A DNA stretch of 64,000 nt from Hyphomicrobiales bacterium (GTDB lineage: Bacteria; Pseudomonadota; Alphaproteobacteria; Rhizobiales; Xanthobacteraceae). Position 1 is the stretch's first letter. Each line of letters opens with the position of its first letter. Of the stretch, positions 1 through 64,000 are shown piece after piece. The position numbers were made by a program, and so were the translations under genes. The notes under the pieces are model-generated. The model was not told where the DNA came from. It did not search any database and worked only from the letters and a program-made list of their open reading frames with translations. The DNA lies in contig JAFKKN010000002.1 of assembly GCA_017305535.1 (NCBI GenBank), positions 62,001 to 126,000 of the forward strand, read 5' to 3'.

Positions 1-654
1 ATCGCGCCGCTGGCGAAGATCTGCGATCTCGCCGAACGCTATGGCGCGATGACCTATGTGGACGAAGTCCACGCGGTCGGCATGTATGGCCCGCGTGGCG
101 GCGGAATTGCCGAGCGCGACGGCGTCATGCATCGCATCGACGTGCTGGAAGGCACGCTGGCGAAAGCCTTCGGCTGCCTCGGCGGCTACATCACCGCGAA
201 AGCGGAAATCATCGACGCGGTGCGCTCCTACGCGCCGGGCTTCATTTTCACCACCTCGCTGCCTCCCGCGGTCTGCGCGGCAGCAACGGCGGCGATCCGA
301 CACCTGAAATCGTCAAGCTGGGAGCGTGAGCGTCATCAGGAACGCGCCGCACGGACCAAAGCGATTCTCAACGCGGCCGGTCTGCCGGTGATGTCGAGCA
401 CGACGCATATCGTGCCGTTGTTCGTCGGCAATCCCGAACGCTGCAAACAGGCCTGCGACCTCCTGCTTAAAGACCACGGCATCTATATCCAGCCGATCAA
501 CTATCCCACCGTCGCCAAGGGCACCGAGCGGCTGCGCATCACGCCGTCGCCGTATCACGACGATGTTCTGATCGATCAACTCGCCGAGGCGCTCGTTCAG
601 GTTTGGCAGCAACTCGATCTGCCGCTGCACGCGGCGCCGTTGGCGGCTGAATAA
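1..654 (+). CDS. hemA: 5-aminolevulinate synthase, C-terminal part (gene enters from the left)
   Basis: Pyridoxal-phosphate enzyme that condenses glycine and succinyl-CoA to 5-aminolevulinate, the first step of heme and bacteriochlorophyll synthesis in alphaproteobacteria (C4 pathway). Frame 1 is open from the first base, so the N-terminal half lies outside the window. Visible landmarks are the Asp-Glu-Val-His stretch ([10 protein letters not shown]) that contacts the cofactor, the PLP lysine segment (EGTLAKAFG), and the C-terminal small domain ending in [10 protein letters not shown] methionine codon at 49 is internal, not a start. A GCCCGGG hairpin follows at 705-723. Function is confident from the family motifs. 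Confidence 0.95.
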
Positions 655-704
655 GCCGGCTACTCATTTCGCTGGATCGCGATGCATTCAACTCGATCCG
701 TGAC

Positions 705-723
705 GCCCGGGCGTGTCCCGGGC
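705..723. terminator. GC hairpin downstream of hemA
   Basis: GCCCGGG (705-711), loop CGTGT, CCCGGGC (717-723), with TGAC before and ATGG after. It lies between the convergent ends of hemA and the FixJ-like regulator. There is no T tract, and the motif resembles half of the family 1 palindromic repeat found elsewhere in the window, so it may be a repeat remnant rather than a true terminator. Confidence 0.35.
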
Positions 724-760
724 ATGGTGATCGTGTCGCTTCAGCCTCAGTTCAGCCGCT

Positions 761-1423
761 CTAAGCCGGCGCAGCCGATAGCAGCGCGGTCGGGCGCTTG
801 CTGGTTTCTTCCGACATGACGATACGCATCAGGTCGGCGGCGTTTTTCGCGCCGAGCTTGTCCATGATCCGCGCACGGTGAACCTCCACAGTGCGCGGGC
901 TGATTCCCAACCGCCGGCCGGCTTCCTTGTTCGAGGCGCCTTGCGCCACCTGCTGCAAGACGTCGCGCTCGCGTCCGGTGAGCCGATGCCGACCGGCAAA
1001 ATCCGCCAGTCCCTGGATATGCTCTTCCCTGGTTCGACGATAGGCCGTGACCGCTTCGCGCACCCGATCGGCCATCGCACTCGCCGCGAACGGCTTTTGC
1101 AGGAAATCGGTCGCGCCGAACTTCATCGCTGCCACAGCAGTCGCGATATCGCCCTGCCCGGACATCACCACCACAGGCGGCGGGGTTCGCTCGGCGGCCA
1201 GTTCACGCAGCACCTGCAAGCCGGATTCATCCGGCAGATTGACGTCCAGAACGACGCAAGCCGGTGCCCGCTGGCGAAAAGCCTCCAGGAACGATCCGGC
1301 GTCGCCGAAGGCGCGCGGGGCAAACCCCTCGATCCGCAACAGCAAACTCAAGGCATCGCGCACCGAGGGATCATCGTCGACAATGAAAACAACAGCGGCA
1401 TCGACCTGAAGCTGAGCGGCCAT
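761..1423 (-). CDS. FixJ/NarL-type two-component response regulator
   Basis: DNA-binding response regulator of 220 residues. An N-terminal receiver domain (about 10-125) has the acidic pocket IVDDD, the phospho-acceptor Asp60 (CVVLD), a switch Ser in VVMSGQG and the Lys in FLQKPF. A C-terminal LuxR/FixJ helix-turn-helix follows (about 148-201, LTGRERDVL through SPRTVEVHRARIMDKL). The start has GGAAGG about 5 bases upstream. It is divergent from the large hybrid kinase gene at 1609, which suggests they work together. The target genes are not visible; regulation of carbon use with the kinase is an inference. Confidence 0.85.
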   Translation of the reverse strand: MAAQLQVDAAVVFIVDDDPSVRDALSLLLRIEGFAPRAFGDAGSFLEAFRQRAPACVVLDVNLPDESGLQVLRELAAERTPPPVVVMSGQGDIATAVAAMKFGATDFLQKPFAASAMADRVREAVTAYRRTREEHIQGLADFAGRHRLTGRERDVLQQVAQGASNKEAGRRLGISPRTVEVHRARIMDKLGAKNAADLMRIVMSEETSKRPTALLSAAPA

Positions 1424-1466
1424 CGCAACCTTCCGGATAGAATTGCACGACTTACTACAACTTATA

Positions 1467-1497
1467 CGTGTGTAACCTGATTCGTCCGCATTGACAA
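1467..1497 (-). promoter_or_regulatory. possible sigma-70 promoter for the FixJ-like regulator
   Basis: On the minus strand TTGTCA (1497-1492), then a 17-base spacer and TACACA as a weak -10. It lies in the 185-base divergent region between the regulator and the hybrid kinase gene. The -10 match is poor, so this is only a candidate. Confidence 0.25.
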
Positions 1498-1608
1498 TTG
1501 CAATGCGACGCGGTGCGCCCTACGCGGAATGGCGCTACAATTCGCGGTCACCCGCCCGCAGTGAGCGCGGGACAGAGGGAGAATTCGGTTGGCGGTAGGG
1601 CAAGCGTG

Positions 1609-4600
1609 ATGCTGCACGATTGGGGCGTGATCGCCGCCGCGTTCTGCTATATCGGTTTTCTGTTTCTGGTCGCTTATTATGGCGACCGGCCATCGCGACG
1701 GCGACGGCGCAGCGGCGCCGGCCTGATCTACCCGCTATCGCTCGCGATCTACTGTACGTCATGGACGTTCTTCGGATCGGTCGGCTTCGCGACCCGCAAC
1801 AGCTTCGATTTTCTGGCGATCTATATCGGTCCGATCATCCTGATCGCATTCTGCACGCCGTTGTTGCGGCGAGTGATCGAACTGGCGAAATCGCAGAACA
1901 TCACTTCCACCGCCGATTTCATCGCAGCGCGTTACGGCAAGAGCCAGGCGGTGGCGGCGACCGTCGCCATCATCGCCATCATCGGTTCGGTTCCTTACAT
2001 CGCCTTGCAACTGAAGGCCGTCGGCTCGTCGCTCGAAACCATCATGGGCGAGGACCACGCCATCACCAGCGTGCCGATCGTCGGCGACATCGCGCTGATC
2101 GTGATGCTGGCGATGGCGGCATTCGCGGTTCTGTTCGGCACTCGGCAATCCGACGCCACCGAACACCAGCATGGCCTGATGCTGGCGGTCGCGACCGAAT
2201 CCATCGTCAAACTGGTCGCCTTCATCGCCGCAGGCGCCTTCGTTACATTCTGGATGTTCGGTCCGATCGAACTGTTCGAGCGCGCGATGAAGACGCCGGA
2301 AGCCGTCCGCGCCATGAGCTATACATCCTCGGTCGGCAACTTCCTGACGATGGTGCTGTTGTCATTCTTCGCCATCATGTTCCTGCCGCGCCAGTTTCAC
2401 GTCAGCGTGGTCGAGAACTCCAATCTCGAGGAAGTCGAACGCGCGCGCTGGCTATTCCCGCTCTATCTCGTCGCAATCAACCTGTTCGTCATCCCGATCG
2501 CACTGGCCGGCCTGGTGTCGTTCCCGTTCGGCCTGGTCGACAGCGATATGTTCGTGCTGGCGCTGCCAGTCGAGGGCAAGGCACCGCTGCTCGCGATTAT
2601 CGTCTTCATCGGCGGACTATCGGCCGCGACCGCCATGGTGATCGTGGAATGCGTCGCACTGGCGATCATGGTGTCGAACGATCTGCTCATCCCGCTGATC
2701 CTCCCGCGCAATCCGCATATCGCCAATAAAGACTTCGGCCGACTCGTGCTGAAGATCCGCCGTGTCGCGATCTTCGCCATCATGATCATGGCGTATCTCT
2801 ACTTCCGCGCACTGGGCAGCGCCCAACTGGCGGCGATCGGCTTGTTGTCATTCGCGGCCATCGCGCAACTGGCGCCGTCGTTCCTCGGTGGCCTGATCTG
2901 GCGACGCGGAACGGCGCGCGGCGCCATGGGCGGCATGCTGGTGGGCTTCGCGGTGTGGACCTACACGCTGTTCCTGCCAAGTTTTATCGATGGCAGCACG
3001 GTCGGCATGCTGTTCATCCAGCACGGTCCCTTCGGCATCGAGGCGCTGCGGCCGCAAGCGCTGTTCGGTGCCGATCTGCCACCGCTGATGCACGGCGTGT
3101 TGTGGAGCCTGTCGCTCAACGTTCTGGCCTACGTGGCGTTCTCGCTGATGCGCCAGCCATCCTCGATTGAGCGGCTGCAAGCCGACCTGTTCGTACCGAG
3201 CGAACTTGCGCCGATGGCGCCGACCTTTCGTCGCTGGCGCAGCACCGTCACGGTGCAGGACATTCACGGCACAGTGGCACAATATCTCGGGCCCGAACGC
3301 GCGCGCCAGTCGTTCGAGTCCTTCGCCGCCAGCCGCCGCATCAATCTCGAACCGTCGGCACCGGCCGAATTCGAACTCCTGCAACATGCCGAGCATCTGA
3401 TCGCCTCGTCGATCGGCGCGGCATCGTCCCGGCTGGTGCTGTCGCTGCTGTTGCGCAAGCGCACGCTCTCCGCCAAGGCCGCGCTGAAGCTGCTCGACGA
3501 TTCCCACGCTGCGCTTCACTTCAACCGCGAAATCCTCCAGACCGCGCTCAACCATGTGCGACAAGGCATCGCGGTGTTCGACCCGGACCTGCAACTGATC
3601 TGCTCCAATCATCAGTTCGGCGAAATACTGGGCCTGCCATCGCACATCGTCCAGATCGGCATTCCCTTGCGGGAGATTCTGGACTTCCTTGGCGCAACCA
3701 GCACCGCCCCGTCCGATCGCCAGACTTTCACCGAAGTGCGACTGGCGACCTGGACCAAGGAAGGCCAGCCATATCTCGAACGCCTGCCAAACCGGCAGAT
3801 GGTGATCGAGGTGCGCGCGAACCACATGCCGGACGCCGGGCTGGTGATTACCTTCTCCGACGTCACACCAAGTTTCGAGGCCGCCGAGGCACTGGAACGC
3901 GCCAATGCCTCGCTGGAGCGTCGGGTCCGCGCGCGCACGGAGGAATTGACGCGGCTCAATTCCGAACTGGCGCAGGCGAAGAGCGTCGCGGAAGACGCCA
4001 ACCTGTCGAAGACGCGATTTCTCGCGGCGGCCAGCCACGATATTCTGCAACCGCTCAACGCCGCGCGTCTCTACGTCACTAGCCTCGTCGAGCGCCAAAG
4101 CGGCGGCGAGGACGCGCGACTGGTGGAAAACATCGATGACTCGCTGGAAGCCATCGAGGAAATCCTCGGCGCGCTGTTGGACATTTCCCGGCTCGATGCC
4201 GGCGCGATGACGCCGTCGATCGGCAGCTTCCGGATCGGCGACCTGATGCGTTCGCTCGAGATCGAGTTCACGCCGATCGCGCGCGCCAAGGGCATCGACC
4301 TGACATTCGTGTCGTGCTCGCTGCCAGTGGAGTCGGATCGCCTGATGCTGCGGCGACTACTGCAAAACCTGATTTCCAATGCGATCAAATATACACTGCA
4401 GGGCCGCGTGCTGGTTGGTTGCCGGCGGCGCGGGCAGTCGCTGCAAATCGTCATTCATGACACCGGCGTCGGCGTGCCGGCGGTCAAGCGCAGCGAGATC
4501 TTCAAGGAGTTTCATCGCCTCGAGCAGGGGGCGCGGATCGCGCGCGGGCTCGGCCTCGGGCTGTCGATCGTCGAACGTCTGGCGCGGATGCTCAATCATG

Positions 4601-5112
4601 GCATCGCGCTCGATGCCAACAGCGCCGGCGGCACCGTATTCTCGGTCACCGTGCCGATCGCCAAGGCCGTGACGACGCATACACCAGTGGTCACCAGCAG
4701 CACGCCGGTAGCGCGGAGTTCGATGAGCGGCGCGCTGATCGTCTGCATCGAAAACGATCTCGCCATTCTCGACGGCATGAAAACCCTGCTCACGGCATGG
4801 GATGCAGACGTGCTGGTCGCCGCCGATCCGGACACCGCGATCGAGGCGATCGCCTCGCGTGGCGACAAGATCACCGGCCTCCTAGTCGACTATCATCTCG
4901 ACCGCGGCAACGGCATCGCCGCCATCCGCGAGATCCGCCGCAGGTTCGGCCGCAACATCCCGGCGATCCTGATCACCGCCGACCGCAGCCCGCATGTCCG
5001 CACCGCTGCATCTCAGGAGAAAATCGCGGTTCTCAACAAACCGGTGAAGCCCGCATCGCTCCGAGCATTGCTCGGACAATGGCGGACGCAGCAGATGGCA
5101 GCCGCGGAGTAG
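1609..5112 (+). CDS. SSF transporter-hybrid histidine kinase with receiver domain (CrbS/MxtR-like)
   Basis: Membrane sensor kinase of about 1167 residues. The first ~520 residues form a sodium:solute symporter (SSF, PutP-like) module with many hydrophobic helices. A PAS-like segment with a short coiled coil (EALERANASLERRVRARTEEL) follows. Then comes a HisKA domain with phospho-acceptor His810 (AASHDILQPLN), an HATPase domain (N box NLISNAIKYT, G1 DTGVGV, G2 GLGLGLSIV) and a C-terminal receiver with Asp1094 (LLVDYHLD). The ATG at 1609 is preferred because it starts right before the first membrane helix; the frame is open back to a TTG at 1498 but that stretch has no domain. Known relatives (CrbS, MxtR) pair with LuxR-type regulators and control acetate/acetyl-CoA synthetase. 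The neighbouring regulator at 5238 fits this. Confidence 0.88.
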   Translation: MLHDWGVIAAAFCYIGFLFLVAYYGDRPSRRRRRSGAGLIYPLSLAIYCTSWTFFGSVGFATRNSFDFLAIYIGPIILIAFCTPLLRRVIELAKSQNITSTADFIAARYGKSQAVAATVAIIAIIGSVPYIALQLKAVGSSLETIMGEDHAITSVPIVGDIALIVMLAMAAFAVLFGTRQSDATEHQHGLMLAVATESIVKLVAFIAAGAFVTFWMFGPIELFERAMKTPEAVRAMSYTSSVGNFLTMVLLSFFAIMFLPRQFHVSVVENSNLEEVERARWLFPLYLVAINLFVIPIALAGLVSFPFGLVDSDMFVLALPVEGKAPLLAIIVFIGGLSAATAMVIVECVALAIMVSNDLLIPLILPRNPHIANKDFGRLVLKIRRVAIFAIMIMAYLYFRALGSAQLAAIGLLSFAAIAQLAPSFLGGLIWRRGTARGAMGGMLVGFAVWTYTLFLPSFIDGSTVGMLFIQHGPFGIEALRPQALFGADLPPLMHGVLWSLSLNVLAYVAFSLMRQPSSIERLQADLFVPSELAPMAPTFRRWRSTVTVQDIHGTVAQYLGPERARQSFESFAASRRINLEPSAPAEFELLQHAEHLIASSIGAASSRLVLSLLLRKRTLSAKAALKLLDDSHAALHFNREILQTALNHVRQGIAVFDPDLQLICSNHQFGEILGLPSHIVQIGIPLREILDFLGATSTAPSDRQTFTEVRLATWTKEGQPYLERLPNRQMVIEVRANHMPDAGLVITFSDVTPSFEAAEALERANASLERRVRARTEELTRLNSELAQAKSVAEDANLSKTRFLAAASHDILQPLNAARLYVTSLVERQSGGEDARLVENIDDSLEAIEEILGALLDISRLDAGAMTPSIGSFRIGDLMRSLEIEFTPIARAKGIDLTFVSCSLPVESDRLMLRRLLQNLISNAIKYTLQGRVLVGCRRRGQSLQIVIHDTGVGVPAVKRSEIFKEFHRLEQGARIARGLGLGLSIVERLARMLNHGIALDANSAGGTVFSVTVPIAKAVTTHTPVVTSSTPVARSSMSGALIVCIENDLAILDGMKTLLTAWDADVLVAADPDTAIEAIASRGDKITGLLVDYHLDRGNGIAAIREIRRRFGRNIPAILITADRSPHVRTAASQEKIAVLNKPVKPASLRALLGQWRTQQMAAAE

Positions 5113-5182
5113 CCGCGAACGGCGGCCGAAGCCGCGCGAGAACAGGATGGATCGGGATGGAAGCGCTCGCCGGGCTTACTGG

Positions 5183-5204
5183 ATCGTCCGCCTTCGCGGA
5201 CGAT
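5183..5204. terminator. hairpin between the convergent kinase and regulator genes
   Basis: ATCGTCCGC (5183-5191), loop CTTC, GCGGACGAT (5196-5204): a perfect 9-bp stem. It lies between the stop of the hybrid kinase (5112) and the stop of the converging regulator (5238). There is no clear T run, so it may be a bidirectional transcript end or a dispersed repeat. Confidence 0.4.
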
Positions 5205-5237
5205 GACACGCCTCGTTTCCGCTCATCGGAAATGGCG

Positions 5238-5915
5238 TCAGCGCGACGCCGCGTCGCCTTGGCGCCACTGCCCGCCGGAAATTTTCGCGGCGGCGATCAC
5301 CGCCTGGGTGCGGCTTTCGACGCCGAGCTTTTGCAGGATGGCCGAAACGTGCGCCTTGATGGTCGCTTCCGAGACGCCGAGCTCATAGGCGATCTGCTTG
5401 TTGAGCAGACCTTCCGAAAGCATCATCAGCACCCGCACCTGCTGTGGTGTCAGCGTGACCAACCGGTCGCGCAGCCGCGTCATCTCGGGATCGGCGGCCG
5501 CCGCCAGATCGATATCCGGCGGAATCCAGACATCGCCGGCCATCACCTTCACCAGCGCGTCGCGCAACGTCTCGACGCCGAACCGCTTCGGAATGAACCC
5601 CGACGCGCCGAACTCCAGCGAGCCCCTGATGGTCGCGAGATCGTCGCTCGCCGACACGATCACCACCGGAATTGCGGGATACTGGGCGCGAAGATAGATC
5701 AACCCGGAAAACCCGCTGATGCCCGGCATCGACAGGTCGAGCAGCACCATGTCGACCTCGGAATCGTTACCGAGCAGCGCTGTCAACTCGTCAAACGATC
5801 CCGCCTCATCGATCCGCACTGACGCGACCACGCTTGCGACCGCTTGTCGCAGCGCATCGCGAAACATCGGATGATCGTCGGCGATGACGAGATGGGTGTC
5901 GGCAGTTGCGTTCAT
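5238..5915 (-). CDS. LuxR/NarL-family response regulator (CrbR/ErdR-like)
   Basis: 225-residue response regulator. The receiver domain has IADDHPMFRDAL near the N-terminus, phospho-acceptor Asp60 (VLLDLSMPG), Ser in VSASDD and Lys in FIPKRF. The LuxR HTH (about 153-208) reads LTPQQVRVLMMLSEGLLNKQIAYELGVSEATIKAHVSAILQKLGV. It converges with the SSF-hybrid kinase at 1609. CrbS/CrbR and MxtR/ErdR pairs have the same architecture and control acetyl-CoA synthetase and acetate use, so a role in that response is likely by analogy. The presence of two regulators around one kinase is noted as a finding. Confidence 0.85.
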   Translation of the reverse strand: MNATADTHLVIADDHPMFRDALRQAVASVVASVRIDEAGSFDELTALLGNDSEVDMVLLDLSMPGISGFSGLIYLRAQYPAIPVVIVSASDDLATIRGSLEFGASGFIPKRFGVETLRDALVKVMAGDVWIPPDIDLAAAADPEMTRLRDRLVTLTPQQVRVLMMLSEGLLNKQIAYELGVSEATIKAHVSAILQKLGVESRTQAVIAAAKISGGQWRQGDAASR

Positions 5916-6118
5916 TCAGATCATGGTCAATCGGTTGCGGCTGGCTTGCGGATGAGACGCGCAAGCGGATCATTGGCCGATACTCGCCCGGATCGATGAC
6001 TTCATGCAAGCGGCCTGTTCCATTTCGATGCAAGGGAGTTAACGCACGCTGGGCGCCGTCACCTCCATCTCCACCGAAAACATCCGTGGAAGTCGGTATT
6101 ATTGCATGCGCGCTTCGT

Positions 6119-6547
6119 TCAACGGCGTTTGCCGATGATCTGCAATACAACCTCGCGCCGATGCGGCCGGCGGCGATGCTCGATCAGATAAATCGCCTGC
6201 CAGGTCCCGAGCGTCAGTCGCGCATCCAGCACTGGAACCTGAAGCGACACCGCCGTCAGCATGGTGCGGATATGCGCAGGCATATCGTCAGGACCTTCGG
6301 CGTCATGGGTCCAACCGCCATCTTCGGGTGCCAGCCGATCCAGCGCGGTGGCGAGATCGACCTGCACCGACGGATCGGCGTTTTCCTGAATCGTCAGCGA
6401 TGCCGAGGTGTGGCGGCAGAACAGCGTCAGCAGACCCTCGCCGACTCCGGCCCGATCGACAAAGGCTTGCGCCTCGGAGGTCAAATCGACGAACCCCTGC
6501 CCGCGCGTCAGCACTGTCAACACGGAGGAAGTCAGCACATCCATCAT
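6119..6547 (-). CDS. YjbQ family protein (UPF0047)
   Basis: 142-residue single-domain protein of the YjbQ/UPF0047 family. The conserved blocks are all present: HTSASLTIQENADPSV, HDAEGPDDMPAHIR and LGTWQAIYLIEHR. Members have been linked to thiamin phosphate synthase side activity, but the physiological role is unsettled. The ATG at 6547 is chosen because the family is about 135-140 residues and the conserved sequence begins right after it; the frame is open further to 6664 but that extension overlaps the next gene. Confidence 0.85.
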   Translation of the reverse strand: MMDVLTSSVLTVLTRGQGFVDLTSEAQAFVDRAGVGEGLLTLFCRHTSASLTIQENADPSVQVDLATALDRLAPEDGGWTHDAEGPDDMPAHIRTMLTAVSLQVPVLDARLTLGTWQAIYLIEHRRRPHRREVVLQIIGKRR

Positions 6548-6593
6548 TGCCTGTCCGGAATGGGGACCATAACGCCCGCGCGATCCGCGCCAG

Positions 6594-7202
6594 TCATATC
6601 TGGCCGGAGACATCTTTCTGCACGCGATCCGCCATTTCGACGAGGCGGCGCCACGCGCGTTCAAGGAAGCTTATCGCTCGGTCGATGTCGCGGTCACTCG
6701 GCAAGGCAAGTTCGAGCTTGCGCTCCGTGTCAGCGGGCTTTTCGGCATTCCTGGATGAATCCTTGGGCGAATCTTTTCGCAAGGAATCGGTCTTCGGCAG
6801 CGCATCTTCGATTTTTCCCGTCGACGAATCACGCTGTGCCAATTGCGCGCGCAGCGCGGCGTTATCCTTCTGCAGCCGCCCGATCTCAGTGTCGAGCGCC
6901 TCGCGCTCGTCAGGCATCGCGTAGCAGGCCCAGCCAATCCGCTTGTTGTTGCATGTCGACATCGTGCCGGTGCGGGTGTCGAGCCGCAGCACGCCATCTG
7001 CCACCGGCGCGAGCGTATAGCGGCCGTTCTCGGTGTCCGGTATCGATTGCGCATATGTTGCGCTCGACACGCCGAGCACGCTGCACAACATCGCGGACGA
7101 CAGCAACGCGCGACGGCGCCGCCGCGTGAGGCCATCGAAAGCATCACCGTGCGAAGCACAAGGAAGCCTGCCCGCGAATACCATGCACGTCCTCCGCTTC
7201 AA
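6594..7202 (-). CDS. exported hypothetical protein with coiled coil
   Basis: 202-residue protein I do not recognise by function. The N-terminus is basic, followed by a hydrophobic stretch (about 32-50) ending in SSATYAQS, which looks like a Sec signal peptide with an Ala-X-Ala-like cleavage site. The mature start has a small domain with DTRTGTMSTC and GWACYAMPDER. A heptad-rich region follows (about 98-122, EREALDTEIGRLQKDNAALRAQLAQ), then a charged Lys/Asp/Ser-rich linker and a C-terminal helix. Proteins of this layout occur in Bradyrhizobium relatives. The TRTGTMSTC segment with following Cys suggests a small disulfide or metal-binding fold; this is inference. Confidence 0.7.
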   Translation of the reverse strand: MKRRTCMVFAGRLPCASHGDAFDGLTRRRRRALLSSAMLCSVLGVSSATYAQSIPDTENGRYTLAPVADGVLRLDTRTGTMSTCNNKRIGWACYAMPDEREALDTEIGRLQKDNAALRAQLAQRDSSTGKIEDALPKTDSLRKDSPKDSSRNAEKPADTERKLELALPSDRDIDRAISFLERAWRRLVEMADRVQKDVSGQI

Positions 7203-7211
7203 TAATCCTTG

Positions 7212-7835
7212 TCAGGGCTTCGGCCGATACGGTGCGCGCCCGCTCTTCAACGCATCCGCCAGCAATTCGATCCGGTCCTGCCCCCAGAACACCTCGCCGT
7301 CGAGCACGTAGGCAGGCGAGCCGAACACATCGGCGGTCAGAGCGTCCTGCCGGTTCTGTTCATAAGCCGCACTCACCGCGTCGCCGGCCGATTGCTCCAC
7401 CAATTCGGCACCCGGCAACCCGGCTTCGTCCGCCAATCGACGCACCACATCCGCATCTGCAAGGTTGAGCTGGTCTTCCCAGACCGCGGCATAAACCCGG
7501 CGCAAAAAACCATCCGGATCATGGCCGGCGGCCGCGGCCGCGATCACCACGCCGTCCGCCAGTCGTGCATTGAACGGCCAGTGCTTGGGTTGCAGATGAA
7601 AATTCAAGCCGCGCTTGTCACGCCAGCGTTGCAGTTCGACCATCCTGTAACGCTGCCGCACCGGGTGGCGCTTCATCAAGGGCAGGCCACCGGTCTCCGA
7701 AAACAGGTCGAGCAGCACCACCGGCTTGTGATTTACCTTGAGATCATAGGCACTTACCAGATCACGGAAGACCTTGTGCCCGATATAGGCCCAAGGCGAC
7801 TGGAATGAGAAATAGTAATCGATCGAACGTGACAT
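7212..7835 (-). CDS. 2-hydroxychromene-2-carboxylate isomerase family protein (DsbA/kappa-GST fold)
   Basis: 207-residue thioredoxin-fold protein of the HCCA isomerase / kappa glutathione transferase family. Seen: an N-terminal FSFQSPWAYIG with the Ser used for glutathione binding, the cis-Pro loop VFGSPAYV near residue 178, and the C-terminal FWGQDRIELL signature. It probably uses glutathione as cofactor on an aromatic or xenobiotic substrate; the actual substrate cannot be read. ATG at 7835 is chosen because family members begin directly before this first beta strand; an upstream ATG at 7919 would add 28 Cys-rich residues with no family support. Confidence 0.82.
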   Translation of the reverse strand: MSRSIDYYFSFQSPWAYIGHKVFRDLVSAYDLKVNHKPVVLLDLFSETGGLPLMKRHPVRQRYRMVELQRWRDKRGLNFHLQPKHWPFNARLADGVVIAAAAAGHDPDGFLRRVYAAVWEDQLNLADADVVRRLADEAGLPGAELVEQSAGDAVSAAYEQNRQDALTADVFGSPAYVLDGEVFWGQDRIELLADALKSGRAPYRPKP

Positions 7836-8027
7836 GCTTGCTCCGGCAAAACGCGGCGCCGCGCCGCGTTCGCATCCCAACAGAGCCGTTGACACGGAAC
7901 AAGAGGACATTCCGCACAACTCAACTGCAACACCGTCGGCACTTCGCTGCGGCCATCTCGCACATCAACTTGGATGCGATCAAATAAACTCCAATGAATC
8001 AACAGTATAACCGACTTTTCGGCAATC

Positions 8028-8056
8028 TTGACTTGGTGCGACGCCGTCAGTATGGT
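8028..8056 (+). promoter_or_regulatory. probable sigma-70 promoter of the atp F0 operon
   Basis: TTGACT at 8028-8033, 17-base spacer, TATGGT at 8051-8056. It lies 86 bases upstream of the atpI start in the 306-base gap between the divergent HCCA isomerase-like gene and atpI. No other feature is evident in that gap. Confidence 0.5.
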
Positions 8057-8141
8057 CCGCGCGGATTTTAAGGCTTGCGGGGCGCGTTTTTCCTTCATTT
8101 TGACCACCTTTCGGGTGTCGACAGCCAGGTGAATGACGATC

Positions 8142-8552
8142 ATGGCGAACGGCACACATGACGGCGGATCAGACCATGACGGAGCACCCGGCAAACCGCT
8201 CTCTGACGATGCTGCGCTTTCCGCAAGACTTGGACGTCTGGACCAACGGTTATCCTCGCTGAAGGACACCCGTAAATCCAAGGCGGACACCGACGAACGG
8301 CAGGAGCAGGACGCATCGGCACGGGCTTCGGCGCTGGCTCGCGGGTTTCGTTTATCATCCGAGCTGGTCGCGGGGGTTGCTGTCGGCGCCGCCATCGGCT
8401 GGGGGTTCGACTACCTGCTATCGACCTCGCCCTGGGGTCTCATCGTGTTTTTCCTTCTTGGCTTTGCCGCCGGAGTGGTCAATCTGATGCGGGTCGCGGG
8501 GGTGGTTCCTGACGTGCAGGATCGTGTAAAGGGTCCCCCGCGGGATCAATGA
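8142..8552 (+). CDS. atpI: ATP synthase subunit I (AtpI)
   Basis: Small membrane protein of about 136 residues that assists assembly of the c-ring of F1F0 ATP synthase. The N-terminal half is hydrophilic and charged (residues 1-75). Two transmembrane helices follow: ELVAGVAVGAAIGWGFDYLL and WGLIVFFLLGFAAGVVNL. The ATG at 8142 is 9 bases after an AGGTGA sequence; an ATG at 8133 would sit only 2 bases behind it. First gene of the F0 operon, followed by atpB after a gap with two small hairpins. Confidence 0.88.
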   Translation: MANGTHDGGSDHDGAPGKPLSDDAALSARLGRLDQRLSSLKDTRKSKADTDERQEQDASARASALARGFRLSSELVAGVAVGAAIGWGFDYLLSTSPWGLIVFFLLGFAAGVVNLMRVAGVVPDVQDRVKGPPRDQ

Positions 8553-8554
8553 TT

Positions 8555-8603
8555 TTCAAGCGCCAGCAGTGCTGGTGATGTTCAAGCGCCAGCGCGGCTG
8601 GCG
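8555..8603 (+). repeat. tandem hairpin repeat in the atpI-atpB gap
   Basis: TTCAAGCGCCAGC occurs at 8555-8567 and again at 8581-8593. Each copy opens a hairpin: CCAGC-AGT-GCTGG (8563-8575) and CGCCAGC-GCG-GCTGGCG (8587-8603). This fills most of the 78 bases between the atpI stop and the atpB start. Confidence 0.7.
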
Positions 8604-8630
8604 GACGATGACGAGAGAGCGGCCGGCGAT

Positions 8631-9377
8631 ATGGATCCGATCCATCAATTCGAGATCAAGAACCTCTTCACGATCGGCACCTTCGGCGGCCATGAGATCG
8701 CCTTTACCAATTCCGCCGCCTACATGGTGCTGGCCGTGGTGCTGACCGCGGCCCTGATGCTGGGCGGCACCGCCGGACGCCGGCTGGTGCCGAGCCGTAT
8801 GCAGTCGATGGCTGAACTCAGCTACGAATTCATCGCTGACATGCTGCGCTCGACTGCCGGCGAACACGGGATGAAATTCTTCCCGCTGGTCTTCACCATT
8901 TTCATGTTCGTCTTCGTTTCGAACATCGTCGGCATCATCCCCTACACCTTCACCGTCTCCAGCCACATCATCGTCACCGTGGCGCTGGCGCTGCTGGTGT
9001 TCCTCACCGTCATCATCTACGGCCTCTACAAGAACGGCCTGAAGTTCTTCAAACTGTTCGTCCCGCACGGCATTCCGATGGTGATCCTGCCGCTGGTGGT
9101 GGCGATCGAAATCATTTCGTTCCTGTCCCGTCCGGTGTCGCACAGCGTTCGTCTGTTCGCGAACATGCTGGCCGGTCACATCACGCTGAAGGTGTTCGCC
9201 AGCTTCATCACCATGCTTGGCGCGCTCGGCATCGCCGGTATCGCCGGCGCGGTGTTGCCGCTGGCGCTGACCATCGCGCTGACCGCGCTCGAACTGCTGG
9301 TCGCCGCGCTGCAAGCCTACGTCTTCGCTATCCTAACCTGCATCTATCTCAACGATGCAATTCATCCGGGCCATTAA
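8631..9377 (+). CDS. atpB: F0F1 ATP synthase subunit a
   Basis: 248-residue integral membrane subunit that forms the proton half-channels of F0 with the c-ring. The essential Arg of helix 4 is Arg174 in [13 protein letters not shown], and the C-terminal helix carries the usual [21 protein letters not shown] segment. Five to six hydrophobic helices are visible and length matches the family. Lies in the order atpI-atpB-atpE-b'-b, with the F1 genes not in this window, as is typical of Rhizobiales where F0 and F1 operons are separate. Confidence 0.95.
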
Positions 9378-9425
9378 GGCTCGCGTTATCCAAGCAACCT
9401 CAAGCAAACACACGAAGGAGCTACT

Positions 9426-9653
9426 ATGGACCCGATCGCCGCTAAGTACATTGGAGCCGGCATCGCCTGCATCGGCATGGGTGGCGCTGGCGCCGGCGTC
9501 GGCATCATTTTCGGTAACTACCTTGCCGCGGCGGTTCGCAACCCGTCCGCAGCCCAGGGCCAGTTCGCGAACCTGATCTTCGGCTTCGCCGTGACCGAAG
9601 CGCTCGGCATCTTCTCGCTACTGATCGCGCTGCTGCTGCTGTTCGCACTGTAA
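9426..9653 (+). CDS. atpE: F0F1 ATP synthase subunit c
   Basis: 75-residue proteolipid forming the rotor ring. Two hairpin helices: the first has the glycine motif [11 protein letters not shown], the polar loop is Arg38-Asn39-Pro40, and the second carries the proton-binding Glu58 ([10 protein letters not shown]). The residue is Glu and the ion-binding glutamine/serine set of sodium-type rings is not seen, so this is a proton-type ring. A strong AAGGAG lies 6 bases before the ATG, in keeping with the high copy need for this subunit. Confidence 0.96.
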
Positions 9654-9721
9654 GCTTTACTTGATGCGGTCGTTCGCCGGCCCCCGCGCGGGGCCGGGAA
9701 TTGCCTGAGCTGGAGGCGCCC

Positions 9722-10276
9722 GTGGCGTCACAACATGGCCATTCGAGCGGCTCGTCCGCTCACACCACGGCAGACGGCGGTAAAGCGCCGTTTCCGCCGT
9801 TCGAGTCGCACACCTTCGCCTCGCAGCTGGTGTGGCTCGCCATTTCATTCGTCGTTCTGTACGTGATCGTCTCGCGGCTTGCTCTGCCGCGCGTCGGCGG
9901 CATCCTGGCGGCGCGCCAGAAGGCTATCGCTGACGATCTCGCCGCCGCGCAGAAACTGCGCGACGAGTCGGACAATGCACTGAAGGCTTATGAGACCGAA
10001 CTCGCCAATGCCCGCAACAAGGCTCAGGCGATCGGCGCGGAGACCCGCGACAAGCTGAACGCGCAGTCCGAGCAGGAACGCAAGACGCTGGAAGACCGCC
10101 TCGCCGTTAAACTGGCGGAAGCGGAAAAGACCATCGCCGGCACCCGCGCCGCCGCCATGAGCAACGTGCGCGAGATTGCCTCTGATGCCGCGACCACCAT
10201 CGTGCATCAACTGACGGGCGTGCAGCCCGACGCCAAGGCGGTCGAAACTGCCGTCGACGCATCCTTGAGAGGGTAA
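9722..10276 (+). CDS. atpF2: F0F1 ATP synthase subunit b'
   Basis: About 184 residues: a hydrophilic N-terminal tail rich in Ser/Gly, one transmembrane helix ([20 protein letters not shown]) and a long charged coiled coil (about 60-150) that forms the peripheral stalk with subunit b. The GTG at 9722 is chosen because GGAGG ends 5 bases before it; the frame is also open from a TTG at 9701, which has no such site in front. The longer N-terminal tail distinguishes b' from the following b subunit. Two different b-type genes are standard in photosynthetic and rhizobial alphaproteobacteria. Confidence 0.92.
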
Positions 10277-10280
10277 GACG

Positions 10281-10766
10281 ATGTTGTCCCAACCGGAATT
10301 CTGGGTTGCCGTCGCCTTCGTCATCCTGATGGCCGTTTTCATTTATGTCGGCGTCCCCGGCGTGGTGACCAAGGCGCTCGACCATCGCGCCGACCGCATC
10401 AAGGCCGAGCTCGACGACGCCCGCCGCCTCAAGGACGAAGCCGCCGCGCTGGTCGCCGATTACAAGGCCCGCTACGCGTCGGCCGAGCGTGAAGCACAGG
10501 ACATCGTCACCAACGCCAGGGCTGAAGCGGAGCGGATCGCCGTCGACGCCAAGGCCCGGATGGAAGACTTCGTTTCCCGCCGCACCAAGGCAGCGGAAAC
10601 CAAGATCGCCCAGGCCGAGGCACAGGCTCTGGCCGATGTTCGCGCTGCAGCCGCCGATGCGGCGGTCACCGCGGCCTCGCAGATCCTGACCAAGTCAGTT
10701 TCTGGATCGGTCGCCGACGATCTGCTCGCCAAGGGCATTCAGGACGTTCGCGCCAAGCTGAACTGA
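10281..10766 (+). CDS. atpF: F0F1 ATP synthase subunit b
   Basis: 161-residue peripheral stalk subunit. One N-terminal membrane helix ([19 protein letters not shown]) is followed by an Ala/Glu/Lys-rich heptad region (about 35-150, including [23 protein letters not shown] cut here to its pattern). Starts 4 bases after the b' stop, so translation is coupled. Last gene of the operon; a strong terminator follows at 10787. Confidence 0.94.
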
Positions 10767-10786
10767 TCCAAACATCTTCATCACGT

Positions 10787-10822
10787 AAAACGGCCGGTGC
10801 AAGACATTGCACCGGCCGTTTT
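10787..10822 (+). terminator. intrinsic terminator of the atp F0 operon
   Basis: Perfect 14-bp stem: AAAACGGCCGGTGC (10787-10800), 8-base loop, GCACCGGCCGTTTT (10809-10822). Because the stem ends in A and T tracts on the two sides it can work on both strands, also ending the lipoprotein gene that converges from the right. Confidence 0.9.
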
Positions 10823-10852
10823 GCTTTGGAGAATGACGCTCGTGGAAGCCTG

Positions 10853-11551
10853 CTACCGCTTCCGGTGGCCGCGCCCACGCGGCTCGGGCCGCAGCGACTG
10901 CGGATCGAAGCCGATGTAGAAGACATAGGAATCGCCTGCTGCCGCGGTAGGCGCCGGATAGACAACGTCCTCGGCGACCAGACTGTATGATACCGTGCTG
11001 TCGCCCTGCATCGTCACAGTGGTCCGGTAGGCCTTGGTGAAGACGGTTTTCTCGGCGATGCCGCCCTGCACCACCGCGATACGTAGAGGCACCTCGACAG
11101 TCGCAGGGGCGCCGGCTGGACCGACGATGACGCGCCCCTCAATGCCGATCCGCGCCGTGACCTGCCCGTTGTTAAGCGTGCAGTCGCGTGCGGTGCGCAC
11201 GATGGTCGCCTGATAGCGCAAATCGTTGCCGGCCGCTTCCTTACCGGGCAAGCCGACGGCATAGGTCGAGGCGCCGGAGCGAATGCTCACCGACGGACAC
11301 GTCGGCAAGCTCGGCTCCGCGGACGGCGACGGGGCTGTGACCGCGGTCGTGGCCGGCTGCGAGTTCGACCCGAAGAGTTGGCTGAAGCGGTCGCCGATCG
11401 AGGGGCTGTCACTGCTGGCCTGCGAGCCTCCGAACATGCTGCCGCCGCCGCAGCCCGATAGCATGAGCGCGGTCATCGCCAGCGTCGCGAAACGGAATGA
11501 AGGGCGGCCCGCGCGCACAACGGCGCGATGCTTCGAACGCAAATCCAACAT
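10853..11551 (-). CDS. putative lipoprotein, function unknown
   Basis: 232 residues from the ATG at 11551 (an in-frame ATG at 11590 is possible). A basic N-terminus and hydrophobic stretch lead to a lipobox LSGC, so the mature protein should be lipidated on Cys34 and membrane-anchored, probably in the outer membrane or periplasm. A Ser/Pro/Ala-rich linker follows, then a beta-rich domain (about 85-210) with Cys pairs at CPSVSIRSG and ARDCTLNNGQ. The C-terminus is Arg-rich. Similar proteins are conserved in Bradyrhizobium relatives; no function is known to me. Confidence 0.75.
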   Translation of the reverse strand: MLDLRSKHRAVVRAGRPSFRFATLAMTALMLSGCGGGSMFGGSQASSDSPSIGDRFSQLFGSNSQPATTAVTAPSPSAEPSLPTCPSVSIRSGASTYAVGLPGKEAAGNDLRYQATIVRTARDCTLNNGQVTARIGIEGRVIVGPAGAPATVEVPLRIAVVQGGIAEKTVFTKAYRTTVTMQGDSTVSYSLVAEDVVYPAPTAAAGDSYVFYIGFDPQSLRPEPRGRGHRKR

Positions 11552-11724
11552 GATACAGATGTCCCCCGACGAACTCCGGCCTCCCGGCACCGCGTCAAGG
11601 GAAACCCCGGTTCCCGCGCGGCGGCAAGCCGACGCTTTTATAGCAGTTCAATGGCGGCAAACCCAAGGCGGGATCGAAGAAGGCGGGATCGACCACAGCC
11701 CCCTATCCCGAACGCGGGATTGCG

Positions 11725-12312
11725 TCAGTGCCGAAAATCCTCATGCAACATGCCGAACAGCAGGTGATCCTGCCATACGCCGTTGATGCAGAGATAGCGC
11801 CGCGCCAGCCCCTCGCGCACGAAGCCGCATTTCTCCAGCACCCGCACCGACGCGGCATTTCCGGGAATGCAGGCGGCCTCGACGCGATGCAGGTTGAGTT
11901 CACCGAACAGGGTCGGCAACAGCAGCCGCAACGCGGCCGTCATGTAACCGTGGCCGGCATAAGGCTCGCCGGTCCAGTAGCCCACCGTACCGGCCTGCAC
12001 GATCCCCCGACGGACGTTGGCGAGGGTGATGCCGCCGACGAGAGCGCCGTCCTGCTCGCGAAAGATCAGGAATGGATAGGCCCGGTCGGCGAGAACATCC
12101 TCGGTATAGCGGCGCAGTCGGCGGCGAAATCCAGCGCGTGTCAGATCGTCAGACGGCCAGATCGGTTCCCATGGCGTCAGGTAAGCACGGCTGCGTTCGC
12201 GAAGCTGCGCCCAAGGCAGGAAATCGCCAGCCTGCGGTGCGCGCAACAACAGGCCGTTGCCGCGCGGCTCAAGCGCCGCCGGCGCGCTCGAGGGCAGACG
12301 AAACAAAGCCAT
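11725..12312 (-). CDS. GNAT family N-acetyltransferase (RimJ/RimL-like)
   Basis: 195-residue acetyltransferase. The acetyl-CoA pyrophosphate loop reads YAGHGYMTAAL at about residues 118-128, preceded by VGYWTGEPYAG and followed by the NLHRVEAACIPGNAASVRVLEKCGF block typical of the RimJ/RimL branch that acetylates ribosomal proteins or amino acid N-termini. The substrate cannot be inferred. Downstream of the M16 peptidase gene on the same strand, 132 bases apart. Confidence 0.88.
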   Translation of the reverse strand: MALFRLPSSAPAALEPRGNGLLLRAPQAGDFLPWAQLRERSRAYLTPWEPIWPSDDLTRAGFRRRLRRYTEDVLADRAYPFLIFREQDGALVGGITLANVRRGIVQAGTVGYWTGEPYAGHGYMTAALRLLLPTLFGELNLHRVEAACIPGNAASVRVLEKCGFVREGLARRYLCINGVWQDHLLFGMLHEDFRH

Positions 12313-12444
12313 GGTAGTTCCTCGCCAACTTGCGATCCAGCGTCATCCTATCGCGTTTTTGCGCGAAATGGATACCGGCTCGCATCGGAGAGCGCGTCCA
12401 CGGAAAACGCAGAGCGTTGCGCCTCATTCGATCCGGCGGTCGGC

Positions 12445-13728
12445 CTAGTGATAGCTCACCTTGGGCCGGCACAGGCTCTCGGCGTGCGCGGCGGCGGCTT
12501 CGAGGCCACGTCCGCTGCCGAGCGCCACTACCGCTGGCCGGCTGCGCGCCAGCAAAGTCCGTGCGGCATCGCGGGTCGACTCCCGCGTCACCGCCTCGAT
12601 CCGCGCGACAAGTTCATCCACGCCGAGAGGACGACCATAGGCGAGAATATGTCGGGCCAACTGTTCGGCGCGCGAACTGCAACTCTCCAGCGCCATCAAC
12701 AGGCCGGCCTTCATCTGTGCCTTGGCGCGGGCGATCTCCGCATCGGTCAGCGTTTCGACCGCATCGTTGATGACGTCGGCGATGACCTCCATCATTTCCG
12801 GCGCGTCGGCCGGATCGGTGCCGGTGTAGAGCCCGAAGAAGCCAGTGTCGGCGTGCGGCGCATGGAAGGTGTAGATCGAATAACACAGCCCGCGCTTCTC
12901 GCGGACTTCCTGAAACAACCGCGACGACATTCCGCCGCCGAGGATGTTGGTGAACACCTGGAGGCTGAACAGCGCCGGGTCTGCTTGTGGCAGACCTTCG
13001 AGCGCCATCGTCAGATGCGCCTGCTCCAGTTCGCGATGGACCACGCGCGCGCCGCCGTTGCCAAAGATTGCTGGCGCCGGCTGCGGCGCCGGCGCGGCGT
13101 CGAATCCCGCGAATCGCTCGGAAGCTTCGGCCACCACGCGCGCGTGATCGACCGCGCCCGCCGCCGCGACCACCATGTTCGGCCCGCGGTAATGCGTCGC
13201 CAGATAATTCCGCAGCGAATCGCGGTTGAAGGTCTTGAGCGTCGTCGTGGTGCCGAGCAACGAACGCCCGATCGATTGGTCCGGATAGCAGAGCTCGCTG
13301 AGATACTCGAACACCACATCGTCCGGCGTATCCTGCGACGCGCCGATCTCCTGCTCGATCACGCTCTTCTCGCGCTCCAGTTCTTCGGTCACGAAGGTCG
13401 GATGCGAGACGATGTCCGACAGCACGTCGAGCGCCAGCGGCACATCGGCCTTCATCACGCGCGCATAATAGGCCGTCGTCTCAGTGCTGGTGGCGGCGTT
13501 GAGATCGCCGCCGACCGCCTCGATCTCCTCGACGATTTCACGCGAGGACCGCCGCTCGGTGCCCTTGAACGCCATGTGTTCAAGGAGATGCGAGATGCCG
13601 TGCTCGTCCGGCTTCTCGTCGCGGCCACCGACGCCGGCCCAGACGCCGAGCGCGGCTGTTTCCAGGTGCGGCATGGTATCGGTGATGACCGTGAGGCCGG
13701 ACGGAAGCTTGCTGACCTCGACGCTCAT
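12445..13728 (-). CDS. M16 family zinc peptidase (processing peptidase-like)
   Basis: 427-residue pitrilysin-type metallopeptidase resembling the mitochondrial processing peptidase beta subunit. The inverted zinc motif HLLEH is at residues 47-51 with the distal Glu127 (IEQEIGA) at the expected ~76-residue spacing, so the active site is intact. The C-terminal half (about 200-420) is the second M16 domain. The ATG at 13728 overlaps the thrC stop (ATGA), so it is translated in the thrC operon. Such single-gene alphaproteobacterial relatives are widespread; the cellular substrate is not known here. Confidence 0.9.
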   Translation of the reverse strand: MSVEVSKLPSGLTVITDTMPHLETAALGVWAGVGGRDEKPDEHGISHLLEHMAFKGTERRSSREIVEEIEAVGGDLNAATSTETTAYYARVMKADVPLALDVLSDIVSHPTFVTEELEREKSVIEQEIGASQDTPDDVVFEYLSELCYPDQSIGRSLLGTTTTLKTFNRDSLRNYLATHYRGPNMVVAAAGAVDHARVVAEASERFAGFDAAPAPQPAPAIFGNGGARVVHRELEQAHLTMALEGLPQADPALFSLQVFTNILGGGMSSRLFQEVREKRGLCYSIYTFHAPHADTGFFGLYTGTDPADAPEMMEVIADVINDAVETLTDAEIARAKAQMKAGLLMALESCSSRAEQLARHILAYGRPLGVDELVARIEAVTRESTRDAARTLLARSRPAVVALGSGRGLEAAAAHAESLCRPKVSYH

Positions 13729-15155
13729 CCGGCAACTCCCGCATTGGCGGCGCGGCTGACCGACACCACGAACCGCTCCACTTCGCCTTGATCGTTGTTC
13801 ATCGTCCGCATCTGCTCGGGACGGCTCATCAAACCGTCGAGCCACGGCGGCAGCACGGGGCGCACGCCGCACGCGGCCTCCACCGCATCGGGGAATTTCG
13901 CCGGATGTGCGGTGGACAACACGATATTGGGCACGCTGTCATCGGTGACATCGCGATCGGCCACGGCCAGCGCTACGGCAGTGTGCGGATCGATCAGATC
14001 CCCCGCCTCGCGCCAGGCGGCGCGGATCGCCGCGTCGGTTTCAGTCTCGTCGGCGCGGCCGGCGTCGAACTCGTTGCGGATTGCCGCCAGCATCGCATCC
14101 GACAGCACAAAGCGACGCGACTGCTCCAGCGAGGCCATCAGGCCACGCACCACGGCACTGTCGCGGCCGGCGGCTTCGAACAGCAGTCGTTCGAAATTTG
14201 ACGACACCTGAATGTCCATCGACGGCGACGTCGTGCCATGGACGCCGCGCACCTCGTAGATGCCGGTCTTCAGCGTACGCGCCAGAATATCGTTGCTGTT
14301 GGTGGCGATGCGCAATTGCCGGATCGGCACGCCGATGCGCTTGGCCACGTAGCCCGCGAAGATATCGCCGAAGTTGCCGGTCGGAACGGTGAAATCGACC
14401 TTACGTGCCGGTGCGCCCAGCGCCACCGCCGAGGTGACGTAGTACACCACCTGCGCCACGATCCGCGCCCAGTTGATCGAATTGACACCCGACAGCGAAA
14501 CCTTGTCGCGGAAGGCGTGATGATTGAAGCAGCCTTTCACGATCGCCTGGCAATCGTCGAATGTACCGTCGATCGCCAGCGCATGGACATTGGTGGCGCC
14601 GGTCGTCGTCATCATCCGCCGCTGCACGTCGGAGATGCGCCCGTTCGGAAACAGCACGACGAGATCGACGTTGTCACGATTGGCGAACGCATCGACCGCC
14701 GCGCCGCCCGTATCACCCGACGTTGCCACCACGATGGTGGTGCGCTGCCCGCGCTTCGCCAGCACATGATCCATCAGCCGCGACAGCAACTGCATCGCGA
14801 CGTCCTTGAATGCCAGCGTCGGGCCGTGAAACAGTTCCAGCACGAACTGATTGGCGCCGCTCTGGTCGAGCGGCACCACTGCCGGATGGCGAAACGTCGC
14901 GTAGGCCTCATGCGCCATGCGGCCGAGATCGGCATCGGAAATCTCGCCGCCGACAAACGGGCGGATCACCTCGACCGCGACTTCCCAATATGGCCGACCG
15001 GAAAATCCGGCGATGGTCGCCGGCAAGAGCTGCGGCCAGACTTCCGGCACGTAGAGTCCACCGTCACGCGCGAGGCCGGTCAGCATCACATCGCAGAAGC
15101 CAAGGGCCGGCGCTTCGCCACGGGTCGAGATATATCGCGTCAAGATGTCCTCCAA
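13725..15155 (-). CDS. thrC: threonine synthase
   Basis: 476-residue PLP enzyme converting O-phosphohomoserine to threonine. The PLP lysine is Lys117 in GPTLAFKDVAMQL; the glycine-rich phosphate loop TSGDTGGAAVDAF and the substrate-binding PTGNFGDIFAGY are also present. Length matches the long, E. coli-like type. Located between SURF1 and the M16 peptidase, which is common in Bradyrhizobium relatives. Confidence 0.95.
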   Translation of the reverse strand: MEDILTRYISTRGEAPALGFCDVMLTGLARDGGLYVPEVWPQLLPATIAGFSGRPYWEVAVEVIRPFVGGEISDADLGRMAHEAYATFRHPAVVPLDQSGANQFVLELFHGPTLAFKDVAMQLLSRLMDHVLAKRGQRTTIVVATSGDTGGAAVDAFANRDNVDLVVLFPNGRISDVQRRMMTTTGATNVHALAIDGTFDDCQAIVKGCFNHHAFRDKVSLSGVNSINWARIVAQVVYYVTSAVALGAPARKVDFTVPTGNFGDIFAGYVAKRIGVPIRQLRIATNSNDILARTLKTGIYEVRGVHGTTSPSMDIQVSSNFERLLFEAAGRDSAVVRGLMASLEQSRRFVLSDAMLAAIRNEFDAGRADETETDAAIRAAWREAGDLIDPHTAVALAVADRDVTDDSVPNIVLSTAHPAKFPDAVEAACGVRPVLPPWLDGLMSRPEQMRTMNNDQGEVERFVVSVSRAANAGVAG

Positions 15156-15218
15156 AGCGGGACCGTTATAGCGTTTTCAGGCGATGGGGAAACCACCGTC
15201 GCGATCCGGCGAGGCCGC

Positions 15219-15992
15219 TCACCCGACCCGTTTCGAATTGTCGTCCGGCGGGATCTGCCCCTCGGCGAGCGCGCGGGCGAGCCATACCGCGAAAGCGATG
15301 CCCACCGCCGCCGCCAAACCGAACCAGGTGATGGCGTACTGCATGTGGTCGTCTTTCAGATGCACTTCCAGCGGCCCCGGCTTCGGCACCCCGTTGGCGG
15401 GCGCCGGCGTTTCCAGGTCGATATAGAACGGCGCGATGCCGCCCCAGTTCAGCGCCTGCGCCATCGCTGCCGGATCGCGCAGGAACCAGAGCCGTTTGGC
15501 GCGGTCCGCCTGCGGTGTCCACATTCCGGGGGTTTCCGCGAAGCGCAGATAGCCGGTCAGCGTCACCGCACCGGACGGGGCCGGCGAGATGCGACCGAAC
15601 TGTCCTTCCGGCGCGAAGCCGCGGTTGATCGCGACCACGCCCGAGCCTTCCACTTGCGCCGGCGTAAACACCCAGACGCCGGGGCTGGTAATGTCGGCAC
15701 GGACGGCCGAGCCCGAACTGAAGACATGCGCCTCGGGCTGCGTCCCGAAGGTCGCCGTGAACGTCACGCGGCGAAACTCGTCATGAGCTTGCGTCAGTTT
15801 CGGCCAGTCCGCGAGCGCCGGGAGCGGAACAGGCGTCGCGGCGAGCCGCTCGTCGAGCATCGCGATCAGCGCGTGTTTCTCGACGCGTCGCTGCAACTGC
15901 CAGACGCCAAGCCCGATCAGCACCGCCACGATGACGGCGGAGAAAACCGTGAGCCCGGCGACCTGCCGGAATCGCCCCGCCGCGGCGGTCAT
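15219..15992 (-). CDS. SURF1 family cytochrome oxidase biogenesis protein
   Basis: 257-residue inner membrane protein with one helix near each end (about 10-28 and 215-235), the classical SURF1 layout, with the periplasmic domain between. Conserved features are GVWQLQRRVEKHALI, the GVWVFTPAQVEGSGVVAINRGF block and the C-terminal YAITWFGLA helix. SURF1 assists heme a insertion into subunit I of aa3 oxidase. Its ATG overlaps the DUF983 stop by 4 bases, so both are translated in one operon. Confidence 0.9.
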   Translation of the reverse strand: MTAAAGRFRQVAGLTVFSAVIVAVLIGLGVWQLQRRVEKHALIAMLDERLAATPVPLPALADWPKLTQAHDEFRRVTFTATFGTQPEAHVFSSGSAVRADITSPGVWVFTPAQVEGSGVVAINRGFAPEGQFGRISPAPSGAVTLTGYLRFAETPGMWTPQADRAKRLWFLRDPAAMAQALNWGGIAPFYIDLETPAPANGVPKPGPLEVHLKDDHMQYAITWFGLAAAVGIAFAVWLARALAEGQIPPDDNSKRVG

Positions 15993-16378
15993 GTCGGGTC
16001 CCGCTGCGACAACTGGCCCTCAGCGGCCTTGTGGTGAAATTGCAACGAGATCAGCAGCGACTTCATGGCGCGCAGCGGCAGCAGCGTGGTGATCGCCACC
16101 AGCGGAATCCACAACGCGGCGTGGACCCAGAATGGCGGCTGATACTTGACCTCGACGATCAGGGCGCAGGCCACGACGATGAAACCCGCGATCAGGATGA
16201 CGAACACCGACGGGCCGTCTCCGCTGTCGGTGAATGCATAGTCGAGACCACAACGATCGCATTTCGGCCGCAGCCGAATGTAGCCCGCGAACAGTTTACC
16301 TTCGCCGCAACGTGGGCACCGGCACATCAGACCGCGCGAGATGCTCTGCGACAGGGTCGTCGAATATTCCTCCGACAT
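15989..16378 (-). CDS. DUF983 family membrane protein with zinc-finger-like Cys motif
   Basis: 129-residue protein. Near the N-terminus two Cys-X-X-Cys pairs (MCRCPRCGEGKLF and PKCDRCGLDYAF) resemble a zinc ribbon, followed by two membrane helices (VFVILIAGFIVVACALIVEV and WVHAALWIPLVAITTLLPL). DUF983 genes lie next to SURF1/cox genes in alphaproteobacteria and are thought to be part of oxidase biogenesis. ATG 16378 follows an AAGG and matches family length; the frame extends to 16459 through the hairpin region, which is non-coding. Confidence 0.87.
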   Translation of the reverse strand: MSEEYSTTLSQSISRGLMCRCPRCGEGKLFAGYIRLRPKCDRCGLDYAFTDSGDGPSVFVILIAGFIVVACALIVEVKYQPPFWVHAALWIPLVAITTLLPLRAMKSLLISLQFHHKAAEGQLSQRDPT

Positions 16379-16420
16379 CGACCTTCTTTCCAATCTGCCG
16401 GGACAACCCGGCGAAATGCA

Positions 16421-16446
16421 AAAGGGCGGCCCTGCGGCCGCCCTTT
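16421..16446 (-). terminator. hairpin between ctaE and DUF983
   Basis: AAAGGGCGGCC (16421-16431), loop CTGC, GGCCGCCCTTT (16436-16446): an 11-bp perfect stem in the gap between the ctaE stop and the DUF983 start, on the transcribed minus strand ended by TTT. Likely a partial terminator that reduces the downstream gene relative to the cox genes. Confidence 0.65.
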
Positions 16447-16465
16447 GTAGCACAGTCATCCGGTC

Positions 16466-17323
16466 TTAGTGCGCGGCGTGCGCTATCTCGGCGGCACCGT
16501 GGCCCCAGACGTAGATGCAGATGAACAGGAACAGCCACACCACGTCAACGAAGTGCCAGTACCAGGCGGCAAATTCGAAGCCGAGGTGATGGGTCGGCGT
16601 AAAGTGGCCGGCATAAGCGCGGAACAGGCAGACCAGCAGGAAGATGGTGCCGACCAGCACGTGGAAACCGTGGAAGCCGGTCGCCATGAAGAAGGTCGCG
16701 CCATAGACGTTGCCGGCGAAGCTGAACGCCGCGTGATGATATTCGTAGGCCTGAACGCAGGTGAAGCAGGCACCGAGCAGGACGGTGAGGATCAGACCCC
16801 ACTTGAGGCCCTTGCGGTCGCCTTCCAGCAGCGCGTGATGCGCCCAGGTAACGGTGGTGCCCGAGGTCAGCAGGATCAGCGTGTTGAGCAGCGGCAGGTG
16901 CCACGGATCGAAGGTCTGAATGTCCTTCGGGGGCCAGACGCCACCGAACAGGGCCTCACGGGTGAAGTGAACGGGGTCGGCCGGAAACAACGCCGAGTTG
17001 AAGTAGGCCCAGAACCAGGCGACGAAGAACATCACTTCGGAGGCGATGAACAGGATCATGCCGTAGCGATGGCTGATCTGTACCACGCGGGTGTGGTCGC
17101 CCTTGTGCTCGGCCTCGCGAATGACGTCGCCCCACCAGGCGGCCATGGTGTAGAGAACGCCGATGGTACCGATGCCGAAAACGATCGGCGCGGCCGAATA
17201 AAGGTGGTGCATCCACGAGATCGCACCGACCGCCATGATGAAGGCCGAAAGCGAGCCGACCGCAGGCCATGGGCTCGGATCAACGAGGTGGTAGTCGTGG
17301 TGCTTCGCGTGCGCCGTAGCCAT
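16466..17323 (-). CDS. ctaE: cytochrome c oxidase subunit III
   Basis: 285-residue, seven-helix membrane subunit of the aa3 oxidase. The long first and last helical pairs and the conserved [36 protein letters not shown] and [20 protein letters not shown] segments are present, including the Glu of SEVMF near the subunit I interface. Follows ctaG on the minus strand after an 87-base gap. Confidence 0.95.
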
Positions 17324-17410
17324 TGCAGTCTCTCCGTAGGACGTGCCGCACTAGTCGGCACATATTCGTTCAAAAATCAATCGCGCGCGTTCAGCGCGCG
17401 GGAATTGCCG

Positions 17411-18046
17411 TCATAGATTTCCCTTACGCCCGTCCGTCTCGCCCGCGGCAACCGGCTTGGGCGCGGGTTCGCGAACGGGATAGAACGTGTAGGACAAGGT
17501 GATGGTATCGACGTTGTTGTTTTCGCTGTCCTTGGTAATGGCAGGATCGACGTAGAAGACCACCGCCATCTCGCGCTTCTCGCCCGGCGCCAAGGTCTGC
17601 TCGGTGAAGCAGAAGCAGTTGATCTTCTGGAAATACGATCCGACCGTCAGCGGCGCGACGTTATAAGCGGCCTGACCCGTGGTGGTGCGGGCGGCGGCGT
17701 TGGTGACCGTGTAATAGGCCGTCACCACCTCGCCGATGTGAACCTCGATCTCGGTCTTCTCCGGCTCGAACTTCCACGGCAATCCGCCGCTCACGTTCGA
17801 ATCAAAGCGCACGGCGATCTTGCGTCCCAGCGGCTGTGCCGACGGCAGCGTGGTCGCGACCTGCGTGGTGCCGTTGAAGCCGGTAGCGCGGCAGAACCAA
17901 TTGTAGAACGGCACGGCCGCATAGGCGGCGCCCACCATCAGTGCGACGAACAGGCCGCAGGCAATGGCTACGCCGGTATCGCGGCGCAAACCGCGCACCC
18001 GGCGCGACATCGGCTTGTTACCGTCCGTCGGTTCCGGCGTCGTCAT
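17411..18046 (-). CDS. ctaG: cytochrome c oxidase assembly protein (copper chaperone)
   Basis: About 211 residues, COX11-type copper chaperone that delivers copper to the CuB centre of subunit I. One N-terminal membrane helix ([28 protein letters not shown]) anchors a periplasmic domain carrying the copper-binding Cys-Phe-Cys-Phe motif in [16 protein letters not shown]. The start at 18046 is set by an AGGTCG 5 bases before; an in-frame ATG at 18073 is less likely. Confidence 0.92.
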
Positions 18047-18121
18047 ATCGACCTGCCTTCCGATTTGCCCCACACCCTCGTCACGTCCCGCTCAGCCCTT
18101 CGTCAGATCCGTCGACCGTCC

Positions 18122-18283
18122 TTACAGAGGCCGGTTGAGCACTGCCGGCCCCTTCACCAGGGTCACGGCAAAAAACAAAACCACCAGAATTCCCAGCGCT
18201 ATCGCAATCGCGATCGATCGCTCCCGGCGCTTCTTCTTTTGCGCCTCGGTCAATACGATTCCCGGTGGTTGCTCCTCATCCAT
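18122..18283 (-). CDS. small membrane protein of the cox operon (CoxF-like)
   Basis: 53 residues, read directly on the minus strand: starts MDEEQPPGIVLTEAQKKKRR, then one hydrophobic helix (about 24-43, AIAIALGILVVLFFAVTLV) and ends GPAVLNRPL. It sits between ctaB and ctaG exactly where alphaproteobacterial cox operons carry a short CoxF-type ORF, with the preceding ctaB stop 15 bases upstream and an AGGGA before the start. Probably an assembly accessory subunit, but this is by position only. Confidence 0.75.
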   Translation of the reverse strand: MDEEQPPGIVLTEAQKKKRRERSIAIAIALGILVVLFFAVTLVKGPAVLNRPL

Positions 18284-18298
18284 GGATCGCACGCGTCC

Positions 18299-19237
18299 CT
18301 AGCCGAACTGCGCCAGCACGGCCGCGACCACGACCTCCAGCAGCAGGATAGCGAACAAGGCGAACAGATAGACCAGCGAAAAGCCGAATAACTGCCGCGC
18401 GGCACGCAGCGCTGGCGCGCCTTCGCGGCGCCGGTAGACGTTAATGGCGAGCATCAACATCCAGCCGCCCAACACTAGCGACGACACGCCGTAAACCGCA
18501 TCGAAATAGCCCAGCGCCCACGGCGAGGCGGCGACCGCGACCAGCACGATGGTGTAGAGCAGGATTTGCAGACGCGTCGCGTCGGGACCAGCGACCACCG
18601 GCAGCATCGGCACGCCGGCGCGGGCGTAGTCGCCGCTCCGGAACAACGCCAGCGCCCAGAAGTGCGGCGGAGTCCAAAAAAAGATGATGAGGAACAACAG
18701 GATCGGTTCGACAGACAGCGAACCCGTCGCCGCGGCCCACGCCACGACCGGAGGCAACGCTCCGGCAGCTCCGCCGATCACGATGTTCTGCGCGGTCCAG
18801 CGCTTCAGCCACATCGTATAGACGACGGCGTAGAAGAAGATCGTGAATGCAAGCAGCGCCCCCGCAACCCAATTGACGAGGATGCCGAGCGTCACCACCG
18901 AGAAGAACGACAGGATGAGACCGAACGTCAGCGCCTCCTGCGGCGTGACCCGGCCGGTCGGCACCGGACGATTGGAGGTGCGCGACATCAGCGCGTCGAT
19001 ATCGGCGTCGTACCACATGTTGAGCGCGCCGGACGCGCCCGCGCCGACCGCGATGCAGAGAATCGAGGTGATCGCCAGCACCGGGTGCACGTGACCCGGC
19101 GCGATCATGAGTCCGACCAGCGCCGTGAACACCACCAGCGACATCACGCGCGGCTTGAGCAGCGCGATGTAATCGCCAACACCCGCCTCGGAAATGCGGG
19201 GCGGCAGCGCCAACGAGTGATTATCGACAATCGACAA
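18299..19237 (-). CDS. ctaB: protoheme IX farnesyltransferase (heme O synthase)
   Basis: About 312 residues, UbiA-family membrane prenyltransferase that adds a farnesyl group to heme b to give heme o, the precursor of heme a. The catalytic aspartate-rich motif is [15 protein letters not shown] and the second conserved acidic region is [15 protein letters not shown] start at 19237 (giving [14 protein letters not shown], matching how relatives begin) is preferred with GGAAG 11 bases before; a GTG at 19249 is also open. Between ctaD and the CoxF-like gene in the cox operon. Confidence 0.92.
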
Positions 19238-19336
19238 GATCGGTCTCACTTCCGTAACGGCTTTCGCCGGGACATCGCAGCCCGCGGCGAAAGCTTCGAC
19301 AACGGCGCGGCGCGTCGAAACGCGCCGCGATGATGA

Positions 19337-20995
<1,659 letters not shown>

Positions 20996-21040
20996 CTATC
21001 GCCCGCCTCGGCCGATGCGAGCGAAATTCCGTACTGGTTG

Positions 21041-21880
21041 TTACTGTTGTCCCACTTGCGCCACGGCGTAGGCACCCGGGCCCGAGGAGGCAAACTTCTT
21101 CTTGGCAACCTCGAGCCAGGTTGCGAATTCCTGGTCGCTCACGACGCGAACCGCGATCGGCATGAAAGCATGATCCTTGCCGCACAGTTCCGAGCACTGA
21201 CCGTAGAACATGCCGGTCTTGGTGGCCTTGAACCAGGTTTCGTTCAGGCGACCCGGAATAGCGTCGATCTTGATGCCGAAGGCCGGGACCGCGAAGGCGT
21301 GAATGACGTCGGCACCGGTGGTCTGCACCCGGATCACCTTGTTGACCGGCACCACCATCTCGTTGTCGACCGCCAGCAGGCGCGGCTGCTTGTCCTGCGC
21401 CATCAGAGAATCGAACTCGATCTTGCCGTTGTCGGGATAGGAATACGTCCAGTACCACTGCTTGCCGGTGGCCTTGACGGTCAAATCCGCCTTCGGAATG
21501 TCGGTCTGCTCGAACAGCAGGCGGAATGACGGGATCGCGATGCCCACCAGGATCATGACCGGCACGATGGTCCAGATCACTTCGATCAGGGTGTTGTGCG
21601 TTGTCCGCGACGGCACCGGATTCGATTTGGCGTTGAATTTCACCATCACCACGATGAGCAAAATCATCACCAGCACGGTGATCGCGGTGATGATCCAGAG
21701 CAGGAAGGTGTGGAACCACTCGATGTTGTCCATCACCGGGGAGGCGGACTGCTGAAGCGTCATCTCCCAGGGCTTGGGCTGGCCGACATCCGCAAATGCA
21801 ATTCCACCAGCCGCCAGCGCGATTCCGATAATCGCCAATCCCAGCAACTGCCGGCCGATCTTGCCCCTCGACATAGTCAT
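21041..21880 (-). CDS. ctaC: cytochrome c oxidase subunit II
   Basis: About 279 residues. A signal/leader helix, then two transmembrane helices and a periplasmic cupredoxin domain holding the CuA centre: the conserved YGQCSELCGKDHAFMPI near the C-terminus supplies Cys, Cys, His and Met ligands. The electron entry Trp region SYPDNGKIEF upstream is also present. Start at 21880 is chosen because AAGGAG lies 10 bases before; frame is open further up to 21916. First gene of the cox operon. Confidence 0.95.
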   Translation of the reverse strand: MTMSRGKIGRQLLGLAIIGIALAAGGIAFADVGQPKPWEMTLQQSASPVMDNIEWFHTFLLWIITAITVLVMILLIVVMVKFNAKSNPVPSRTTHNTLIEVIWTIVPVMILVGIAIPSFRLLFEQTDIPKADLTVKATGKQWYWTYSYPDNGKIEFDSLMAQDKQPRLLAVDNEMVVPVNKVIRVQTTGADVIHAFAVPAFGIKIDAIPGRLNETWFKATKTGMFYGQCSELCGKDHAFMPIAVRVVSDQEFATWLEVAKKKFASSGPGAYAVAQVGQQ

Positions 21881-22303
21881 GCCGCTCGCGCTCCTTATCA
21901 TAAAACTCAAAAGCATCCGCCGCCCCGGGCGCGTGATGCTGCGCGACGCCCCTTCACGACAAGGACCCCCTGGCCAGATCGTTAGAACGCGTCGAAATCT
22001 TGCCTCTCAAATCATAATTCGCAGGTTCTCGCAATGCAGTAGTAGGGGGTATGTGACGCATTTGAAGGGATTGCCGGTGCGCGGCCAAAATAGCCCCAAA
22101 ATGGGATGTTTTTGCCACTCCGGCCGCAACGGCGCTTGACAGGCGAATTGACGGATGTACCCACGGGCTGGACGTTGCGCCGGAACCTGATTCGTAGGCA
22201 CGGACAACGCATTTTTGGCATCGGCTGCCTTCAAGGCGCCGTCATTGCCGTATCAGTCCAGGGCCGGACAGAAACTGGACAGACATTGAAGGGATCGACC
22301 CCG
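21881..22303. promoter_or_regulatory. 423-base divergent gap between ctaC and the IalB gene
   Basis: Contains the promoter regions for ctaC (minus) and the IalB-family gene (plus). I could not identify a -35/-10 pair good enough to call, nor a riboswitch, repeat or small gene with a family match. Both flanking starts have clear ribosome binding sites. Confidence 0.4.
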
Positions 22304-22876
22304 ATGGGGCCTTCGAACCAGCAAATCAGGCACGAATCGCGTAACCGCCTCTCGACCGCGATCCCGGCGCCCCGGCGGATTGCCGGATGGATTGCCGGCG
22401 CGGCGATGGCGTTTCTGCTGTGTGGCACAGCAGTTCCCGCCCACGCGCAGGGCGCGGTCCGCTCGGTTCACGGCGACTGGCAGATCCGCTGCGACACCCC
22501 GCCCGGCGCCAAGGCCGAGCAATGCGCCCTGATCCAGAGCGTGGTGGCGGAGGATCGCTCCAACGCCGGCCTGACCGTGATCGTACTCAAGACCGCCGAC
22601 CAGAAAAGCAAGCTGATGCGGGTGGTTGCCCCTCTCGGCGTGCTGCTCCCGTCCGGCCTCGGCCTGAAGCTCGACAATGTCGATGTCGGCCGCGCCGGGT
22701 TCGTACGCTGCCTACCCAACGGCTGCGTTGCCGAAGTTGTGATGGATGACAAGCTGTTGGGCCAGATCCGCAACGCCAAGACCGCAACCTTCATCATCTT
22801 CGAGACGCCGGAAGAAGGCATCGGCTTCCCGCTCAGCCTGAACGGGCTGGCCGAGGGCTACGACAAGCTGCCGTAG
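22304..22876 (+). CDS. invasion-associated locus B (IalB) family protein
   Basis: 190-residue exported protein. An N-terminal Arg-rich leader and hydrophobic stretch ending PAHAQGA look like a Sec signal peptide. The mature domain has the IalB pattern: GDWQIRCDTPP, AEQCALIQ and the Cys pair FVRCLPNGC. IalB was described in Bartonella as linked to erythrocyte invasion, but the family is common in non-pathogenic Rhizobiales and the role there is unknown. Start at 22304 is supported by GAAGGGAT 8 bases upstream and by position of the signal peptide. Confidence 0.82.
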   Translation: MGPSNQQIRHESRNRLSTAIPAPRRIAGWIAGAAMAFLLCGTAVPAHAQGAVRSVHGDWQIRCDTPPGAKAEQCALIQSVVAEDRSNAGLTVIVLKTADQKSKLMRVVAPLGVLLPSGLGLKLDNVDVGRAGFVRCLPNGCVAEVVMDDKLLGQIRNAKTATFIIFETPEEGIGFPLSLNGLAEGYDKLP

Positions 22877-23022
22877 ACGACGGCCACGAGGCGAGCAGGA
22901 CGCCAGCGTCCGGTCGGGTTATCGCGATTTAATGGGTTCGCCTTGTCGAGGCTCTCCCCTTCGCGAGCATCCGTGCCTATCTTCGGGATCAAGCCTTCCG
23001 CTCGCCGCCTTTGGAGCCTGCC

Positions 23023-24450
23023 ATGACCGATCTCGTCACCACCTCCCTGCTCGACCGCGCCAAACTCGACCGCGATCGGGTCCGCCACGAGGTGGCGCGT
23101 GGCTTGAGCGGTGCCGACGACGGCGAACTTTTCCTCGAATACAGCCAGACCGAAGCACTGGCCTTCGACAACGGCCGGCTCAAGCAGGCGACCTACGATA
23201 CCGCGCAGGGATTCGGACTGCGTGCCGTCAAGGACGATGCGGTGGGCTACGCCCATTCCTCGGACGTGTCGTTGCCGGCGCTGATTCGCGCCGCCGACGC
23301 GGTGCAGGCGGTGCGCGGCGGCTACCAAGGCAGCTTCGCCGCGGCCCCGCAGCACACCAACGTCCGGCTTTACGGCGACGACAACCCGCTCGACGCGCCC
23401 GGCTTCGAGGCCAAGGTCAAGCTGCTGGCGGAAATCGACGCCTATGTCCGCGACAAGGACCCGCGCGTGCGGCAGGTGTCGGTGAGCCTCGGCGCGACCT
23501 GGCAGGTGATCGAGATCCTGCGCCCTGATGGCGAGAGCTATCGCGACATCCGCCCGCTGGTCCGAGTGAATATCTCCGTCGTCGCAGGTTCGGGCGACCG
23601 ACAGGAAAGCGGCAGCAAGGGCTATGGCGGCCGCGAGGGCTATGCCCGCTTCATCGAAACCAAGGCATGGCGCAATGCCGCCGACGGCGCGCTGCGCGAG
23701 GCCATCGTCAATCTCGATTCCGTCCCGGCACCGGCCGGCGAGATGGATGTTGTGCTCGGCCCCGGCTGGCCCGGCGTGATGCTGCATGAAGCCGTGGGCC
23801 ATGGGCTCGAGGGTGACTTCAACCGCAAGCAGACCTCCGCATTCGCCGGACTGATGGGTCAGCAGGTGGCCGCCAAGGGCGTTACGGTTGTCGACGACGG
23901 CACCATTTCCGCGCGGCGCGGCTCGCTGTCGATCGACGACGAGGGCACGCCGACCAACCGCACCGTGCTGATCGAGGATGGCATTCTGGTCGGCTACATG
24001 CAGGACCGCCAGAACGCCCGGCTGATGAACATGAAGCCGACCGGCAACGGCCGCCGCCAGAGCTACGCGCACGTGCCGATGCCGCGCATGACCAATACCT
24101 ACATGCTCGCGGGCCAGCGCGATCCGGCGGAAATCCTCGCTTCGGTGAAGAACGGCATCTTCGCCGCCAACTTCGGCGGCGGTCAGGTCGACATCACCTC
24201 CGGCAAATACGTGTTCCAGTGCACCGAGGCCTACAAGATCGAGAACGGCAAGCTCGGCGCGCCGCTCAAGGGCGCGATGCTGATCGGCAACGGTCCGACC
24301 GACCTGCACCGCATCACCATGATCGGCAACGATCTCGTGCTCGACGACGGCATCGGCACTTGCGGCAAGCAGGGCCAGGGCGTGCCAGTCGGCGTCGGCC
24401 AGCCGACGTTGCGGATGGATCGCATTACGATCGGAGGCACCGGCGGATGA
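23023..24450 (+). CDS. tldD: metalloprotease TldD
   Basis: 475-residue PmbA/TldD-family peptidase. The zinc motif HEAVGH is in MLHEAVGHGLEGDFNR (near 23785), with downstream GGGQVDITSGKYVFQCTEAYKIENG typical of TldD rather than PmbA. TldD with PmbA (TldE) degrades unfolded peptides and processes antitoxin CcdA and microcin B17; the partner gene is not in this window. GGAG lies 6 bases before the ATG at 23023. Its stop overlaps the start of the following signal peptidase gene (ATGA). Confidence 0.94.
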   Translation: MTDLVTTSLLDRAKLDRDRVRHEVARGLSGADDGELFLEYSQTEALAFDNGRLKQATYDTAQGFGLRAVKDDAVGYAHSSDVSLPALIRAADAVQAVRGGYQGSFAAAPQHTNVRLYGDDNPLDAPGFEAKVKLLAEIDAYVRDKDPRVRQVSVSLGATWQVIEILRPDGESYRDIRPLVRVNISVVAGSGDRQESGSKGYGGREGYARFIETKAWRNAADGALREAIVNLDSVPAPAGEMDVVLGPGWPGVMLHEAVGHGLEGDFNRKQTSAFAGLMGQQVAAKGVTVVDDGTISARRGSLSIDDEGTPTNRTVLIEDGILVGYMQDRQNARLMNMKPTGNGRRQSYAHVPMPRMTNTYMLAGQRDPAEILASVKNGIFAANFGGGQVDITSGKYVFQCTEAYKIENGKLGAPLKGAMLIGNGPTDLHRITMIGNDLVLDDGIGTCGKQGQGVPVGVGQPTLRMDRITIGGTGG

Positions 24451-25217
24451 GCACCGAGACCACCCGCGCCGCAAAGCCACGGCAGAGTTGGCTATCCTCG
24501 ATCAGCCAGATCGCGGCCATCGTGCTGGCCGTGTTCGTCGCTAAAGGCGCGCTGGCCGAGCCTTTTTATGTGCCGTCGGCCTCGATGGAGCCGACGCTAT
24601 TGATCGGCGACGCGTTGCTCGCCTCGAAATTTCCCTACGGCTACAGCGCCGCCTCGCTGCCGATTCACGTGACCATACCGACCACCGAGCGTGTTCTCGG
24701 GCACTTGCCGAAGCGCGGCGATGTCGTCGTCTTCCGCTGGCCCGGCGATACTTCTCAGGTCTGGGTCAAGCGCGTAATCGGCTTGCCCGGTGATCACGTG
24801 CAAATGCGCAATGGTCAGGTCTGGCTCAATGGCGCACCGATTGCGCTCAAGGCCGACGGCCTCGGCGAGGCCGAACAAGACAACGGCTCCAGCGAAATCG
24901 CCCAACGCTACATTGAAACGCTGCCGGGCGGCACGTCGCATCCGATTTTCAAGCTGCGGATGAACGGCACGCTCGACAACACCGCGGAGGTCACCGTACC
25001 GCCGGGCCATCTGTTCGTGATGGGCGACAACCGCGACAACTCCGCCGACAGCCGCGTGCCGGTTGCAGAAGGCGGCGTCGGACTGCTGCCGGTCACCGAT
25101 CTGGTCGGCCGCGTCGATGCGATCGTCGGCTCATGGGACCTCGGCATTCGCAGTCAGCCGGTATGGACCTGGCTGTCAGGCTTCCGTCTGGCGCGATTCT
25201 TCTCGTCGGTGCATTGA
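24447..25217 (+). CDS. lepB: signal peptidase I
   Basis: 256-residue inner membrane serine protease removing Sec/Tat signal peptides. One N-terminal membrane helix, then the catalytic Ser46 in PSASMEPTL and the general-base Lys108 in VWVKRVIGLPGDHV; box E GDNRDNSADSR is at about 193-203. The catalytic dyad is intact. Translationally coupled to tldD. Whether this is the only signal peptidase of the organism cannot be told; a lepB near rnc is usual in this family. Confidence 0.93.
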   Translation: MSTETTRAAKPRQSWLSSISQIAAIVLAVFVAKGALAEPFYVPSASMEPTLLIGDALLASKFPYGYSAASLPIHVTIPTTERVLGHLPKRGDVVVFRWPGDTSQVWVKRVIGLPGDHVQMRNGQVWLNGAPIALKADGLGEAEQDNGSSEIAQRYIETLPGGTSHPIFKLRMNGTLDNTAEVTVPPGHLFVMGDNRDNSADSRVPVAEGGVGLLPVTDLVGRVDAIVGSWDLGIRSQPVWTWLSGFRLARFFSSVH

Positions 25218-25247
25218 CGAGCACACGCGGCGTGGAAACACTGACCC

Positions 25248-25853
25248 ATGCCGATGAACGCCGAGCAATTCCGACAATTGGCGCTCAACTTCACCGCGCT
25301 TGATGTCCTGCTCGACGAAGTGGCGCGGCTCGCCCTGCCCGACGCCTGGATCGTTGCCGGCTGCCTGACGCAAACCGTCTGGAATACGCAGACGGGGCAC
25401 GAGCACGGATACGGCATCGGTGATTATGACGTGTTTTACTTCGACCCGGATCTGTCGTGGGATGCCGAAGATCGCGTCATCGCACGCATGCGTCCGATCT
25501 CGGCGCGATTGGGACTCGCCGTCGAAGTCCGCAATCAGGCACGGGTCCATCTCTGGTACACGGCAAAACATGGAACGCCCTATCCGCCGTTAAGCCGATC
25601 AACCGATGGAATCGATCACTTCCTAACTCGGTGCACTCAGATCGGCATCCGGAGGACGCAGAGCGGCGATCAAATCTATGCGCCCTTCGGCTTCGACGAT
25701 CTTGAGCAGATGATCGTTCGGCCGAATGCCACCGCAAATTTTTCTGCCTCGGCATATGCGGCCAAAGCAGCGCGGTGGAAGACGCTCTGGCCTGAGCTGA
25801 CCGTGCTGCCGCCGGAAGCGATGATCGCGCAGACAGAAAGGCCGATGTCATGA
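25248..25853 (+). CDS. nucleotidyltransferase-like protein (NTP_transf_6 / DUF925)
   Basis: 201 residues. The pattern IVAGCLTQTVWN followed by GIGDYDVFYFDPDLSWDAED matches the NTP_transf_6 family, where the Gly and the Asp-X-Asp act as the nucleotidyltransferase metal site. The central block VEVRNQARVHLWY and GTPYPPLSRSTDGIDHF are also family hallmarks. Substrate unknown. Coupled to the next gene by a 4-base overlap. Confidence 0.8.
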   Translation: MPMNAEQFRQLALNFTALDVLLDEVARLALPDAWIVAGCLTQTVWNTQTGHEHGYGIGDYDVFYFDPDLSWDAEDRVIARMRPISARLGLAVEVRNQARVHLWYTAKHGTPYPPLSRSTDGIDHFLTRCTQIGIRRTQSGDQIYAPFGFDDLEQMIVRPNATANFSASAYAAKAARWKTLWPELTVLPPEAMIAQTERPMS

Positions 25854-26185
25854 CCTTTGACGACGTCCGCAGCATTGCGCTGGCGTGGCCCGAGGTCGCG
25901 GACGGCACCTCCTACGGCACGCCGGCCCTGAAGGTCCGCAAGAAACTGCTTGTGCGTCTCAAGGAAGACGGCGACAGCCTCGCGATGCCTGGTGTGCCGC
26001 CCGACGAGCGCGACATGCTGATGGAGCGGCAGCCGAAGGTATTCTACTTCACCGATCACTATCGCGCTTATCCCATCGTCCTGATTCGCCTGTCGCGGGC
26101 GAAGCGCCCCGCCGTTGAGCCGCTTCTAAAACGACAGTGGCGCGCGCTGGCCTCCAAGACCGCGCAAAAGACCTTTGATCCTTAA
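25850..26185 (+). CDS. MmcQ/YjbR family protein
   Basis: 111 residues of the YjbR/MmcQ fold (CyaY-like, double-psi type), a family described as possible DNA-binding proteins. Hallmarks seen: N-terminal ALAWPEVADGTSYGTPAL, KKLLVRLKEDGDSLAM and the C-terminal LKRQWRALASK. No catalytic residues to assign. Overlaps the nucleotidyltransferase stop, so the two are one operon. Confidence 0.8.
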   Translation: MTFDDVRSIALAWPEVADGTSYGTPALKVRKKLLVRLKEDGDSLAMPGVPPDERDMLMERQPKVFYFTDHYRAYPIVLIRLSRAKRPAVEPLLKRQWRALASKTAQKTFDP

Positions 26186-26190
26186 GCGCC

Positions 26191-26766
26191 CTATCGGACC
26201 ACGCCGGAAATGAATCCGGGCTTGCGGCGTGGCGGCTTGATTTCTTTTTTCAGAAAACAACGCGCCTCATGTCCGGCATAGCCGGGCCGCGCGTAGGTCC
26301 AGGCGCGGCATTTGTTGTCGCCGGTGCAAGCAGCCTGACAATGCTCCTCGCCCGACTTTCCCTTGATCTCGAAGTTGCGATAGTCGCCGCCGCTGCGATC
26401 GGTGGACATCTCGATGCCCTTGATGTGCGGCTCGATCACGCCTGCGCCACGAACCCCTGAAATGCAGCAATCGCTCTGGGTGCGTTGCGGCACGCTGCTT
26501 TTGAGCCAGCAGAAGGCCCCGTCCGCGAGGGTGGGATAGCTGAAAGTCCACGACCGGCAGCGCTTGTCGCGCTCGCAGATCATCGCGCAATCCGCCGGGT
26601 CGCCGGATCGCACCGGCGAACGCAAATAGTCGCCACCGATCCGATCGAAATTCACCTGCGCACGGGCCGGGGATGTCGCATCCACGGACAGCAACGCCAA
26701 CGCCAGCATGACAAACGCCATCGACGTTCTGAAAATTGACGTTCTGAAAATGGAGGCGCCCAACAT
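26191..26766 (-). CDS. secreted PAN/Apple domain protein
   Basis: 191-residue protein with signal peptide (hydrophobic core MAFVMLALALLSVDATS, Ala-Arg-Ala-Gln end) and two PAN/Apple-like domains: the first carries ADCAMICERDKRCRSWTF, the second EEHCQAACTGDNKCRAWTYARPGY and ends EARCFLKKEIKPP. The Cys spacing fits disulfide-bonded PAN modules that bind carbohydrate or protein. The start at 26766 has AAGGGG 6 bases before. A 15-bp in-frame duplication (Ser-Ile-Phe-Arg-Thr twice) lies between the start and the hydrophobic core. Converges with the YjbR gene 5 bases away. Confidence 0.72.
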   Translation of the reverse strand: MLGASIFRTSIFRTSMAFVMLALALLSVDATSPARAQVNFDRIGGDYLRSPVRSGDPADCAMICERDKRCRSWTFSYPTLADGAFCWLKSSVPQRTQSDCCISGVRGAGVIEPHIKGIEMSTDRSGGDYRNFEIKGKSGEEHCQAACTGDNKCRAWTYARPGYAGHEARCFLKKEIKPPRRKPGFISGVVR

Positions 26767-27062
26767 GCCTAACCCCTTTCAGTTCTCAAGCGGACGCAGC
26801 CGGACGCGATTGCCGCCTTTCGTAGTCAATGCACGCAAAGCCAATACGGGAGGTGCGTTCAAACCACTGAAACATTCAAGCCGCCGCGATCCCGGTGGGC
26901 ACCGCAGCAAAAACCATCTAATCGCCATCTTCCTGTACGGCGGATGAACGACGCAGGCATCTCACGACTTGCTGATGAGCAATATGAGGACGCAGCCGCG
27001 CCGGGCGGCGATGCCGAGCCCCGGAGCATCAGCGAATCCCCAGTATCAGCGAGGCCTGGGTG
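26767..27062. other. 296-base gap with no gene
   Basis: Upstream of the PAN protein start and downstream of gshA. I see no conserved small ORF, tRNA or repeat; the GATGC...GCATC hairpin near 27008-27032 at the gshA end is a weak terminator candidate. Confidence 0.3.
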
Positions 27063-28433
27063 TCAGAATGCGTATTCGTCGTAGGCCGGCTCAATCGAGC
27101 CGTTCCAGGCGCCGTGATACTTTTCAAGCATTTCTTCCGCGGGCGACCGACCGGCCTCGACGATCTCGTCCAACGCAATCAGGTGGCGCGTCTCGTCACG
27201 GCCGAGATGATCGACATGGCCGCGCCGACGAAGACCGGCATGGGCCAGCGTCAGGCACTCCTTGGCGATCTCGAACAGATAGCGATCGCGGATACGTGCC
27301 TTGAAGCCGAAGCGCGGGACGTCGTCACGCAAGGCCTGACGTTCGTGGGCATTCCAGTGCTTGGCAATGTCCCACGCCGCATCGAGGCTTGTGTCGTCGT
27401 AAAGCAGCCCGACCCAGAACGCCGGCAGTGACGGCAGACGACCCCACGGCACGCCATCGGCGCCGCGCATTTCAAGATACCGCTTCAGCCGGACCTCGGG
27501 GAAAATGGTCGAGAGATGGTTCGCCCAATCCGACAAGGTCGGGAGTTCGCCAGGCAGCTTCGGATTTTTACCTTCGAAGAAATCCCGGAACGACGTCCCC
27601 GAGACGTCGATATATGTATCGCCGCGTTTGACGAAATACATCGGCACGTCGAGCGCGTAGTCGACCCAGCGCTCAAAACCCATACCGTCCTCGAACGCCC
27701 ATGGCAGCATGCCGGCGCGCGCGTTGTCGGTGTCGCGCCAGATCTCGGAGCGGAAGGACAGGAAGCCGTTCGGCTTGCCCTCGGTGAACGGGGAGTTCGC
27801 GAACAGTGCCGTCGCCACCGGTTGCAGGGCCAGCGAGACGCGCAGTTTCTTCACCATGTCGGCTTCGGAAGAGAAGTCGAGATTGGTCTGCACCGTGCAG
27901 GTCCGGTACATCATGTCGAGGCCGTACTGGCCGACCTTCGGCATATAGTTGGTCATGATCTTGTAGCGGCCCTTCGGCATCGCCGGGATTTGCGCGCGCG
28001 ACCATGACGGCGTCATGCCGAGACCGAGAAAGCGAATGCCGAGCGGCGCGGCGACTTCGCGCACCTGCGCGAGATGCGCCATCAGTTCGGCCTGGGTCTG
28101 ATGCACGGTTTCCAGCGGCGCGCCGGACAATTCGAACTGCCCGCCCGGCTCCAGCGAAATCGCGCCGCCGCCGGTGACATCGTGCAGCCCGATGATGTTG
28201 CCGCGCTCCATGATCGGCTCCCAGCCGAGCAAAAGCCGCATGCCTTCCAGTAACGCGCCGATGCCACGCGGGCCCTCATAAGGCACTGGATGATGCCCAT
28301 TGACGGTGAAGGGTGTCTTCTCGTGCTCGGTACCGATCCGAAATTCGGACTTCGGCTTGATGCCCGCCTCGAACCACGCCACCAACTCGTCGCGCGAACG
28401 CAGCGGCGTCGTATCGGTCTGATCACGCGCCAT
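27063..28433 (-). CDS. gshA: glutamate-cysteine ligase (plant-type)
   Basis: 456 residues, ATP-dependent synthesis of gamma-glutamylcysteine, first step of glutathione synthesis. The GCS2 family blocks are present: IGTEHEKTPF, EPGGQFELSGAP, MPKGRYKIMTNYMP and the C-terminal EMRGADGVPWGRLPSLPAFWVG. Start at 28433 fits the family; the frame extends to 28484. Next to a MarR regulator and a glutathione S-transferase, so the region is a glutathione-linked group. Confidence 0.93.
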   Translation of the reverse strand: MARDQTDTTPLRSRDELVAWFEAGIKPKSEFRIGTEHEKTPFTVNGHHPVPYEGPRGIGALLEGMRLLLGWEPIMERGNIIGLHDVTGGGAISLEPGGQFELSGAPLETVHQTQAELMAHLAQVREVAAPLGIRFLGLGMTPSWSRAQIPAMPKGRYKIMTNYMPKVGQYGLDMMYRTCTVQTNLDFSSEADMVKKLRVSLALQPVATALFANSPFTEGKPNGFLSFRSEIWRDTDNARAGMLPWAFEDGMGFERWVDYALDVPMYFVKRGDTYIDVSGTSFRDFFEGKNPKLPGELPTLSDWANHLSTIFPEVRLKRYLEMRGADGVPWGRLPSLPAFWVGLLYDDTSLDAAWDIAKHWNAHERQALRDDVPRFGFKARIRDRYLFEIAKECLTLAHAGLRRRGHVDHLGRDETRHLIALDEIVEAGRSPAEEMLEKYHGAWNGSIEPAYDEYAF

Positions 28434-28526
28434 GAAAAATCCGGGGAAGAACCGCGACACCTGTGTCCGCGCGGTAAGAGACAAGATCGCGGCCGGATGG
28501 CACGCAACCGGGTGATGCAGTCAAAT

Positions 28527-29024
28527 TCATCGTGTCGCCACCGCGCTGGGAGGAACCGGTGTCGCCTGATCGCAGGAACAGCCCAGCCGATCGAGCAGCC
28601 CGCACAATTTCGCGGCATCGGCATCCGACAACTTCGAACCGACGTGCCGCTCGATGGCCGTCGAATAGGCACTCCACATCCGCTTCTGCAAATCGCGGCC
28701 TGCTTCGGTGATCTCAACGAACAGACCACGCTTGTCCATCTTGCATTCGCGGCGCGCGGCGAGACCTTCCTCGACCAGCCGGTCGATCAGCCGCGACGTC
28801 GAATACTGCGGAATCAGCATCTGCTTTTCGAGTTCGACCGGTCGCAACTCGCCGCCGGGCGCCCGCGACAATTCCAGCAGCGCATCATACCAGGCGAGCG
28901 GCGGGAATCCCGCCTTCTTCAAGTCCTGCTCGACCGCGCCCAGCACCCTCGACTGGATGCGCATCAGTCGTATCCACGCTGCGGTCGCCTCCGTCGATGG
29001 CTTGCGTTTCATCCCTTGGTCCAT
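28527..29024 (-). CDS. MarR family transcriptional regulator
   Basis: 165 residues with the winged-helix MarR fold: the wing hairpin block reads EEGLAARRECKMDKRGLFVEITEAGRDL. The recognition helix segment is MLIPQYSTSRLIDRLVEEGL. It lies between gshA (same strand, 93 bases downstream) and gst (divergent, 131 bases away), so it may regulate glutathione genes or respond to oxidants; no Cys sensor is seen in the sensor region except Cys near the C-terminus (KLCGLLDRLGCSC), a possible redox pair. Confidence 0.85.
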   Translation of the reverse strand: MDQGMKRKPSTEATAAWIRLMRIQSRVLGAVEQDLKKAGFPPLAWYDALLELSRAPGGELRPVELEKQMLIPQYSTSRLIDRLVEEGLAARRECKMDKRGLFVEITEAGRDLQKRMWSAYSTAIERHVGSKLSDADAAKLCGLLDRLGCSCDQATPVPPSAVATR

Positions 29025-29155
29025 GGTGTACTGGTCGGCAAAATATTTCGAGCGGACGCTCTATATATGCAGCTGCATCATTCTTGACTAATCCATGCAG
29101 GCGCATTTAATCAAGCCATCTCACATACCGACAATCCCCAGGGAGGACAATTCCG

Positions 29156-29761
29156 ATGAAATTGTATTATTCGCCGGGCGCCTGTTCGCTGTCGCCGCAT
29201 ATCGCGCTGCTCGAGGCCGGGCTGGCGCATGACCTGACCAGGGTCGACCTCAAGGCCAAGAAACTCGAGGACGGCAGCGACTTCCTCAAGGTCAACCCCA
29301 AGGGGCAGGTCCCGACACTGCAACTGGACGACGGCACCATCCTGACCGAAGGTCCCGTGATCGTGCAGGCCATCGCCGACAAGGCCGCCGGCAAGAACCT
29401 TGCGCCGGCCAACGGCAGCACCGAGCGCTATCGCCTGCAGGAATGGCTGAACTTCCTCACCAGCGAACTGCACAAGAATTTCAGCCCGCTGTTCGCGCCG
29501 GTTCTGAGCGACGAGACCAAGCAGTTCTTCCGTGACCGCCTGATGGGCAAACTGAAGCATGTCGACGAAAAACTCGCCGGTCACGACTATCTGATGGGCA
29601 ACCAGTTCACCGTCGCCGATGGCTATCTCTATACCATGCTGCGCTGGGCCGACGCGCACAAGTTCGACCTCTCCGCGCTGAAAAACCTGATGGCCTACAA
29701 GGCCCGTGTCGCAGCCCGTCCGCAGGTACAGGCTGCGCTGAAGAGCGAAGGGCTGGCGTAA
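29156..29761 (+). CDS. glutathione S-transferase
   Basis: 201-residue GST of the beta/bacterial class. N-terminal thioredoxin-like domain begins MKLYYSPGACSLSPHIALLEAGL with the Ser/Cys region used by beta-class enzymes (Cys10), the cis-Pro block KGQVPTLQLDDG and the all-helical C-terminal half with GHDYLMGNQFTVADGYLYTML. Substrate class unknown. Divergent from marR; ends with a strong terminator. Confidence 0.9.
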   Translation: MKLYYSPGACSLSPHIALLEAGLAHDLTRVDLKAKKLEDGSDFLKVNPKGQVPTLQLDDGTILTEGPVIVQAIADKAAGKNLAPANGSTERYRLQEWLNFLTSELHKNFSPLFAPVLSDETKQFFRDRLMGKLKHVDEKLAGHDYLMGNQFTVADGYLYTMLRWADAHKFDLSALKNLMAYKARVAARPQVQAALKSEGLA

Positions 29762-29794
29762 GTCGCGACGAATTTGCGAGCTGTTTTACAATCG

Positions 29795-29823
29795 AAAGGG
29801 CCGGATCGACGATCCGGCCCTTT
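29795..29823 (+). terminator. intrinsic terminator after gst
   Basis: AAAGGGCCGGATC (29795-29807), loop GAC, GATCCGGCCCTTT (29811-29823), then TTGTTTTG. A 13-bp perfect stem with T tract. Both sides are tract-flanked so it can serve both strands. Confidence 0.9.
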
Positions 29824-29845
29824 TGTTTTGCGAGGCTTTAATGTT

Positions 29846-29935
29846 CGTCATGCCCGGCCTTGTGCCGGGCATCCACGTCTTCATTGAGAGTCAGCAAGCA
29901 AGGCGTGGATGGCCGGGTCAAGCCCGGCCATAACG
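29846..29935. repeat. family 1 palindromic repeat, copy A
   Basis: About 90 bp. Left end CGTCATGCCCGGCCTTGTGC... and right end ...CAAGCCCGGCCATAACG, with ATCCACGTCTT and AAGGCGTGGAT facing each other inside: an outer CGTCATG/CATAACG pair, inner GCCCGGC and GGCGTGGAT arms. Lies between the gst terminator and the fadB stop, in a converging gap. Same family as 45776-45866 and 54867-54996. Confidence 0.85.
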
Positions 29936-29951
29936 GTGTTGAGAGTGCGAG

Positions 29952-32165
29952 CTACGCCGCCGCTTTCTTCGGCGGGAAGCGGCTATAAAACGTCTCGCCC
30001 TTGGCGGCCATGTCTTCCAACAGCTTCGGCGGCGTGAAGCGCGAGCCGTATTTCGCTTCGAGCTTGTGGCACAGCGCGACGAAATTCTTCGTCCCCATGA
30101 AGTCGATATAGGACAGCGTGCCGCCGGTGAACGGCGCGAAGCCGAAACCGAGGATCGATCCGACATCGGCCTCGCGCGGATCGACGATGACGTGATCTTC
30201 GACGGTGCGCGCGGCTTCAACCGCCTGCGCCACCAGGAAGCGCTGCTTCAATTCCTCGACATCGAGCATATCGGGATCGAGGTGCTTCGGCTGCAACGCG
30301 GCGATGCCCGACCACAGCGACTTCTGGCCCTTGCCCTTCTCCGGGTAGTCGTAGAAGCCCTTGCCGTTCTTGCGGCCGAAGCGGCCTTCCTTCTCGACCA
30401 TCGCAACCATCAGCTTCTTCTGCTGCTGATCCACGGCATTGGCGCCGAGATCGGCCTCCGTCGCCTTCATGATCTTGAGCACGAGATCGAGCGCCACTTC
30501 ATCGGACAACGACAGCGGCCCGACCGGCATGCCGGCCATCCGCGCGGTGTTCTCGATCATCGCCGGCGGCACGCCTTCCATTAGCATTTCCAAACCTTCC
30601 GCCGTGAAACGCAACACGCAGCGGTTAGCGAAGAAGCCACGCGAGTCGTTCACCACGATCGGCGTCTTGCTGATCTGGCGCACGTAGTCGAGCGCGGTGG
30701 CGAGCGCGACGTCGCCGGTGTTCTTGCCGAGGATCACTTCCACCAGCATCATCTTCTCGACCGGCGAGAAGAAGTGGATGCCGATGAAGCGCGACTGGTC
30801 CGGCCATTCCTCCGCCAGCGAATTGATCGGCAAGGTCGAGGTATTGGAGGCGAAGATCGCGTCCTTGCGCAGATATTTTTGCGCCTTGGCGAAGGTCTCC
30901 GCCTTCACCTTGCGATCCTCGAACACGGCTTCGATGACGAGATCGCAATCGCTGATCGCCGCATAGTCGGCAGTCGCGGAAATGCGATTCATCAGCGCGT
31001 CGCGATCCGCCTCCTTGGCGCGGCCCTTGGCCACAAGCCCGTCGATCACCGACTTGGCGTGGGCCTTGCCCTTGTCGGCGCTTTCCTGATCGCGGTCGAT
31101 CAGCACCACCTCGATGCCGGCCTTGGCCGAAACATAGCCGATGCTGGCGCCCATGAAGCCGGCGCCGATCACGGCGAGCTTCTTCACCTTGGTCGGCGGC
31201 ACGCCCGCCGGGCGGCGCGCACCCTTGTTCAGTTCCTGCATCGACAGGAACAGGCTGCGGATCATCGCCGCCGCTTCCTTGCTGCGCAGGATCTTTGCGA
31301 AGTAACGCGACTCGATGCGCAGACCGTTGTCGATATTGACCAGCAGGCCTTCATAGACGCAGCTCATGATGGCGCGCGCGGCCGGATAGTTGTCGTAGGT
31401 CTGGCTGCGATAGAGCGCGTTGGCCGGCGGGAACACGTTCATGCCGGCGGCCGAATACACCGCGCCGCCCGGCAGCTTGAACCCCTTGACGTCCCACGGC
31501 TGAACCGGCTTGCCGCCAGCCTTGATCCATTCCTTCGCCGTCTTGATCAGATCGGCAGCCGGCACGATGGCGCCGACGATGTTGGTGGCCTTCGCCTTGG
31601 CGAGCGTCATCTGGTCGCCCTTGAGCAGCAGTTGCAGCGCGTCCGCCGCCGACATCATGCGCGGCAGACGTTGCGTGCCGCCGCCGCCCGGAAACAGGCC
31701 GACCTTGACTTCCGGCAGGCCGAGCCGTGTCTTCGGATTGTCGGCCGCGACGCGATAGTGGCACGCCAGCGTCAGTTCGAACGCGCCACCGAGCGCGAGA
31801 CCGTTGATCGCCGCGACCCACGGCTTGCCGCAGGTCTCGATGGTGCGCAGCGTCTGCGACAGCTTGCGGCTCTCGTCGAACAGCATCTGGTTGGCGGCTT
31901 CCTCGCCCTTGTCCTTGAGCATCGCCGCATAGGTGCGGTTCATGCCTTCGAGCATGGAGAGATCGGCGCCGGCGGAGAATGCCTCCTTGCCGGAGGTAAT
32001 GACGACGCCTTTCACCGCGGCGTCGCCGGTGGTCTGCGCGACGATCTGGCCGAGCTCTTCGATGGTTGCGGTGTCCAGCACGTTCATCGACTTGCCGGGA
32101 ATGTCCCACGTCACCAGTGCGATGCCGTCGCTATCGGTTTCGACTTTGAAATTCTGATAAGTCAT
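29952..32165 (-). CDS. fadB: fatty acid oxidation complex alpha subunit (enoyl-CoA hydratase / 3-hydroxyacyl-CoA dehydrogenase)
   Basis: 737 residues. The N-terminal crotonase domain (about 1-190) has the oxyanion hole region SGKEAFSAGADLSML and a second loop LALGGAFELTLACHY. The NAD-binding HAD domain begins near residue 330 with GAGFMGASIGYVSAKAGIEVVLIDRD, and the catalytic His lies in IGIHFFSPVEKMMLVEVI. The last helical domain follows. Start at 32165 has GGAG 8 bases before; the frame extends to 32282 but only through a family 2 repeat. Acts with fadA in beta-oxidation. Confidence 0.93.
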   Translation of the reverse strand: MTYQNFKVETDSDGIALVTWDIPGKSMNVLDTATIEELGQIVAQTTGDAAVKGVVITSGKEAFSAGADLSMLEGMNRTYAAMLKDKGEEAANQMLFDESRKLSQTLRTIETCGKPWVAAINGLALGGAFELTLACHYRVAADNPKTRLGLPEVKVGLFPGGGGTQRLPRMMSAADALQLLLKGDQMTLAKAKATNIVGAIVPAADLIKTAKEWIKAGGKPVQPWDVKGFKLPGGAVYSAAGMNVFPPANALYRSQTYDNYPAARAIMSCVYEGLLVNIDNGLRIESRYFAKILRSKEAAAMIRSLFLSMQELNKGARRPAGVPPTKVKKLAVIGAGFMGASIGYVSAKAGIEVVLIDRDQESADKGKAHAKSVIDGLVAKGRAKEADRDALMNRISATADYAAISDCDLVIEAVFEDRKVKAETFAKAQKYLRKDAIFASNTSTLPINSLAEEWPDQSRFIGIHFFSPVEKMMLVEVILGKNTGDVALATALDYVRQISKTPIVVNDSRGFFANRCVLRFTAEGLEMLMEGVPPAMIENTARMAGMPVGPLSLSDEVALDLVLKIMKATEADLGANAVDQQQKKLMVAMVEKEGRFGRKNGKGFYDYPEKGKGQKSLWSGIAALQPKHLDPDMLDVEELKQRFLVAQAVEAARTVEDHVIVDPREADVGSILGFGFAPFTGGTLSYIDFMGTKNFVALCHKLEAKYGSRFTPPKLLEDMAAKGETFYSRFPPKKAAA

Positions 32166-32204
32166 TGGAAGGCTCCAATCGGAATCTTGACGATCAATAT
32201 CTGT

Positions 32205-32287
32205 CGTCATTGCGAGGAGCGTGAGCTCCGAAACAATCCAGAATCTTTTAAGGAAGACTGGATTGCTTCGCTTCGCTCGCAATGACG
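32205..32287. repeat. family 2 palindromic repeat, copy in the fadA-fadB gap
   Basis: 83 bp with ends CGTCATTGCGAG (32205-32216) and CTCGCAATGACG (32276-32287) as a perfect 12-bp inverted repeat, containing nested palindromic arms (AAACAATCCAG near the middle and CTGGATTGCTT facing). Sits between fadA stop (32308) and fadB start (32165) inside the operon. Confidence 0.85.
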
Positions 32288-32307
32288 CGGCGAGGCGCTG
32301 CGTCGGC

Positions 32308-33516
32308 TCACACCCGCTCGATGATGGTCGCGGTACCCATGCCGCCGCCGATGCACAACGTCACCAGCGCGGTGTTGAGATCGCGGCGCTCCAGCTCGTC
32401 GAGCACGGTGCCGAGAATCATCGCGCCGGTCGCGCCGAGCGGATGGCCCATGGCAATGGCGCCGCCGTTGACGTTGATCTTGGCGGGGTCCATGTCGAAC
32501 GCCTGAATGTAGCGCAGCACCACCGAGGCGAACGCCTCGTTGAGTTCGAACAGATCGATGTCTTCCAGCTTCATGCCGGAGCGCGCGAGCACCTTCTTCG
32601 TCACGTCGACCGGGCCGGTCAGCATGATCGACGGCTCGGAGCCGATATTGGCGAACGCCCTGATCTTCGCGCGCGGCTTGAGGCCGTGCTTTTTGCCAGC
32701 GGCTTCGTTGCCGAGCAGTACGGCGGCGGCGCCGTCGACGATGCCCGACGAGTTGCCGGCGTGATGCACGTGCACCACCTTCTCGACTTCCGGGTGCGAC
32801 TGCGTCGCCACCGCGTCGAAACCACCCATCGCGCCCATTACCTCGAACGATGGTTGCAACGAGGCCAGCGACTGCATCGTGGTCGAGGGCCGCATGTGCT
32901 CATCCTTGTCGAGGATGGTGAGGCCGTTCTGGTCCTTCACCGGCACGATCGACTTCTTGAAATACCCCTTTTCCCACGACTCGGCGGCGCGCTTCTGGCT
33001 CTCGACCGCGTAGGCGTCGCAATCGGCGCGGGAGAAACCGTACTTGGTTGCGATCAGATCGGCGGAGATGCCTTGCGGCAGGAAGTAGGACGGCACCGCG
33101 ATGGACGGGTCCATCGGCCACGCCGTGCCCGACGACAGGATGCCAACGCGGCTCATCGATTCCGCGCCGCCGCCAATGGTCAGATCGTGCTGGCCCGCCA
33201 TCACCTGCGCCGCCGCGAAGTTCACGGCATCGAGACCCGACGCGCAGAAGCGGCTGATCTGCACGCCCGGCACCGAGGTGCCCAACCCGGCTTGCAACGC
33301 GGCAAAACGAGAAATGTCGCCGCCGGCCTCACCGACCGGATCGACCACGCCGAGCACCACGTCATCGACGCTGCCGGCCGCGAGATTGTTGCGTTCCTTG
33401 ATCGCCTTGAGCGGCGCGGTCGCCAGCGCCAGCGCCGTGACTTCGTGCAGCGAGCCGTCGGATTTGCCTTTGCCGCGCGGCGTGCGGACATGATCGTAAA
33501 TATAGGCTTCAGCCAT
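32308..33516 (-). CDS. fadA: acetyl-CoA acetyltransferase / 3-ketoacyl-CoA thiolase
   Basis: 402-residue thiolase. The catalytic acyl-Cys is in [13 protein letters not shown], the His in [18 protein letters not shown] and the second active Cys in [12 protein letters not shown] near the C-terminus. Cleaves 3-ketoacyl-CoA in the last step of beta-oxidation together with fadB. Part of the minus-strand operon fadE-fadA-fadB. Length matches the family. Confidence 0.94.
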
Positions 33517-33586
33517 CGCTTTTCCTCGGGGTTACTCTCAATTCCATATGGGAACGGCGCCACAACCGGGCGCCGTCATCGCAGTC

Positions 33587-35377
33587 TCAGAATGCCTCGG
33601 CCGGCAGTTCCATGGTGGTCCCGCTTCCGCTTTGAATGCGCGCCTGATGCAGCGCGGTTTCCGGCAACATCCGTTCCATGAAAAATCGTCCGGTGATCAG
33701 CTTGGTCTTGAGATAGGCAGAGGCATCACCCGCCGCAATCTTGTCCTGCGCGACTTTTGCCATTCTGGCCCACATGTAGCCGAACACCACGAGGCCGAAT
33801 AATTTCATGTAATCGGTGGCGGCGGCGCCGGCGTTGTCCGGCTTCGCCATCGCATTCTGCATCAGCCACATCGTCGACTGTTGCAGATGGCCGAGCGCGG
33901 TGGAGAGCGGCGCAATGAACGGCTTCATCGCCTCGTCACCGCCGTGCTCCTTGGCAAAGGCCGTTACCTCACCGAAGAATGCCATCGCGGCGCGGCCGCC
34001 GTGGCGCGGCAGCTTGCGGCCGACCAGGTCGAGTGCCTGAATGCCATTGGCGCCCTCGTAGATCATGGCGATGCGCGCGTCGCGCACGAACTGCTCCATG
34101 CCGTGCTCGGCAATGTAGCCGTGGCCGCCGAACATCTGCTGCGCCTGCACCGCATTGGCGAAACCACCGTCGGTCAGCACACCTTTGAGCACCGGCGTCA
34201 TCAGGCCCATGTGGTCGTCGGCCGCCTCGCGATCCTTGGCATCGTTGGAACGATGCGCGATGTCGCTCTTGAGCGCAGTCCACACCACCATCGCGCGCGC
34301 GGCTTCGTTGAAGGCGCGGATCGACAGCAAGGTGCGGCGCACGTCGGGATGCACGATGATCGGATCAGCCGGCTTGTCCGGCGCCTGCGGCCCGGTCAGC
34401 GCGCGGCCCTGCAACCGTTCGCGCGCATAAGTCACCGCGTTCTGATAGGCGACTTCCGACATCGCGAGGCCCTGAACGCCGACGCCGAGCCGCGCCTCGT
34501 TCATCATCACGAACATGCCCTGCATACCCTTGTTTTCTTCGCCGATCAGCCAGCCGGTGGCGTTGTCGTAGTTCATCACGCAGGTGGAATTGCCGTGAAT
34601 GCCCATCTTGTGCTCGATCGAGCCGCACGACACGCCGTTGCGCGCGCCGAGCGAACCGTCGGCATTGACCAGCACCTTCGGCACCACGAACAGCGAGACA
34701 CCCTTGATGCCGGCGGGGGCGCCCTCGATGCGGGCCAGCACCAGATGGATGATGTTGTCGGCGAGGTCATGCTCGCCGGCCGAGATGAAGATCTTGGTGC
34801 CGGTGATCTTGTAGCTGCCGTCGGCCTGCTTCACCGCCTTGGTGCGCAACAGACCGAGATCGGTGCCGCATTGCGGCTCGGTCAGGTTCATGGTGCCGGT
34901 CCATTCGCCCGCCACCATCTTCGGCAGATAGGTTGCCTTCTGCTCTGGCGTGCCGTGCACCAGCAGCGCCGCGGTGGCGCCCATGGTCAGGCCGCCATAC
35001 ATCGAGAACGCCATATTGGCCGAAATCTGGAATTCGGCGACGGTCTGCGACAGCGTCACCGGCAAGCCCTGTCCGCCGAACTCGGCGGGAACCGACAGCC
35101 CCAGCCAGCCGCCTTCCGCCACCTGCTTGAAAGCGTCCTTGAAGCCTTTCGGGGTGGTCACGCTGCCGTCGTCGTGGCGGACGCAGCCTTCGAGGTCGCC
35201 GACCCGGTTGAGCGGTTGCAGTACCTGCTCGGACAGCTTGGCCGCCTCCTCCAGGATCGCGGCGCGAACATCCGGGGAAGCATCGCTGAAACCGGGAAGA
35301 TTGTTGTAGCGGTCGAACTGGAAGACGTCGTTGAGGAGGAAATTGACGTCGTCGATGGGCGCTTTGTAGCTCGGCAT
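33587..35377 (-). CDS. fadE: acyl-CoA dehydrogenase, long (ACAD C-terminal extended) type
   Basis: 596 residues. Beyond the usual ~380-residue acyl-CoA dehydrogenase fold there is a C-terminal extension. Features: [19 protein letters not shown] in the FAD/substrate region, the [41 protein letters not shown] block with the catalytic Glu. Catalyses the first, FAD-dependent step of beta-oxidation and feeds electrons via ETF. First gene of the fadE-fadA-fadB set; operon upstream gap contains no close gene. Confidence 0.93.
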
Positions 35378-35717
35378 GTCGTTCCTCTAAACTGGCGTTA
35401 TTGGAACCGTTTCTACCAAGGAATCTTGCACCGCAGCAATGAATCTATTGCCGCGGACACCCCCATGGGTTGAATATTTTCCAGATGCACGGACTTCTTG
35501 ATCGGGCCAGTCGTGGCGGCGCGCCCGGCGTGAAAGTGCCCTTCCGGACAACTTTTCGGCCAGTTCCATCAATCCTTAACGGCTTATTTACCCTAACACG
35601 AAAAAGTCCGGTTCAGAGGCAGACGAGCGCCGCCCGATGGGATTGTCTTAACCAAACGGGGACGCGTGGAGCCAGGCGGCGCGGCAATCGGCGCCAGAGC
35701 GGACACCGGACCACAAC
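35378..35717. other. 340-base divergent gap between fadE and the PodJ-like gene
   Basis: Holds the promoter regions of both genes. The only sites noted are the CtrA-like motif at 35576-35590 and a second TTAACC at about 35648. No small gene, RNA gene or repeat was recognised. Confidence 0.4.
35576..35590 (+). promoter_or_regulatory. possible CtrA-type half-site upstream of the PodJ-like gene
   Basis: TTAA (35576-35579), 7-base spacer, TTTA (35587-35590), which differs at one position from the CtrA consensus TTAA-N7-TTAA. It lies 128 bases before the gene start. The match is to a short degenerate motif and could be chance. Confidence 0.3.
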
Positions 35718-38700
35718 ATGAATTCGCGCGGATCATGGAACGTTGAAGAAATCGAACCGTCCGTTCGCGAGAGGGCGGAAGCGGCCGCGCGCCGCTCCGG
35801 CATGTCGCTCACCGACTGGCTGAATTCCTCCATTGGCGGCGCCGACGAACCCGCCGCGTATGGCCAGCGCGCCAATCCGCCACTATCGCCGCAGAACACG
35901 CCGGAAGTCGCCGAAATCCATCAGCGGCTCGATTCGATCGCGCGCCAGATCGAAACCATCTCGCGGCCGACCGATCGCGATCAGCCCCCGGTCGCCCGGC
36001 AGTTGAACGATGCGATCTCCCGGCTCGACGAGCGGCTGTCGCGGATCACCACGCCAAAACCGCAGGCCACGCCGCAACCCCAGCCATCTTTCGTCCCGCC
36101 CAGCCGCGCGCCGATGGCGGAGCGTCCTGTCACGCAGGCACCGGCCAACAACTCCGTTTCGATGGATCGCTCATCTCCATCGCCGCTCGATTCCGCGATC
36201 GCGGAAATTCTCGCTAGGCAAAGCGAGTTGGAGGCAGGTCGTGCGGCACCGCTGCCGCCGCTCCAGGCTGCTGCCACGACACCCGCGCCCGAACCGGCAA
36301 GGCCCGATCAGATGTCGGCGCTCGAACAACAACTCGCCAGGATCACCAGCCGGATCGAAGCGCTGCATCAGCCGGCGCAGGTCGATCATGCGATCGCGTC
36401 GTTCCGTGGCGAACTGGCCGATATCCGCCGCGCCATCACCGAGGCGATGCCGCGCCAAGCTATCGAATCGATCGAACGCGACATCAGACTGCTGGCGCAG
36501 CGGATCGACGACAGCCGGCACCATGGCAGCGACGATCACGCGCTGACCGGCGTCGAACGTGCCTTGGGCGACATCCAGCACACGCTGCGCACGCTGACGC
36601 CTGCCGAACAACTCGCCGGCTTCGACGACGCGATCCGCGGCCTCGGCGCAAGACTCGACACCATTGTCCGCACCGGTGAGGGTCCGGGGACGATGCAGCA
36701 ACTCGAGGAAGCGATCGCCGCGCTGCGCGGCATCGTCTCCAACGTCGCCTCCAACGAAGCGCTGGCGCAGCTCAGTGAACATGTGCAGGCGCTGTCGTCA
36801 AAGGTCGACCAGCTCGCGCGCTCCGAAATTCATTCCGATTCCTTCGCCGCGCTCGAAGCGCGTATCGCGACGCTGACCTCGGCGCTGGAAAGCCGGCCGC
36901 AGCGTGTCGTCGACGATCGCTCCGAACAGATCGAGGGCGCCTTGCGCGCGCTCTCGGAACGGCTCGACCGCATGCCGGTCGGTCAGGACGGCCCCTCCGC
37001 TTTCGCACATCTGGAGCAGCGCGTTTCCTATCTCCTGGAACGACTGGAAGCCTCCGCCGATCACCGCATGGGCGGGCTGAACCGCGTCGAGGAAGGCTTG
37101 CAGGACATCCTGCGCCATCTGGAGCGGCAACAGGTCAGCTTCGCGGCGCTGAGCAATCCGACCGCCGGCCCGGCAATGGATGACGCCGTGGTCGATACGA
37201 TCCGGCGTGAATTGTCCGACATTCGCTACAGCCAGTCGGAATCCAACCGCACCACGCAGGATACGCTGGAAGCGGTCCACAACACGCTGTCACATGTCGT
37301 CGATCGCCTCACCGTCATCGAAGGCGATCTCCGCGTCGCGCAAGCCGCGCCGAAAGTCACGACGGCGCCTCCGGCGGCAGCGATGCCGAAGCGGCCGGAA
37401 CTGCCCAATCCGGTACAGGGACAGAAGCCACCGTTCGCACCGCCGACATTGTCCACGGCAATAGAGCCGTCAGCCATTCCCGAGCCGAACGCGATCCGGG
37501 ACATCCTGGCGCCGCGCCCGCGCGTCGAGTCCGCACCCATCGCGCCCCCGCCGATCGAGACGCGCGGCGAGCCGCCGCGAACCACGCTCGGTCTCGACCT
37601 GCCGCCGGATCATCCCCTCGAACCCGGCACGCGACCGTCGAGCCGGCAGATGACGCCCGCCGAACGCATTACCGCGTCGGAGAATGCGCTCAGTGAAATC
37701 GGGGCAACCCAAGCGCCCGACGAGCCGGCCAGCACGTCGAGCTTCATCGCAGCCGCGCGCCGGGCGGCCAGGGCCGCGGCAACCGCCGCTCCAACGGCCG
37801 CCGACAAGCCGGGCCGCGGCACCAAGCTCAACGATTCAATCCGTGCCGCGGCAAACAAGGGCGGCGCCATCAGCTCGAAAATCCGCGCGCTGCTGGTTGG
37901 CGCGAGCGTCGTGGTGATCGTGCTTGGCAGTTTCAAGCTGGCGATGACGTTCCTTGATGGACAATCGACGCCGGTGGCGCAGAATGCCGCTGCAAAGAAG
38001 ATTACAGTTCCAGCCGCACCTCCCGCAGCGGCCGATGCCCCATCGATAACCTCGCCGACGCCGACCGACCGCCAGTCCCAGCGTACGCCCGGCGAAGATT
38101 CACCGAAGCTCAACGACCGGGCCGCCGCCAGTCAAACCGACAGCACGGCGTCAACGGTGGGCACGGCTATCGTGGAATCCGCACCGCCCGTGGCGACAGT
38201 TCCCCACGCCAGCGACGAAACCGGCAGCCTGACAACCACGCGCGGCGCTGTCGCGGCGGCTCCCGTCGCCGGCGGACAACTGACGATGGTGACGATTCCC
38301 ACGTCGGAGAAATTGCCCGATGCGATCGGCGGCCCCGTGCTGCGCACCGCAGCGCTCAAGGGCGATCCGGCGGCGGCGCACGAAGTCGCGCTGCGCTATG
38401 CCGAGGGCAAGGGTGTAACCGCAAGCTTGCCTGAAGCGGCGAAGTGGTACGAGCGCGCCGCGCAGGGCGGTATCGTCCCGGCGATGTTCCGGCTCGGCAC
38501 GCTTTACGAAAAGGGCACAGGCGTCACGAAGGATCTTGATACGGCGCGGCGCTATTACACCTTGGCCGCCGAACGCGGCAACGCCAAGGCGATGCACAAT
38601 CTCGCGGTGCTGGAAGCAGACGGCGGTGGCAACGGCGCCAACTATCGCAGCGCGTCCACGTGGTTCCACAAGGCCGCGATGCGCGGCGTCGCCGACAGCC

Positions 38701-39008
38701 AGTTTAATCTCGGCATTCTTTATGCGCGTGGCATCGGCGTCGAACAGAACCTCGCCGAGTCCTTCAAGTGGTTCAGCCTCGCCGCCGCCCAGGGCGATGC
38801 TGACGCCGGCCGCAAGCGCGACGATGTCGCCAAGCGCCTCGATCCGCAATCACTCGCCGCCGCCAAGCTCGCGGTCACCAGCTTCACACCGGAAAAACAG
38901 CCGGACGACGCGGTCAGCGTCGCCGCTCCGCCCACCGGCTGGGACGCACCGCTCGCCAAGACAGCCTCGGCGAAAACCGCCTCGCGGACAGTGCGTGCTG
39001 TTCGTTAA
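35718..39008 (+). CDS. PodJ-like polar localization protein with SEL1 repeats
   Basis: 1096 residues with the layout of alphaproteobacterial PodJ. The N-terminus is NSRGSWNVEEIEPSVRERAEAAARRSGMSLTDWLN, then a long Gln/Ala/Arg/Glu-rich coiled coil (about 80-560), a Pro/Ala-rich disordered linker, one transmembrane helix (about 718-747, KIRALLVGASVVVIVLGS), a second disordered linker, and SEL1 repeats (about 875-1035, with the KGDPAAAHEVALRYAEGKGV and NAKAMHNLAVLEADGGGN type repeats). In Caulobacter PodJ positions the stalk/pilus pole and the PleC kinase; here it likely organises a cell pole. There is a CtrA-like site upstream. Confidence 0.82.
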   Translation: MNSRGSWNVEEIEPSVRERAEAAARRSGMSLTDWLNSSIGGADEPAAYGQRANPPLSPQNTPEVAEIHQRLDSIARQIETISRPTDRDQPPVARQLNDAISRLDERLSRITTPKPQATPQPQPSFVPPSRAPMAERPVTQAPANNSVSMDRSSPSPLDSAIAEILARQSELEAGRAAPLPPLQAAATTPAPEPARPDQMSALEQQLARITSRIEALHQPAQVDHAIASFRGELADIRRAITEAMPRQAIESIERDIRLLAQRIDDSRHHGSDDHALTGVERALGDIQHTLRTLTPAEQLAGFDDAIRGLGARLDTIVRTGEGPGTMQQLEEAIAALRGIVSNVASNEALAQLSEHVQALSSKVDQLARSEIHSDSFAALEARIATLTSALESRPQRVVDDRSEQIEGALRALSERLDRMPVGQDGPSAFAHLEQRVSYLLERLEASADHRMGGLNRVEEGLQDILRHLERQQVSFAALSNPTAGPAMDDAVVDTIRRELSDIRYSQSESNRTTQDTLEAVHNTLSHVVDRLTVIEGDLRVAQAAPKVTTAPPAAAMPKRPELPNPVQGQKPPFAPPTLSTAIEPSAIPEPNAIRDILAPRPRVESAPIAPPPIETRGEPPRTTLGLDLPPDHPLEPGTRPSSRQMTPAERITASENALSEIGATQAPDEPASTSSFIAAARRAARAAATAAPTAADKPGRGTKLNDSIRAAANKGGAISSKIRALLVGASVVVIVLGSFKLAMTFLDGQSTPVAQNAAAKKITVPAAPPAAADAPSITSPTPTDRQSQRTPGEDSPKLNDRAAASQTDSTASTVGTAIVESAPPVATVPHASDETGSLTTTRGAVAAAPVAGGQLTMVTIPTSEKLPDAIGGPVLRTAALKGDPAAAHEVALRYAEGKGVTASLPEAAKWYERAAQGGIVPAMFRLGTLYEKGTGVTKDLDTARRYYTLAAERGNAKAMHNLAVLEADGGGNGANYRSASTWFHKAAMRGVADSQFNLGILYARGIGVEQNLAESFKWFSLAAAQGDADAGRKRDDVAKRLDPQSLAAAKLAVTSFTPEKQPDDAVSVAAPPTGWDAPLAKTASAKTASRTVRAVR

Positions 39009-39197
39009 GGTGAAATCTTCACCAATTCACCATTGAAACAAGACCGGGAGCGGCGAAACCCGCCTCTTCCGGATTCTTTAACTCCCCTTTCGTTCGATTT
39101 CGGCTATGCAGGAGCGTGGCGCTCGCCCCGGCCGCGCTCCAACATCTCGCCCTGAGCGGTTTGGTCCGGCTCGCGGCGTCTTCCGGAACGAACGCTT

Positions 39198-40124
39198 GTG
39201 CAGTTGTATCTTCCGATCGCGGATATTCCGATCAACGTGTTTCTCATCCTGGCGATGGGAGCTGCGGTCGGTTTCGTGTCGGGCATGTTCGGCATCGGCG
39301 GCGGCTTCCTGCTGACGCCGCTGTTGATCTTCATCGGCATCGCGCCGGCGGTGGCGGTGGCGTCGGTCTCGACGCATATCGCGGCGTCGTCGTTGTCGGG
39401 GGCGTTGTCGTATTGGCGCAAGCGCTCGATCGATCCGACCCTGGCGCTGGTGCTGCTCGGTGGCAGCGTGGTCGGCACGGTCCTCGGCGTCTGGCTGTTC
39501 ACGCTTCTCCGTGCTCACGGCCAACTCGATCTGGTGATCGCGCTGTCCTACGTCGTGCTGCTCACCGGCGTCGGCGGCGCGATGTGCTACGAGGGCCTGC
39601 GCGCGATCCGCCGGGCGCGGCGCGGCGGCAACGCGACGTTGCGGCGTCCGGGCGCGCACACCTGGATTCACGGCCTGCCGCTGAAGATGCGCTTCAAGCG
39701 CTCGAAGATTTATCTGTCGGTGATCCCGGTCAACATTATCGGCCTCCTGATCGGCTTCCTCGGCGCCATCATGGGCGTCGGCGGCAGCTTCATCCTGATC
39801 CCGATCCTGATCTATGTGCTGCGCATCCCGACCAGCACGGTGATCGGCACTTCGATGGCGCTGACGCTGGTGACCATGGTGATCGCGACCATCCTGCACG
39901 CAGTGACCAACCATCAGGTCGACGCGGTGCTGGCGCTGATCCTGATGATCGGCGGCGTCACCGGCGCGCAGTTCGGCGCGCAGGCCGGGCACCGCATCCG
40001 CAGCGAACATTTGCGGTTGCTATTGGGGCTTTTGATCCTCGCCGTGGGCGTCCGCTTCGCCATCGAACTCGGCATACGCCCGGAGGAAATCTACACCATC
40101 CGCGGAACGGGAGGCGACGCATGA
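39198..40124 (+). CDS. TSUP family transporter (TauE/SafE type)
   Basis: 308 residues, eight hydrophobic helices in two four-helix repeats: ILAMGAAVGFVSGMFGIGGGFLLTPLLIF in the first half and LIGFLGAIMGVGGSFILIPILIY in the second. The paired GxGG...P motifs are the TSUP signature, a family that exports sulfite, sulfonates or other small anions. Start GTG at 39198. Overlaps the next gene by 4 bases, so both are coupled; the pair TSUP plus TIGR02186 recurs in Rhizobiales. Confidence 0.85.
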   Translation: MQLYLPIADIPINVFLILAMGAAVGFVSGMFGIGGGFLLTPLLIFIGIAPAVAVASVSTHIAASSLSGALSYWRKRSIDPTLALVLLGGSVVGTVLGVWLFTLLRAHGQLDLVIALSYVVLLTGVGGAMCYEGLRAIRRARRGGNATLRRPGAHTWIHGLPLKMRFKRSKIYLSVIPVNIIGLLIGFLGAIMGVGGSFILIPILIYVLRIPTSTVIGTSMALTLVTMVIATILHAVTNHQVDAVLALILMIGGVTGAQFGAQAGHRIRSEHLRLLLGLLILAVGVRFAIELGIRPEEIYTIRGTGGDA

Positions 40125-40912
40125 ACCGCCTTCGTCGGATCGCCGCAACCTGTCTGGCGTTCGCCGTCGGCGGCGCTTTCGACCTTGCGCCCGCACGGGC
40201 GGAGAAGCTGATCGTTTCGATCTCGAACCACCGCGTCACGGTGACCTCGAGCTATTCCGGCGAGGAACTGGTGCTGTTCGGCTCGGTGGAGCGCGACGCC
40301 GCGACGCCGGCACGGCACGGCGGCTATGACCTGGTGGTGACGGTGTCCGGTCCGCGCGCCGACATGGTGACACGCCGCAAGGAGCGCAAGTTCGGCATCT
40401 GGGTCAATGCCGACTCGCGCCAGTTCCTCAACGTGCCGACCTATCTCTCGATCGCCTCGAACCGGGCGATCGACGCCATCGCGCCCGCCGACGTGCGGCG
40501 GCGCCAGCAACTCGGCATCGACAATATCCTGCTGACCCAGCGCGTCGGCATCGACTATGCCGACGTGGTGGCGAGCGACCCGTTCCGGCGCGCCTTCGTG
40601 CGGCTGCGCACCGAGCACGGGCTCTATCGGGAATCCGCGAGCGGCGTCACCTTCCTGACGCCGACGCTGTTCCGCACCGGCATCGCATTGCCCGCCGAGG
40701 TGCCGACCGGGACCTACGACGTCAACATCAAGCTGTTCGCCGACGGCGCCATGGTCGGCGATACCCAGACCGCGTTCGAGATCGTCAAGGTCGGCTTCGA
40801 GCAGTTCATCGCCACCGCCGCGCACCAGCACGGCCTCGCCTACGGCCTCGCCACCGCACTGATGGCCCTGATGACCGGATGGATGGCCTCCATCGTCTTC
40901 CGACGCGATTGA
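40121..40912 (+). CDS. TIGR02186 family membrane-anchored protein
   Basis: 263 residues. A signal peptide (RRIAATCLAFAVGGAFDLAPARA) is followed by a periplasmic beta-rich domain starting EKLIVSISNHRVTVTSSYSGEELVLFGSVE, and a C-terminal membrane helix near LATALMALMTGWMASIVF. The family regularly follows a TauE/SafE transporter, and is thought to act with it at the membrane; the exact role is unknown. The ATG overlaps the TSUP stop. Confidence 0.82.
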   Translation: MNRLRRIAATCLAFAVGGAFDLAPARAEKLIVSISNHRVTVTSSYSGEELVLFGSVERDAATPARHGGYDLVVTVSGPRADMVTRRKERKFGIWVNADSRQFLNVPTYLSIASNRAIDAIAPADVRRRQQLGIDNILLTQRVGIDYADVVASDPFRRAFVRLRTEHGLYRESASGVTFLTPTLFRTGIALPAEVPTGTYDVNIKLFADGAMVGDTQTAFEIVKVGFEQFIATAAHQHGLAYGLATALMALMTGWMASIVFRRD

Positions 40913-40917
40913 GGCTT

Positions 40918-42216
40918 CTACAGAAAACCGACGGCCATCCCGATGACGCTCGCCGCCATCACGCCGGTGGCCAGCCAGCCAAGCCAAAGCAACGGTCCGT
41001 CGATCACGAAGCGATCCATCACATCGCTGCGGCGAACCATCATCATCAGCAGGATCATCACCGGCACCGCGAGAACACCGTTGATCACCGCGCTCCAATA
41101 CAACGCGGAGATAGGATCGATCGGCGAAAAATTCAGGATGATGCCGACAATCGTGGCGAGCGTCAGCACCGCGTAGAAGGCCCGAGCATCCTTCGGCTTC
41201 CGCGCAAGCCCCACCGGCCAGCGCCGCCCTTCCCCGATGGCGTAAGCCGATGAACCAGCGAGCACCGGCACGGCGAGCAACCCGGTACCGACAATCCCGA
41301 GCGCGAAGATAAATTCCGCGAAGGCACCGGCGATCGGACGCAAGGCTTGCGCAGCCTGCGCCGAAGTCTCGATATCGGTCTTGCCGTTGGCATGAAGGGT
41401 CGCCGCCGCGATGACGATGATGGACAATGCGATCAGGGTCGAGAAACCCATGCCGACCACCGTGTCGGCACGAATGCGCAGGAATTCGCGGGGCGCGTCG
41501 CGCGGCGTATCGATCAGCGGCTCCTTGTCGGGATCGATCCGCTCGTCCTCCGCCTCTTGCGAGGCCTGCCAGAAAAACAGGTACGGTGAGATGGTGGTGC
41601 CGAGAATGGCGACGATCGTGGTCCAATAATCGGCGTCCCATTCCAGCCGCGGCAGCACCGCGCCCTTGAACGCTTCGACCCAATCCACGTTCGTTACGGC
41701 GAGCGCCGCGACATATGCGAAAAGACTGAGCGTCAGCCATTTCAGCACGGCGACGTAACGTTTGTAGTCGAAGAATATCTGCGCCAGCACCGAAATCGCG
41801 CCGTACATGATGACGTAGGCGAAAGCCGGCCCGCCGACCAGCAGCTTCGAGGCATCGGCCATGGCGGCGAGATCGGCGCCGATATTGATCGTGTTGGCAA
41901 CGAACAACAGCGTCACGATGAAATGGAGCAGCCACGGCGAATAGTGACGGCAGACATTGCCTGCGATACCCCGGCCGGTGACGCGGCCGACTCGTGCGGA
42001 AATTTCCTGAATCGCGGCCATCAGCGGAAAGCTGATGATCATGGTCCAGCCGATGCCGTAGCCGAGTTGGGCGCCGGCCTGGCTGTAGGTGCCGATGCCG
42101 GACGGATCGTCGTCCGCCGCGCCGGTGATGAGACCGGGACCGAGCGTGCGGACGAAGCCGCGCAGACCTTTCGCGCTTGCCGGTTCGATCTCGCTCGTTT
42201 CGACGGATTGCGTCAC
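40918..42216 (-). CDS. Nramp-family divalent metal transporter, variant motifs
   Basis: About 432 residues, eleven helices of the LeuT-like Nramp fold. Helix 1 reads ADDDPSGIGTYSQAGAQLG, where canonical Mn/Fe Nramps have Asp-Pro-Gly-Asn, and helix 6 reads LGTTISPYLFFWQASQEAED, where the canonical motif is Met-Pro-His. Both metal-binding motifs are therefore changed, so the substrate may not be Mn or Fe. GTG at 42216 is preferred; the frame opens earlier to a TTG at 42249. Converges with the TIGR02186 gene 6 bases away. Function beyond membrane transport is inference. Confidence 0.8.
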   Translation of the reverse strand: MTQSVETSEIEPASAKGLRGFVRTLGPGLITGAADDDPSGIGTYSQAGAQLGYGIGWTMIISFPLMAAIQEISARVGRVTGRGIAGNVCRHYSPWLLHFIVTLLFVANTINIGADLAAMADASKLLVGGPAFAYVIMYGAISVLAQIFFDYKRYVAVLKWLTLSLFAYVAALAVTNVDWVEAFKGAVLPRLEWDADYWTTIVAILGTTISPYLFFWQASQEAEDERIDPDKEPLIDTPRDAPREFLRIRADTVVGMGFSTLIALSIIVIAAATLHANGKTDIETSAQAAQALRPIAGAFAEFIFALGIVGTGLLAVPVLAGSSAYAIGEGRRWPVGLARKPKDARAFYAVLTLATIVGIILNFSPIDPISALYWSAVINGVLAVPVMILLMMMVRRSDVMDRFVIDGPLLWLGWLATGVMAASVIGMAVGFL

Positions 42217-42294
42217 GCCTGCGTCCCGCAGCCTCAGCGTGGAGCACAACGCGGCGCGACGATTTGCGTTCCGTGGCTTCCGCTTAGGTCCGAT

Positions 42295-43089
42295 TCAACG
42301 AACCCCAACCGGTATCTCGCCGATCTCGATCGTCGTCGGAATGCCCGGCGATAGCAGCCTCAATCGATCACCAAAGCCGAGCGCATCGAACGATACCTTC
42401 AAATCCTGCGCGTTCTGACGGAAATGCGCCCATCCATCTGTATGTACCGGCACGATCAGCGCATCCTTGAAGGCGCGGGCGGTCTCGACCGTGTCGTTGG
42501 TATCCATGGTGAGATGAAACGGCCCGCGCGTCTGCGCCGCACCGGCGAACGGCAACACCAGCCGCGCCCGGAAACGTCGCGCCACTTCGGCGACACCGTC
42601 GTACCAGACCGTGTCGCCGGTGATGTAGATCGCACGATCCTCAGCCGATTTCGGCGCGACGACGAAGCCGATCACATCGCCTGCCAGCGGCTCGATGCCC
42701 GCCGGCCCATGACGCGCCGGCGTCGCGGTGACGCTCACGGTGCGACTGCCCTTCACCAGATCCACGCTCTGCCAGGGCGCGAGTCCTTCGACCTTGCCTC
42801 CGAGCCGCCGGGCTCCCGCCGCGGTGGTGAGCACGCGCCCCGCATGGCCGAGAAAGTCGCGGCCCGCGTGATCGAGATTGTCGGCGTGCTGATCGTGACT
42901 GAGCAACACCGCATCGACCGTACCGATGTCCTCCGCGCTCAATGAGGGCGCCGCGAGTTTCTCGAGCGTCACATGAGGTAATTCGTAACGGCCCGGTGCG
43001 TCGAAGGTCGGGTCGGTCAGCAGCCGGAAGCCTTCGATTTCGATCAGCGCGGTGGGACCACCAATCAGCGTGATACGAACTTCGGTCAT
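42295..43089 (-). CDS. MBL-fold metal-dependent hydrolase (UlaG-like)
   Basis: 264 residues of the UlaG-type metallo-beta-lactamase fold. Helix 1 metal site reads LLSHDQHADNLDHAG, where typical proteins have Ser-His-Asp-His-X-Asp-His; here Gln and an extra residue interrupt the usual HxHxDH, though other His/Asp ligands (YITGDTVWYDG, PVHTDGW) are present. GGAGG is 5 bases before the ATG at 43089. Substrate unknown; acts as a lactonase or nuclease-like hydrolase in relatives. Stop to start overlaps the neighbouring transporter gene region. Confidence 0.78.
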   Translation of the reverse strand: MTEVRITLIGGPTALIEIEGFRLLTDPTFDAPGRYELPHVTLEKLAAPSLSAEDIGTVDAVLLSHDQHADNLDHAGRDFLGHAGRVLTTAAGARRLGGKVEGLAPWQSVDLVKGSRTVSVTATPARHGPAGIEPLAGDVIGFVVAPKSAEDRAIYITGDTVWYDGVAEVARRFRARLVLPFAGAAQTRGPFHLTMDTNDTVETARAFKDALIVPVHTDGWAHFRQNAQDLKVSFDALGFGDRLRLLSPGIPTTIEIGEIPVGVR

Positions 43090-43104
43090 GACAACCTCCA
43101 TCAT

Positions 43105-44019
43105 TCAACGCGTTTGGGAGCGCGCAGGTCGCGTCACCAGATAAACACCGAGCGCCACCGGCACGATGCCGAGCAGATCGCGCATCTCCAGATGCTCGCC
43201 CAGCACAAGATAAGCGAACAGCATCCCGAGCGGCGGCATCACGAAGTGATAGGCGCTGGCCGCCGTCGCGCCGCAGGTGCGCAGCATGCGAAACCACAGC
43301 TGATAGGCAAGGATCGAGCCGCCGAGCACGAGGAAGGCGAAGGCACCGAGTAATTGTATATTCGGCACGATGTCGGCTGGCGATGCAAAAGCCGCCGCGA
43401 AGGGAATAGTCGCAAGACCGGCCGCGAGATTCTGCACGCCGTTGCCGACCCACAGGCTGCCCGATGGCGACAGCACCTTGAACAGGATGGTACCGGCGAC
43501 CAGCGAGGCGAGCGAGGCCAGCGTGAACATGATGCCGTGCAGGCTGTCGGTGCCGACGGCGATGCGGTGCCAGACGATCATGGTGACGCCGGCGATGCCG
43601 AGCAGCAGGCCGGCGACCTTGCGCCAGGTCAGCGATTCACCCAGCAGCAACGCCGCCAGCATCGCGGTGAAGATCGGGTTGGCGCTGACGATCAGGCCGC
43701 CGAGCCCCGCCGACACCGTCTGCAATCCGGTGTAGCCGAGGCCGAGGTACAGCGCGTTGTTGGCGATGCCGAGGACGGCGAACACGGCGACGTCACGCCA
43801 CGACAGCGTCCAGGTTTCGCGCCGCAGCGCCGCGAAACCAAGGATCAGCACCCCGGCGAGGGTAAAGCGCGCCGCCAGCAGGATCAGCGGCGGGCAATAG
43901 GTCACGCCGGTCTTGCCGGCGACGAAAGCGAAGCTCCACAGCACGCAGAACAGCGCGATGGCGAGCGGCAGCGAATTGAACGAGGGGCGGGACAGGCTGA
44001 CCGACGGGGCGAGGGACAT
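43105..44019 (-). CDS. EamA/DMT family transporter
   Basis: 304 residues with ten hydrophobic helices in two five-helix halves, the drug/metabolite transporter fold. The EamA signature segments SAGLGGLIVSANPIFTAMLAALLLGE and the second-half AASAYHFVMPPLGMLFAYLVLGEHL are present. Exports amino acids or small metabolites in many relatives; substrate here is unknown. Divergent from a LysR gene across a 108-base gap with a palindromic site, which suggests LysR control. Confidence 0.87.
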   Translation of the reverse strand: MSLAPSVSLSRPSFNSLPLAIALFCVLWSFAFVAGKTGVTYCPPLILLAARFTLAGVLILGFAALRRETWTLSWRDVAVFAVLGIANNALYLGLGYTGLQTVSAGLGGLIVSANPIFTAMLAALLLGESLTWRKVAGLLLGIAGVTMIVWHRIAVGTDSLHGIMFTLASLASLVAGTILFKVLSPSGSLWVGNGVQNLAAGLATIPFAAAFASPADIVPNIQLLGAFAFLVLGGSILAYQLWFRMLRTCGATAASAYHFVMPPLGMLFAYLVLGEHLEMRDLLGIVPVALGVYLVTRPARSQTR

Positions 44020-44096
44020 AACCGGATTCCTTGGCTGATCTCCTGACCCATGGATTTAGGCCCGCCCCTTCTCATTTGGAAATTAAATGATAAAAT

Positions 44097-44120
44097 CCAT
44101 TCCAGTGGAAAATCGAATGG
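44097..44120 (+). promoter_or_regulatory. possible LysR operator between EamA and LysR genes
   Basis: Two nested inverted repeats: CCATTC (44097-44102) facing GAATGG (44115-44120), and within it TTCCA-G-TGGAA (44100-44110). It lies just upstream of the LysR start and in the divergent gap, the usual place for a LysR recognition site, in an AT-rich stretch. Confidence 0.5.
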
Positions 44121-44127
44121 ATTGCCC

Positions 44128-44991
44128 ATGTTCGATCTCGACCTGCTCCGCAGCTTCGTTTCCGTGGTGGATTCCGGCGGCTTCACCCGCGCCGGGGAGC
44201 GCGTCCACAAGACCCAGTCCACCGTCAGCCAGCAAATCAAGCGCCTTGAGGACGACATCGGACGTCCGCTCCTGATCCGGGCCGGTCGTGCCGTCATCCC
44301 GACCGAGGACGGCGAGCGGCTATTGTCCTACGCGCGACGGATGCTGGCGCTGGCGGAGGAAGCCCGCGACGTGATGGCGCGACCGGCGGCGGAGGGCGCG
44401 GTGCGGCTTGGAATTCCTGAGGATTTCGCCGCTTATCGCCTCACCGAACTGCTGGCCAGCTTCACGCGCGCTCGACCGGGGTTGCGGCTCGACGTCCAGG
44501 CCGACCAGAGTGCCAACCTGCGCCGCGCGTTGGAACGCGGCGAACTGGATCTGGCACTGCTGAAACGTGCGGCCGGCACGAAGGACGCGATCGCGGTCTG
44601 GCCGGAACGCATCCACTGGGTCACCAGCAAGATGCATCCTGTCGATCTGACGCGGCATTCGATTCCGCTGATCGGCTTTCCTGCCGGCTGCCTCTATCGC
44701 GCCGGTGCCATCCACGCCATCGAAGCGGCGGGCCGCGCCTGGCACATGGCCTATTCGAGTTCGAGCCTCGCCGGCATTCAAGCTGCCGTTGCCGCGGGCC
44801 TCGGCCTCAGCATCCTGTCTGAGATGGCCATTCAGCCGGGCCACCGCATCCTGACGGCGACGGACGGCTTCGCACCAATTGACAAGACCGAGATGGCGTT
44901 GGTGGCGGCGCCCGACGCCAGTCCCGCCACGCTTAGGCTTGCCGATACGCTGGCGGATTTTTGCAATACCGTGCAGGCGAAGGCGGCATAG
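44128..44991 (+). CDS. LysR family transcriptional regulator
   Basis: 287 residues. N-terminal winged-helix: MFDLDLLRSFVSVVDSGGFTRAGERVHKTQSTVSQQIKRLEDDIGRPL (LysR signature with the helix 3 TQSTVSQQIKRLE). The substrate-binding domain begins around residue 90, with GAVRLGIPEDFA, AGCLYRAGAIHAI and the C-terminal LGLSILSEMAI. Start at 44128 fits the family length; the frame opens at 44050. Divergent from the EamA transporter, so probably its regulator. Confidence 0.9.
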   Translation: MFDLDLLRSFVSVVDSGGFTRAGERVHKTQSTVSQQIKRLEDDIGRPLLIRAGRAVIPTEDGERLLSYARRMLALAEEARDVMARPAAEGAVRLGIPEDFAAYRLTELLASFTRARPGLRLDVQADQSANLRRALERGELDLALLKRAAGTKDAIAVWPERIHWVTSKMHPVDLTRHSIPLIGFPAGCLYRAGAIHAIEAAGRAWHMAYSSSSLAGIQAAVAAGLGLSILSEMAIQPGHRILTATDGFAPIDKTEMALVAAPDASPATLRLADTLADFCNTVQAKAA

Positions 44992-44994
44992 TCT

Positions 44995-45072
44995 CGTCAT
45001 TGCGAGCGAAGCGAAACAATTCAGAAGCCATGAAGCAGGATTGCTTCATGGCTTCTGTTCCTCGCAATGACG
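44995..45072. repeat. family 2 palindromic repeat, copy after the LysR gene
   Basis: 78 bp. Ends CGTCATTGCGAG (44995-45006) and CTCGCAATGACG (45061-45072) form a 12-bp perfect inverted repeat. Inside is an exceptionally strong stem: CAGAAGCCATGAAGCA (45022-45037), loop GGAT (45038-45041), TGCTTCATGGCTTCTG (45042-45057), 16 bp with no mismatch. Same ends as the fadA-fadB copy at 32205. Confidence 0.88.
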
Positions 45073-45103
45073 AAGGTTGTTGAGGCGTTATCTCAAATAG
45101 CAG

Positions 45104-45781
45104 TCAGGAACACCGCGCCGCGGCGATGGCGTGCATGCGGCTGTCGCCGAGCACATGCGCAGTGAATTCCAGCGACTTGAAGATCGCCGCGAAGGCGAGG
45201 TCGCGAATGCTCAGGCCACCGGTATAGGCGCCGAACGCCGGCATGATCGCACGTTCACCGTCGCTGGCGAAGCAGCGCCGCTCCACCGAGCGGCCGCGCC
45301 GCGAGACACGCGCCTTCGGATGCAGATGGCCGGCGATTTCGCCGGCAGCACCGGTCGGCTCATGGCGGAACACGACAGGGCCGATGCCGACATCGCTGGC
45401 GATGCTGCCGCCGAGATTGCGCGGCAGATCAGGGTCGTGATTGCCAACAATCCAGATCCAGTCACGTCCCGCTTGCAGCGTTGCCAGCGTCGCGCGATGC
45501 GCAACCGACAGACGATCATGCGCCTCACGATCATGAAAACTGTCGCCGAGCGCGATCACCGCGCGTGGCTGATAGCGCGCGATCACGGTATCGAGCCGCG
45601 CCAGCGTTTCGGTCGTGTCATGTGGCGGCAGCAGCACGCCGCGCATGGCGAAGCTGGAACCCTTTTCCAAATGTAGATCAGAGACCACGAGCAAGTGCTC
45701 GTCGTCCCAATACAGCGCGCCCGAGAGGTCGGCGGTGAAGCTCACACCGGAAATGGTGACGGTTGAAAAATGACCCGTCAT
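45104..45781 (-). CDS. pdeM: ligase-associated DNA damage response endonuclease PdeM
   Basis: 225-residue calcineurin-type metallophosphoesterase. All metal motifs are present: Asp35-X-His37 (VVSDLHLEKGS), Gly-Asp80 with His83-Asp84 (IALGDSFHD), Asn114-His115-Asp116 (IVGNHDP) and His152-X-His154 (IAGHLHP). Relatives in Pseudomonas are Mn-dependent DNA endonucleases acting with the Lhr-type helicase. The start ATG at 45781 is the one that gives the usual ~20 residues before the core; it and the GAGG before it lie inside a family 1 repeat. Same strand as the helicase gene, 124 bases further along. Confidence 0.88.
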   Translation of the reverse strand: MTGHFSTVTISGVSFTADLSGALYWDDEHLLVVSDLHLEKGSSFAMRGVLLPPHDTTETLARLDTVIARYQPRAVIALGDSFHDREAHDRLSVAHRATLATLQAGRDWIWIVGNHDPDLPRNLGGSIASDVGIGPVVFRHEPTGAAGEIAGHLHPKARVSRRGRSVERRCFASDGERAIMPAFGAYTGGLSIRDLAFAAIFKSLEFTAHVLGDSRMHAIAAARCS

Positions 45782-45866
45782 GCCCGGCCTCGTGTCGGGC
45801 ATCCACGTCTTCCTTTTTCGGGACGCCAACAAGACGTGGATGGCCGGGACAAGCCCGGCCATGACG
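45776..45866. repeat. family 1 palindromic repeat, copy B (supplies the pdeM start region)
   Basis: 91 bp: CGTCATGCCCGGCCTCGTGT at the left, ATCCACGTCTT and AAGACGTGGAT facing each other inside, ACAAGCCCGGCCATGACG at the right. Outer inverted pair CGTCATG/CATGACG is perfect. Reading on the minus strand, the left end gives GAGGCCGGGCATGACG, which is GAGG, 6 bases, then ATG. Confidence 0.88.
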
Positions 45867-45905
45867 GGGACAATAGATGATGACTGCCAAGGATCATCTT
45901 CCGTC

Positions 45906-48620
45906 TCACGTTCCCGTCGCCTCGCGCACCAGATCCTCGGCGGCTTCCGCCAGCAATTCGTCCGAGGCTTCGCCGTAAACCGCTTCGCGACCGATTTCCA
46001 GCATCACCGGCACTGCGAGCGGAGAAATCCGATCGAGTTCCTTGTGAGTGATTCGACCCGCGATACGCGCCAGCATATCACTCAGGCGCCGCAAATCGAG
46101 CAGCCCCGTCGCGGCGTCGGCACGCGCCGCGCGCAACAGCACGTGATCCGGCTGATGTTTTCTCAAAACGTCGTAGACGAGATCGGTGGAGAACAGCACC
46201 TGACGCCGGCTTTTCTCCTCGCCGGTGAAACGGCGCGGAATCAATCCCGAAATGATCGCGCAGTTGCGGAATGTGCGCTTCATCAGCGCGGATTCCGCGA
46301 GCCATGCTTCCAGATCGTCGCCCAGCATGTCGGGATCGAACAGCGTGGCAAGATTCAAGCGGCCCTGCCGGATCATCGCCGACATATCGCCCAGCGCCCA
46401 TACCGCCAGCGCATATTCGTTGGCGACGAAACCGAGCGGCCGCACCCGCGCACGCTCCAGCCGCCGCGTCAGCAGCATGCCGAGCGTCTGGTGCGCCAAC
46501 CGCCCCTCGAACGGATAGCAGACGAGGTAATGCTTGTCGGCGCGCGGAAAAGTTTCCACCACCATCTCGCGCGCGCCCGGCACACGTGAGCGATAGGATT
46601 GCAGCGACAGCCATTCGCGCACCTGATCCGGCAGCCCCTTCCACGCGCGCTGATCCGCCAGCAGCAAGCGCACGCGTTCGGCAAGGTAGGTCGAGAGCGG
46701 AAACTTGCCGCCCATGTAGGACGGCACTTTCGCGTCGGCATCGTTGGCGCGCGAGACATAGACCTCATCTTCCACCAGCGCCTCGTAACGCACGATCTCG
46801 CCGCCGAAAACAAAGGTGTCGCCGACCACCAGCCCCTCGATGAAATATTCCTCGATCTGGCCGAGCATGCGGCCGCCGCGCGCGACGGTGCCGGTCGAAC
46901 CTGAGCCGCCGCGCCGCGAGCGCACCAGCCGCACCTTGAGCATCGATTCCTCGACGATGGTGCCGACGTTGAGCCGATAGCTCTGCCGCACCTTCGGATT
47001 GGCGACGCGCCATCGCCCCTGCTTGTCCTGCTTGATGCGCGCGAAACGCTCGTAGCTTTTCAGCGCATAACCGCCGGTTGCAACAAAATCGACCACGTCA
47101 TCGAAATCCGCACGTGACAAGTCCGCGTAAGGCGCGGCTGTTTTCACTTCCGCATAAAGATCCTCGGCAAGAAACGGTTCGCCGCAGGCGCAGCCGAGTA
47201 CATGCTGCGCCAACACATCAAGCGCGCCGGGCCGTAGCGGTGGCGTGTCCTGCGCGTTCTCGTTCACCGCATCGATGGCGACGCGGCACTCCAACACTTC
47301 GAACCGATTGGCCGGCACCAGCACCGCGCGCGAAGCCTCATCGAGGCGGTGATTGGCGCGGCCGATCCGCTGCATCAGCCGCGACGATCCCTTCGGCGCG
47401 CCGATATTGACGACGAGATCGACATCGCCCCAGTCGACGCCGAGATCGAGCGACGAGGTACACACCACGCCGCGCAATTTGCCGGCGGTCATCGCGTCCT
47501 CGACCTTGCGGCGCTGGCCGACATCGAGCGAGCCGTGATGCAAAGCGATGGCGAGATTGTCGTCGTTCATCCGCCACAGATCCTGAAACAGCATCTCGGC
47601 CTGGCTGCGGGTGTTGACGAACACCAGCGTGGTCTTGTTGCGCTTGATCAGATCGTAGATTTCGCCGAGCGCGTGGCGCGCCGAATGCCCCGCCCACGGC
47701 AAGCGCTCGCGGGTGTCGAGCATTTCGACCACAGGCGCCGCCGCGCCGCCTGCGACGACGATGTCGGCGGCTGGGTTTTCCTCCTCACTTGGCGCAGCAT
47801 CTTCTCCCCTCCCCCCACGCCCTTGCGTGGCGGGGAGGGGTCGGGGGTGGGGGGAAGCGGCATTTCGGACATCAACGCCGTCTCCGCTGAAGAGCCCCCC
47901 ACCCCCGACCCCTCCCCGCCGCTTCGCGGAGGGAGGGGAGATAATCTGCGGCACGAGAAATCTTGCCAGCGACTCCGGTTCCGCGACCGTCGCGGACAGT
48001 CCGATGGCACGCACCTGCGGCGCGATGGTCCACAGTCGCGAGAGTCCGAGCGACAGCAGGTCGCCGCGCTTCGATGTCACCAGCGCGTGCAGTTCGTCGA
48101 GCACGATCCGTCGTAGCGATGCAAACAGATAGGGCGCGTCGTCGGATGCCAGCAGCAAGGCCAGTTGTTCCGGCGTCGTCAGCATGATGTCGGGCGGATA
48201 GCGCCGTTGCCGCTGCCGCCGCGACGCCGGCGTATCACCGGTGCGGGTCTCGACCCGGATCGGCAGGCCCATTTCGGCGACCGGCGTTTCCAGATTGCGC
48301 GCGATATCGACCGCCAGCGCCTTCAACGGCGAGATGTAGAGTGTGTGGAGGCCGCCAGCCTTCTCCCCGGCGCTTCGTGGAGGGAGAGGAGTTGTCCGCG
48401 TTTTCGGGGACATTCCGCTCAGTTCCACCAGCGTCGGCAAAAACCCGGCCAGCGTCTTGCCGGCGCCGGTCGGCGCGATCAGCAGTGCCGAGCGGTTCGC
48501 GCGCGCTTTTGTCAGCAGCGCGAGTTGATGCGCGCGCGGAGACCAGCCACGCCGGGCAAACCAGCGCGAAAAGGCTTCCGGCAGCGGCGCAGACAGAGAA
48601 TCGGGGTCCGATAGCGGCAC
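45906..48620 (-). CDS. ligase-associated DEXH-box DNA helicase (Lhr-like) with two in-frame insertions
   Basis: 904 residues, longer than usual for the family (about 800-850). Walker A is TGAGKT at 51-56, the DEXH box is Asp175-Glu-Leu-His178, and motif V/VI region reads QRIGRANHRLDE. The Lhr core winged-helix and C-terminal domains follow. Two stretches look like insertions: about residues 70-90 (PKTRTTPLPPRSAGEKAGG) and 227-273 (SPPSAKRRGGVGGGG...TQGRGGRGED). Both are encoded by copies of the G/C-tract palindromic unit, and both keep the frame. GTG start at 48620. Works with pdeM, exonuclease and ligase in cross-link or cisplatin repair in relatives. Confidence 0.87.
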   Translation of the reverse strand: MPLSDPDSLSAPLPEAFSRWFARRGWSPRAHQLALLTKARANRSALLIAPTGAGKTLAGFLPTLVELSGMSPKTRTTPLPPRSAGEKAGGLHTLYISPLKALAVDIARNLETPVAEMGLPIRVETRTGDTPASRRQRQRRYPPDIMLTTPEQLALLLASDDAPYLFASLRRIVLDELHALVTSKRGDLLSLGLSRLWTIAPQVRAIGLSATVAEPESLARFLVPQIISPPSAKRRGGVGGGGLFSGDGVDVRNAASPHPRPLPATQGRGGRGEDAAPSEEENPAADIVVAGGAAAPVVEMLDTRERLPWAGHSARHALGEIYDLIKRNKTTLVFVNTRSQAEMLFQDLWRMNDDNLAIALHHGSLDVGQRRKVEDAMTAGKLRGVVCTSSLDLGVDWGDVDLVVNIGAPKGSSRLMQRIGRANHRLDEASRAVLVPANRFEVLECRVAIDAVNENAQDTPPLRPGALDVLAQHVLGCACGEPFLAEDLYAEVKTAAPYADLSRADFDDVVDFVATGGYALKSYERFARIKQDKQGRWRVANPKVRQSYRLNVGTIVEESMLKVRLVRSRRGGSGSTGTVARGGRMLGQIEEYFIEGLVVGDTFVFGGEIVRYEALVEDEVYVSRANDADAKVPSYMGGKFPLSTYLAERVRLLLADQRAWKGLPDQVREWLSLQSYRSRVPGAREMVVETFPRADKHYLVCYPFEGRLAHQTLGMLLTRRLERARVRPLGFVANEYALAVWALGDMSAMIRQGRLNLATLFDPDMLGDDLEAWLAESALMKRTFRNCAIISGLIPRRFTGEEKSRRQVLFSTDLVYDVLRKHQPDHVLLRAARADAATGLLDLRRLSDMLARIAGRITHKELDRISPLAVPVMLEIGREAVYGEASDELLAEAAEDLVREATGT
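47802..47942. repeat. G/C-tract palindromic unit pair inside the helicase gene
   Basis: Two copies of a ~50-bp unit facing each other over about 141 bp. The inner arms GGGGAGGGGTCGGGGG (47832-47854, 23 bp in all) and the complementary run (47895-47917) match perfectly, extended to about 26 bp by paired neighbours. The outer ends TCTCCCCTCC and GGAGGGGAGA also pair. Each unit has its own hairpin with a small loop (ACGCCCTTGCGT and CGCTTCGCG). Coding in frame. Confidence 0.9.
48359..48391. repeat. truncated copy of the G/C-tract unit in the helicase gene
   Basis: A single shortened unit: TTCTCCCCGGCGCTTCGTGG followed by AGGGAGAGGAG. It carries the same loop (GCTTCG) and flanking tracts as the full units but lacks the CCCCCCACCCCCGAC portion. 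It encodes the first insertion of the helicase (about residues 77-87). Confidence 0.75.
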
Positions 48621-48821
48621 CGCCCACAGGTAAGCCTTCCGATGGCCTCGGTCGAGGCCATCGCGGTCCGTCGGATCTGGCGCCTCACGACCCGGAGAGC
48701 GCCAATTTTAAGCAAGGTTTCATCAACCCTCGGCCGCAATCCATCGTGGTGTGACCGTCAAACCACAGACAGCCCTGTGTTCCCGAGGTAGACTTTGGCA
48801 GTCACAGGAATGGAATCGACG

Positions 48822-50162
48822 ATGAAAACGATTATTGCCGGCGTTGCTCTCCTTGGAACCGCCGTCAGCGCGCAGGCCGCCGATCTGGCCGTCAAGGCTC
48901 CCTACACCAAGGCTCCGGCGATGGCCGCGGTCTATGACTGGACCGGCTTCTATCTCGGTGTGAACGCCGGCCTCGGCCTTGGCCGCGACCGGACGCAACA
49001 TTTCAATGGCGGCGTCGAGAACTCCACCTATCTGTCGCCGCTGGGCGCGATCGGCGGCGTGCAGGCCGGCTACAACTGGCAGACCAATTCCTTCCTCGGG
49101 CCCATCGTGTTCGGCATCGAGGCCGATATCCAGGGCGCCGATATGCGCGACGGTTCCGTCAACCTGGTCGGCGACACCTTCAACCAGCGACTGGACTGGT
49201 TCGGCACCGTTCGCGGCCGCGTCGGCCTCGTCACTGGCCCGACCCTGAGCTACATCACCGCCGGCTATGCTTACGGTGACGTCAAGACATCGGGCGTGAC
49301 CGGTGGCGTCCCGTTCGCCATGGGCGGCGGCCGCAGCGGCTGGACCTGGGGCAGCGGCGTCGAAGCCGCGCTGGGCGGCAACTGGACCGGCAAGATCGAA
49401 TACCTCTATCTCGACCTCGGCGACCCGGGCAGCATCTACGCCGGCGGCGGCCAGGCGATCCGTTCCGAGCTGCGCGAGCACATCTTCCGCGTCGGCCTGA
49501 ACTATCGCATCGGCGGCAACAGCACCTACATGCAAACCGCGACGGCGAACTGGAACGGCTTCTATCTCGGCGGCAACTTCGGCTCCGGCACCGCGCGCAA
49601 CCGCAGCACGGTTCTCGATGTTCCGACCGCGACCACCAGCAACTTCAATCTCTCGCCCGACGGCTTCAACGGCGGCGTGCAGGCCGGCTATAACTGGCAG
49701 GCCGGCAGCACCGTGTTCGGCATCGAGACCGACATTCAGGGCGCCTCGTCGGAAGATAACAAGACCTGCTTCGATTGCGGCCCCGGCCTGACGGTCAATT
49801 CGAAGCTGCCGTGGTTCGGCACCCTGCGCGGTCGCCTCGGCTACGCGGTGGGTCCGTCGCTGTTCTATGCCACCGGCGGTTTGGCCTATGGCGGCATCAA
49901 GACGGCCTTCAACGGCACGAGCTTCTCGGAGACCCGCACCGGCTGGACCGTCGGCGCCGGCATCGAAACGCCGTTCACGCTGCTCGGCCTGTTCGGTCCG
50001 AACTGGACGTCGAAGACCGAATATCTCTATGTCGATCTCGGCCGCTCCACCACCAACCTTACCCTCGGCACGCCGGCGGTGTTCACGACCAATGTGCAGG
50101 AACATATCTTCCGCACCGGTCTGAACTATCACTTCAATGCTCCGGTGGTCGCGAAGTACTGA
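48822..50162 (+). CDS. outer membrane beta-barrel protein with two tandem Omp25/31-type barrels
   Basis: 446 residues with signal peptide (MKTIIAGVALLGTAVSAQAAD). Two homologous domains follow: barrel 1 about residues 38-235 and barrel 2 about 243-446. Each starts W-[TN]-GFYLG-[VG]-N, then GGVQAGYNWQ, VFGIE-x-DIQGA, FGT-[VL]-RGR, a GW...G-x-E segment, EYLY-x-DLG and ends EHIFR-[VT]-GLNY. A normal member (RopB/Omp25/31) has one such eight-stranded barrel. It ends in a Tyr (VVAKY), a usual outer membrane signal. The pair of barrels in one chain is noted as a finding. Confidence 0.85.
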   Translation: MKTIIAGVALLGTAVSAQAADLAVKAPYTKAPAMAAVYDWTGFYLGVNAGLGLGRDRTQHFNGGVENSTYLSPLGAIGGVQAGYNWQTNSFLGPIVFGIEADIQGADMRDGSVNLVGDTFNQRLDWFGTVRGRVGLVTGPTLSYITAGYAYGDVKTSGVTGGVPFAMGGGRSGWTWGSGVEAALGGNWTGKIEYLYLDLGDPGSIYAGGGQAIRSELREHIFRVGLNYRIGGNSTYMQTATANWNGFYLGGNFGSGTARNRSTVLDVPTATTSNFNLSPDGFNGGVQAGYNWQAGSTVFGIETDIQGASSEDNKTCFDCGPGLTVNSKLPWFGTLRGRLGYAVGPSLFYATGGLAYGGIKTAFNGTSFSETRTGWTVGAGIETPFTLLGLFGPNWTSKTEYLYVDLGRSTTNLTLGTPAVFTTNVQEHIFRTGLNYHFNAPVVAKY

Positions 50163-50183
50163 TCGGCCTCACCGACTGAAACG

Positions 50184-50213
50184 AAAAGCCCCGGCAGCGA
50201 TGCCGGGGCTTTT
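50184..50213 (+). terminator. intrinsic terminator after the two-barrel porin gene
   Basis: AAAAGCCCCGGCA (50184-50196), loop GCGA, TGCCGGGGCTTTT (50201-50213), then GTTTTG: a 13-bp perfect stem and T tract. Confidence 0.92.
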
Positions 50214-50594
50214 GTTTTGAATACAAGACTTTTCGATAGAACCGATAACTCGTCATGGCCGGGCTTGTCCCGGCCATCCACGTTCTTGAAATGACAGCGC
50301 AGAATCCAGTGAGCGATTTGTATTTTGACGGAAACCCAAATCCGTCATGCGCCGGCAATAGCCATTCGAAGAACGACGTCGCTTTCGCTCCACGAGATGC
50401 CGGGCATCCGCGCCTCTAGAATGTTGCAAAATGAAAGACGTGGATGGCCGGGACCAGCAGCCCGGCCATAACGAAAGAGCCTCTAGCTTCTTTCATTTTC
50501 CCTACGGCCCCTCAAAACGACGAGGCCGGATTTGCGCACTGCAAACCCGGTCTCGTTCTTTATTTGCGAGATCGGCTGAGGCCGACCGGGTTGG
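50214..50594. repeat. converging gap with repeat fragments and a bidirectional terminator
   Basis: No gene. It holds a half family 1 repeat (CGTCATGGCCGGGCTTGTCC from 50251 to 50282), a right half ending CGGCCATAACG (50435-50473), and an inner hairpin fragment near 50361-50395 that also appears inside the repeat at 54867. A GU-tolerant stem GAGGCCGGATTTGC (50522-50535) / GCAAACCCGGTCTC (50541-50554) is a probable terminator for the ABC binding protein gene. Confidence 0.7.
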
Positions 50595-51815
50595 TTATTC
50601 AGTGTAGGGCTGTCCGACGATGTCCCAGTCCTTGCCGTTGAAGATCGAGATGTAGAGCGTCTTAAACGGCGTGTAGTTATCCGGCGTGAACGAGTAGGTA
50701 ATGCCGTCCAGCATATAGGGCGAGTGGAAGCCGTTCAGGTTGGAAGCCTGTTTCAGCACGTTCTCGCGGGTCAGATCATCGCCGCAGCGGCGCAGGATTT
50801 CCGCCATGGCGACCGCCTGGCCGTAACCGGCGAACGCGATGGTGTTGTCAGGGTCGACGTTGGGCAGATACTTCTGACGGAACTCCTCGAATGCCTTCAC
50901 CTCGGGATCGTTCGCGAATTGCGGCACGCCGACTTCCTTGGCGTAGCGGATGGCGACGATGCCCTTGGCATTCTCGAGTCCGGCGGCATGCAGGATCGAG
51001 CGGCCGGTCGAGCCCGCCGACAACAGATGCAGCGGCTTCCAGCCCAGTTCGGCGATCTTGCGAATGGTCTGCGACGTCGCCTTGCCGGTGGTGATGTTAT
51101 AAAAAACGTCGGCGCCCGATTTCGACAGATTGATGATCTGCGAATCGATGGTCGGATCGGTGAGATCGTAGGTGGTCTCCGCGACCACCTTCGCCTTGCC
51201 GCCGGCCTTGGCCAGTTCTTCCTTGAAGGGCCCAAGGAAGTCGCGGCCGAAGTCGTCGTTCTGGTAGAGAATGCCGACCTTGGCATCCGGCTTCACGCTG
51301 AGCACGTACTTGGCAAGAATGCGCGCCTCGGTCGGGTAGAGCGGCAGTCCGGCCATGGTCCACTTGAAGTGCTTTGGATCGTTCCACTTCGACGCGCCGG
51401 TGTTGAGCAGGATCTGCGGCACGCCCTTGCTGTTGAGATATTTATGCACGGCGGTCTGCGGCGCGGTGCCGAGCGAACCGAACAGCGCCAGCACCTCTTC
51501 CTGTTCCACCAGCCTGCGGGTTTGTTCGACCGCTTTCGGTGCCGAATAGGCATCGTCCGCGGAGATGAACTTGATCTTGCGGCCGTTGATGCCGCCCTTC
51601 TCGTTCAGCATCTGAAAGTAGGCCTCGCCGACGCGGCCGAGCACGCCATAGAGCGATCCCGGCCCCGAATGCGGCACGGTCTGGCCCAACTTGATCTCGG
51701 TGTCGCTGGCGCCCGGGCTGTATTTCTTGTCGGCGGCAAACGCCTGAGTGGCGACAAGCAGCGCGGCTCCTGCGACGACAGCATGCGGCAACCGGAACGG
51801 TGAACGTCGGTCCAT
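50595..51815 (-). CDS. ABC transporter substrate-binding protein (branched-chain amino acid / urea type)
   Basis: 406-residue periplasmic binding protein of the type I LivK fold. Signal peptide HAVVAGAALLVATQAFAAD. Family features: SPGASDTEIKLGQTVPHSGP at the start and LYQNDDFGRDFLGPFKEELAKAGG in the second lobe. The membrane parts are not adjacent, which is common for orphan LivK-type proteins in these genomes. Substrate not predictable. Confidence 0.87.
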   Translation of the reverse strand: MDRRSPFRLPHAVVAGAALLVATQAFAADKKYSPGASDTEIKLGQTVPHSGPGSLYGVLGRVGEAYFQMLNEKGGINGRKIKFISADDAYSAPKAVEQTRRLVEQEEVLALFGSLGTAPQTAVHKYLNSKGVPQILLNTGASKWNDPKHFKWTMAGLPLYPTEARILAKYVLSVKPDAKVGILYQNDDFGRDFLGPFKEELAKAGGKAKVVAETTYDLTDPTIDSQIINLSKSGADVFYNITTGKATSQTIRKIAELGWKPLHLLSAGSTGRSILHAAGLENAKGIVAIRYAKEVGVPQFANDPEVKAFEEFRQKYLPNVDPDNTIAFAGYGQAVAMAEILRRCGDDLTRENVLKQASNLNGFHSPYMLDGITYSFTPDNYTPFKTLYISIFNGKDWDIVGQPYTE

Positions 51816-51942
51816 AGTCTGACAATCTCCCCATCATTTTTAGTTAATCGTTTAAGTAGCGGAAACGTAACACACTCCGTCACCAACACAACCTCGTCGG
51901 ACGCACGGTGTCGCCGCGCGATGTGCGGCCTATATACGCATC

Positions 51943-52977
51943 ATGCGCCCGCAAGATCTTCTCGCACCGACACCGGCCGGCCTGTGTTGCAGGCTCGGCG
52001 GCTTTCACATCGACCCGATGCGATCGGTGGAACGCGCCTTGATTACCCACGCTCATTCCGATCATGCCCACCCCGGCCACGGCATGGTGCTGGCGACGCA
52101 GGAAACGCTCGACATGATGCGGCTGCGCTACGGCGACAATTTCGCCGGCCGCACGCAAGCCATCCGCTACGGCGAAACCCTCCGGCTCAACGACGTGACC
52201 GTCAGCTTTCACCCAGCCGGTCATGTCCTCGGCTCGGCACAGATCGCGATGACCCACGAAGGCCTGCGCATCGTCGCGTCCGGCGACTACAAGGACGCGC
52301 CGGACCCGACCTGCGAACCGTTCGAAGTGGTGCCATGCGACGTCTTCATCACCGAGGCCACGTTCGGCTTGCCGGTGTTCCGGCATCCCGACGCCGCGCG
52401 TGAGGTGCGGAAGCTGCTGGACTCGGTGCGGTTGTTTCCGGAGCGCGCACATCTGGTCGGCGCCTATTCGCTCGGCAAGGCGCAACGTGTCATCGCGCTG
52501 CTGCGTGCGGCCGGATTTGGCGCGCCGATCTATCTGCACGGCGCGATGGAGCCGATCACGCGATACTATGAAAGCCGCGGCATCCCGCTCGGCGACCTGC
52601 GTCCGGTGAAAGACATGAAGAAGGCGGAACTTGCCGGCACTATCACGCTGGCGCCGCCATCCGCGACCTCCGATATCTGGACCCGTCGATTCCCCGATCC
52701 TCTCACGGCTTTCGCCTCAGGCTGGATGCGGATTCGCGCCCGGGCACGGCAACGCGGCGTCGAACTGCCGCTGGTGATTTCCGATCACGCCGACTGGAAC
52801 GGCCTCACCGCAACCATCAAGGCCACCGGCGCCGGCGAAATCTGGGTGACGCATGGCGAGGAAGACGCGCTGGTGCACTGGTGCAAGACGCAAGGACTTG
52901 CGGCCCGGCCCTTGGCGCTGATCGGCTACGGCGAGGAAGACGAAAGCATCCCGGCGGCGATCGAGGGCGATGCATGA
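51943..52977 (+). CDS. ligase-associated DNA exonuclease (MBL/beta-CASP fold)
   Basis: 344 residues. The metal motif HAHSDH is at 36-41 (ALITHAHSDHAHPG), the second metal loops are SGDYKDAPDPTC and the late His/Asp block HADWNGL, TAT..THGEED typical of beta-CASP nucleases. A Gly/Ser-rich region 90-110 holds the third motif. Relatives (SNM1-like) are 5-prime or single-strand exonucleases in the ligase-associated repair set with Lhr-type helicase, PdeM and the ATP-dependent ligase. Ends ATGA over the ligase start. Confidence 0.88.
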   Translation: MRPQDLLAPTPAGLCCRLGGFHIDPMRSVERALITHAHSDHAHPGHGMVLATQETLDMMRLRYGDNFAGRTQAIRYGETLRLNDVTVSFHPAGHVLGSAQIAMTHEGLRIVASGDYKDAPDPTCEPFEVVPCDVFITEATFGLPVFRHPDAAREVRKLLDSVRLFPERAHLVGAYSLGKAQRVIALLRAAGFGAPIYLHGAMEPITRYYESRGIPLGDLRPVKDMKKAELAGTITLAPPSATSDIWTRRFPDPLTAFASGWMRIRARARQRGVELPLVISDHADWNGLTATIKATGAGEIWVTHGEEDALVHWCKTQGLAARPLALIGYGEEDESIPAAIEGDA

Positions 52978-54839
52978 ATCGCTTCGCCGAACTCCTCGAT
53001 CGCCTCAGTTACGAGCCCGGCCGCAACAACAAGCTGCGGCTGATCACGCAGTATTTTCGTGAGGTGCCCGATCCCGATCGCGGCTATGCGCTCGCCGCGC
53101 TCACTGGCGCGCTGTCGTTCAGGCACGCCAAGCCCGGATTGATCCGCGAATTGATCGCCGCGCGCGTCGATCCCGAACTGTTCGCGCTGTCTTACGATTA
53201 CGTGGGCGACCTGTCAGAGACGGTCGCGCTGATGTGGCCGAAGACGGCAGCTTCATCCCCGATCAAAGAGCCCCCCACCCCCGACCCCTCCCCACCACTT
53301 CGTGGGGGGAGGGGAGCAACCGGTGCGACCCCAACGTCCTCCCCTCCCTCCGCGAGCGTAGCGAGTGGCGGGGAGGGGTCGGGGGTGGGGGGCTCTTCGC
53401 CGCACATCAATGCGCAAGCTGGTGCCCCTCCCCAATCCTCCTGCACGGCGACGGAAAGAGCCGCACAAGGCCACAACAACCCGCCGCCACCGTCTCTTAC
53501 CGACGTCGTCACCACGCTCGCGACGCTCGGCAAGACCGAACTGCCCGCGCAACTCGCGCGCTGGCTCGACGAACTCGACGAGACCGGCCGCTGGGCACTG
53601 CTCAAACTGGTCACCGGGGCAATGCGCATCGGCGTCTCCGCGCGGCTGGCGAAGACCGCCGCGGCCGCGCTCGGCAATAAAGATCCGCACGATGTCGAAC
53701 TGATCTGGCCGGGCCTGACCCCGCCCTATCCCGATCTGTTTGCCTGGCTCGAAGGCCGCGCCGACAAGCCGGCCAACCGCGACGCCGCACCGTTCCGCCC
53801 GGTGATGCTGGCGCACGCCATCGAGACCGACGATTTCGCAGCGCTCGACGCGCGCGACTTCCTCGCCGAGTGGAAATGGGACGGCATCCGCGTACAGGCC
53901 GTCAGCGGCCGCGACGACGATGGAAACATCGTCTCGCGACTTTACTCGCGCACCGGCGAGGACATCTCAAAAAGTTTCCCCGATCTGCTGCCGTCGCTGC
54001 ATCTTCCCGGCGCCATCGACGGCGAATTGCTGGTGCTGCGCGAAGGCCGCGTGCAATCGTTCAACGTCTTGCAGCAACGGCTCAACCGCAAAAGCGTGAC
54101 GTCGAAGCTGACCAGGGAATTCCCGATCCACCTGCGCGCTTACGACCTGCTCGCGGACGATGACACCGACCTGCGGCTGCTGCCGTTCGCCGAGCGGCGC
54201 GCGCGGTTGGAAACGTTCGTCGCAAACCTTGACGATCCGCGCATCGACCTGTCGCCGGTGGTGCCGTTCGACGACTGGACGACCATCACCGCCGCGCGTG
54301 CCAATCCGGCGGCCTTCGGCGCCGGCGACGATGCCGAGGCGGTCGAGGGTGTGATGCTGAAGCGGCGCGACGCGGTCTATCTGCCCGGCCGACCCAAAGG
54401 CCAGTGGTGGAAGTGGAAACGCGATCCGCACATCATCGACGCGGTATTGATGTATGCGCAGCGTGGCCACGGCAAGCGGTCGTCGTACTATTCGGATTAC
54501 ACCTTCGGGGTCTGGACCCAAAGCGACGACGGCGACCAGCTGGTGCCCGTAGGAAAGGCCTATTTCGGCTTTACCGACGAGGAACTGCTGCAAATCGACC
54601 GCTTCGTCCGCCGCAACACCACGGAAAAATTCGGCCCGGTGCGCCATGTGGTGCACGAGCCGGACCAGGGGCTGGTGCTGGAAGTCGCCTTCGAAGGATT
54701 GCAGCGCTCAACGCGGCACAAATCCGGCGTCGCCATGCGCTTCCCTCGCATCAGCCGGCTGCGCTGGGACAAGCCGCCGCGCGACGCCGATCGACTGGAA
54801 ACGCTGGAGCGGATGCTGAAGACGGAAGAAACCCACTGA
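52974..54839 (+). CDS. ATP-dependent DNA ligase (cisplatin damage response type) with in-frame insertion
   Basis: 621 residues. The adenylation lysine is Lys301 in LAEWKWDGIRVQAV (motif I), and later motifs include GEDISKSFPDLLPS, IDGELLVLREG (motif III), EGVMLKRRDAVY (motif IV) and QWWKWKRDP (motif V). The family is usually shorter (about 530-570); the excess is an insertion at about residues 98-141, encoded by two copies of the G/C-tract palindromic unit. The insertion lies in the linker between the N-terminal DNA-binding domain and the ligase core, far from the catalytic Lys. Coupled to the exonuclease by overlap. Confidence 0.88.
   Translation: MNRFAELLDRLSYEPGRNNKLRLITQYFREVPDPDRGYALAALTGALSFRHAKPGLIRELIAARVDPELFALSYDYVGDLSETVALMWPKTAASSPIKEPPTPDPSPPLRGGRGATGATPTSSPPSASVASGGEGSGVGGSSPHINAQAGAPPQSSCTATERAAQGHNNPPPPSLTDVVTTLATLGKTELPAQLARWLDELDETGRWALLKLVTGAMRIGVSARLAKTAAAALGNKDPHDVELIWPGLTPPYPDLFAWLEGRADKPANRDAAPFRPVMLAHAIETDDFAALDARDFLAEWKWDGIRVQAVSGRDDDGNIVSRLYSRTGEDISKSFPDLLPSLHLPGAIDGELLVLREGRVQSFNVLQQRLNRKSVTSKLTREFPIHLRAYDLLADDDTDLRLLPFAERRARLETFVANLDDPRIDLSPVVPFDDWTTITAARANPAAFGAGDDAEAVEGVMLKRRDAVYLPGRPKGQWWKWKRDPHIIDAVLMYAQRGHGKRSSYYSDYTFGVWTQSDDGDQLVPVGKAYFGFTDEELLQIDRFVRRNTTEKFGPVRHVVHEPDQGLVLEVAFEGLQRSTRHKSGVAMRFPRISRLRWDKPPRDADRLETLERMLKTEETH
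53266..53397. repeat. G/C-tract palindromic unit pair inside the ligase gene
   Basis: Outer arms AAGAGCCCCCCACCCCCGAC... (53266-53293) and the reverse complement (53370-53397) match over 28 bp with no mismatch. Between them are two facing hairpins (CCACTTCGTGG and GCGAGCGTAGCGAGTGGCG) and inner arms GGGAGGGGAG / CTCCCCTCCC. The whole is open in frame and keeps the ligase reading frame. Same unit as in the helicase, but the two units point the opposite way (outer versus inner tracts). Confidence 0.92.
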
Positions 54840-54866
54840 AGCAGATCGTTGACCGCAACCTCTATT

Positions 54867-54996
54867 CGTCATTGCCGGGCTTGTCCCGGGCATCCACGGA
54901 CTTGCTGCATCACTCCGAAACAAGAGAGACGTAGATGGCCGGGACATAGGCGAGCGAAGCGACGCCGTTCTTCGAACGGCTATGCCCGGCCATGAC
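54867..54996. repeat. family 1 palindromic repeat, copy D (extended)
   Basis: Left end CGTCATTGCCGGGCTTGTCC, ATCCACG, then a longer middle (GAGACGTAGATGGCCGGG plus a hairpin CGCCGTTCTTCGAACGGC) and right end GCCCGGCCATGACAG. About 130 bp rather than 90 because of the extra hairpin. Right after the ligase stop in the 272-base gap before the DUF6460 gene; no gene was seen in the rest of that gap. Confidence 0.8.
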
Positions 54997-55111
54997 AGAA
55001 ATTAAGGCCATCACAAAAATTGAAGGACCGAACCCCCATTGACGCTGCCGCATTGGTTCCCCATTTGCGACGCGTTATAATCGTGGGAATCGATCCCACC
55101 GGAGACCCAAG

Positions 55112-55414
55112 ATGCCGAACGAGACCCGAGAACTGCCGGCGCGCAACGACGGCCTCTACCGCTTTCTCGGCGGCTCACCACTCGGCGTCGCGTTCCGGCT
55201 GGTGATGCTGTCGATCCTGGTCGGCGTGGTGCTGGCGGCGATCGGCTTCGATCCGTGGAATATCGTCCACTCGATCCGCCTGCTGTTCATTCGCCTCTGG
55301 GATCTCGGCTTCGATGCCATCAACGGGCTGTGGCGCTACTTCCTGCTCGGCGCCGTCATCGTGATTCCGATCTGGCTGATCGCGCGCCTTGTCAACGCGC
55401 CGCGCGGACGCTGA
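55112..55414 (+). CDS. DUF6460 family small membrane protein
   Basis: 100 residues with two hydrophobic helices (about 25-45, AFRLVMLSILVGVVLAAIGFD; about 76-92, FLLGAVIVIPIWLIARLV) and an N-terminal hydrophilic tail (PNETRELPARNDGLYRFLGG). DUF6460 proteins are conserved in Bradyrhizobium relatives; function unknown. GGAG is 12 bases upstream. Probably in an operon with the MATE gene, 16 bases apart. Confidence 0.75.
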   Translation: MPNETRELPARNDGLYRFLGGSPLGVAFRLVMLSILVGVVLAAIGFDPWNIVHSIRLLFIRLWDLGFDAINGLWRYFLLGAVIVIPIWLIARLVNAPRGR

Positions 55415-55430
55415 CCGTCGACAACACCTC

Positions 55431-56768
55431 ATGACGCTCATCGATCAGGCCGCGCGACGGGTCGATAGCCGTCGCGTATTCGTCATCGCCGGCCCGGCGA
55501 TGCTCGCCAACCTCACCACGCCATTGCTCGGCGTTGTTTCCACCGGCGCTATCGGCCAACTCGGCGACGCCGCGCTGCTGGGTGGCGTCGCGCTGGCCTC
55601 GGTGGCCTTCGACTGCGTGTTCTGGCTGTTCGGCTTCCTCCGCATGGCAACGGTGGCCTTCACCGCGCAAGCGCTGGGCGCCGACGACCGCATTGAAATC
55701 CGCGCTGTGCTGATCCGCGCGCTGCTGCTGGCCGCCGTCATCGGCGCGCTATTGATCGTGATGCGTGCGCCGCTGGCGTCGCTGATCTTCTCGGCGATGG
55801 GCGGCAGCGAGGCGGTGACCGCCGCCGCGACCAGTTACTTCCACATCCGGCTGTGGTCGGCCGCCTTCATGCTGGGCAATTATGTCATTCTCGGCTGGCT
55901 GGTGGGACAGGCCCGCACCGGCATCGCGCTGGCAATTCAGGTCGGCATCAACCTGCTCAACATGGTGCTGACCGTCGTGTTGGTGCTGATGCTGCACTGG
56001 GGCATCGCCGGCGCGGCCATCGCCACGGTGATCGCCGAGACCATCGGCTTCGCCAGCGGCCTCGTCATCGCACGCTACCTGCTCGGCCCGAATTATCGCG
56101 TCGCCCGCGCGCAACTGTTCGACCGCGCCCGCTGGCTGCGAATGCTGGCGGTCAATCGCGACATCATGATCCGCACCGCGGCATTGATCGGCGCGTTCCT
56201 GTTCTTCACCGCGCAGGGCGCCCGCGCCGGCGACCGCGTGCTCGCCGCCAACGCGGTGCTGTACAATTTCCTGATGATCGGCTCGTTTTTCCTCGACGGT
56301 CTTGCCAATGCCGCCGAGCAGCTCTGCGGCCAGAGTTTCGGCGCGCGCAACCGTGCACAGTTCGCGCGCGCGGTGCGGCTGGTGCTGGCATGGAGCGTCG
56401 GCTTCGGCGTCGTGGTATCGCTGATCTTCATCGCCGCCGGCGATCACCTGATCGACACCATCACCACCAGCCCGGATGTGCGGCTTGCCGCGCGCGAGTT
56501 CATGTGGCTCGCGGCGCTGGCGCCGGCCTGCGGCGTGCTCGCCTATTGCTTCGACGGCGTCTTCATCGGCGCATCGTGGGCGCGCGACATGCGCAACCTG
56601 ATGGTGACGGCCTTCGTCATCTACATCGTCGTCTGGTATGCGTTGACGCCGTGGGGCAATGCCGGGCTATGGACCGCGTTCCTGGCCTTCCTGCTGGCGC
56701 GTGGCCTATTGCAGGCAATGCGCTATCCAACGTTGGTCCGCGCGACGTTTAGCGCTGCGCCAGCATGA
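55431..56768 (+). CDS. MATE family efflux transporter (DinF-like)
   Basis: About 445 residues with 12 hydrophobic helices in two similar halves. The first half shows RVFVIAGPAMLANLTTPLLGVVSTGAIGQLGDA and the second DRVLAANAVLYNFLMIGSFFLDGLANAAEQLCGQSFGARN, both typical of the DinF branch. Exports drugs or metabolites with a cation gradient; substrate unknown. Start at 55431 is the first good methionine near the first helix; an earlier frame opening at 55389 overlaps the previous gene. Confidence 0.88.
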   Translation: MTLIDQAARRVDSRRVFVIAGPAMLANLTTPLLGVVSTGAIGQLGDAALLGGVALASVAFDCVFWLFGFLRMATVAFTAQALGADDRIEIRAVLIRALLLAAVIGALLIVMRAPLASLIFSAMGGSEAVTAAATSYFHIRLWSAAFMLGNYVILGWLVGQARTGIALAIQVGINLLNMVLTVVLVLMLHWGIAGAAIATVIAETIGFASGLVIARYLLGPNYRVARAQLFDRARWLRMLAVNRDIMIRTAALIGAFLFFTAQGARAGDRVLAANAVLYNFLMIGSFFLDGLANAAEQLCGQSFGARNRAQFARAVRLVLAWSVGFGVVVSLIFIAAGDHLIDTITTSPDVRLAAREFMWLAALAPACGVLAYCFDGVFIGASWARDMRNLMVTAFVIYIVVWYALTPWGNAGLWTAFLAFLLARGLLQAMRYPTLVRATFSAAPA

Positions 56769-56828
56769 TCTTATCGCGATCCGCAGGACCGCGAAGCGCA
56801 AACCGGCCCCGCCTTTCGGGATCAGACG

Positions 56829-57923
56829 TTAAGCCGGCCAGTCTTCCGCGGTGATGGCCGCGGCATCGGCACCGACGATTTCCGACAGCGAATCACGGCC
56901 GGTGCGCAGCAACGTTGCCACCAGATCACTCTTGATGCTGTCGATCAGGCTAAGACCCTTGTAGATCAGCGCGGAATAGAGCTGAATCAGAGTGGCCCCG
57001 GCGCGAATCTTGGTCAGTGCCGCACCGCCGCCGTCGATACCGCCGACGCCGATCAGCGGAAACGCGCCCTCGGCACGCACATAGGTTTCCGCCACCATAC
57101 GGGTCGAGAGCCGGAACAGCGGCCGCCCCGACAGACCACCCTGCTCCTTGGCGCGCACGGTCTCTCGCAGAGTTTCCGGCCGTGCCAGGGTGGTGTTACC
57201 GACGATCATGCCGTCGACGCGGCGTGAGCGTGCGATATGCACGACGTCGTCGAGTTCTCCGAGCGACAGATCCGGCGCGATCTTCAGCAACACCGGCGTG
57301 TCGCCCGCATTCTGCTGCACGCGGTCGCGCGTATCGATCACCCGCGCCAACAGATCGTCGAGCGCGTCCGCCTGTTGCAGGTTGCGCAGGCCGGGCGTGT
57401 TGGGCGAGGAGATATTGATGGTGAAATAGCTCGCCACCGGCGCAAAGGTTTCGATCAGCCGCACATAATCCTCGGTGCGATCCTGCGAATCCTTGTTGGC
57501 ACCGAGATTGATGCCGACGATGCCAGGCTGCTGCGCGCGGCCCGCAAGCCGCCGCAACACCGCCTCGGCGCCGTCATTGTTGAAACCCATCCGATTGATG
57601 ACGGCCTCGTCGCGCTCGAGACGAAACAGCCGCGGACGTGGATTGCCGTCCTGCGGGCGCGGCGTCACCGATCCGATCTCGACGAAGCCGAAGCCGAGTC
57701 GCAACAACGCGTCCGGCGCCTCGGCGCTCTTGTCGAACCCCGCGGCCAGCCCGATCGGGTTGCGGAAGTTCAGCCCGAACGCCCGCACCGCCAGCTTCGG
57801 ATCATCGGCGCGCGGCCGCATCGGCGGCAACAGCCGCAGACCCGAGATCGCCATACGGTGCGCATCCTCCGGATCGAACAGACGCAGCAGCGGCAGCGAG
57901 AACGTATCGAAAGCGCGGATCAC
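56829..57923 (-). CDS. pyrD: dihydroorotate dehydrogenase (quinone-dependent, class 2)
   Basis: 364-residue FMN enzyme of pyrimidine synthesis that passes electrons to ubiquinone. The class 2 marks are the N-terminal quinone-binding helices (LLRLFDPEDAHRMAI) and the serine-containing active loop in TINISSPNTPGLRNLQ. FMN-binding parts IGLAAGFDKSAEAPD and GVGGIDGGGAAL are present. Its ATG overlaps the DUF952 stop by 4 bases. Confidence 0.95.
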   Translation of the reverse strand: MIRAFDTFSLPLLRLFDPEDAHRMAISGLRLLPPMRPRADDPKLAVRAFGLNFRNPIGLAAGFDKSAEAPDALLRLGFGFVEIGSVTPRPQDGNPRPRLFRLERDEAVINRMGFNNDGAEAVLRRLAGRAQQPGIVGINLGANKDSQDRTEDYVRLIETFAPVASYFTINISSPNTPGLRNLQQADALDDLLARVIDTRDRVQQNAGDTPVLLKIAPDLSLGELDDVVHIARSRRVDGMIVGNTTLARPETLRETVRAKEQGGLSGRPLFRLSTRMVAETYVRAEGAFPLIGVGGIDGGGAALTKIRAGATLIQLYSALIYKGLSLIDSIKSDLVATLLRTGRDSLSEIVGADAAAITAEDWPA

Positions 57924-58273
57924 TGAGACAGCTCCGGAATGTCATGGCCGCCATCGGCCCGCGACGGCAGATCATACACCGCGGTGACCGCACCGAGGTC
58001 GAGCGCCTCATAAAGATGGGGAAACAGATCATCGTTGCGCGACGGCTCCCAGCGCAGCGCGTCGCCAAGCGCATCGACGTCGACGGCAATGAGAAACAGC
58101 CCGACCTGTCCGGAAAAATGCTTCCGCGCCGTCTCCGCCAGTTGCACGGCGGTAGAGAAATGGATGAAACCGTCGCGCTTGTCGTCGGCGCTGCCGTCAT
58201 AGATGCCCTGACGCTCGGCTTCCCGCCATGCCGAGGCCGGACAGATCTTGTAGATGATGCGCACCCGCGACAT
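57920..58273 (-). CDS. DUF952 domain protein
   Basis: 117 residues. DUF952 pattern: IYKICPASAWREAERQG near the N-terminus, SADDKRDGFIHFSTAVQL in the middle and VYDLPSRADGGHDIPEL at the end. The family is thought to be a small enzyme fold with unknown substrate. Coupled to pyrD by a 4-base overlap. Confidence 0.82.
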   Translation of the reverse strand: MSRVRIIYKICPASAWREAERQGIYDGSADDKRDGFIHFSTAVQLAETARKHFSGQVGLFLIAVDVDALGDALRWEPSRNDDLFPHLYEALDLGAVTAVYDLPSRADGGHDIPELSQ

Positions 58274-58410
58274 TCTCGCTTATTGTTGAGTTCCCTCAGG
58301 AATTCTCGATCCCCCGGCCGGGCGCTCAGTTCTGGCGTCCGACCGTATCGGCGCCCCCTCCGGACTTCAAGAGCCGCAACCGGCAGGCGGTGATTGCGGA
58401 AAACCTCGAG

Positions 58411-58443
58411 ATCAGGTAATAATTCCTAGATTCATTTCCTGAT
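58411..58443 (+). promoter_or_regulatory. possible operator before the S24/XRE repressor gene
   Basis: Inverted repeat ATCAGG (58411-58416) facing CCTGAT (58438-58443) with AATTCCT/AGG and a TAATAATT core between, an AT-rich window in a GC-rich genome. It ends 37 bases before the repressor start, so it could be an autoregulatory site. Confidence 0.4.
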
Positions 58444-58479
58444 TTCGCCTTCCTGCCCGGCCAAAGCCACGGATCCACG

Positions 58480-59106
58480 ATGCTGACCCATCATCAAATC
58501 TGGACCGCTCTCGACCGCCTTGCGGAGCACGCCGGCCTGTCGCCGTCGGGGCTTGCCAAGCGCGCGGGGCTGGACCCCACCACCTTCAACAAATCGAAGC
58601 GCGTGACTAACGACGGCCGCGAACGCTGGCCCTCGACCGAATCGGTCGCCAAGGCGCTCGCCGCCACCAACACCGCCATCGACACCTTCGTGCAACTGAT
58701 CGAGGACACCGCCCGCGGCACGCCGTCGGTGCCGCTGCTCGGCTTCGCCGAAGCCGGCTCCGGCGGCTATTTCGACGACGGCGGATTTCCGGTCGGCAAG
58801 GGCTGGGACGAGGTCGGGCTTCCCTCCGTCAGCGACAAGCACGCCTACGCGCTGGAAATCTCCGGCGACTCGATGAAGCCCGCCTATCGCGACGGCGACG
58901 TCATCATCGTCTCGCCGGGCACGCCGATCCGGCGTGGCGACCGCGTGGTGGTCAAGACCCGCGACGGCGAGGTGATGGTGAAGGAACTCAAACGCCGCAC
59001 CGCCAAGACGCTCGAATTGCAGTCGCTCAACCCGGCCCATCCGCACCGCACGCTGTCGCCCGACGAGGTGGAATGGATCGCCCGCATCGTGTGGGCGAGC
59101 CAATAG
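58480..59106 (+). CDS. XRE/S24 LexA-like repressor with intact self-cleavage site
   Basis: 208 residues. N-terminal XRE-type helix-turn-helix (about 5-75, GLSPSGLAKRAGLDPTTFNKSK). The LexA-type S24 domain has cleavage pair Ala92-Gly93 (GFAEAGSGGYF), the catalytic Ser131 in SGDSMKP and the Lys168 in VMVKEL, so RecA-dependent self-cleavage is possible. Similar proteins control prophage-like or SOS genes, but no phage genes are next to it; its targets are unknown. Divergent from DUF952/pyrD. Confidence 0.85.
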   Translation: MLTHHQIWTALDRLAEHAGLSPSGLAKRAGLDPTTFNKSKRVTNDGRERWPSTESVAKALAATNTAIDTFVQLIEDTARGTPSVPLLGFAEAGSGGYFDDGGFPVGKGWDEVGLPSVSDKHAYALEISGDSMKPAYRDGDVIIVSPGTPIRRGDRVVVKTRDGEVMVKELKRRTAKTLELQSLNPAHPHRTLSPDEVEWIARIVWASQ

Positions 59107-59188
59107 GTTTTTTCTCTCGACGGTTGCCACGAGCGATTTCGAAGACTACAGCCGGGGTTATCAACCTTATCGACACCGGATTTCCCAA

Positions 59189-60040
59189 ATGATCGCCGGA
59201 CTGCCCATGATCGACGTGGCCTGGCTCGCAATTGCGTTGCTGGTTGCGGGCGGCTTTACCGGCTTTCTCGCCGGCCTGTTCGGCGTCGGTGGCGGCGCCG
59301 TGCTGGTGCCGGCGCTCTATGAGTTGTTCCGCATTGTCGGAGTGCCCGACGATGTCCGCATGCCGCTGTGCGTAGGCACCTCGCTGGCCATCATCATCCC
59401 CACGTCGATCCGCTCCTATTATGCGCACCGGGCAACGAGCGCGGTCGACACCAGCGTGCTGCGCAGTTGGGCGGTGCCGGTGGTTGTCGGCGTCGTGTTC
59501 GGCAGCCTCATTGCGCGCTATGCACCGGCGGAGCTGTTCAAGATCGTGTTCGTGGCGATCGCGGGCATATCGGCCATCCGATTGCTGTTCGGCAAGGACA
59601 GTTGGCGGTTCGCCGACGATATGCCGAAGGGCCTGTTCCTGCGTGCTTACGGCGTCGTGATCGGCGTACTGTCGACGTTGATGGGCATCGGCGGCGGCCA
59701 GTTATCGAATTTGTTCATGACGTTCTACGGTCGCCCGATCCATCAGGCGATCGCGACATCGTCCGGCCTGGGCGTGTTGATCTCGATACCCGGCGCCATC
59801 GGTTACATCTATGCCGGCTGGCCGGCGGCCGCCGCGAATCCCGATACGCTGGCGCTGCAACTGCCCTTCGCGCTCGGTTACGTTTCGCTGATCGCGACGG
59901 TCATCGTGGCGCCGACCAGCGTGCTGACGGCACCGCTCGGCGTCAAGCTGGCGCACGCCTTGCCGAAACGCGCGCTCGAAATCGCCTTCGGAATCTTCCT
60001 GCTGCTGGTCTGCTCGCGCTTCTTCGTCAGCCTGTTCTGA
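59189..60040 (+). CDS. TSUP family transporter
   Basis: 283 residues with eight hydrophobic helices in two halves; half signatures FLAGLFGVGGGAVLVPALYELF and LSTLMGIGGGQLSNLFMTFYGRPIHQAIATS. This is the second TSUP protein in the window, distinct from the one at 39198 (no TIGR02186 partner here). Likely an exporter of sulfite or a small organic anion; substrate unknown. Converges with lysS. Confidence 0.87.
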   Translation: MIAGLPMIDVAWLAIALLVAGGFTGFLAGLFGVGGGAVLVPALYELFRIVGVPDDVRMPLCVGTSLAIIIPTSIRSYYAHRATSAVDTSVLRSWAVPVVVGVVFGSLIARYAPAELFKIVFVAIAGISAIRLLFGKDSWRFADDMPKGLFLRAYGVVIGVLSTLMGIGGGQLSNLFMTFYGRPIHQAIATSSGLGVLISIPGAIGYIYAGWPAAAANPDTLALQLPFALGYVSLIATVIVAPTSVLTAPLGVKLAHALPKRALEIAFGIFLLLVCSRFFVSLF

Positions 60041-60073
60041 CCGTGTCACGAACGCCGGCCGAACGGCCTCCGT

Positions 60074-61705
60074 TCACGCGCTCCGCGCCAGTGCACCATC
60101 GATCATCGCCACGGCGTTGCTAACGCCGTAGACCGCGACGAAAGAGCCGAAGCGGGGGCCTTTCTCCTGACCGAGCAGCACCTGATAGAGCATGTTGAAC
60201 CATTCCAGCGAGACGCCGGGGCGACCATCCTTGCCCGTCTTCTTGTGATCGAGGAACGGCTCGCGGCGGCCGATCTCATAGACCACGTTCTGGATGTCCT
60301 CGGCGCTGGCGTCTTCCGGCAATTGCGACAGCGCATCGCGCAAATCATTCAACGCGGCACGCTCGCCGTCGCTCGGCGCGCGGAACTGCTTCGCCGGCGC
60401 GACGAAGTCACGATAGTAATTGATCGCATAGCCGACCAATGCGTCGAGCGCGGGATGAGTCTGCGGCGTCACGCCCGGACGATAACGCCCGATGAAGCCC
60501 CACAGTGTCTCGGCATTCTCGGCATTGGACGACGACACCAGCGTCAGCAATAGCTGGAACGTCACCGGCATATCGGCCTTCGGCGGATTGCCGGCATGGA
60601 TGTGCCACACCGGATTGCTCAGGCGCTGCTTCATGTCCTGCCGCGCGTAGCCGTCGAGGAACTGCTGATAGTCGTCGACGTTGCGCGGGATCACGTCGAA
60701 ATAGAGTCGCTTCGCCGCCTTCGGCTCGCGATACATGAATAGCGAGAGCGATTCCGGCGACGCATAGCGCAGCCACTCATCGATGGTCAGCCCGTTGCCC
60801 TTCGATTTCGAAATCTTCTGGCCCTTGTCGTCGAGGAACAGTTCGTAGTTGAAGCCAGCCGGCGGCGTCCCGCCGATCGCCGCGCAGATCTTGCCCGACA
60901 GCTTTACCGAATCGATCAGGTCCTTGCCGGCCATTTCGTAATCAACGCCGAGCGCGGTCCAGCGCATCGCCCAGTCCGGCTTCCATTGCAGCTTGCAATG
61001 GCCGCCGGTGACCGGAACGGTGACGCGTTCCTTGGTCTCCGGGTCGTCGTAAGAGACCGTGCCGGCCTTGACGTCGTGCGCGACGATCGGCACCTGCAAC
61101 ACCACGCCGGTGCGCGGGCAGATGGGCAGGAACGGCGAGTAGCTGGCGGCGCGCTCCTCGCGCAGTGACGGCAGCATGATCGCCATCACCTTGTCGATCC
61201 TCTCCAGCATCTTCAGCAGCGTCGCATCGAAGCGGCCCGACTTGTAGTACTGCGTCGACGACGCGAACTCATAATCGAAGCCGAACGTATCGAGGAACGC
61301 GCGCAGCCGCGCGTTGTTGTGCTCGCCGAAACTCGGGTGCGTTCCGAACGGGTCCGCTACCCGCGTCAGCGGCTTGCCGAGATCCTGCGCGAGCATCTCC
61401 TTGTTCGGCACATTGTCCGGCACCTTGCGCAGACCGTCCATGTCGTCGGAGAACGCCAGCAACCGCGTCTTGATCTTGTCCTCGGTCAGCACGCGGAAAG
61501 CATGACGCACCATGGTGGTGCGCGCCACTTCGCCGAAAGTGCCGATATGCGGCAGGCCGGACGGACCATAGCCGGTCTCGAACAGCACCTCGTCCTTCGG
61601 CTTTGTTTTCAACCGCGCCACGATCTGCTTCGCCTGTTCGAACGGCCAGGCGTTGGATTGTTCGGCGATCACCCGCAACTCGGACGCGGTCAGTTCATTC
61701 GACAT
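60074..61705 (-). CDS. lysS: lysyl-tRNA synthetase, class I
   Basis: 543-residue class I LysRS, the archaeal-like type used in many alphaproteobacteria instead of the class II enzyme. HIGH-type motif is HIGT at 53-56 ([14 protein letters not shown]) and the KMSKS-type motif is KISKSKGNG near the middle. Large C-terminal anticodon-binding portion includes [12 protein letters not shown]. Charges tRNA-Lys. Confidence 0.96.
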
Positions 61706-61760
61706 TCAGTTGCTCCACGCGACATGAGGCATCGGGCCTCATGCGCGATTCTTGCTCGTA

Positions 61761-62678
61761 TCAAAACGGATTGACGGGAAAATACCGCAGCCACAGGTCG
61801 GTATAGCGGCCTTTTTCCCAAATGCGAAACAGCGCCCAGTTCAACGCCTGCCGCAACACGTCGTTGCCTTTCTTTACGGCGATGCCGACGCCTTCGCCGA
61901 AATAGCGGCCTTCGATGAAAGGGCCGCCGTTGAAAGCACAACAATTCTCGGAATCGGCGCCGTTGATCCAGAACGCCAACGAGATGGCATCGCCGAAGAT
62001 CAGTTCGACCTCGCCCTGTTTCAACGCCTGCCGCAGCCCTTCGTCGTTCGGGTAGGCGTGCAGCTCGGCACCGGTGAACATCGCCTTCAGATAGGCCTCG
62101 TGCGAGGAGCCCGCGACCACGCCGACCTTCTTGCCGTCGAGGGTTTCCGGACGCACCTCAGCCAACGCCGCGTCGCGCCGTGCCACGAACCGCGCCGGAG
62201 TGCGATAGTACAGGTCGCTGAAATCGACCCGCTTGCGCAATTCCGGCGTCACGCTCAGCGACGCAATGATGGCATCGCCGCGATTGCTGGCGATGGCGTC
62301 GAGCAATGTATCGAAGCGCCGCATCTGGATGGTGCAGGTCACCTTGATCTCGTCGCAGATCAGCCGCGCCAGATCGACGTTGAAGCCCGCCGGATTGCCG
62401 TCCGGACCAGTGAAATTGAACGGCGGATAATCCGTCTCGGTCATGAAGCGAATGACGGTGAGGCGTGACAGATCGGGGCGGTCCGGCCGACGCCGCGGGT
62501 CCCAGAACCCAGGCACCGCCTGCGACACGCCCTGTGGCGCCGTCGCGCCCTGCGCCCGCGCGACACTCGCCGGCCCCCCGAGGCCGACCAGCCATCCCAG
62601 CATGGTCGCGACGATCCAGCCGCTCAAACCGCGCGAAACCATGAATCCGTTGAAGCGCTTCTCTATCTGTGGTTGCAT
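61761..62678 (-). CDS. polar amino-acid ABC transporter substrate-binding protein (SBP_bac_3)
   Basis: 305 residues. Signal peptide ending ASVARAQG, then the bacterial extracellular solute-binding family 3 fold: IRFMTETDYPPFNF, the ligand-binding loop DGNPAGFNVDLARLICDEI, DFSDLYYRTPARFVARR and a C-terminal WALFRIWEKGRYTDLWLRYF. Such proteins bind polar or aromatic amino acids; partner permease and ATPase genes are not next to it. Divergent from the glycosyltransferase gene. Confidence 0.87.
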   Translation of the reverse strand: MQPQIEKRFNGFMVSRGLSGWIVATMLGWLVGLGGPASVARAQGATAPQGVSQAVPGFWDPRRRPDRPDLSRLTVIRFMTETDYPPFNFTGPDGNPAGFNVDLARLICDEIKVTCTIQMRRFDTLLDAIASNRGDAIIASLSVTPELRKRVDFSDLYYRTPARFVARRDAALAEVRPETLDGKKVGVVAGSSHEAYLKAMFTGAELHAYPNDEGLRQALKQGEVELIFGDAISLAFWINGADSENCCAFNGGPFIEGRYFGEGVGIAVKKGNDVLRQALNWALFRIWEKGRYTDLWLRYFPVNPF

Positions 62679-62759
62679 TGCATGGGACTTCCGCGTCGGG
62701 CGAACTTATAGACCATCCCGCGAGAGACGCGAGAGCCGTTTGCGGTGTGGGGACATTGC

Positions 62760-64000
62760 ATGGCCGCTGGGGACCATGTTGGGCGCGCGGGTGGGGAACC
62801 GGCATTGCCGCCGGAACATCGACGCCGGGAAACATCGCTCCCGCGCCGCCGTCTGCCGGATTTTCTCGCTCGAATGTACGGAGTACCGTCCGACGACGAC
62901 AACCACCAGCACCACACACTCAGCATCGGCGCCGCCTCGGAACTCGATTGTCTGCGCGATTATTTCGCTCCCGACTTGTTGCAGGCCGCCGCCGAACGCA
63001 GCCGGAAGATCGGAACTGGCGCCGATCGCGTCCTGATCCAGTGGGGCGTGCTCGACGAAGCCAGTTACCTGCGGCATCTGGCAGCCCATATCGGCGTGCG
63101 GATCGATCCGCCCTCGGACACCCTGCGCAGCGAAATTCCATTGCGTCGCCGCCATTTTCCCCGGATTGCCCAGCACGGCCTGCTGCCGCTGCTCCGCGAC
63201 GGTGAATATCTGCTCGGCATCGCGCCGCGCATCCTGACCGCACGATGGCTCAGCCGCTGCGCTATCAAATCACCGGCCGTGATCAAACGACTCCGCCTGC
63301 TGTCCACCGCGCAATTGAATCAGACGCTGATGGCTCGCGCGCACGCCTCGCTGGCCTATGCGGCGTCCGAAGGACTCAACCGGCGTTTTCCCGGATTGAC
63401 CGCCGCCCCGGCGGCATTGCGTAACCGCCCGCCATGGCGATTCCGACGGCATCACGCCGGCTTCGTTGCAGCGGCCGTGAGCCTGTTGATGTTGCCACCG
63501 CTGGCACTCCTGCACGCCGTGAGCAGCCTGCTTGCGATCTGGTTTCTGGCGTTCAGCGGCTTACGGATTGCCGGGGCGCTGATCCCACAGCCGACAACCC
63601 CTGTTTCCCCGGGACCGTACGACGACGAATTGCCGGTCTATACCATCATCGCCGCGCTATATCGCGAGGCTGCATCGGTCGGACAGCTCCTTCGAGCCAT
63701 CGCCGCGCTGGATTATCCGAAAGAAAAACTCGACGTCATTCTGGTCGTCGAGCCGGACGATCGCGAAACCCGCGCCGCCATCGCCCAATGGGGTCCATCG
63801 CCGTCGTTCCAGGTGCTGGTCGCTCCCGCCACTTTGCCACGCACCAAACCGAAGGCGCTGAATTGGGCGCTGCCGTTCGCACACGGCAGTTTCGTCACGA
63901 TCTATGACGCCGAGGACATTCCCGAACCGAACCAGCTTCGCGCCGCGCTCGATGCGTTCCGTATCCACGACGCCCGAACGATCTGTGTCCAGGCCAGCCT
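62760..64000 (+). CDS. family 2 glycosyltransferase with MshEN-like N-terminal domain (gene runs off the window)
   Basis: Open from the ATG at 62760 to the window end (413 residues seen). Residues 1-150 hold an N-terminal domain resembling the MshEN/GspE N-terminal fold (AASELDCLRDYF, DRVLIQWGVLDEASYLRHLAAHIGVRID). A pair of membrane helices (about 235-270, FVAAAVSLLMLPPLALLHAV and LLAIWFLAFSG) precedes the GT2 domain, which shows the nucleotide Asp (VVEPDD) and the DxD-like DAED (IYDAEDIPEPNQLR). Probably a membrane glycosyltransferase making exopolysaccharide or a glucan. Start has GGGGA 6 bases before. Confidence 0.85.
   Translation, partial: MAAGDHVGRAGGEPALPPEHRRRETSLPRRRLPDFLARMYGVPSDDDNHQHHTLSIGAASELDCLRDYFAPDLLQAAAERSRKIGTGADRVLIQWGVLDEASYLRHLAAHIGVRIDPPSDTLRSEIPLRRRHFPRIAQHGLLPLLRDGEYLLGIAPRILTARWLSRCAIKSPAVIKRLRLLSTAQLNQTLMARAHASLAYAASEGLNRRFPGLTAAPAALRNRPPWRFRRHHAGFVAAAVSLLMLPPLALLHAVSSLLAIWFLAFSGLRIAGALIPQPTTPVSPGPYDDELPVYTIIAALYREAASVGQLLRAIAALDYPKEKLDVILVVEPDDRETRAAIAQWGPSPSFQVLVAPATLPRTKPKALNWALPFAHGSFVTIYDAEDIPEPNQLRAALDAFRIHDARTICVQAS

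Follow-up and report, generated by a model that had tools for sequence, protein, structure and literature searches.

The ATP-dependent DNA ligase gene in the 64-kb stretch of DNA analysed here (the window) contains, with its reading frame open, an inverted pair of palindromic units that belong to a dispersed repeat, and in relatives the same loops of this and other repair proteins are occupied by different palindromic elements. The explanation that we favour, and that as a whole we consider likely, is that the insert is a translated REP-like passenger in a loop of a genome-maintenance protein. A REP-like palindromic dimer would have entered the ligase gene in frame in the ancestor of most species of the genus, and would now be translated as a probably disordered, Pro/Gly-rich loop that is tolerated within the DNA-binding domain of the ligase. 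Such dimers would be dispersed repeats whose C-rich intragenic members sit, in the genomes surveyed, in loops of repair or translesion proteins, and the ligase linker, two helicase loops and one UvrD loop would have received different palindromes in different relatives. Entry presumably took place without a resident RAYT, for which template switching or hairpin-primed repair synthesis is our guess, and exchange or correction, either inside one palindrome or among copies, would seemingly have prevented the arms from drifting apart.

Anatomy of the ligase insert and its helicase counterpart

The ligase exceeds the curated cut-off of its family, TIGR04120, by a wide margin (Table 1). A sequence-only reading of the window had described an inverted pair with perfect 28-nt outer arms, inserted in frame and adding about 44 residues, and its coordinates, arm length and frame were all right. 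The arms, 53266-53299 and 53364-53397, measure 34 nt each, with one mismatch (97% complementary) and 64 nt between them; their outer 28 nt form a perfect inverted repeat, and the 132 nt of the pair encode 44 residues with the frame open throughout. The intact family score and the open frame count in favour of the explanation given above. In each unit a C-rich tract precedes a hairpin, whose loop varies. A 143-nt stretch holding the insert folds at -117.3 kcal/mol, against a mean of -71.5 for shuffled sequences (z -10.4; none of 200 shuffles equalled it).

Table 1 Features of the ligase and helicase genes in the window
Feature	Position	Strand	Remark
Upstream gene	51943..52977	+	putative ligase-associated MBL-fold exonuclease
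ATP-dependent DNA ligase, TIGR04120 (cisplatin damage response ligase), 621 aa	52974..54839	+	812 bits, curated cut-off 400
Whole variable linker, residues 90-174, within the N-terminal DNA-binding domain	53241..53495	+
Inverted pair of palindromic units, C-tracts outside	53266..53397	.	sequence, arm search, folding
Unit 1, tract and hairpin	53266..53317	+	borders by eye
Unit 2, tract and hairpin, opposite orientation	53339..53397	-	borders by eye
Canonical G-quadruplex motif, unit 1 tract	53271..53293	-
Canonical G-quadruplex motif, unit 2 tract	53370..53392	+
Lhr-type DEXH helicase, TIGR04121 (ligase-associated), 904 aa	45906..48620	-	1094 bits, cut-off 850
Helicase insertion site 2, residues 226-283, inverted pair, tracts facing each other	47772..47945	-
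Helicase insertion site 1, residues 69-90, degenerate repeat remnant	48351..48416	-	by eye

The earlier reading had placed the insert in the linker between the N-terminal domain and the ligase core, which proved wrong: it splits the N-terminal DNA-binding domain itself. PF04675 (DNA ligase N terminus) spans residues 3-154 in a short-linker relative, so a linker that starts at residue 90 lies inside the domain, and here the model matches only residues 3-46, below its cut-off. The insert is, as had been claimed, far from Lys301, a residue invariant in 35 aligned ligases. The linker comprises 85 residues here and 14 in 19 short-linker Bradyrhizobium alleles (among the best 80 of 555 ligase loci). 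In a poor AlphaFold model (mean pLDDT 54), residues 90-174 form a low-confidence coil between two predicted helices. A PDB sequence search returned ligases of archaeal and eukaryotic type, the best of which align from residue 197 on, so it is uninformative on the linker.

The claim that the helicase gene, 5 kb from the ligase, carries the same unit in the opposite arrangement was borne out. The 22-nt unit core (at most three mismatches) occurs four times in the window, twice in each gene, and not once in 100 shuffles, with the tracts inside the pair in the helicase and outside in the ligase. Tract and stem together make a canonical four-run G-quadruplex motif, which in the window only these four units have. 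Site 1 of the helicase lies within the DEAD domain, between motifs, and holds hairpins in other genera; site 2 lies between the DEAD and Helicase_C domains, and its pair also occurs in two named relatives of the genus (L066 and L076). Of 56 readable helicases, 11 have hairpins at site 1 and 6 at site 2, and in 2 they lie at other positions. We take the ORF upstream of the ligase to be a putative ligase-associated MBL-fold exonuclease, and the minus-strand ORF at 45104-45862 is presumably the phosphoesterase partner of the ligase-helicase cluster. Another palindromic-looking repeat, of the cattgccgggcttgtcccgggcatcc type, was seen by eye downstream of the ligase at 54866-55000, and also at 45780-45862, where it was recognised by its peptide in the 5′ end of the latter ORF.

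Ligase linkers in relatives and the age of the insert

A ligase scan of genome contigs gave 555 loci, of which the best 80 were used and 79 had readable linkers; the scan query had long linkers, and this set may therefore favour long linkers. Together with six ligases of the genus, the 79 named loci make 85 rows, in which G002, G006 and G001 appear a second time as L066, L076 and L083, and locus counts do not represent independent events. All 79 readable linkers among the best 80 loci have lengths in multiples of three and lack stop codons. Given so stable a hairpin, ribosomes might skip the insert (bypassing) and leave it untranslated; the frame kept in every readable linker speaks against skipping, which would not need it, and we regard this explanation as hardly credible.

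Linkers of at least 100 nt occur in 60 of the 85 rows, or 58 distinct ligases once the duplicates are removed. Within this set (the best 80 of 555 loci plus the genus), 54 of the 60 hold at least one C-rich hairpin, and 57 have a match of at least 35 nt somewhere other than in a ligase linker, while none of 55 same-length pieces of the same genes had one. Those matches, together with the ten copies of the unit (at most two mismatches) in the 4.7-Mb genome, four in the ligase and helicase and six intergenic or at gene edges, uphold the view that this is a dispersed repeat. A canonical G-quadruplex motif is present in 53 of the 60 long linkers, in none of the 55 control pieces and in 7.6% of shuffles (best 80 of 555 loci plus the genus). 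The element types differ by clade: A-type pairs have their tracts outside in this genus and inside in L081, L109 and L119, B-type pairs occupy much of Bradyrhizobium, and others are found in Rhodopseudomonas and Microvirga.

Wider sampling gave ligase matches, some of them weak, in at least 197 of 297 genomes of the order and in 92 of 289 genomes of the class. Most of the strong matches listed in the two samples run end to end with a short-linker query; among those listed for the order, 13 (own genome included) begin only at query residues 85-99. The other 12 were fetched along with eight for comparison, and of the 11 late-starting linkers that were readable, nine hold REP-like palindromes, six recognised by hairpin scan and three by eye. 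In G254 and G165 the palindromes form, by eye, a pair of CGTC/Br-REP2-like type unrelated to the C-rich units, and the linker of G099 looks like a decayed unit. No palindrome was seen in the G171 linker by hairpin scan or by eye.

These comparisons bear on the possibility that the long linker is an old, inherited part of the ligase family and mobile only in looks. The pair is common to five of the six ligase-bearing genomes of the genus, and the B-type linker to many Bradyrhizobium, as this would predict. However, the end-to-end matches with a short-linker query, the Bradyrhizobium alleles with 42-nt linkers (19 among the best 80 of 555 loci), the change of element type between clades and the matches of the units outside ligases all count against it, and we consider it very improbable and largely refuted. 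Nor is the insert ancestral and conserved in all ligases of the family, the finding that the sequence-only reading had named as telling against a mobile unit: 19 Bradyrhizobium alleles (best 80 of 555 loci) have short linkers, and other genera have different palindromes.

These 19 short linkers are exactly 42 nt long and are intermingled with B-type linkers on the ligase tree. Over all 85 rows (best 80 of 555 loci plus the genus) the tree calls for 18 changes between long and short, many at weakly supported forks, and the starred branches alone force five changes of the short label. The closest contrast among the best 80 of 555 loci is that between L068 (filled) and L123 (short). Since all 19 short alleles have exactly the same length, repeated precise loss explains the pattern badly, and we would read the mixture, from these sequences, as allele exchange between species. 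In L091, L086 and L074 the B-type linker is shortened, as though the repeat pair had undergone an internal deletion or been removed altogether.

Within the genus, the ligase was found in six of the eight genomes searched; the remaining two gave weak matches (E 2e-5 and 5e-4), which we take to be something else. Five of the six carry the same pair with diverged loops and spacers, the G007 copy being partly decayed, so the idea of recent or strain-specific mobility is not supported; in the ligase of G001 this place is taken by a single palindrome of another kind. Of 48 arm sites, 0, 1 and 2 depart from the unit in G002, G003 and G006, whose ligase genes differ from the one here at 21, 26 and 31% of fourfold sites; the insert is thus old and its arms are slow to change. 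In G007 one arm is lost and the other changed at 2 of 24 sites. Exchange or correction between arms or copies would seem to account for the slow change; alternatively, it may reflect selection. The loops of the two units agree in 20 of 22 cases (permutation p 0.0003), but this amounts to only 2-5 independent contrasts on the tree, too few for loop co-variation to serve as proof of arm correction. By eye, both units of the L089 and L105 linkers carry a similar long-loop variant, which suggests copying between halves.

No empty site with the same flanks was found among the genomes of the genus for this copy, so no junction or duplication can be read for it. The Bradyrhizobium allele L074, which lacks the pair, keeps TACC at the join, and TACC is also part of the inverted ends. 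In-frame stop codons were seen in the ligase matches of G147, G454 and G456 and in the UvrD match of G593, possibly through decay or assembly errors.

Relation to known palindromic repeats

REPs are defined as palindromic, short sequences with a common consensus and several, mostly extragenic copies per genome, with a length of 14-40 nt given for E. coli (PMC12306157). The unit is likewise palindromic and short with a consensus, tract and hairpin together measuring about 50 nt, slightly over that range, and has several mostly extragenic copies (ten, with 4 of 36 hairpins of a wider pattern inside genes). Members of the GTAG super-family have an unpaired GTAG tag beside the stem, and those of the CGTC super-family a CGTC tag, a stem beginning AT and a CCA tail (PMC3733652). 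The window unit belongs to neither, and by eye no conserved tag stands beside the stem in the copies compared; the pair in G165 and G254 does agree, by eye, with the CGTC description and resembles Br-REP2 (PMC5082802). In Bradyrhizobium, Br-REP1 and Br-REP2 have been described between genes and in 3′ UTRs, and the window unit is a different sequence.

Like paired REPs (BIME type, a term from PMC3733652), the insert consists of two units in opposite orientation, but it has no tag and a low copy number, lies inside a gene, and occurs in a genus in which no Y1 transposase was found. Rickettsia palindromic elements, in-frame palindromes in genes of probably working proteins (PMC3733652), are alike by description; the unit here is GC-rich. 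For the C-rich unit we found no description in the open-access literature on such units or on intragenic REPs.

GTAG REPs in other bacteria have been ascribed to RAYTs (PMC3733652), and the unit might have been transposed in trans by such an enzyme or an IS200-like one. Y1_Tnp (PF01797) was found in none of the eight genomes of the genus, while the same search was positive in 5 of 14 control genomes, so the unit was not classed with RAYT-mobilised REPs. Comparison of short with filled alleles, made with no same-flank empty site in the genus, showed no target-site duplication. An enzyme of RAYT type may have been present once and lost since, but we judge transposition in trans to be improbable, and entry without a resident RAYT remains the route assumed in the explanation that we favour.

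Intragenic GTAG and CGTC REPs in replication and repair genes have been known since 2013 (PMC3733652): DnaE2, UvrABCD and RecBCD are named there, plus DNA ligase in O. terrae, different REPs lie at about the same site in Xanthomonas recB, and a mutator role is proposed for REP insertions in repair genes. As here, those REPs are palindromic elements and dimers inside repair genes; they are tagged GTAG or CGTC, whereas our unit has no tag, and here the ligase linker and the Lhr loops have been targeted repeatedly, in several genera, by unrelated palindromes. Lhr and ImuB were not found among the genes named in the consulted text of PMC3733652. As far as the open-access literature searched goes, what is added here is the occupation of the same loops by unrelated palindrome families, the examples in Lhr and the ImuB-like gene, and, for one genome, an exhaustive tally of a single hairpin class.

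Distribution of hairpins over genes

Hairpin density was counted over the 79 named loci (best 80 of 555) only, with crude gene calls. The ligase linker held 77 hairpins in 14.2 kb, and the rest of the ligase none in 127 kb; none was found in 80 kb of relatives of the MBL-fold gene. There were 25 in 143 kb of helicase, 74 in 191 kb of intergenic DNA and 20 in 866 kb of other ORFs, with a further 8 at the edges of ORFs (all within the best 80 of 555 loci). Those 20 hairpins belong to 15 ORFs, which on inspection are mostly antisense frames or 5′ extensions, helicase and ligase extensions included.

Whole genomes were surveyed with the pattern CCCTCYCCN4-30GGRGAGGG, which covers the C-rich hairpin class only. 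In the own genome (G000), all 37 pattern matches were examined and comprise 36 hairpins. Four of these, with hand checks, lie inside genes, and the only genes with interior hairpins, hand checks included, are those of the ligase, the Lhr-type helicase, UvrD/PcrA and DnaE2. UvrD/PcrA and DnaE2 pass with their Pfam domains; the fetched stretch truncates both genes, which leaves their scores under the NCBIfam cut-offs (719.9 bits for a cut-off of 911.2, and 932.1 bits for one of 939). In G183, a Bradyrhizobium, 67 of 92 matches were examined (52 hairpins), and hairpins lie inside the genes of the ligase, of DnaE2 and, 4 kb from the latter, of a Y-family polymerase whose NCBIfam scores are far below cut-off and which we take to be ImuB-like from its place and its N-terminus. 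In G024, a member of another family that was surveyed in part (72 hairpins examined, 109 pattern matches), the only gene with interior hairpins after hand checks is the ligase, with three units. Automatic calls gave five interior units in G000, two in G183 and five in G024, and hand decisions followed: L014 was dropped for a unit upstream of an apparent signal peptide, L256 and L280 for a codon-position pattern that is not gene-like, and three units of L235 were added, with a conserved-looking N-terminus before them and PF00817 from its position 21 after them.

Beyond the already known ligase and Lhr helicase, the survey thus added UvrD, DnaE2 twice and the ImuB-like gene, all of them repair or translesion genes, and the earlier claim that the unit sits in functionally linked genes holds more widely than it was made. 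The UvrD insert lies near the end of the N-terminal helicase domain. This loop measures 12 nt in seven of eight outer-family genomes and 24 nt in the eighth; six genomes of the family have 69-96 nt and no more than one hairpin. At 174-192 nt, G000 and G007 share one arrangement of repeats, and G002 and G003 share another. The loop reaches 189 nt in G593, which has no hairpin there and whose match contains stops, and 231 nt in G590 (one hairpin); one genome was unreadable. The acquisition of different palindromes at the same spot, and in other repair genes, suggests that placement is not random.

Pure tolerance, in which REPs insert everywhere and survive in floppy loops, with repair genes favoured as short-term dispensable, is a possible reading to which we give clearly less weight. 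The inserts do lie in loops, namely the ligase coil between two predicted helices, the helicase sites and the UvrD loop, and the empty remainder of the ligase in the best 80 of 555 loci agrees with it. On the other hand, other accessory linker proteins should then be struck too, and the four genic cases of the own genome are all repair genes; the same counter-argument is made in PMC3733652.

Hairpins with G-quadruplex motifs could also lower or condition the output of repair genes and hence the mutation rate, an adaptive tuning that we think unlikely. The strength of the predicted hairpin, the excess of G-quadruplex motifs in long linkers over control pieces, the slower change of palindrome arms than of fourfold sites and the mutator role proposed in PMC3733652 would all fit. 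Against it stand the two CGTC-type inserts, which have no C-rich hairpin, and the seven of 60 long linkers (best 80 of 555 loci plus the genus) without the motif. LexA-type boxes have the form GTTCN7GTTC. None lies near these genes, the window holding two against 1.9 expected, which also speaks against tuning, and SOS control was rejected as the reason for the repair-gene bias on the strength of this window search.

A bolder idea, which we hold with little confidence, is that selection has made repair and translesion genes a niche for palindromes that form structures, the element acting as a sensor or brake on its gene, a role open to any palindrome family present in the genome. If true, enzymes that process such structures have had hairpin and G-quadruplex elements inserted again and again into their own genes. 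On the explanation that we favour, a translated REP-like passenger, these genes would illustrate how selfish-looking DNA turns into novel stretches of protein, the trial having been repeated at a single site. Close species also differ in whether a given loop of a repair enzyme contains a palindrome, and this natural series makes the 2013 proposal on repair and mutability directly testable.

Among the intergenic hairpins, one locus (L011, G000:C15:528706-529151) shows by eye two units in opposite orientation between transporter-like genes. In six genomes of the genus (G000 and G002-G006) the starts of these two units are separated by exactly 375 bp, which makes the locus a conserved intergenic element, perhaps a small RNA.
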